Below are positions 1 to 21,259 of a DNA stretch of 21,259 nt, in pieces (the first letter of the stretch is position 1; every line of letters begins with the position of its first letter). The DNA comes from a virus. The stretch spans positions 1-21,259 of the IMG/VR virus record IMGVR_UViG_3300037042_004552; one strand, written 5' to 3'. The position numbers were made by a program, and so were the translations under genes. The notes beneath the pieces were generated by a model. It was not told the DNA's origin. It searched no databases and saw nothing but the letters and a program-made list of their open reading frames with translations.

Positions 1-741
1 GTACCCGGCAAGAGCCGTGGACCCGGACGAGCCACGCTTCGGCTGGGTCAGGAACCACGCGACCGCGCCGAGACCGGCGACGACGGCAATCATCGCGCCC
101 CCGCCCATCCCGGTTTCAGCCACGGGCAGGTCATCGACCACAGGAGGGTTGTACATCGCGGGGATGTCACGGGCCATCGTCGGGACGAACGCCTCTTGGG
201 CGTTGCGCCGCGCCATGACCGAGCCACCGCCGACAGTGGGGGGCCGGACGACGACAGCCTTACCCCCGGTCGGGAGGCGCACCACCGTGCCGATGGGCAC
301 GCGCCGGGGCGGGGCGGCGGCGGGAACAGCCGGGTGAACTTCCGGTTGGGTCACCGGATGCACCTCGGGCTGCGCGGGAGGCCCCTGCAACAGCTTCTCG
401 GGGCCACCTTCCTCGATCCACTTGCCAGCGGCCTTGAGGGCTTTCTTGACGAGTTCGGCAACTGCCTTGCACGGGAGGCTTGCCCCGGGGAGGCCACGTA
501 CAGCGAGGCCGCAACCCGGGGCCGAGTTCGTCCACGGGGCCATGTTCAGCGCCCAAGTGTCCACGTTCTCGGTCGCGCGCATCTTGCACCGCCCCAGCAA
601 CACGGGGTTGTCGGAGTACATGCAGTCGCAGAAGCCGTCCCAATCGTCATTCGAATCGAACGTGTTGACGTCGCACCACGCCCCCGCAGCGTTCGTCGCA
701 CCGAAGTCACCGAACCCGTTGAGCTTGTCCCGAATCAGCAT
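1..741 (-). CDS. Cysteine-rich protein with C-terminal membrane segment, partial
   Basis: This open frame of 247 codons starts at ATG 741 and runs off the left edge without a stop. The sequence GGAGG lies about 6 bases upstream of the ATG. The N-terminal 95 residues hold seven cysteines and many Asp, Asn and Trp residues, starting MLIRDKLNGFGDFG. A Lys/Ala-rich amphipathic stretch (about 92-110) follows, then a proline-rich region with a duplicated QPEVHP motif (about 125-170). A hydrophobic segment (MIAVVAGLGAVAWFL) sits near the edge, followed by a Gly/Ser-rich stretch. There is no obvious N-terminal signal peptide. I do not recognise the family. A membrane-anchored virion or lysis-related protein is possible, but that is inference. 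It lies downstream of the basic-protein gene on the same strand, behind a terminator, so it may need its own promoter or read-through. Confidence 0.7.
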   Translation of the reverse strand, partial: MLIRDKLNGFGDFGATNAAGAWCDVNTFDSNDDWDGFCDCMYSDNPVLLGRCKMRATENVDTWALNMAPWTNSAPGCGLAVRGLPGASLPCKAVAELVKKALKAAGKWIEEGGPEKLLQGPPAQPEVHPVTQPEVHPAVPAAAPPRRVPIGTVVRLPTGGKAVVVRPPTVGGGSVMARRNAQEAFVPTMARDIPAMYNPPVVDDLPVAETGMGGGAMIAVVAGLGAVAWFLTQPKRGSSGSTALAGY

Positions 742-762
742 CTGAAGCCTCCACCGCGAAAA

Positions 763-786
763 GGCCCGCCGCTTTCACGGCGGGCC
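763..786 (-). terminator. Rho-independent terminator of the basic-protein gene
   Basis: A perfect 9-bp stem (GGCCCGCCG / CGGCGGGCC) with a 6-base loop is followed on the minus strand by TTTT. It sits between the stop of the basic-protein gene (808) and the start of the next minus gene (741). This is the most canonical terminator in the window. Confidence 0.8.
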
Positions 787-807
787 GAGAACCCGAACCC
801 GAAACGA

Positions 808-1155
808 TCAGCGACCGCGACGCGCCTGCGACTTGCGGGCAGCCTTGCGGCCCTTGCGGCCCTTGCGGCCCTTGCGCCGGATGGTCACCTGCTTCTTCGC
901 GCGGGGCAGCGGCTCGCGGGCAGCCTTACGACGCTTCGACGCGGCGCGACCAAGACCCTCCGCCGATTCCTTGCAGGGCTTCTCCTTGCGGATGTAGTTC
1001 TGCGAGCGGCCACCTTCGACCAGCTTGAAGGTCGGGTTGGTCTTGCTCGGGCAGTCGGGCGCGGCCTTGCCCTCCTCGAACTCGATGCAGCGCAGACCGA
1101 CACTGGTCCGCTTGTACTTGACGCACGATCTGGTGAAACCGTCGAAATGCAGCAT
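808..1155 (-). CDS. Small very basic, cysteine-containing protein
   Basis: A 115-aa protein with ATG at 1155 and a clear AGGAG ribosome site about 7 bases upstream. The N-terminal half (about 1-62) has four cysteines at residues 11, 23, 35 and 61 and a mixed composition. The C-terminal half (about 63-115) is almost entirely Lys, Arg, Ala and Gly and includes a KGR triplet repeat, giving a strongly positive tail. This suggests binding to nucleic acid or another polyanion, for example DNA condensation inside a particle, but no family is recognised. A terminator follows the stop. It is divergent from the helix-turn-helix gene at 1317, and the shared 160-bp gap carries a direct repeat. Confidence 0.75.
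   Translation of the reverse strand: MLHFDGFTRSCVKYKRTSVGLRCIEFEEGKAAPDCPSKTNPTFKLVEGGRSQNYIRKEKPCKESAEGLGRAASKRRKAAREPLPRAKKQVTIRRKGRKGRKGRKAARKSQARRGR
843..876. repeat. 9-bp tandem repeat (ccttgcggc), about 3.8 copies
   Basis: Three perfect 9-bp units begin at 843, 852 and 861, followed by a partial fourth. The repeat lies inside the basic-protein gene and encodes its KGR triplets on the minus strand. Copy changes would add or remove one basic triplet without changing the frame. Confidence 0.8.
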
Positions 1156-1227
1156 GAAAGGCTCCTGTTGTTCAAGCGGCCCCTCAGTGAGCCGGTGCGA
1201 ACAGAGTACGGGGCCACGTTCCGGCGC

Positions 1228-1252
1228 GTCGAGTGCCCAACGCTGTCGAGTG
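1228..1252. promoter_or_regulatory. Direct repeat GTCGAGTG in a divergent promoter gap
   Basis: Two copies of GTCGAGTG (1228-1235 and 1245-1252) are spaced 17 bp start to start in the gap between the minus-strand basic-protein gene and the plus-strand helix-turn-helix gene. Such spacing would suit a small DNA-binding protein, perhaps the adjacent helix-turn-helix product. No convincing -10/-35 pair was seen, so the regulatory role is inference. Confidence 0.3.
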
Positions 1253-1316
1253 TACGGTCGCGGACGGTGTGTGACACTACTTGCTGTCGGTAGCCGCCGC
1301 TGGCATCTTGCTTGCC

Positions 1317-1547
1317 ATGCCCATTGCCATCATCGGCGGAAGCGACGACGAGATCCGTACCGGAAAAGCCAAGCTCATGCTCACGCGCACGCAGGCTGCG
1401 GCGAGGCTCGGCGTCACGGAGCGGCGTATCAAGCAGTTCGTCGATGACGCGCTCTTGACCCCGTACGAGGAGAAGCTGTTCCACATCCCGCTGTTCCCCA
1501 GCGACGACGTCGAGGAATTGCGGCAGTCCCGCCTGAAGCGTTACTGA
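1317..1547 (+). CDS. Small helix-turn-helix protein, MerR/excisionase-like
   Basis: From ATG 1317 the protein has 76 residues. The segment LTRTQAAARLGVTERRIKQF followed by a short wing and IPLFPSDDVEEL matches the winged helix-turn-helix of the excisionase/MerR (HTH_17) type, where a predicted recognition helix is followed by a strand and a hydrophobic dimer region. It probably binds DNA as a small regulator or accessory factor. The start is uncertain: a TTG at 1281 and an ATG at 1377, directly before the domain, are alternatives, and none has a strong ribosome site. The gene is the only plus-strand gene in this half of the window. Its 3' end overlaps by 7 bases the 3' end of a minus-strand small membrane gene, a convergent arrangement. 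Confidence 0.7.
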   Translation: MPIAIIGGSDDEIRTGKAKLMLTRTQAAARLGVTERRIKQFVDDALLTPYEEKLFHIPLFPSDDVEELRQSRLKRY

Positions 1548-1648
1548 GGCCCGTCACTCGGGGATACCCACTCCCAGACGACGGCCACAATCACGGTCAC
1601 GAAGACTGCGACCCCGAACCCGGCGCACGCGGCGAGGAAGGTGCTCAT
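1541..1648 (-). CDS. 35-aa single-pass membrane miniprotein
   Basis: This ORF starts at ATG 1648, which overlaps the stop of the upstream zinc miniprotein (ATGA), and ends at TAA 1541-1543. The protein has one uninterrupted hydrophobic stretch (FLAACAGFGVAVFVTVIVAV, residues about 4-23), then VWEW and a short polar tail. It is the last gene of the long minus-strand block. Such small membrane proteins are common in phages, sometimes as holin or spanin-like parts, but nothing here assigns a role. Support comes from the stop-start overlap, the clean membrane segment and the GC-rich third positions. There is no strong ribosome site, so expression probably depends on coupling. Confidence 0.55.
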   Translation of the reverse strand: MSTFLAACAGFGVAVFVTVIVAVVWEWVSPSDGPQ

Positions 1649-1767
1649 CGCCCGTACTTACCACAGCGGACGCAGACGATGAAGTCGGTGACCGGAGCGC
1701 CGCGTTGCTCGCGTGTCGCCCGGTGGCCGAACCAACGACACCACAGCCTGCGCCACAACGGGGGCAT
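1645..1767 (-). CDS. 40-aa zinc-knuckle miniprotein
   Basis: ATG at 1767 overlaps the stop of the methyltransferase gene (TGATG), and the stop overlaps the start of the next small gene (ATGA). The protein begins MPPLWRRLWCRWFGH and ends FIVCVRCGKYGR. The pattern Cys-x4-His, then CxxCG near the C terminus, matches a recurrent type of tiny phage zinc-binding protein in which an N-terminal Cys/His pair and a C-terminal CxxC form one site. The molecular role of that type is not known to me. Coupling at both ends indicates it is translated with the methyltransferase and the small membrane protein. Confidence 0.6.
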   Translation of the reverse strand: MPPLWRRLWCRWFGHRATREQRGAPVTDFIVCVRCGKYGR

Positions 1768-3140
1768 CACAGACCAGCCGCCGCGTCGATGCGGGCCTTC
1801 GCGATGGCGACGTACTCAGGCTCTCGCTCAACGCCCACGAACCCGAACCCGAGTCGCTTGCACGCCATGCCCGTGGTGCCGGACCCGAGAAACGGGTCGA
1901 GTACCCAGCCGCCCGGGGGTGTGACGAGGCGCACGAGCCATTCCATGAGCGCGACCGGCTTCACGGTCGGATGGTGGTTCCGCCGCTGCTCCCCGCCCCG
2001 GTTGCGCGGGTTGTTGGCCCCGGGGGCGTCTTCCTCGCGGCCTTCGTCCTGCTTGAAAGCGATCAGGTGCTCGGTCCCAAGGTCACGTTCTCGCCTGCTG
2101 GTCTTGGCGCTGTAGAAGAATCTGGAGGCACCGCCAGAGGAGGCGCTTTGAACATCCAATGCGGCCCCAGCTTCTTCGTCGAGCACCACGTTCGCGGGCC
2201 AGCGACCTTGGGTTGAGGAGTCGGTCATACGCCCGCTCCCCTTGACGTACCCACTCATCTCGCCGCTGTACCCGGCGAGGGCTGAAGCCGGAGCGCGATT
2301 GTACTTATCGGTCGTTGCGATCCGCGTCCCGTCGATGTTGAGCGCGCCCGTGCCCCACTTGAGCACGTTCGCGGCCACGGTCCCTTCCAAGGGCTTGCGC
2401 GCCAGCACGATGGGCTCGAAGGCAGGCTTGAGTGCAGTCCCCCACCCGTCCCACTGCTTCGCGAGGTCGCTCGCTGGCCCGCCCAATTTCGCAAATTCGT
2501 AAACCTTCCGCCGCTGTGCCCCCTGTTCCACGTTCGCCCGCGCCATCCCCGGAGCCCGCTGGACGCCAATCACCTCGCGCACGGCCCCGGTAACCCGGTC
2601 TACATCCTTTCCGATGTTGCGCGACTTGGGGAAGCCGGTTCCGTAGAGCCACATCAGGCTGTCCCGGATCTCGAACCCAGCGTCCTCAAGTGCGGACGCG
2701 AGGCGGTGGTACGTACGTGAGCCACCGAACGCCACGAGGTGGCCACCGGGCTTGAGCACTCGCAGCGCCTCCTTCGCCCACGCGAGGTGCCACGCCTGCA
2801 TCGCCACCCACCGCGAGTTGTCCACGCGCACGTCAGGCTCAGGGCACTGGCAAGGCGAGCCCCCGTGCGTCAGGTGGCCGCACTTCGCGCAGCGTTTGTC
2901 GTTCCAGCCTCTGTTGGAGGGCCACGCCGTCTGGCGCTCTCCGATGCCCGGTTTCGAGATCGTACCGGAACCGTCTGTTCCGAAGGCCCCAATCCGGTCC
3001 CACTCCTTCCCCATGAACTCCAGACCGTAGGGTGGGTCGCAGACCACCGCGTCGATGGAATTCGGGGCGAACGTCTTGAGCACTTCCACGCAGTCGCCCG
3101 TGAACACGAACGTGCGAGGGTCGAGGACATCAGGGGTCAT
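1767..3140 (-). CDS. Site-specific DNA methyltransferase, DPPY type
   Basis: This is an S-adenosylmethionine-dependent DNA methyltransferase. The catalytic motif DPPY is at residues 35-38 (DAVVCDPPYGLEF). The cofactor motif DPFLGSGTTG is near the C terminus (about 415-424) and is followed by GVEREPEYVAIAKARI. Catalytic motif before cofactor motif is the order of the beta class (N4-cytosine or N6-adenine). A Cys cluster (CAKCG, then CQC, about residues 80-102) may bind zinc. The target site cannot be read from sequence, and there is no paired restriction gene nearby, so protection of viral DNA or an epigenetic role is more likely than a restriction system. The frame opens at ATG 3161, which overlaps the polymerase stop (ATGA), but GGAGA lies just before ATG 3140, so I place the start there, giving 457 aa. 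Confidence 0.9.
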   Translation of the reverse strand: MTPDVLDPRTFVFTGDCVEVLKTFAPNSIDAVVCDPPYGLEFMGKEWDRIGAFGTDGSGTISKPGIGERQTAWPSNRGWNDKRCAKCGHLTHGGSPCQCPEPDVRVDNSRWVAMQAWHLAWAKEALRVLKPGGHLVAFGGSRTYHRLASALEDAGFEIRDSLMWLYGTGFPKSRNIGKDVDRVTGAVREVIGVQRAPGMARANVEQGAQRRKVYEFAKLGGPASDLAKQWDGWGTALKPAFEPIVLARKPLEGTVAANVLKWGTGALNIDGTRIATTDKYNRAPASALAGYSGEMSGYVKGSGRMTDSSTQGRWPANVVLDEEAGAALDVQSASSGGASRFFYSAKTSRRERDLGTEHLIAFKQDEGREEDAPGANNPRNRGGEQRRNHHPTVKPVALMEWLVRLVTPPGGWVLDPFLGSGTTGMACKRLGFGFVGVEREPEYVAIAKARIDAAAGL

Positions 3141-3157
3141 TGGGCCGTCTCCGTGGA

Positions 3158-5371
3158 TCATGTCTTGTCGAGGTGAGTCGCGATGGCGGGGGTGTCAGCG
3201 GGGAGCCGCGCTTCGGGGTGATACCCGATTGCGCGCTCGAATCCAGCCCCGGGCGCAATCTCGAACGTCTGCGAGAGGACTTCCTGCATGACTTGGCCCG
3301 CGCGCACCGCGTACTCGTCCGGGCACTCGGCTGTGAGTGCGTCGTGGACCTGCTGGACAATCTGCGCTGCGCCGCCCGTCTCCCGATCGAAGATTTCCTG
3401 AATCACGACCGTGTTCCTGTTCATCCACGCGGCGACGCCGGACTGAATCGGCGTGTTCAACATCTCGTTCCGCTGGTAGCCGCCCCGGAAGTTGCGGACG
3501 CGCCCAGAGATGGGGCACTTGTAGTGGCCGACAGCCTTGGTGGCCTGCGAGATGCGATCCCACCACGAGATGACCCCGGGCCGCAGCTTCTTCCAGACAA
3601 CGCGCAGGGCCTGCACCTCCGAGAGCGTGATGCCCGGGAACATGAGGTCGCTCGTGTCCGGGTCACGCTTGGACCGCAGCACCCGGTACAGCGTCTCCTC
3701 CTCGGCCCCGTACGCGGACCCGAACTCGTAGTTCTTCGCGAGCGTGCGCGTCGGTTTCCATTTCTTCTTCGGCACTACTGGGAACGCATCGTAGGCCCCC
3801 GGCTTGAGCCCCAGCGACTCCACGACGGCGGTTCGCAGGTAGTCAGCGGTCGCCTCGTTGATGTTGTCCGCAGCCTCGGGCGGGCACTGCACGCGGAACA
3901 GCATGGACGCGTTCACCGTGTGAACGTTGATGTCCTTCTCGTACATCGACAGGAGCGACTTCTCGTTGGCGTAGTACGCGATGAGCCGCAGTTCGGCCTG
4001 CGACAAGTCGATGCCAACCAGCTTCCAACCCTTCGGCGCGTAGAAGATTTTCTTGACGCGGCCCGGGAGGTTCTGGGCGTTCGGGGACGACCCGAAGCGG
4101 CCCGTGACCGGGAGGAGTTTCCACGACGGGTGAAAGCGGCCCGTCTTGTTCAAGACCCCGAGCCCTTCGATGAACGTGCCCAAGAACTTCTGCGCCTGCC
4201 GGAATTCGGTCAGCGCACGCAGCGCGTGCTTCTGCTCGTCCGAGTCTGCGGCGACGTCGAGGAGCATCAGAGCCTCTTTGTCGGTGGCCGCGAGCCCGGA
4301 CGCGGTTTCCTTCACGACCGGGAGCTTGAGCTTGTCGAACAGGAGCCAGCGAAGCTGTGCGGGCTTCGCCGGGTCGAACGACGAGCCGCCGATGCCGCGC
4401 AGGGTCGAGATTGCGTGCGCCATCTGGAGCTTCAACTGCGGGGCGAGCCCGATGGGCTTTCCGTTCGCGTCGAGCTTCTCGGAGTCGCGGCGCTCGTAGT
4501 CCACTGCGATGCCCCGGATGGTCGCGCGGGCCATGATTTGCGCGAGTTGCAGTTCGTTCCGGTACAGCGCGCCGAGCCCTTCCATCTCCACGGACGCGAG
4601 CAAGGGCGGCAGCACGCGCATCGTCACGAGGATGTCCCGCAGGTTGTACGAGCGGAGGATGCCCTCGTCCATGTCGAGCCAGCCGTCGCCGCCCTTCACG
4701 TCGTCCTTCCAGTACCTGTTGTCGGTGTAGCGCGAACCGACGAACCCAAGGTTCTGCGGCAGTTCGGCGTCGAGGACGTGGTGCGCCTGCATCGTGTCCT
4801 GTGTCCAGCCGTTGACCGGAACCCCGTGCGCCCACATGACCACGGTGTCGAACGCGCCGTTGTGGCAGCACTTTTCGATCCACGGTGACCCCAGCAACAG
4901 CTTCAGGAACTCGCGCACGACGCACTCGTCGCCCGGGGACCAGTACGGCGAGCCGCCCCGGCGACACATCGGCAGGCACAGCACGCGCTCAACACGTCGC
5001 CCCGTGCGCTTGGACTCGACCACGTCCACGTACCCCATGCCGACGCACAGGAGCTTGCAGTCAAGCTGGTGTTCGCCGCACGTCTCGACGTCAAAGATGA
5101 GCGGACAGAAGCGCCCCTCGCTCGCGGCGGCGACGATGGGGCCTGCGAACTCGGCGACGTCTTCCAACGTCGGGAACTGCCAACGAAGACGGCCAACCGA
5201 GTCAGTCTCCCAGATGATGCGCTCGTCCCACAGCGGAGAAGTCGAGGTGAGGCGCACCGCCTTCTGGAAGTCTTCCCCGACCACGGTCGCGAACTTCGCG
5301 AGACCGCCGTGGTCGTCTGCGCCACCGGCCTTCAACATGAACGCGGGGTGCAGCGTGGGGACCAGAATCAT
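3158..5371 (-). CDS. DNA polymerase, family A, with 3'-5' exonuclease and a glycosylase-like N-terminal tip
   Basis: A 737-aa replicative-type family A polymerase. Exonuclease residues are visible: Asp94/Glu96 (FDVET), Asn171-Asp175 (HNGAFD) and the YxxxD motif Tyr242-Asp246. Polymerase motif A is GIDLSQAELR (Asp455), motif B is RTLAKNYEFGSAYG (Arg542, Lys546, Tyr554) and motif C is QVHDALTAE (His676, Asp677). The usual Glu after HD is Ala678. ATG 5371 is chosen because GAGGTG lies 7 bases upstream and the codon overlaps the stop of the 71-aa gene (ATGA). The same frame is open to 5560, but residues encoded there look like a shadow of the 71-aa gene. The first 40 residues (LVPTLHPAFMLKAGG through EDFQKAVR) match the C-terminal end of family 4-like uracil-DNA glycosylases, not a polymerase. 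Confidence 0.95.
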   Translation of the reverse strand: MILVPTLHPAFMLKAGGADDHGGLAKFATVVGEDFQKAVRLTSTSPLWDERIIWETDSVGRLRWQFPTLEDVAEFAGPIVAAASEGRFCPLIFDVETCGEHQLDCKLLCVGMGYVDVVESKRTGRRVERVLCLPMCRRGGSPYWSPGDECVVREFLKLLLGSPWIEKCCHNGAFDTVVMWAHGVPVNGWTQDTMQAHHVLDAELPQNLGFVGSRYTDNRYWKDDVKGGDGWLDMDEGILRSYNLRDILVTMRVLPPLLASVEMEGLGALYRNELQLAQIMARATIRGIAVDYERRDSEKLDANGKPIGLAPQLKLQMAHAISTLRGIGGSSFDPAKPAQLRWLLFDKLKLPVVKETASGLAATDKEALMLLDVAADSDEQKHALRALTEFRQAQKFLGTFIEGLGVLNKTGRFHPSWKLLPVTGRFGSSPNAQNLPGRVKKIFYAPKGWKLVGIDLSQAELRLIAYYANEKSLLSMYEKDINVHTVNASMLFRVQCPPEAADNINEATADYLRTAVVESLGLKPGAYDAFPVVPKKKWKPTRTLAKNYEFGSAYGAEEETLYRVLRSKRDPDTSDLMFPGITLSEVQALRVVWKKLRPGVISWWDRISQATKAVGHYKCPISGRVRNFRGGYQRNEMLNTPIQSGVAAWMNRNTVVIQEIFDRETGGAAQIVQQVHDALTAECPDEYAVRAGQVMQEVLSQTFEIAPGAGFERAIGYHPEARLPADTPAIATHLDKT

Positions 5372-5583
5372 GGACGCACCTCGGTGTGCTTGACCGAGCG
5401 CCCGGCCGAGTACAGGCGGCAGGCATCCGTGCCGGGTTTGCCCATCACGTACGCAGCCGAGTAGCGCGATACCCACATGCCGCAGTTGCTGAGAGCCTTG
5501 TTGGCCCGCCAGCGGAACGTGTACTTGCACGCGGGCGAGTGTCGCGTGGGCTTCATCCACACGACGCGGTCGGACTCACTCAT
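5368..5583 (-). CDS. 71-aa protein inserted between glycosylase and polymerase genes
   Basis: ATG 5583 lies 8 bases inside the end of the glycosylase gene and has GGGAG upstream. The stop overlaps the polymerase ATG (ATGA). GC-rich third codon positions in this frame, and not in the polymerase frame that runs through the same bases, show this is the coding frame. The protein is basic, rich in Trp, Tyr, Arg and Ser, with three cysteines (PACKYTFRW, LSNCGMW and DACRLYS) and a histidine in RHSPAC, so a small metal-binding or nucleic-acid-binding fold is possible. I do not recognise it. Its position exactly at the break of the glycosylase domain makes it either an insertion or a bridging subunit. 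It has no recognisable nuclease motif. Confidence 0.75.
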   Translation of the reverse strand: MSESDRVVWMKPTRHSPACKYTFRWRANKALSNCGMWVSRYSAAYVMGKPGTDACRLYSAGRSVKHTEVRP

Positions 5584-6220
5584 CGGACTTCTCCCTGATG
5601 TGTTCTTCGGTGATGACGGAGCCGCGATACTTCATCACGCTCATCGAGCGCCCCGGCTTCCCATGCAAGAGGCCGAGCGCGAAGTTGCCCATCGGCATCA
5701 CGACGGTTTCCAGTTGCCGCGACTGCGCCATAACTTCGACGGACGCAATCTCGGCCTTGAGGCGCGGGGCACAGCACTCGAACGGGTTCGCGACTTCGCG
5801 CACCGACTCGGCAAGCGGGGTGCCGGGGTACGCATTCGCGAAGTCTTTCGCGGCCCTGCGCCGCGAGACGTTCTCTTTGCGCCACCACGCGAGCCAGTTC
5901 TTGAGTTCGTACCGCTTGCGCCCTTCGGCGTTCGGAACCTCGGGCCTGCACAGGAGCGCGCTCGTCACGAGGGCGACCTCGGAGCGGCGAATCCCTTGGT
6001 TCCACAGGATCTCATCGAGCTTCACGCCAGCCGCGCCTGCGAACAGTTCTCCGCGCTTCACGTCACCTGCGCCCGGCGCGTCGCCCACGAACACGAGCGG
6101 GTGTATCGCCCCGGCTGCCACGTTCGAGAACTTGGGCGGGATGATGACGGCGCGTTGGACAGTACGGAGAGGGCACAGGTCACAACGGGCACCCCATAGG
6201 CGGGGATCGTAAGCGGCCAT
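5576..6220 (-). CDS. Uracil-DNA glycosylase, family 4-like, lacking the C-terminal His motif
   Basis: A 214-aa protein. Iron-sulfur cluster cysteines are C13 and C16 (ARCDLCPL), C91 (LLCRPE) and C149 or C150 (PFECCAPRL). The uracil-pocket motif is GDAPGAGDVKRGELFAGAAG (residues 46-65), the equivalent of GEAPG in the family. Near the end VVMPMGNFALGLLHG and a following KYRGSVI correspond to the ALG and KLRG strands. The family then has a conserved HP-x-x-L motif, but this protein stops about 10 residues later. The missing piece is at the start of the polymerase gene 205 bp downstream and in the same frame. The stretch between the third and fourth cysteines, about 58 residues, is longer than usual. 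ATG 6220 is chosen over an upstream ATG at 6304 because GGAG sits 7 bases before it and the upstream region is structured non-coding DNA. Confidence 0.85.
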   Translation of the reverse strand: MAAYDPRLWGARCDLCPLRTVQRAVIIPPKFSNVAAGAIHPLVFVGDAPGAGDVKRGELFAGAAGVKLDEILWNQGIRRSEVALVTSALLCRPEVPNAEGRKRYELKNWLAWWRKENVSRRRAAKDFANAYPGTPLAESVREVANPFECCAPRLKAEIASVEVMAQSRQLETVVMPMGNFALGLLHGKPGRSMSVMKYRGSVITEEHIREKSDE

Positions 6221-6237
6221 GAAAGCTCCAGAAGGAA

Positions 6238-6476
6238 AGTGCCCCGGTTTCGACGGGGCCACTCGTCCCCTTCTGTCGCTGGGGAACAGCGGTGTCTTCG
6301 ACACTGAATCGCCGCCCAGTCCCCCGAACGGGAGCTTCTTTCCACGGAGAGCTTTTTCCGGGGAACTGGGCGGCGAATAAATGGAGGAGGTAGCTCACAG
6401 GCAGGGAGGGCACCCGGCTACATGTGTCTCGGGGGAGACAGCTACCTCACTCCTCTTTTGATTTGGTTGTGCCCTC
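6238..6476 (-). ncRNA. Highly structured intergenic RNA candidate upstream of the glycosylase gene
   Basis: The gap between the ssDNA-binding gene and the glycosylase gene is a chain of inverted repeats. They are AGTGCCCCG/CGGGGC(c)ACT at 6238-6263; CGCTG/CAGCG at 6277-6291; GTGTC-TTC-GACAC at 6292-6304; a 12-bp perfect arm TCGCCGCCCAGT (6309-6320) with 6365-6376, extended by CCCC/GGGG; GAGGTAGCT (6387-6395) with 6440-6448; TGTCTC-GGGG-GAGACA (6425-6440); and GAGGGCAC (6406-6413) with 6469-6476, which crosses the previous 9-bp stem like a pseudoknot. No ORF fits here. It could be a leader RNA, a stand-alone small RNA or an origin-type DNA structure. Strand is inferred from the flanking genes. 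Confidence 0.45.
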
Positions 6477-6483
6477 ACTCTGT

Positions 6484-6501
6484 CACGCGGCAGTCCGCGT
6501 G
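6484..6501 (-). terminator. Hairpin after the ssDNA-binding gene
   Basis: A perfect 7-bp stem (CACGCGG / CCGCGTG) with a 4-base loop starts 10 bases after the stop of the ssDNA-binding gene on the minus strand. No T-run follows, so it is a weak terminator or an mRNA 3' end structure. Confidence 0.4.
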
Positions 6502-6511
6502 TCGAGCCCGT

Positions 6512-7333
6512 TCAGGCCCGCGTGCGCTTGGCCTTCTTCGCCTCGCCCGCGTCCTCGACCGGGGCCTGCGTCGCCGCGCCACCGTTCCAGACGGGCTGCG
6601 CGACACCCTGCGGAGGGTACGCGAACTGCTGCTGCGGCTGCGCGAACTGCTGCTGGGCCTGCTGGGGGTTGAAACCCTGCTGCGCGCCCGGGAACCCGGC
6701 AGGGGCCTGCTGCGTGGGGGGCTGGCCGAACTGGGCCTGCTGCGGCGCGAACTGCTGCTGGAACTGCGCCTGCTGCGCGGGCGTGCTCTGGAACTGCTGG
6801 GGCACGAACTGCGTGGGGGCGGGGGCCTGCTGCTGCTGGGCCTGCGCGGGCGCACCAGCGGCGTGGCGGGCGTAGCCCGCGACCGTGAGCTTGTTCAGCG
6901 CGACTTCGCGCCCGAGCTTGGGGTCGAGGACCGTCATGGGCCGGTCGTACGGCGACGACGGGTCGTCGGGGTTCGACTTGCCCATCTTCTGCTCGTTGCC
7001 GTAGTCCACGAACAGGGTCAGGCCGAGCAGTTCCTGCGCGATGGCCGCGTCGGGGATGTCCTCGTCGGTGTCGAGCGCGCGGCTGATGAGGTTGGTACCC
7101 AGCCCACGGAGCTTCTTCTTGCCCATGGACGCGCCCTTCGCGGTGCCGTCCGTGATGATGTAGTCGTCCGCTTCCTCGCCGTTGAAGCGGTCGTCGTCGA
7201 TGCGGACGGTCAGCTTCAGCATGGACGCGCCGGACTTCTTGCTGCTGGTCGCCTCGGCAGCCGTGATGGTGGAGAGGTAACGACCGGGGGGAGGAGCCTG
7301 AAAAAACTCCGAGACCTTCGACATGTTCTTCAT
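6512..7333 (-). CDS. DUF669-like single-stranded DNA-binding protein with Gln-rich tail
   Basis: A 273-aa protein from ATG 7333, with AAGGA upstream. Residues about 1-165 have the alternating strand pattern of the phage DUF669 type: PPPGRYLSTITAAEATSSKK, then MLKLTVRIDD, then DDYIITDGTAKG, and later GLTLFVDYGNEQ. This suggests an OB-fold ssDNA-binding domain. Residues about 175-250 are a disordered stretch dominated by Gln, Pro, Ala and Phe. The end is basic (KKAKRTRA), unlike the acidic tip of bacterial SSB. It follows the Sak4-like ATPase and the winged-helix gene, and a DUF669-type protein beside a Sak4 ATPase is a familiar phage recombination pairing. The gap before its start holds a GCCAGA/TCTGGC hairpin (7376-7392). 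The frame extends upstream to 7516, but that part overlaps the winged-helix gene and looks non-coding. Confidence 0.75.
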   Translation of the reverse strand: MKNMSKVSEFFQAPPPGRYLSTITAAEATSSKKSGASMLKLTVRIDDDRFNGEEADDYIITDGTAKGASMGKKKLRGLGTNLISRALDTDEDIPDAAIAQELLGLTLFVDYGNEQKMGKSNPDDPSSPYDRPMTVLDPKLGREVALNKLTVAGYARHAAGAPAQAQQQQAPAPTQFVPQQFQSTPAQQAQFQQQFAPQQAQFGQPPTQQAPAGFPGAQQGFNPQQAQQQFAQPQQQFAYPPQGVAQPVWNGGAATQAPVEDAGEAKKAKRTRA

Positions 7334-7403
7334 GGGTGCGATTCCTTCGACTGCGGTGTGTTGACTGCCTGTGAGGCCAGAATCCGTCTGGCGCGGGTGC
7401 CCT

Positions 7404-7625
7404 CTACAGCTTGCACATGCGAACGGGCTTCCGTTCGCGGAGCTTCCAAATTTCCTTCCGGGTGCCGCTGCGCTCGACGCGGCCTTCTCCCCGGAGTGAT
7501 TCCAGCGCGTACTCAACCTGCCATTCCGGCGCGTGCGTCAACTGCCCGAGCGTGCAAAGCGAAATGGGAAGGCCGACTGCGAGTTGCGCCACGACCTTGT
7601 CCTTGAGCGCGGCGAGACGGCTCAC
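7404..7625 (-). CDS. Small winged-helix protein
   Basis: A 73-aa protein starting at GTG 7625, which overlaps the stop of the ATPase gene (GTGA), with GGAGG 6 bases upstream. The sequence reads as three helices and a wing: LKDKVVAQLAVGLPISL, then LGQLTHAPEWQVEYALESLR, then GRVERSGTRKEIWKL. This is typical of a winged helix-turn-helix such as the MarR or phage initiation-type fold. It may bind DNA or act in the recombination complex encoded around it. The exact family is not recognised. Confidence 0.65.
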   Translation of the reverse strand: MSRLAALKDKVVAQLAVGLPISLCTLGQLTHAPEWQVEYALESLRGEGRVERSGTRKEIWKLRERKPVRMCKL

Positions 7626-8455
7626 CGCTGGCCTCCGCGAACCGCGCGGAGGATGAACGCAAGGTCCGGGGGACAGGGCTCAGGGAGGAGGTGCGAGAAT
7701 CGCCCGCCCGCGTTCTGCCCGTTCCACGGGACGCTGTGAAGGAGCCGCGAGTAGCCGTGCTGATCGGCACCTGCCGTGCCCTTGCCAATCATGCGCTTTT
7801 CGAGCGTGAAGACGTGCTGCGCCCGGCCCGCAATCGTGCGCGCGAAGCGTCTGCCTGCGATGTCGGGAGCCGCGAGATCCACGCGCCCGTCGTCGTTCTG
7901 CGTGGGCTCACCGGCCCACGCCAGCCAGACCACGGGGAAGTCGAGGTCAGCGAGCCGCCACCAGATCTCGTTAAACTGCGTGTACATCGTCTGGTAGTGC
8001 GAGCGCGGGTCCGGGTTCTTGCTCCCACGTCGTGCGTCTTCCAGCATCCGGTAGCTGGCGGTGCTCGCACAGTCGAATACGAGCGAGCCGTAGTTCTGGC
8101 GAATGACCGGGAGGTTCTTCTCGACCATGTCCACGGTGGAGCGAATCTTGTCGAACCACCGCGACCCGGCCTGTTCGTTCACGCGAATGGCGTGAACGGC
8201 GAAGCCCATGTTCAAGCACGAGTCGGGGCCGGACGGGTCCACTGCGAGGATGAGCGGCTGGTGGTGAGGCTCAGGGAACCCGAACAGCGAAACCGCGAGC
8301 GTGGACTTCCCGTCTTTCTCCCTGCCCGTCACGATGACGGACGGCGCGCGGTAGTAGGTCTGGTCGATGCGCGTGATGCCGACCAGAGGTGAAGGTGTGC
8401 CGATAAGCGTCGGCACGACCGCAGGGGGTGGAGCCCCGGGATTCGTCTGATTCAT
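7622..8455 (-). CDS. Sak4-like RecA-fold ATPase (phage recombinase)
   Basis: A 277-aa P-loop ATPase. Walker A is GREKDGKST (residues 44-52) and Walker B is SLVFDCAS (about 124-131). The rest (DLDFPVVWLAWAGEP, then RVDLAAPDIAGRRFARTIAG) follows the layout of phage Sak4/RadA-like ATPases that load on ssDNA and promote annealing. The adjoining ssDNA-binding protein and the RecB-like nuclease support a recombination role. ATG 8455 is preceded by GGAGG 8 bases upstream. A proline-rich N-terminal extension of about 20 residues precedes the core. A plain motor or packaging ATPase is a less likely alternative, because the protein is short and lacks helicase or FtsK features. Confidence 0.75.
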   Translation of the reverse strand: MNQTNPGAPPPAVVPTLIGTPSPLVGITRIDQTYYRAPSVIVTGREKDGKSTLAVSLFGFPEPHHQPLILAVDPSGPDSCLNMGFAVHAIRVNEQAGSRWFDKIRSTVDMVEKNLPVIRQNYGSLVFDCASTASYRMLEDARRGSKNPDPRSHYQTMYTQFNEIWWRLADLDFPVVWLAWAGEPTQNDDGRVDLAAPDIAGRRFARTIAGRAQHVFTLEKRMIGKGTAGADQHGYSRLLHSVPWNGQNAGGRFSHLLPEPCPPDLAFILRAVRGGQR

Positions 8456-8542
8456 GTTGTGCCCTCCGAGCGGCTGGATGCCGCGCCGGTCATTCGGTAA
8501 TGCAACAGCCCCAGCGAGACGTCAACCCCCGGAAGGGGTCGG

Positions 8543-8944
8543 CTACGAGTCCTTCTCTGCGGGCACGTCCACGAACCCGAGCGCGTCGCTGACGTCGTTG
8601 TAGACGGCGACAGCCTCGATGAGCGCAGCCTCTATTTCCGTGGGCTTGCCCCCGGCGCAGCGCATGAGCAGCCCGCCGACCATCTCGTACAGCCGCTCGC
8701 GGCACACGCGCTCGAACCCAAGCTCCCCGAGCACGGACGTGATGTCCTCCGGGCGAACCACGCCCGCACATCCGTTCGCGACCCACGCCTCGACACGGTC
8801 ACACGGCGTATCCATCGGTTCCCCCTTCGTCGCCGCGCTCGCGGCGTCTGCCAGTTCCCCGCGCCCGAAGGTGCGGTCGTAGTTGTCGCGATAGGCGTCG
8901 CTGCCCATCACCACGCTGAAAGACTTCTTCGTGTAGTTCGTCAT
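8543..8944 (-). CDS. Hypothetical protein, 133 aa
   Basis: ATG 8944 overlaps the stop of the nuclease gene (ATGA), and AAGGA lies 6 bases upstream. The frame continues much further upstream but is then a shadow of the nuclease gene. The protein has a basic N terminus (MTNYTKKSFSVVMGSD), four scattered cysteines and mostly helical character. The C-terminal part (VGGLLMRCAGG through IEAALIEAVAVYNDVSDALG) looks like an amphipathic helix pair. No family is recognised. Its position between the nuclease and the Sak4-like ATPase suggests a role in the recombination block. About 90 bp without a gene follows before the ATPase start, containing only a short ACCCC/GGGGT hairpin. Confidence 0.7.
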   Translation of the reverse strand: MTNYTKKSFSVVMGSDAYRDNYDRTFGRGELADAASAATKGEPMDTPCDRVEAWVANGCAGVVRPEDITSVLGELGFERVCRERLYEMVGGLLMRCAGGKPTEIEAALIEAVAVYNDVSDALGFVDVPAEKDS

Positions 8945-9879
8945 TCGGATCCTTCGTACGGGCTGCCATCCGCGTTCGTGAACTCGCCCACCGAGTTCTC
9001 GTGGCAGAGCGAAATGTACTCGCAGGCCCGGTAGCGGCCCCAGCACGAATGCAGCATCCGGGGGAAGTGTGCAGGCTCGTCGCCCGCACCCTGCTTGCCG
9101 AACGTGACCCCGCCCGAGTCTGCGAGCGCGAGGTACTCCAACGCGAGCTTCTGGTGAATGCGGCCAAAGTAGATCGGCCCATACCGCTCGACGTTCGGGG
9201 CTGCGGTCTTCACGAGGCAATCGAAGATGATCCCCGCCATGCGCCCGTAGCGGGAGACAAGGTTCGGGTTCGAGTTCCAGAGCGCGACCTGACTCATCGC
9301 CTGCGGCATGTACGGGTCGATGCTGCTCTGCCCGGCCCGCGCCATCGTCTTGCACTCGAACGTGAACAACTCAGGCGGCGTACCGCCGACGCCCGGCACC
9401 CGAGCGACCGTGTCGTACCGCACGGTTCGCATGATGCTCTTGCCAAGCCCGAGCGCGCGGCCCACGTCGGTGATGACCTCTGCCTCCACGCCCAGATACT
9501 CGAACGTGTCTGCGTCGCGCGGGTACAGCGACTCGTAGGTGCGGAACATGAATCGGGCCTTGAGCCACGACCCGTACGGCATCTCGCCGCGCCACATCTC
9601 CAACGCCTGTTCGACCCCGTCGTGGCCCCGGACTACGCGCACGGCACGCAGCAGGTGGCACAGCGTGCCGAACGCGAGCGCGGACAACTCGTCGTCGCCC
9701 GACTCGTACTCGTTGCGGCGGCGCACGCCTGTCGCCCGGAGACGCGACTTCTCGGGGCAGGTGAGCCATTCGGACACAGCGGAGTAGCCCGCCGCCGAAC
9801 CCTTGGCGTTCTTCAACGCCTCGCGGAACGACGGGGGGATCGTCATGTCCGGCGCGGCCAGCTTCACGGTCTCAATCAC
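8941..9879 (-). CDS. PD-(D/E)XK nuclease, RecB/Cas4-like, with probable Fe-S cluster
   Basis: A 312-aa protein. Visible nuclease motifs are SAVSEWLTCPEK (residues 33-44), AFGTLCHLL (69-77, with the motif I histidine), the catalytic pair in TFECKTMA (Glu175, Lys177) and MSQVALW (motif with Gln197). Cysteines at 41, 279, 286 and 292 reproduce the one-plus-three arrangement of the 4Fe-4S cluster in Cas4 and AddB, with Cys-x6-Cys-x5-Cys at the C terminus. It would be a DNA end-processing exonuclease for recombination. There is no CRISPR array or other cas gene here, so a Cas4 role in adaptation is unlikely. GTG 9879 is chosen because GGAGG is 6 bases upstream and it overlaps the previous stop (GTGA). 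An ATG at 9846 is an alternative. Confidence 0.8.
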   Translation of the reverse strand: MIETVKLAAPDMTIPPSFREALKNAKGSAAGYSAVSEWLTCPEKSRLRATGVRRRNEYESGDDELSALAFGTLCHLLRAVRVVRGHDGVEQALEMWRGEMPYGSWLKARFMFRTYESLYPRDADTFEYLGVEAEVITDVGRALGLGKSIMRTVRYDTVARVPGVGGTPPELFTFECKTMARAGQSSIDPYMPQAMSQVALWNSNPNLVSRYGRMAGIIFDCLVKTAAPNVERYGPIYFGRIHQKLALEYLALADSGGVTFGKQGAGDEPAHFPRMLHSCWGRYRACEYISLCHENSVGEFTNADGSPYEGSE

Positions 9880-10301
9880 GGCTTCCTCCAGTTCTTGATC
9901 ACGGCGGCGAGGTCCAACTTTCGGATAGCCATGCGCAGCCCGTCTGCCGCGTCGGCGTTGTAGTCGTCGGCGCTACCGCACGCATCGCGCACGCACTCCG
10001 CGACCTTCATGTCCATGTCACTGAGCAGTTCTTCCAGCCGCGCGACCTTCGCGCGCTCGACGGCCAGCGCCATGCTCACGTGTTCCTTCTCGTGCCTGAG
10101 ATCCACCACCTTGACCCGGAGTTCGTCGCGCTCGCGTGCCGGGTCGTTGACAGCGTATGCGTGCCACCGCTCGACCTCGGCCCACGCAGCCATCTGCTGT
10201 TCGTGAAGCGGCACGTCCTCCCGCTCGGACGCAGGTCCGCACGGGCCGTCGTGGTCGAGTCCGCGCCCGCAGTACCCGCTCACCTCGCATGGGACGTTCA
10301 C
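9876..10301 (-). CDS. Hypothetical protein with N-terminal Cys/His motif and coiled coil
   Basis: A 141-aa protein starting at GTG 10301, overlapping the upstream stop (GTGA). The N terminus MNVPCEVSGYCGRGLDHDGP continues to another Cys, giving a C-x5-C-x5-H-x3-C arrangement seen in small phage zinc proteins that share an HDGPC motif. A charged helical region (about 50-95, ERDELRVKVVDLRHEKEH onward) is a likely coiled coil. The function is unknown. It lies between the 99-aa protein and the nuclease and is coupled to both by stop-start overlaps. Confidence 0.75.
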   Translation of the reverse strand: MNVPCEVSGYCGRGLDHDGPCGPASEREDVPLHEQQMAAWAEVERWHAYAVNDPARERDELRVKVVDLRHEKEHVSMALAVERAKVARLEELLSDMDMKVAECVRDACGSADDYNADAADGLRMAIRKLDLAAVIKNWRKP

Positions 10302-10597
10302 GGGTCCACCATCCTGTGCAGGACCGTTCCGGCGCGGTCCACGATGAGTTCCAACGCGCCGACGTGCGGCTGCACGTCCCGTCCCTTGAGGCCGCTTGAC
10401 GCATAGAACACGTCATAGGGGCCTGTCTCGTAGACGGTGGCCGACCGCGAGAAAACGAAGACGGTCGGAGTCACCGCGTCCAACTGCCCAATGTACTGAT
10501 ACGTCGGCGTCCGCACATGGTAGCGGCTCCCGATGCGGAAGACGCCTTCGGCCAATTCCATGTCCGTCGCCACCGCCTGCGCGTCACGCTTATTCAT
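10298..10597 (-). CDS. Hypothetical protein, 99 aa, beta-rich
   Basis: ATG 10597 lies within the last codons of the Ser-X repeat gene (8-base overlap ATGAATAA). The only ribosome-like sequence is GGGG in the repeat itself, so translation probably depends on the upstream gene. The sequence alternates hydrophobic and polar residues (SRYHVRTPTYQYIGQLDAV, PTVFVFSRSATVYETG, ALELIVDRAGTVLHRM), suggesting a small beta barrel or sheet. No family is recognised. Confidence 0.7.
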   Translation of the reverse strand: MNKRDAQAVATDMELAEGVFRIGSRYHVRTPTYQYIGQLDAVTPTVFVFSRSATVYETGPYDVFYASSGLKGRDVQPHVGALELIVDRAGTVLHRMVDP

Positions 10598-10757
10598 TGT
10601 GCGACCCCGACACCGACCGCGACCACGACCACGACCCCGACCGCGACTGCGACTGCGACTGCGACCACGACCACGACCGCGACCGCGACCCCGACCCCGA
10701 CCCCGACCACGACTGCGACCACGACCACGGCCAAACCAGCGCTCTGGCGATCCTCAT
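10590..10757 (-). CDS. 55-aa Ser-X dipeptide repeat protein
   Basis: ATG 10757 has the strongest ribosome site in the window (AGGAGGAAAAC just upstream) and follows the helicase gene. After a short N terminus (MRIARALVWP), 21 consecutive X-Ser dipeptides follow, with X being Trp, Gln, Gly, Arg or, once, Val. The protein ends HNE. Every Ser codon in the repeat is TCG. Eight of 55 residues are Trp. The stop (TAA 10590-10592) overlaps the start of the 99-aa gene, which supports this frame over the Val/Ala frame that is also open. Function is unknown. It may be a low-complexity nucleic-acid or surface binding peptide, or a leader needed to couple translation of the next gene. Confidence 0.6.
   Translation of the reverse strand: MRIARALVWPWSWSQSWSGSGSGSRSRSWSWSQSQSQSRSGSWSWSRSVSGSHNE
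10602..10727. repeat. Hexanucleotide tandem repeat, 21 units (NNGTCG on the minus strand, mostly)
   Basis: A 126-bp array of period 6, with the fixed part TCG and a variable triplet before it. It lies entirely within the 55-aa gene and encodes X-Ser pairs. Three adjacent GGGGTC units form a G-rich stretch. Unit gain or loss keeps the reading frame. Confidence 0.9.
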
Positions 10758-10792
10758 GTTTTCCTCCTGTGTTCCAGTGCAAGTGCCGTCAT
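10754..10792 (-). CDS. Possible 12-aa reinitiation mini-ORF
   Basis: ATG 10792 overlaps the helicase stop (ATGA) and the mini-ORF stop overlaps the ATG of the Ser-X gene (ATGA). It encodes MTALALEHRRKT. It may simply be chance, but it would carry ribosomes from the helicase gene to the next start. Confidence 0.2.
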   Translation of the reverse strand: MTALALEHRRKT

Positions 10793-12636
10793 GGGTCTTC
10801 CTCCGTCTCGGGCTCGTCCGGTTCCTCGACCGCGTCTGCGTTGTCGCTGTCATCGCCCACGAGGTCGGGCGTCTCGTCTCCGAACAGGCGCGCCCGGAGT
10901 TCGTCGAGCACCGCACCAACTGTTTCCGCATCCTCGGACGCGAGCGAGAGTGCGTTCCTGTCCACAAGCCCAGAGTCACGAAGGGCCGCATCGACGCCCT
11001 TAATCTCTGCGTCGCCACCTACCACCTTCTCGATGGCGGCGACCTTGTTGATCAGCTTCATCCCCATGTCCTCATCCACGGTCCCGCGCACCAGCAGGTA
11101 CTCGTAGATGGGCGGCGTCGTTCGCTTCCCGAGATGCACGTCTTGGATACGGGCTTCCGCCTGAAGAAAGTCAGCGGGCACCCAAGTCAGTTCTACGAAC
11201 AGGGCTGCATCTGCGTCCGACAAGTCGATGCCCACGCCCGACGACAGCATGTTCGCGAACAGGACCGCAGGGCCGTCAATCTCGCGCCATACGTCAATCT
11301 CCCGGCGACGCTTCTCGCTCGGAATCCAGCCCCCGACGAGGAACGCGGGCACGCCGAAGCGCGGTGCCTTCCCCTCGGTCGCGCTCTGGAACGCATCCCA
11401 CGCAGTCTGAAGCGTCTCGTGGAAGTTCGCGAACACGAGCACCTTCACCTTGCGGTTCTCGGCGTGCTCGTAGATCCGGTCGAGCAGCGTGCTCATCTTG
11501 GTCGCCGTCGTCAGCGACACGAGTTGCTTGAGCGCGTTGACCGCGTTCGCGGAGTCGCCCTCGTTCATCGCCTTGAGCGCAGACGTGCCGAGCGCCGCTT
11601 CACGTTTCTTGTACGTCTTCTGTTCCGCGACGCCCATGTTGCAGAGCACGACGGAGCGGTCGGACTTCGGCAGCCAGCCCGCAACCTCGGCCCGCGTGAG
11701 CCGATACGAGCAGAGCTTGAGCCGCTCCGCGAGTTCCTCGTTGTTGGTGACCCCGTCGTCGAGCCAGCCGTACTCACCCATGCGGCCATTCGCGTACCGG
11801 GACGTGAACTTGCTGTACGAGCCCATCGCGTCCGGCTGGATAAAGTCGAACATCGCCCACATGTCGCGCGGGTAGTTCCGCATCGGCGTGCCGGTGAGCC
11901 CCCAACGCCAGCCGCAGTTCGGGCTGCGCGAGAGTTCGAGGACGAACTTCGTCCGGCCCGCCTTCCTGTTCTTCAGGTAGTGGACCTCGTCAGCGATGAC
12001 CGCGAACTTCCCCCGGCGCTCCATCAACTCGCGGAACTCAGCCGCGCGACCATCGGGGTTGCCGGGGTGCGGGTCCAGTTCGTAGTGCATCCCGATGCAC
12101 AGGTGCGGCAGCGCCAAGATGCGTGCGAACTCAGCGGGCGGAAACCGCTTCGTGCTCTCGAACGAGATGACGTCGAGCCCAGTCTGTTCCTTGAACTGGC
12201 GCGTCCATTCACCGCGCGCCGCGTTCGGGTAGAGGACGCCGATCGTGTTCACGAGCCCCTGTGCCATGAGGGAGCCCGCCGCTACCGCCGCTGTGCGCGT
12301 CTTCCCAAGGCGCATGTCGAACGAGAGAACGTGACCCCGGTTGTTGATGAGGCGCAGCGCGCCGTCCTCCTGATACGGACGGAGCCCCTTCGCCAGCCCG
12401 GGGTGAAGCAGCGGAGCCTGCCCCCCGTGCAGCGCGGTCATGGGAACGAACTTCGCGTACTCGCCCAGCACGCGGATGAGGACGGGCAGCGCGTGTTGCG
12501 GTGCCGCCCACGACTTGCGCTCTTTGACCCAACGCAGGCCGGGGATGGTCTTGAACGCGTCTACGACCGCACGGTCGAAACGCGAACGTAACTCAACCCA
12601 GCCCGGTGAGATCTCGAACACGGAGATCAGAACCAA
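10789..12636 (-). CDS. SNF2-type superfamily 2 helicase with HARP-like N terminus
   Basis: A 615-aa ATPase. The N terminus (RFDRAVVDAFKTIPGLRW through ERKSWAAP, about residues 19-46) resembles the HARP-like module found before SNF2 domains. Motif I is DMRLGKT (107-113), motif II is DEVH (216-219), motif III is LTGTP (247-251). In the second lobe GVGIDLSDAD (about 467-476) and QAEARIQDVHLG (492-503) are motifs V and VI. The last 60 residues are strongly acidic. Phage SNF2 helicases are thought to assist replication, recombination or fork remodelling. It starts at TTG 12636, with AGAGG about 7 bases upstream; no better in-frame ATG exists at the right place. It is the first gene of the minus block, facing the plus-strand ATPase across a control region. 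Confidence 0.85.
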   Translation of the reverse strand: MVLISVFEISPGWVELRSRFDRAVVDAFKTIPGLRWVKERKSWAAPQHALPVLIRVLGEYAKFVPMTALHGGQAPLLHPGLAKGLRPYQEDGALRLINNRGHVLSFDMRLGKTRTAAVAAGSLMAQGLVNTIGVLYPNAARGEWTRQFKEQTGLDVISFESTKRFPPAEFARILALPHLCIGMHYELDPHPGNPDGRAAEFRELMERRGKFAVIADEVHYLKNRKAGRTKFVLELSRSPNCGWRWGLTGTPMRNYPRDMWAMFDFIQPDAMGSYSKFTSRYANGRMGEYGWLDDGVTNNEELAERLKLCSYRLTRAEVAGWLPKSDRSVVLCNMGVAEQKTYKKREAALGTSALKAMNEGDSANAVNALKQLVSLTTATKMSTLLDRIYEHAENRKVKVLVFANFHETLQTAWDAFQSATEGKAPRFGVPAFLVGGWIPSEKRRREIDVWREIDGPAVLFANMLSSGVGIDLSDADAALFVELTWVPADFLQAEARIQDVHLGKRTTPPIYEYLLVRGTVDEDMGMKLINKVAAIEKVVGGDAEIKGVDAALRDSGLVDRNALSLASEDAETVGAVLDELRARLFGDETPDLVGDDSDNADAVEEPDEPETEEDP

Positions 12637-12907
12637 GGTGAACCTCTGGTGCGGACAAACCCATGCTCGGGAGTGCCGCTGCTTGCTGTGGAATTGGTGA
12701 AGCGCCCTCTGCCTGTGCTGCTGTGCTGCCCGCCTTCACACGAAGGTGACTCGCCCTGCCCCCGGTACGCCGCCCAGCGGTACGTCGGGCTCGGTTCTAC
12801 CGCGCCGAAGCCAACACGGTCAACGGCGCTGTTGACGGTGCCGAAGGTTTCGGCGCATTACGGCCACGCTGCGCGAAAGGGCTCGCGCACATTCCAATGG
12901 AGTTCAC
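12637..12907. promoter_or_regulatory. Divergent intergenic control region
   Basis: A 271-bp gene-free gap from which the minus-strand helicase block and the plus-strand ATPase gene diverge. It holds a near-perfect 18-bp palindrome and a neighbouring GCCGAA-GGT-TTCGGC hairpin (12840-12854). A TTGACG at 12832-12837 could be a -35 box, but no good -10 box follows at normal spacing. The first half (12637-12800) shows no structure that I recognise. Confidence 0.5.
12819..12836. promoter_or_regulatory. 18-bp operator-like palindrome
   Basis: GTCAACGGC followed directly by GCTGTTGAC forms two 9-bp half sites that are complementary except at one position. Its location in the divergent gap suits a dimeric repressor. 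Candidates encoded here are the ribbon-helix-helix and helix-turn-helix proteins; the assignment is inference. Confidence 0.45.
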
Positions 12908-14065
12908 ATGAGTCGGTTTCTCGGGCCGTGGCGGCGTTTCTTTCTGCAAGCCACGGACGCTCCGCACGAATACTGCGAAGCGGCGGGGTTGATGTGTCTG
13001 TCGAACATCGCGATTGGTCGGCGCGAACTTGAAGTCGGACGCGGCATTCGTCCGAACATGTTCATGATGCTGGCCGGGGACTCCTCGGTCGCGCGCAAGT
13101 CCACGAGCGTGAACTTCTGCAAGCTGATGACGGAGGAGGTCGAGCCGGATCGCGTGGGGCCGCGCGACTACACGGTAGAGGGGCTGCTGAAATGGATGGC
13201 CGAGAAAGACCCCGCGACGAAGAAGGGCCGCAACAAGGTGGTGCTGTTCGCGGAGGAGTTCGGCTCTGACTTGGCCCGCATCGAAGCGTACGCCTCGACC
13301 ATGCCCACGGATTTCTGTGCGCTCTACGACGGCGAGTCGTTCGAGAAGATCCGCAGCGGTTCGGCTCCGCTCTCGGTCGAGCGCCCGCGCGTGAACCTGT
13401 TCGCGGCGGCGGCGTACCAGATGCTCTCGTCGCACTTGAAGGCGAAGGATTGGCTCAACGGCTTCCTCATGCGCTTCGTGTACGTCGCGCCCACGGTTGC
13501 GACCATGCGCCAAAAGAACTACCTCGCGCCGACTTGGCCGCAGCGCGACTACGACAGCGCGCGGGTCGCGCTCACGGTCCTGCGCGACGACATCGTGCGT
13601 GCCCGGTTCATGCGCCTGCCGTTCTCACCTGCGGCCAAGCAGGAGATGACGAAGTGGTCGATGTCCGTGGACACGTTCGCTGCCGGGTTGCAGGACTCGC
13701 TGGGCGCGAAACACACCTACGTTAGCCGCTTCTCGGTGAACGTGCAAAAGATGGCGCTGCTCTACCAGTTGGACGACGACCCGAACGCGCCTGTGGGAAT
13801 CAACGCAGTGCGGCAGGCTTTGGAGTTCGCCGGACAAGTCTGCTGGCCCAGCTTCGCCCATGTCTACGAGCGCACGACGTCGGACGATTTCATGGCGACC
13901 CTGTCCACGGCGTTGGCGGCGCTCCGCGAGGGGCCGATGATGAAGCGCGATTTGGAGACGCGGTTCAGGTCGCGGGTCGTGCGCGCTGTCATCGACCACC
14001 TCGTCTGGAGCGGCCACGCCGTTTTGACAAAAGGCGAGAACGGCGAACTCCTGACTCTGAAGTGA
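12908..14065 (+). CDS. DUF3987-like replication ATPase
   Basis: A 385-aa P-loop protein from ATG 12908, with GGAG about 5 bases upstream. The nucleotide loop is GDSSVARKST (residues 57-66), where Arg replaces the Gly before Lys. This is the form usual in DUF3987-type phage and plasmid proteins. Walker B is probably VVLFAEEFGS (111-120). The region MPTDFCALYDGESFEKIRSG and ERPRVNLFAAAAYQML (about 137-180) also follow that family. Residues about 335-385 form a winged-helix-like end. DUF3987 proteins are often encoded with primases or replication initiators and are probably RecA-fold helicases or loaders. No primase domain is fused here. The gene is directly followed by the AT-rich candidate origin. 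Confidence 0.75.
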   Translation: MSRFLGPWRRFFLQATDAPHEYCEAAGLMCLSNIAIGRRELEVGRGIRPNMFMMLAGDSSVARKSTSVNFCKLMTEEVEPDRVGPRDYTVEGLLKWMAEKDPATKKGRNKVVLFAEEFGSDLARIEAYASTMPTDFCALYDGESFEKIRSGSAPLSVERPRVNLFAAAAYQMLSSHLKAKDWLNGFLMRFVYVAPTVATMRQKNYLAPTWPQRDYDSARVALTVLRDDIVRARFMRLPFSPAAKQEMTKWSMSVDTFAAGLQDSLGAKHTYVSRFSVNVQKMALLYQLDDDPNAPVGINAVRQALEFAGQVCWPSFAHVYERTTSDDFMATLSTALAALREGPMMKRDLETRFRSRVVRAVIDHLVWSGHAVLTKGENGELLTLK

Positions 14066-14175
14066 AGAAGGAGCCGCTAACCTCCTGAAAACTCATAGCT
14101 GTATCTATGTAATTATATATATTACTGTATTCTTACTTATTCCTCCTGCTGTACCCCCCCTTAGATCGTCCTTTC

Positions 14176-14253
14176 TGACCCAGCCGCAGCCCCTAAAAGA
14201 GCCTCAGAAGCGGCTGGGGCATTACGGGACCACACATGAGCGCGGCTGGGTCA
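14176..14253. repeat. Nested inverted and direct repeats (GCGGCTGGG)
   Basis: TGACCCAGCCGC (14176-14187) can pair with GCGGCTGGG at 14210-14218 (9 bp) or with GCGGCTGGGTCA at 14242-14253 (12 bp, perfect). The two right-hand copies are direct repeats 32 bp apart. The left arm can therefore form either of two mutually exclusive hairpins. Confidence 0.75.
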
Positions 14254-14277
14254 CCACGGACCATTTCGGCCTAAAGA

Positions 14278-14297
14278 GGGGTAGGGGGGTGGGGGGG
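14278..14297 (+). other. G-run, possible G-quadruplex
   Basis: Runs of 4, 6 and 7 G are separated by TA and T. The last run could supply two tracts of three, so a four-tract quadruplex is possible. It lies about 30 bases before the zinc-protein start and may affect its transcript or the origin. Confidence 0.45.
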
Positions 14298-14330
14298 AAA
14301 ACTCGCAAACTTAAATTATGGAGCGCGGCC

Positions 14331-14963
14331 ATGGGAAGACCAGTGATTCTCAAGCGTTGTACGGATTGCGGCGTTGAACGCATCAGTTCAGTATATGAAA
14401 ACAGCAGTTCCGTTTGCCAAGTCTGTCGCCCCCGTCGAGGAAATACAGGGGTTTCCGAATCGGCGGCGGCGCGCGACCGGCTGGCGAAGGAGCGGATCGC
14501 GAAGGCGAAGGCGTGCAAGTGCGGCGCGGCGGCTGTCGCGAAGGGGTTCTGCTCGCGCTGCTACCAGCAGCAGCGGCGCACAGGTGGCGCGGAGCCGAAG
14601 CCCGCCCGGAAACCCGGTCGCCCGTTCGGCGCGTCGGCAGACAGGGCGGGCGCAGTCGAGGACTTCCTGCGCGAGAGTGCCGCGACGGGCCAGTTCTCGG
14701 AGTTCATCGCGTCCGTGGCTCCGCGCCTGCCGCGCTGCATGTGCTGCCACACAACGTCGGGGCTCGCAGCGGACGCGGACGGTAACAACTGGTGCCGGGA
14801 GTGTGCGTACTACTCGTTCGCGTGCGGCTACTGTCCGGCGCACGCGTCCCCGGTCTTCTTCCCTGCGCTGTCCGAGAACCCGGTCCCGCCGCTCCTCCCC
14901 GTCGAAATCCCTCAAGTGTATACGGAGGGTGCCCTTGTTGTTGACGACTGCGAGGAGCCGTGA
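14331..14963 (+). CDS. Multi-zinc-finger protein with AT-hook-like motif
   Basis: A 210-aa protein from ATG 14331 with GGAG 8 bases upstream; the frame opens earlier, in the G-run, but that part is not plausible coding. It has three or four metal sites: Cys10/13 with Cys29/32, Cys62/64 with Cys74/77 (KACKCGAAAVAKGFCSRCYQ, a common phage finger pattern ending in RCYQQQRRTGG), and Cys136/138/139 with Cys155/158, plus CGYC at 165-168. RKPGRPFG at about 93-100 resembles an AT-hook. The C terminus is acidic and hydrophobic. It probably binds nucleic acid, perhaps as a late regulator or an origin-binding factor, since it lies beside the AT-rich region. No catalytic motif was found. Confidence 0.75.
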   Translation: MGRPVILKRCTDCGVERISSVYENSSSVCQVCRPRRGNTGVSESAAARDRLAKERIAKAKACKCGAAAVAKGFCSRCYQQQRRTGGAEPKPARKPGRPFGASADRAGAVEDFLRESAATGQFSEFIASVAPRLPRCMCCHTTSGLAADADGNNWCRECAYYSFACGYCPAHASPVFFPALSENPVPPLLPVEIPQVYTEGALVVDDCEEP

Positions 14964-14978
14964 GAGAAGCGCCGCAGC

Positions 14979-15227
14979 ATGGCAAAAAACGAGGTCTTGT
15001 CCGTTCGGCTTGACGCCGACATGCGCCGCCGTCTGGAGCAGTTCCGCATCACGTCCGGATTCGAGAACCCAACCCAAGCGGCCAGAGCCGCAATCGTCCT
15101 CGGCCTTGGCCGGGGCGAGGGGCTGGATGCCGAGTTCAGGCGGGTCGCAGCCCTTGAGGCGACCCGTGCGATGGGCCGTCGTGTGCGGATGGCCCTGCAA
15201 GCGGTGATGACCGAACTGGGGGAGTGA
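14979..15227 (+). CDS. Ribbon-helix-helix DNA-binding protein
   Basis: An 82-aa protein starting MAKNEVLSVRLDADMRRRLE. The strand VLSVRLD followed by helix ADMRRRLEQFRITSG and helix NPTQAARAAIVLGL is the Arc/CopG ribbon-helix-helix pattern, in which two strands of a dimer enter the DNA major groove. It likely works as a small repressor, and palindromes such as that at 12819 are candidate targets. The stop is immediately followed by the ATG of the next gene. The upstream ribosome site is weak (GAGAGAAG). Confidence 0.75.
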   Translation: MAKNEVLSVRLDADMRRRLEQFRITSGFENPTQAARAAIVLGLGRGEGLDAEFRRVAALEATRAMGRRVRMALQAVMTELGE

Positions 15228-15629
15228 ATGCCGTCTCGGACTCCGAAGTACCTCTACGGGAACAAGGGTGCGGCTGTTGATGAGGCGATCACGAAGCAGG
15301 TGCCCCTCCGCGTGTCGATGCAGCTTGCCCCTGACGAGTTGCGGCACCTGCGCGACTTCATGGACCTCTACGACGTAGCCGAGCCCACGCACGCGTTCCG
15401 GCTGGCCGTTTCGCTCGCGGTGACGACAGGCCCGCGCATGAGCGAGATTCAGCGGCTCAAAATGCGCGTCATCTCGAACGAGATTCGGGACTGGCTGATG
15501 AAGCGCGCGAGCATCGCGTACACCGACATCACCAACGAATTGAAGGCCGCAGGCATCGCGAGTGCGGACGAACTGGCGAAGGCTCAACAGGAGTACGCGG
15601 CGGCAGCCGCAGAGGAGAACGAACCGTGA
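15228..15629 (+). CDS. Second ribbon-helix-helix-like protein
   Basis: A 133-aa protein whose ATG abuts the stop of the preceding gene (TGAATG), with GGGGGAG 4 bases upstream. Residues about 24-66 (QVPLRVSMQLAPDELRHLRD, then AEPTHAFRLAVSLAV) look like a strand followed by two helices, again of the ribbon-helix-helix kind. A helical, Ala/Glu-rich C-terminal part follows. Two adjacent genes of this kind suggest a regulatory pair or a duplicated ancestor. The assignment is weaker than for the first protein. Confidence 0.65.
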   Translation: MPSRTPKYLYGNKGAAVDEAITKQVPLRVSMQLAPDELRHLRDFMDLYDVAEPTHAFRLAVSLAVTTGPRMSEIQRLKMRVISNEIRDWLMKRASIAYTDITNELKAAGIASADELAKAQQEYAAAAAEENEP

Positions 15630-16216
15630 AAATCAAAGAGGAGTTTTTCCACGTCACGAACGCGCCGACCACGGATGCGGGCGACAAGGCCGAGCCCGAG
15701 CAACAGACGGTCTCGCGCATCCTGACCACCGACTCAGAGGTCGAGGGCGGCGGTTCGGTGGCGACGCAAATCATCACGTCGTCGCAGGCGTTGGAGTTCG
15801 CCAACGCGGTGCGTTACCACTGCGGGAACTGCCGCTTCTTCGACAACCGGGGCTGGCGCGCGTTCGCCGCGAAGGCCGACAGCCCGCTCTCGCCCATGGC
15901 TGTGCGCGAGGACGTGAACAAGATTCGCGGCGCTCTCCTGATGACGATGAACGCCAGCGTCGGTTCGATGCACGCGGGCGCAGACGGGGACATGGACGTC
16001 GAGCACGCGCTTCAGGCGCTCGGCTTCTGCGGCCCCCTCGGCGAAATCGAGAAGGGCGACCCGGTCATCGTGCATCCCCTCGCGTCGTGCCCGCCTGAAC
16101 TTGTCTCGCCCGCGAACCCGGCTGGCCTGTTCAAGCCCCGCGACAACGACTCGGACGCGGCGGGCGAAGCTGCGTACGACCTCGTGATGCAGCGCGCGGC
16201 GGGCCGCGTCCCGTGA
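15626..16216 (+). CDS. Four-cysteine protein of unknown function
   Basis: A 196-aa protein starting at GTG 15626, overlapping the previous stop (GTGA), with GAGGAG upstream. After a polar N terminus of about 60 residues comes YHCGNCRFFDNRGWRAF (Cys66, Cys69). Two further cysteines are at 135 (LGFCGPLGE) and 155 (LASCPPEL). Four cysteines in this layout could hold zinc or an Fe-S cluster. I do not recognise the family. The stop overlaps the next gene (GTGA), so it is co-translated with the membrane protein. Confidence 0.7.
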   Translation: MKIKEEFFHVTNAPTTDAGDKAEPEQQTVSRILTTDSEVEGGGSVATQIITSSQALEFANAVRYHCGNCRFFDNRGWRAFAAKADSPLSPMAVREDVNKIRGALLMTMNASVGSMHAGADGDMDVEHALQALGFCGPLGEIEKGDPVIVHPLASCPPELVSPANPAGLFKPRDNDSDAAGEAAYDLVMQRAAGRVP

Positions 16217-16575
16217 CGCTTGTCGAGTTCGTTGGCATCCTCCTCGGCGCGTTCGGGTTTGCGTACATCGCCGGGCACGCGACCATCTCCTTGCCGCTTC
16301 GTACGTGGCTCGGTGGCATCCCGGGTGAGCCGGGTGCTGACGGGGTACCGGGCAGGCTCCCAATCCCGGGCGCGTTGGGCCGCTTCGGTGAGTTCCTGTG
16401 CGCGCTGCTCGAATGCCCTGCGTGCCTTGGCTTCTGGCTGGGCTGTTCGCTCGGAATCACGATCCTGAAATCGGCCAGCGGCATGTGGCCGCACCCCATC
16501 CTCTGGTCTATCTGGATGGGCTGCATCACGTCGGGCTTCAACTTCCTACTTGGCCGCGCGACGCGGCTCATCTGA
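16213..16575 (+). CDS. DUF1360-like membrane protein with collagen-like loop
   Basis: A 120-aa protein with GTG 16213 overlapping the preceding stop. Hydrophobic segments lie at about 4-22, 73-87 and 94-113. The motif LLECPACLGFWLGC (65-78) is characteristic of the DUF1360 family of small membrane proteins found in Bacillus and phages, whose function is unknown. Between the first membrane segment and this motif is a short Gly-x-y stretch (GIPGEPGADGVPG, residues 35-47) that resembles collagen. The topology suggests the loop and the Cys motif are on opposite sides of the first helix, but this is a guess. Confidence 0.7.
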   Translation: MTLVEFVGILLGAFGFAYIAGHATISLPLRTWLGGIPGEPGADGVPGRLPIPGALGRFGEFLCALLECPACLGFWLGCSLGITILKSASGMWPHPILWSIWMGCITSGFNFLLGRATRLI

Positions 16576-16584
16576 AAGGCCACC

Positions 16585-18276
16585 ATGTCGATCGTGACGT
16601 ACTCCCCCGAAGAAACCATCCGCCTTCTCTCTGAGAAGGCCAAGACGGGCGGCGACCGCTTCGTCGTGAAGGTGTCCCGGCGTCGTGGCATGGCCGGGCT
16701 GCTGGAGCACATCGCCACGCTCACGGACGCGACCGTCAACCACATCGCGAATCCCGAGACGTGGCTCCCCGTGCTGTGTGGCGGCGGCGACTACGGTTTG
16801 CAGGTGGCGCACTCGGATGAGGTGTCCGCTCGCATGGGCGGCGTGCTGACGTTCAAGTTTCAGGGCGCGCCCTCCGACACCGTGAACACCCGGGCCTTGT
16901 CCACGAACGCTTGGAATGGCCCCGGGAGCATCATCTTCCCCGCCGCGAATGACACGGGGCTTCCGACCGGGAACGCGGGCGCGATGGTGTCGGGGTCGAT
17001 GGGTGGCCCGTCCGTCATCGCCGGGTACGGAATGCCGCCGTCGCAGGCCCCGTCACAGGGCGTGCCGATGTCGCCTTTCTACGACGAGCGCCTCGAACGT
17101 GAGCGCGAACGGGTGTCGCGTGAGCGGCTCGACTTGCAGGACCGGCAGGCGAAGGCCGACCGGGCGCTGGCCGAGCGCGAATTCGAGGTTCGCGAAAAGG
17201 AACGCGAGGCGAAGCTCAAGGAGGAGATGGGCGGTCGTCAGCGCGAACTGGAGGCCAAGTTCACGGCCACGCAGCAGAACCAGACCGGGATGAAGGACAT
17301 CGTCGCCGCGCTCGCCCCGCTGGTGATGGGGTTCATGCAGCAGTCGTCGGAGGCCCGCGCGGCGCAGATTCGCTCGCAAGAGGAGTCGTCGCGCCGCTTC
17401 ATGGAGATGATGCAGGCGCAGAACCAGCAGACGCAGATGATGATGCTGAAGATGAATGAGAAGGGCATCGACCCCTCGGTCACGATGATGATGGAGATGA
17501 TGCGCGCGAATTCGACTGGCAACGGCGAGATGATGAGCCGCATCGTGGACGCGATGGGGGCCGTGTCCAAGACCTCGGTTGGCATGATTGAGGCGATTGC
17601 CGATCTCCAGCTTGGCGGGCAGCCCGAGTCGCCCATCCTCGCGGCGGTACGCGAGGGCGTGAAGGCGATGGCGTCGCTCTCGCAGGGCGCGACCACGGGC
17701 GCGCGGAAGGTCGTGCAGTCGCAGGCGCAACTGCCCGCGCGGAATCCGCAGCCGCAGCCGCAACCCCGGCCCCAGCAGGCAGCACCGGCACCGGCCCAGC
17801 AGGCGAAGGCCAAGCCTACGAACGGGGCGGCGGGGCCGCAGGTCGTTCACGAGGTGCCGGGCGCTCCCGCGCCCAACCTCCCGCCCGCGACCGAGAACGC
17901 GCCGCAGCCCTCGGCGTTCGACGGGATGGTCCCGGGGCTCACCCCGGAGCGGAAGTTCACGCCCGTTGAAGGCCACGTCATCGAGCAGTTGAAGGCGATG
18001 ATTGAGGCGCGGCACGAGCCTATCGAGGAAGTCGGGCAGTATTTCATCGACGCGCTCACGACCACGGAGATGCGCGAGGAACTGAACCAGCGGGACGGCG
18101 ACATCAACACGCTCATCGGTGACCACCTCGGCATGTGGGCGCTGGCGTCGGAGGACAACCGCGCGTACCTCGGACGGCTCGGGGAGATCGTCGAGAGGCT
18201 CGGCGCGGAACTCGGCCTGTTCTCGTCGGACGAGGGCGGCGAGGACTCCGAAGGCGACGAGTCGGTCGAAGGCTGA
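16585..18276 (+). CDS. Large coiled-coil protein with low-complexity linkers
   Basis: A 563-aa protein from ATG 16585, with AAAGG upstream. It has a folded N-terminal domain (about 1-120), a Gly/Ser/Pro-rich linker, and a long charged coiled coil (about 167-230, ERERERVSRERLDLQDRQAK onward). A Met/Gln-rich helical region follows (about 265-310, with MMEMMR-like runs), then a Pro/Gln/Ala-rich linker (about 375-435) and a C-terminal helical domain (about 450-545) ending in an acidic tail. No membrane segment or enzyme motif was seen. A scaffold, tether or structural role is possible. I do not recognise the family. Confidence 0.75.
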   Translation: MSIVTYSPEETIRLLSEKAKTGGDRFVVKVSRRRGMAGLLEHIATLTDATVNHIANPETWLPVLCGGGDYGLQVAHSDEVSARMGGVLTFKFQGAPSDTVNTRALSTNAWNGPGSIIFPAANDTGLPTGNAGAMVSGSMGGPSVIAGYGMPPSQAPSQGVPMSPFYDERLERERERVSRERLDLQDRQAKADRALAEREFEVREKEREAKLKEEMGGRQRELEAKFTATQQNQTGMKDIVAALAPLVMGFMQQSSEARAAQIRSQEESSRRFMEMMQAQNQQTQMMMLKMNEKGIDPSVTMMMEMMRANSTGNGEMMSRIVDAMGAVSKTSVGMIEAIADLQLGGQPESPILAAVREGVKAMASLSQGATTGARKVVQSQAQLPARNPQPQPQPRPQQAAPAPAQQAKAKPTNGAAGPQVVHEVPGAPAPNLPPATENAPQPSAFDGMVPGLTPERKFTPVEGHVIEQLKAMIEARHEPIEEVGQYFIDALTTTEMREELNQRDGDINTLIGDHLGMWALASEDNRAYLGRLGEIVERLGAELGLFSSDEGGEDSEGDESVEG

Positions 18277-18286
18277 CGCAGGTGAC

Positions 18287-18318
18287 GCCCGGTGGTGTGC
18301 GAGGTGGCCCCACCGGGC
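18287..18318 (+). terminator. Hairpin after the coiled-coil gene
   Basis: A 9-bp perfect stem (GCCCGGTGG / CCACCGGGC) with a 14-base loop starts 10 bases after the stop and is followed by CTTGCTGT. The weak T content makes it a possible but not canonical terminator. Confidence 0.5.
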
Positions 18319-18355
18319 CTTGCTGTCAGGGTGCCGCGCTCCGTAGCTTCCACCT

Positions 18356-18925
18356 GTGCGCTACGGCTACGCGAAGTACCCGGCTGATTCGACCACGAAG
18401 ATGGTCAATCCGAAGGACCAGCAGGCTTCGCTGAAGCTCCTCGCGGAACTGGCGCAACGCGCATCCGTGACCCCGCTCGTGCGGAACACCGCTGTGAAGA
18501 TCATCCGCAACTGCAAGTCGCGCGGCGACCAGTGCGAACTGGAAGCTGTCTTCCGCACAGTGAAGACCGGGGACGCGGGCGTGGCCCCGTTCGCGGACGG
18601 CTTCAAGTACATCGCAGACCCCCGCTACGCCGACTACTTTGAGTCCCCCGTGGACGCGATTGAGAACTGCCTGCGCGGCGCGTGCGGCTCCGACTGCGAT
18701 GGGCACGCCGGACTCATCGTCGCGCTGTGCTCGGCGCTCGGGTTCAAGTGCGGGCTGCGCGCGTGGGGCCGCAACAAGGAAGGCTTCTCGCACGTCTATG
18801 CTGTCGTCGCGTTCCCGAAGCGCCCTCCGTTCAAGGACGTGGTCGGCATGGACACGACCGTTCCTGAATCCTCTGTCGGCTGGGAACCGCCGCAGGGCGA
18901 AGTGCTCACCGCGTGGTTGGAGTGA
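18356..18925 (+). CDS. Transglutaminase-like cysteine peptidase fold
   Basis: A 189-aa protein whose catalytic triad is readable: Cys114 in GSDCDGHA, His146 in FSHVYAV and Asp166 in GMDTTV. The spacing and the helix after the Cys (GLIVALCSALGFKCGLRAWG) match the transglutaminase-like superfamily, whose members act as peptidases, amidases or protein cross-linkers. It opens the probable virion module, so a role in maturation or cross-linking of particle proteins is possible. The start is uncertain. GTG 18356 has no clear ribosome site, and ATG 18401 is an alternative without one. The residues before the core (about 1-90) are helical. Confidence 0.75.
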   Translation: MRYGYAKYPADSTTKMVNPKDQQASLKLLAELAQRASVTPLVRNTAVKIIRNCKSRGDQCELEAVFRTVKTGDAGVAPFADGFKYIADPRYADYFESPVDAIENCLRGACGSDCDGHAGLIVALCSALGFKCGLRAWGRNKEGFSHVYAVVAFPKRPPFKDVVGMDTTVPESSVGWEPPQGEVLTAWLE

Positions 18926-18930
18926 CCCAA

Positions 18931-19224
18931 ATGGCGAAGCGAAAGACGAAGCGTCTCGGCAGTTCCGCTGAAATGCACCGCGCAGCGGCGGTTGACCTCC
19001 GGGAGAACGCCCGCCGTAGTGCGGAGTTTGTGCGTACGGACCTTGGCCGTGGCGACTGTCGCCGGGCCATCGAGCAACTCGTCGCCGCCGCCGAGTACAG
19101 CGGCATGGCGCACTCGGAGGCGAGCGGGGCAGAGGGCCAACCCGTGCGCGGTAACCGGCGCGACCGTACCATCGGCCAGTTGACGACCCGCGTCATTGAA
19201 GCCTGCGTCAAGACGAAGAAGTGA
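18931..19224 (+). CDS. Small basic helical protein
   Basis: A 97-aa protein starting MAKRKTKRLGSSAEMHRAAA, with GGAG 9 bases before ATG 18931. It lies 5 bases after the transglutaminase-like gene stop. The sequence is Ala-, Arg- and Glu-rich and mostly helical, with two cysteines (GRGDCRRA and EACVK). Both termini are basic. It may bind DNA or an acidic surface in the particle. Family not recognised. Confidence 0.7.
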   Translation: MAKRKTKRLGSSAEMHRAAAVDLRENARRSAEFVRTDLGRGDCRRAIEQLVAAAEYSGMAHSEASGAEGQPVRGNRRDRTIGQLTTRVIEACVKTKK

Positions 19225-19254
19225 CTCACCGCTGTACCCCCAAGGAGCAACAAC

Positions 19255-19476
19255 ATGAGCAACCGTGTCGTCATTCAAGAGGGGTACACCCTGCCCTTCG
19301 CCGCGTACTCCAAGAAGCGCAAGGCCAAGAAGCGCACCAAACGAAACGGTGCCGCGTCGCCCGCGATGCGGGAGCAGCAGAACGTGATGAAGGCGTGTGC
19401 GAAGAAGGCTCCGGGCGGCAAGGCGTACCGGGGGTTCATGTCCGGCTGCCTCAAGGCCGGTGGCCCGCAGGACTGA
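19255..19476 (+). CDS. Small basic protein with psiF-repeat-like C terminus
   Basis: A 73-aa protein from ATG 19255 with a strong AAGGAG site. The middle is very basic (KKRKAKKRTKRNG). The C-terminal part NVMKACAKKAPGGKAYRGFM, followed by SGCLKAG, resembles the psiF repeat in spacing of the two cysteines and in the FM-x-x-CLK ending. PsiF repeats are found in small, often exported proteins of unknown role. Position inside the putative virion module suggests a packaged or DNA-associated protein. The similarity is short and should be treated as tentative. Confidence 0.7.
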   Translation: MSNRVVIQEGYTLPFAAYSKKRKAKKRTKRNGAASPAMREQQNVMKACAKKAPGGKAYRGFMSGCLKAGGPQD

Positions 19477-19530
19477 TTCTGCCGTTCCCGTAGTACCCGG
19501 TGCCCGCTCGGTCCCGGCCAACCAACCAAC

Positions 19531-19547
19531 GCGCCGCAGAGCGGCGC
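19531..19547 (+). promoter_or_regulatory. Hairpin in the leader of the membrane-protein gene
   Basis: A perfect 7-bp stem GCGCCGC / GCGGCGC with a 3-base loop (AGA) sits 19 bases before ATG 19567. It may mark the mRNA 5' or 3' end, or tune expression between two late genes. Confidence 0.45.
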
Positions 19548-19566
19548 ACTGCATCGGAGCTACAAA

Positions 19567-20136
19567 ATGGCGAAGCACAAGCGGTACCGTGGCATCACCT
19601 CAATCTCCCTCGGCGCTATGCCGGTCGAACTGAACGACTCGGTCAAGGTCATGGACGTCCTCGTCGGCGCGGCTGTCGGCGTCATCGGCTCGGGAGCCCT
19701 GCGCGCCCTGCTGAACAAGTTCGCGGGCGAGACCTACCAGAGCGTCAAGGGTGCGGTCGGCCCCGCGCTGCCGCTCCTCACCGGCCTCGGCACCGGCCTC
19801 GTGCTGTACTACGCGCAGAAGAACATGGCCGTGGGCCGCGCGAAGGGCCACCTCGTTGGCGCTGTCGGCGCTGGCGTCGCCGCGACCGTGATGTCGTACC
19901 TCCCGAAGATCAGCGAGATGCTGCCCAAGGACTGGGCCGTGGACTTCAGCGACGTCGTGTCCCTGAACCTCGGCGGGCTCGGGCGGTACGCTGACTACAG
20001 CGGCCTGCTCGTGTCGGACCAGAGCGACTTCAACGGTCTGCTCGTGGCCGACAAGTCGGACGACCTGAACCAGTTGGCCGCGTACGCCATGGGCGACGAG
20101 GACGACGACGGGCTCATGTCCCTGTCCGCGATGTGA
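19567..20136 (+). CDS. Three-helix Gly/Ala-rich membrane protein, probable virion membrane protein
   Basis: A 189-aa protein with GGAG 8 bases before ATG 19567. Three hydrophobic segments lie at about 28-48 (VMDVLVGAAVGVIGSG), 66-82 (GPALPLLTGLGTGLVLYYAQ) and 95-112 (HLVGAVGAGVAATVMSYL), each rich in Gly and Ala. A basic N terminus (MAKHKRYRG) precedes them. The C terminus is polar and acidic, with a near-repeat: SGLLVSDQSD and NGLLVADKSD (residues about 145-164). Placement between small basic proteins and the putative capsid gene suggests a membrane protein of the particle, as in tailless membrane-containing phages. Family not recognised; a holin-like role is less likely given the length. 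Confidence 0.75.
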   Translation: MAKHKRYRGITSISLGAMPVELNDSVKVMDVLVGAAVGVIGSGALRALLNKFAGETYQSVKGAVGPALPLLTGLGTGLVLYYAQKNMAVGRAKGHLVGAVGAGVAATVMSYLPKISEMLPKDWAVDFSDVVSLNLGGLGRYADYSGLLVSDQSDFNGLLVADKSDDLNQLAAYAMGDEDDDGLMSLSAM

Positions 20137-20142
20137 TTCGCC

Positions 20143-20178
20143 CCGGGACCGCGTCCGGGTTTCCGTACGCGGTTCCGG
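20143..20178 (+). terminator. Hairpin after the membrane-protein gene
   Basis: A 12-bp stem (CCGGGACCGCGT with ACGCGGTTCCGG, one G-U pair as RNA) and 12-base loop begin 7 bases after the stop. No T-run follows. A GTAGTA motif comes just after it, at 20180. It may be an attenuator or processing site rather than a full terminator. Confidence 0.45.
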
Positions 20179-20249
20179 TGTAGTAGAGAAGCAACCAACC
20201 CGCAGTTCAACCGCCGTACACATGGGCTTCCTGCCCGGAGACACACAAC

Positions 20250-20927
20250 ATGAAGATGCTGCTCCCTGACGCTTCGTTCCGTTCGCCCACCGCCGTCGCT
20301 GGCAAGAGCGACATGCGCGATGAGAACATCTACTCGGCAGTCGTCGTCGCTGACGGCGCGAACGGGCAGACCACGGTGTTCACGGTCCCGCGCGGCCAGA
20401 ACATCCCCCAGCTTGGCACGGTCACCACCACGCCCGCGCACCAGAAGACCTTCACCGAACTGACCACGAACATCTCGCAGGCCGGTCAGCTTGGCGCGGC
20501 CATCGGTGATGCGTCCGTTCGCAAGATCGGCATCAACATCGAGAACGCGTTCTACGACGCGTCGGGTGTGCAGAACAGCTACGGCGCTGGGCCGCAGCAG
20601 GTCAGCGAGATCCTCGCGAAGACCTTCTTCCAGCTTCGCATCGCTGGCAAGCTCCAGATTCAGGGTCCCACCTCGTTCTTCCCGGCCTCGGGCGGCGAGT
20701 TCGGCGCGCTGGCCGGTGGTCCCGCGACCTCGGTGCAGGGCGTGGTCGGCAACGGCTGGCCGGGGCAGTTGCGCGGCCTGAAGATCCCCATCCTCGTCGG
20801 TCGTACCGACACGGTGGAAGGCATCTTCGGCGTGGCGGGCGGCGCTTCGCTGGACTTCGGTGCGGCGGAACACCCCTCGCTGGTGTGGTTCAACCTGCAC
20901 GCGCTCATCAAGGGCGACGCTCGCTGA
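20250..20927 (+). CDS. Putative capsid/coat protein
   Basis: A 225-aa protein from ATG 20250 with GGAG about 9 bases upstream. After about 25 polar N-terminal residues, the sequence is rich in short alternating strands and Gly, Ala, Ser and Thr: NIYSAVVVADGANGQTTVFT, QAGQLGAAIGDASVRKIGIN and so on, with VWFNLHALIKGDAR at the end. No enzyme motif, signal or membrane segment is present. Size, composition, isolated strong ribosome site and flanking hairpins fit a major structural protein. A single jelly-roll capsid protein is one possibility, but fold and role are inference and I recognise no specific family. Confidence 0.65.
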   Translation: MKMLLPDASFRSPTAVAGKSDMRDENIYSAVVVADGANGQTTVFTVPRGQNIPQLGTVTTTPAHQKTFTELTTNISQAGQLGAAIGDASVRKIGINIENAFYDASGVQNSYGAGPQQVSEILAKTFFQLRIAGKLQIQGPTSFFPASGGEFGALAGGPATSVQGVVGNGWPGQLRGLKIPILVGRTDTVEGIFGVAGGASLDFGAAEHPSLVWFNLHALIKGDAR

Positions 20928-20970
20928 TTCGAACAGGAAAGCCGGGGCAACGTTCCCGCGCTTTCCCCCG

Positions 20971-21078
20971 GGCCACCGTTCGGATTTTCCGGGCGGTGGC
21001 CTTCGGGCTTCTGAAAGACCTCGTGGTCAGAAGCCAGAACAGCAGCACCCACGACGTAAGCGCCAGCCGCTCGCTGGC
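20971..21078 (+). promoter_or_regulatory. Three consecutive hairpins between two putative structural genes
   Basis: Perfect stems are GGCCACCG/CGGTGGCC (20971-21001, 15-base loop), GGCTTCTGA/TCAGAAGCC (21006-21035, 12-base loop) and GCCAGC/GCTGGC (21062-21078, 5-base loop). The first is flanked by T-containing sequence (ATTTTCC in its loop) but has no terminal T-run. They may protect the capsid transcript or reduce read-through. Confidence 0.6.
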
Positions 21079-21089
21079 AGGAGTGCAAC

Positions 21090-21259
21090 ATGGCCGCATC
21101 GTCTGACCTGCCCGCGTACACGAACCCCCTTGTCCTCTACGGGAGCGTGGTCGTGAACCCGAACAGCGACGGCGTCATCCCGAACGCCTCGCTCGCGAAC
21201 CCGTTCGGAATGCCGATGGAGATTCTGGAAATCCGCTTCCGCATCCTGCCCCAGCCGGG
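21090..21259 (+). CDS. Second putative structural protein, 5' part only
   Basis: ATG 21090 has AGGAG about 7 bases upstream. The 56 visible residues begin MAASSDLPAYTNPLVLYGSV and continue through an NPNSDG turn to MEILEIRFRILPQP, a beta-strand-like pattern. The frame is open to the right edge. Following directly after a putative coat protein, it may be a second capsid or associated protein. Too little is present to name a family. Confidence 0.65.
   Translation, partial: MAASSDLPAYTNPLVLYGSVVVNPNSDGVIPNASLANPFGMPMEILEIRFRILPQP

Follow-up and report, generated by a model that had tools for sequence, protein, structure and literature searches.

Three overlapping genes on the minus strand of the window (the whole 21,259-nucleotide stretch of viral DNA analysed here) encode, in the order of reading, most of a uracil-DNA glycosylase (UDG) domain, a 71-residue protein and a family A DNA polymerase with a 3'-5' exonuclease (Table 1). 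Codon 1 of the polymerase is an ATG that overlaps the stop of the 71-aa gene, and the Shine-Dalgarno-like GAGGTG ahead of it supports independent initiation of polymerase translation at 5371.

Table 1. Genes and features of the split glycosylase-polymerase locus, with the evidence on which each assignment is based.
Feature	Positions	Strand	Basis
UDG large fragment, 214 aa + stop	5576..6220	-	Pfam UDG, fusion profile, column table, AlphaFold model
71-aa gene inside the break	5368..5583	-	homologue, GC3
Family A DNA polymerase with 3'-5' exonuclease, 737 aa	3158..5371	-	PF00476, phrog_17
UDG-domain tail, polymerase residues 1-44 (MILVPTLHPAFML...EDFQKAVR)	5240..5371	-	profile, alignment, model
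Motif 2 HP, His8-Pro9 of the polymerase ORF	5345..5350	-	column H
Exonuclease motif I (D-V-E-T), where the UDG-linker region ends	5081..5092	-	invariant D94, E96, T97
AGGGAG, Shine-Dalgarno-like, 7 nt ahead of the 71-aa gene ATG	5591..5596	-	sequence
GAGGTG, Shine-Dalgarno-like, 5 nt ahead of the polymerase ATG	5377..5382	-	sequence
8-nt overlap ATGAGTGA, 71-aa start / UDG stop	5576..5583	-	sequence
4-nt overlap ATGA, polymerase start / 71-aa stop	5368..5371	-	sequence

A glycosylase domain carried by two reading frames

The 214-aa protein comprises the greater part of a UDG domain of the family-4, Fe-S type. The hallmarks that a sequence-only reading had picked out are all present, namely the four Fe-S cysteines (C13, C16, C91 and C150, aligned with conserved columns), motif 1 GDAPG and the RG strand (KYRG), and in addition F60 corresponds to F54 of Tth UDGa. 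Its C-terminus lies 14 residues past the conserved RG, ahead of the HP motif. The Pfam UDG model (PF03167) accordingly matches this ORF over profile positions 10-95 of 141 only (E 1.8e-10), and when the ORF is joined to the polymerase N-terminus the match extends to position 124 (E 2.2e-12). The 214-aa part stays below the NCBIfam family 4 cut-offs (TIGR00758, 36.8 bits vs 125.3; NF040953, 37 vs 250), and its score against the UdgX profile is likewise below the threshold (TIGR03914, 23.8 bits against a cut-off of 189.95).

The polymerase ORF belongs to family A, as it retains the exonuclease and polymerase motifs and matches PF00476 (E 1.3e-40, 140 bits vs a cut-off of 34.3) and phrog_17 (8e-81); its exonuclease residues D94, E96, T97, N171, D175, Y242 and D246 are among the invariant alignment columns, and its branch is long (1.79), which tells against the reading favoured below. 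It starts with the missing last strand of the UDG domain, followed by the catalytic HP motif and the C-terminal helix, and this N-terminus aligns to glycosylases and not to ordinary polymerase N-termini. His8-Pro9 is motif 2, with the histidine equivalent to H155 of Tth UDGa, so that the catalytic residue of the domain is encoded in the polymerase gene.

The uracil pocket is altered. In the numbering of Tth UDGa, where the roles of E41, E47 and N80 have been described and H155 is the leaving-group stabiliser (PMC5387724), the window carries E41D, E47D and N80S (S87 of the 214-aa protein) and keeps H155. Excision by the module would be expected to be weak or absent because Asn80 is replaced by Ser and both Glu41 and Glu47 by Asp, which would make recognition or scaffolding likelier than robust repair. 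Judged from these substitutions, sensing, weak excision and a purely structural role are all possible for the module.

Structural modelling was carried out on alignments without the two rows from the phage collection. The AlphaFold model of the 214-aa protein (pLDDT 88) is, when the protein is modelled alone, an incomplete UDG fold and not a glycosylase complete by itself. A second model linked the parts covalently via the read-through frame as a stand-in, with fused relatives included in its alignment. In it the polymerase tail reaches a pLDDT of 70-91 per ten-residue block up to residue 320, with residues 283-288 forming an ordered strand and 292-298 and 304-325 forming helices, and the 69-residue spacer is disordered (pLDDT 34-43). 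TM-scores to family 4 UDGs are 0.64-0.74 with the tail, in this covalently linked model, vs 0.50-0.60 without it. As modelled, the polymerase tail would take the place of the strand and HP loop that the UDG fold lacks.

Unsplit relatives and the gene in the break

A profile of 262 columns was built from 11 unsplit UDG-polymerase fusions. The 214-aa ORF matches it over columns 6-174 (8e-27) and the polymerase ORF over columns 172-261 (5e-4), the two stretches being complementary. A search for unsplit relatives, as the sequence-only reading had advised, found 68 distinct relatives covering the site, and in all 68 a single ORF contains both parts, so that only the window is split. The break falls in a loop that follows the RG strand and precedes the HP motif; its length varies, from 14 to 56 aa in the relatives, and is 14+7=21 residues in the window. 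The alignments thus show a fused state in all relatives, complementary parts in the two ORFs and a break within the 14-56-residue loop. Descent of the window genes from a UDG-PolA fusion is supported by these comparisons, and the earlier proposal of an ancestral fusion split at the HP motif gains strong support from the dozens of unsplit relatives.

For the first large collection of relatives, retrieval relied on a pattern from the exonuclease region and was blind to the UDG part. DNA patterns were far better than protein alignments at retrieving relatives: six divergent fusions gave an alignment of too great a diversity for scanning, a two-sequence alignment retrieved relatives of vir526 only, and single-protein scans of the viral contigs returned no close relatives of the window UDG or polymerase. 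A targeted search for ORF starts just ahead of the HP motif yielded no other split at the break site, which is thus seen in one genome, on a single metagenomic contig.

The 71-aa gene is real. Its homologue in another virus (L063:7436-7705; 36% identity, Smith-Waterman score 114 vs 50 for the best of 2000 shuffles) adjoins, just upstream, an unsplit UDG-polymerase fusion, and GC3 is 0.87 in its own frame vs a third-position value of 0.58 or 0.52 in the UDG/polymerase frame. H15, C19, C34 and C55, all conserved in the homologue, suggest a small metal-binding protein. The product has no match in Pfam, PHROG or NCBIfam, and a search for the family across phages, viral contigs and GTDB genomes gave no homologue beyond that in L063. 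This neighbouring gene now lies in the break, with no sign of belonging to the glycosylase.

A parallel case is offered by four related lineages (L079, L094/L106, L105/L108 and L107), in which the UDG-PolA polymerase is split in the exonuclease domain by a different small gene in each. The interrupted ancestral protein is the same as in the window, and here too the small gene has a start/stop overlap at each end; unlike in the window, the break lies in the exonuclease domain and the UDG domain is whole. Purifying selection acts on both polymerase halves (dN/dS about 0.1), which shows that split copies of this polymerase are kept by selection in a sister group and, together with the repeated splits, that fission of the polymerase is tolerated and recurrent.

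Known systems and competing explanations

The SPO1 polymerase is a phage family A polymerase with an N-terminal UDG domain, and single proteins joining UDG and polymerase are still made by many environmental phages. Of polymerases with a UDG domain, the phiLo family-A DNA polymerase has been solved (PDB 9qhs), and those of Rctr197k (PolA) and vir526 are further examples. The window matches them in its domains and their order (UDG, linker, exonuclease, polymerase; the HP motif immediately precedes the linker), but a third gene separates the two ORFs over which its UDG domain is spread. With family 4 UDGs (Tth UDGa, 1ui0; TM0511, 1vk2; 4zbx) it shares the fold, the four cysteines, the HP motif and F54, and it differs from them in its two polypeptides, the pocket substitutions, the scores below the NCBIfam cut-offs and the attachment to a polymerase. 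The UDG and polymerase of vaccinia virus are of other families than those of the window. In the vaccinia E9/A20/D4 holoenzyme a UDG is a non-covalent part of the viral polymerase (PMC3946371); D4, unlike the window protein, is a whole UDG and is bridged by A20. Our literature search, which had most subscription papers outside its reach, found no UDG-PolA fusion split in the UDG domain, and this is weak evidence of absence.

We consider it probable, at roughly 0.75, that a fusion was split by a neighbouring gene and that the large fragment docks on the polymerase tail as a template-reading or DNA-binding module. The ancestor would have been one protein, in which a family-4-type Fe-S UDG domain preceded a family A polymerase with its 3'-5' exonuclease. 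A small neighbouring gene would have come into the variable loop that links the RG strand to the HP motif, so that the UDG domain is made as two polypeptides, the 214-aa large fragment and a tail of about 45 aa remaining at the polymerase N-terminus. The three genes would be translated by coupled re-initiation and the large fragment would dock in trans on the tail, and thus the complete UDG fold, with its catalytic histidine from the polymerase, would exist only on the polymerase. The docked UDG may then couple base inspection to replication.

A bolder version, for which we would give somewhat less than even odds, is that of a glycosylase or base sensor existing only in the holoenzyme, with a two-polypeptide active site and the polymerase histidine, as a product of the recurrent settling of small genes in UDG-PolA genes, the polymerase working on as coupled subunits.

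An alternative that we regard as unlikely is that the insertion broke the fusion, that the polymerase works alone with a harmless tail and that the 214-aa ORF is being lost. The pocket substitutions would also fit a module decaying after the split, the HP histidine is lost in 5 of the 69 rows of its column (64 retain it), and the N-terminal domain is degenerate or shortened in some relatives, such as the Gordonia phages, which match the fusion profile over columns 133-262 only. Decay is nevertheless difficult to reconcile with an intact 214-aa ORF whose GC3 (0.81) is like that of its neighbours, which keeps the cysteines, F54 and the RG strand and is confidently modelled, nor would a bare polymerase need the HPAFML and helix that its tail retains; the purifying selection on both halves in the exonuclease-split clade also argues against it.

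Joining of the two parts by stop read-through or frameshifting, with the 71-aa ORF an accident within a long loop, has a very small chance of being correct. The parts do lie in one frame, as had been described from the sequence alone, with a single TGA and an open 69-codon frame between them, and loops of up to 56 aa occur at this site in relatives. The shared frame alone means little, however, since 20-45% of out-of-frame windows at the locus hold a 69-codon stop-free stretch by chance; furthermore, the 71-aa frame has its own coding signature and a homologue, the spacer is predicted to be disordered, the polymerase starts from an ATG of its own behind a Shine-Dalgarno-like site, and there is no slippery heptamer. 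An assembly or sequencing artefact is exceedingly improbable: the split comes from one metagenomic contig with no independent copy found, but the inserted piece is a complete gene whose homologue also adjoins a UDG-polymerase gene, clean stop/start overlaps form both of its borders, and other contigs repeat this architecture at another place. Next to no weight is given to an intein, split intein or self-splicing intron in the break. Split inteins with a homing endonuclease between the halves do occur in phage polymerase genes, as in MIJ3 PolB (orfs 153/155, with a split intein and an HNH endonuclease orf between them; PMC6892783), which likewise is a divided polymerase gene interrupted by another gene. 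In the window, however, the 14 residues after the RG strand and the 4 ahead of PTLHP are too short to be intein halves, no endonuclease family matches the 71-aa product and Rfam gives no match up to E 1 in the region 3000-6500; here the break lies in the accessory UDG domain and the parts would meet without splicing.

Overall, the window holds a gene for a replicative polymerase that a small gene, not an endonuclease gene, interrupts within an accessory domain, and the catalytic motif of that domain stays on the polymerase. Should the parts meet, replication would have glycosylase activity or uracil reading physically coupled to it. The 68 unsplit UDG-PolA relatives, together with the exonuclease-split clade and its four unrelated small genes, make two questions testable: the function of a UDG domain attached to a phage polymerase, and the route by which essential genes become stably split.

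Complementary parts of one glycosylase domain

Three consecutive genes with overlapping ends encode the large uracil-DNA glycosylase (UDG) fragment, a 71-aa product and the family A polymerase on the minus strand of the 21,259-base window (table). The stop of the first overlaps the start of the second in ATGAGTGA, the stop of the second overlaps the polymerase start in ATGA, and Shine-Dalgarno-like sites precede both inner starts (AGGGAG for the 71-aa gene, GAGGTG for the polymerase). Replication genes of the window are mostly on the minus strand, gene direction switches near 12.7 kb, and a hexamer array is found just past the end of an SNF2-type helicase gene.

Coordinates of features in the window and of small genes in related viral contigs (L numbers)
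Feature	Position	Strand	Remark
214-aa protein (UDG large fragment)	6220-5576	minus	ORF call
71-aa protein	5583-5368	minus	ORF call
Family A DNA polymerase, 737 aa	5371-3158	minus	ORF call
N6/N4 DNA methyltransferase (PF01555, phrog_67)	1767-3161	minus	downstream of polymerase; start overlaps polymerase stop by ATGA
Array of 21 copies of GCGACC-like hexamer	10601-10726
DUF3987 primase-like gene	12908-14065	plus
Small gene, 30 aa, membrane-like	L094/L106 (break region L094:2290-2385)		exonuclease-domain break
Small gene, about 57 aa, Cys-rich	L079 (break region L079:5350-5570)		exonuclease-domain break
Small gene, about 87 aa	L105/L108		exonuclease-domain break
Small gene, about 80 aa	L107		exonuclease-domain break

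The sequence-only reading had placed the missing last motif of the glycosylase at the start of the polymerase, and profile alignment of both parts bears this out. The 214-aa protein passes the Pfam UDG cut-off, yet its match covers positions 10-95 of 141 only, and extends to 124 once the polymerase N-terminus is joined to it. A profile of 262 columns was made from 11 unsplit proteins and reaches from the UDG through exonuclease motif I; in it the 214-aa ORF occupies columns 6-174 (8e-27), and that of the polymerase spans 172-261 (5e-4). MILVPTLHPAF of the polymerase N-terminus aligns to the HP-motif strand of the unsplit proteins. By these alignments, the two outer genes encode complementary pieces of a single domain.

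With 29 locus relatives in the alignment, AlphaFold2 was run on the 214-aa protein by itself and on the read-through sequence, in which TGA was translated as Trp. The former model reached a pLDDT of 88; in the latter the spacer of 69 residues is disordered (pLDDT 34-43), and the polymerase tail folds into an ordered strand (283-288) and two helices, a short one at the HP motif and a long one. Normalised to family 4 UDG structures, Foldseek TM-scores are 0.50-0.60 for the 214-aa protein alone and increase to 0.64-0.74 once the tail is included (1vk2, 0.57 to 0.70; 4zbx, 0.55 to 0.70; 1ui0, 0.53 to 0.67); therefore the 214-aa protein, as modelled, is an incomplete UDG rather than a glycosylase complete by itself. 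The tail is modelled as fitting into the UDG fold, which speaks for compatibility and not for binding, since the stand-in is covalent and the alignment includes fused relatives. A fused relative, the phiLo family-A DNA polymerase, has a solved structure (9qhs).

Origin of the break and its 71-aa gene

Fused proteins, each with Pfam UDG and DNA_pol_A, were retrieved by tblastn from vir526, Rctr197k, ctfzr933 and ctMlz233. A DNA pattern on a conserved exonuclease-region stretch, blind to the UDG, retrieved 57 viral contigs, and a second pattern, for GA[RK]CDLCPL, retrieved 28. After removal of duplicates, the break site lies within one ORF in all 68 relatives that span it, and a third search, for ORF starts right before the HP motif, yielded 10 contigs with none split there. 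The loop from RG to the HP histidine varies from 14 to 56 residues; the two ends in the window sum to 21, which is common among these relatives. The polymerase tree places the window among fused proteins (support of 97/90 for the side with 35 rows), with weak support for its exact position and a long branch. As all other relatives are fused at the break site, parsimony makes the split the derived state. The proposed history of an ancestral fusion later split thus holds: these comparisons show an ancestral fusion and a derived split in a tolerant loop, with intact complementary parts.

The two outer frames agree, as first noted, with a single TGA alone between them. Read-through is nevertheless superfluous as an explanation: such an open stretch is expected by chance in 20-45% of cases in the window, a search for a slippery heptamer found none, and the codon signature in the break belongs to the 71-aa frame.

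The 71-aa product matched no family in Pfam, PHROG or NCBIfam. A homologue is encoded in L063, from a contig of 103,895 bases, where an unsplit UDG-polymerase gene follows it immediately downstream, with 36% identity and conservation of H15, C19, C34, C55 and the start M-x-R-x-V-W-M-x-P-T (Smith-Waterman score 114; best shuffled score 50). The 71-aa frame has a GC3 of 0.87 (polymerase, 0.89), and an AAA_24-like gene is upstream in both viruses, although the window's match is under the Pfam cut-off. Because of the homologue, the alignment score, GC3 and the common neighbour, the 71-aa gene is, by sequence comparison, a real neighbouring gene, which precedes the fusion in the L063 virus and interrupts it in the window. 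With four conserved His/Cys residues, its product may be a small protein that binds metal.

Other interrupted UDG-polymerases

Independently of the window, a related clade has the UDG-family A polymerase (UDG-PolA) split inside the exonuclease domain: the UDG-exonuclease ORF has ...NGQNFDLLVLENHGVVW as its C-terminus, and the polymerase ORF begins MKFANCHDTLLAHH. The break holds a different small gene in each of four lineages, always with a possible start that overlaps the upstream stop (TGGTGA) and an end over the downstream start (ATGA); three of the four were searched against PHROG, without a match, and three against Pfam, with none above the cut-off. These small genes look interchangeable. 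Between lineages the halves are 64-80% identical with dN/dS of about 0.1-0.2 where estimable, synonymous sites being near saturation; both halves are under purifying selection, and split UDG-polymerases are thus maintained. Both UDG-PolA fusions and split polymerases of phages have been described before; within the open-licence literature, no report was found of a UDG-PolA whose UDG domain is the part that is split, or of an exchange of small genes at a break in a polymerase.

Two contigs (L090:1353-1490, L091:4160-4345) show a third type of split, which falls within the polymerase domain and contains no full extra gene; there the start of the second ORF, which has a Lys/Arg-rich extension, overlaps the stop codon of the first. 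In four other contigs (L015, L053, L073, L092) the UDG-PolA ORFs are 1109-1377 aa long, and some of them carry an additional several hundred residues in the polymerase region, candidate inteins.

Uracil pocket and prospective role of the module

The pocket of Tth UDGa comprises E41, G42, E47, F54, N80 and H155; H155 stabilises the uracil as it leaves, N80 pairs with the uracil, and activity falls strongly when E41 or N80 is changed (PMC5387724). The corresponding residues in the window are D, A, D, F, S and H, the histidine being in the polymerase ORF. N80 is kept in 59 of 69 rows, H155 in 64, and E41, N80 and H155 together in 46. Given the effect of E41 and N80 changes in Tth UDGa (PMC5387724), robust excision by the window's module appears unlikely. 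In six relatives with fused UDG domains (L025, L065, L077, L083, L012, L107) the HP histidine is replaced by S, E, Q, S, A and A, respectively; these UDG domains are probably non-catalytic and kept on polymerases.

Besides its UDG-PolA fusion, phage ctfzr933 (L006, 900-2500) has genes annotated as ThyX, thymidylate synthase and pyrimidine hydroxymethylase-like, which may point to a connection with modified thymine, as in SPO1.

A recognition or structural role seems likelier than robust excision. In the proposed mechanism, the three genes would be translated in a coupled manner, the large UDG fragment would assemble on the polymerase tail, and the assembled module may read bases or hold DNA at the fork. 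The main rival to this mechanism is that the window's UDG module is in decay. A precedent in principle for such an assembly is vaccinia D4, a UDG belonging to the viral polymerase holoenzyme (PMC3946371).
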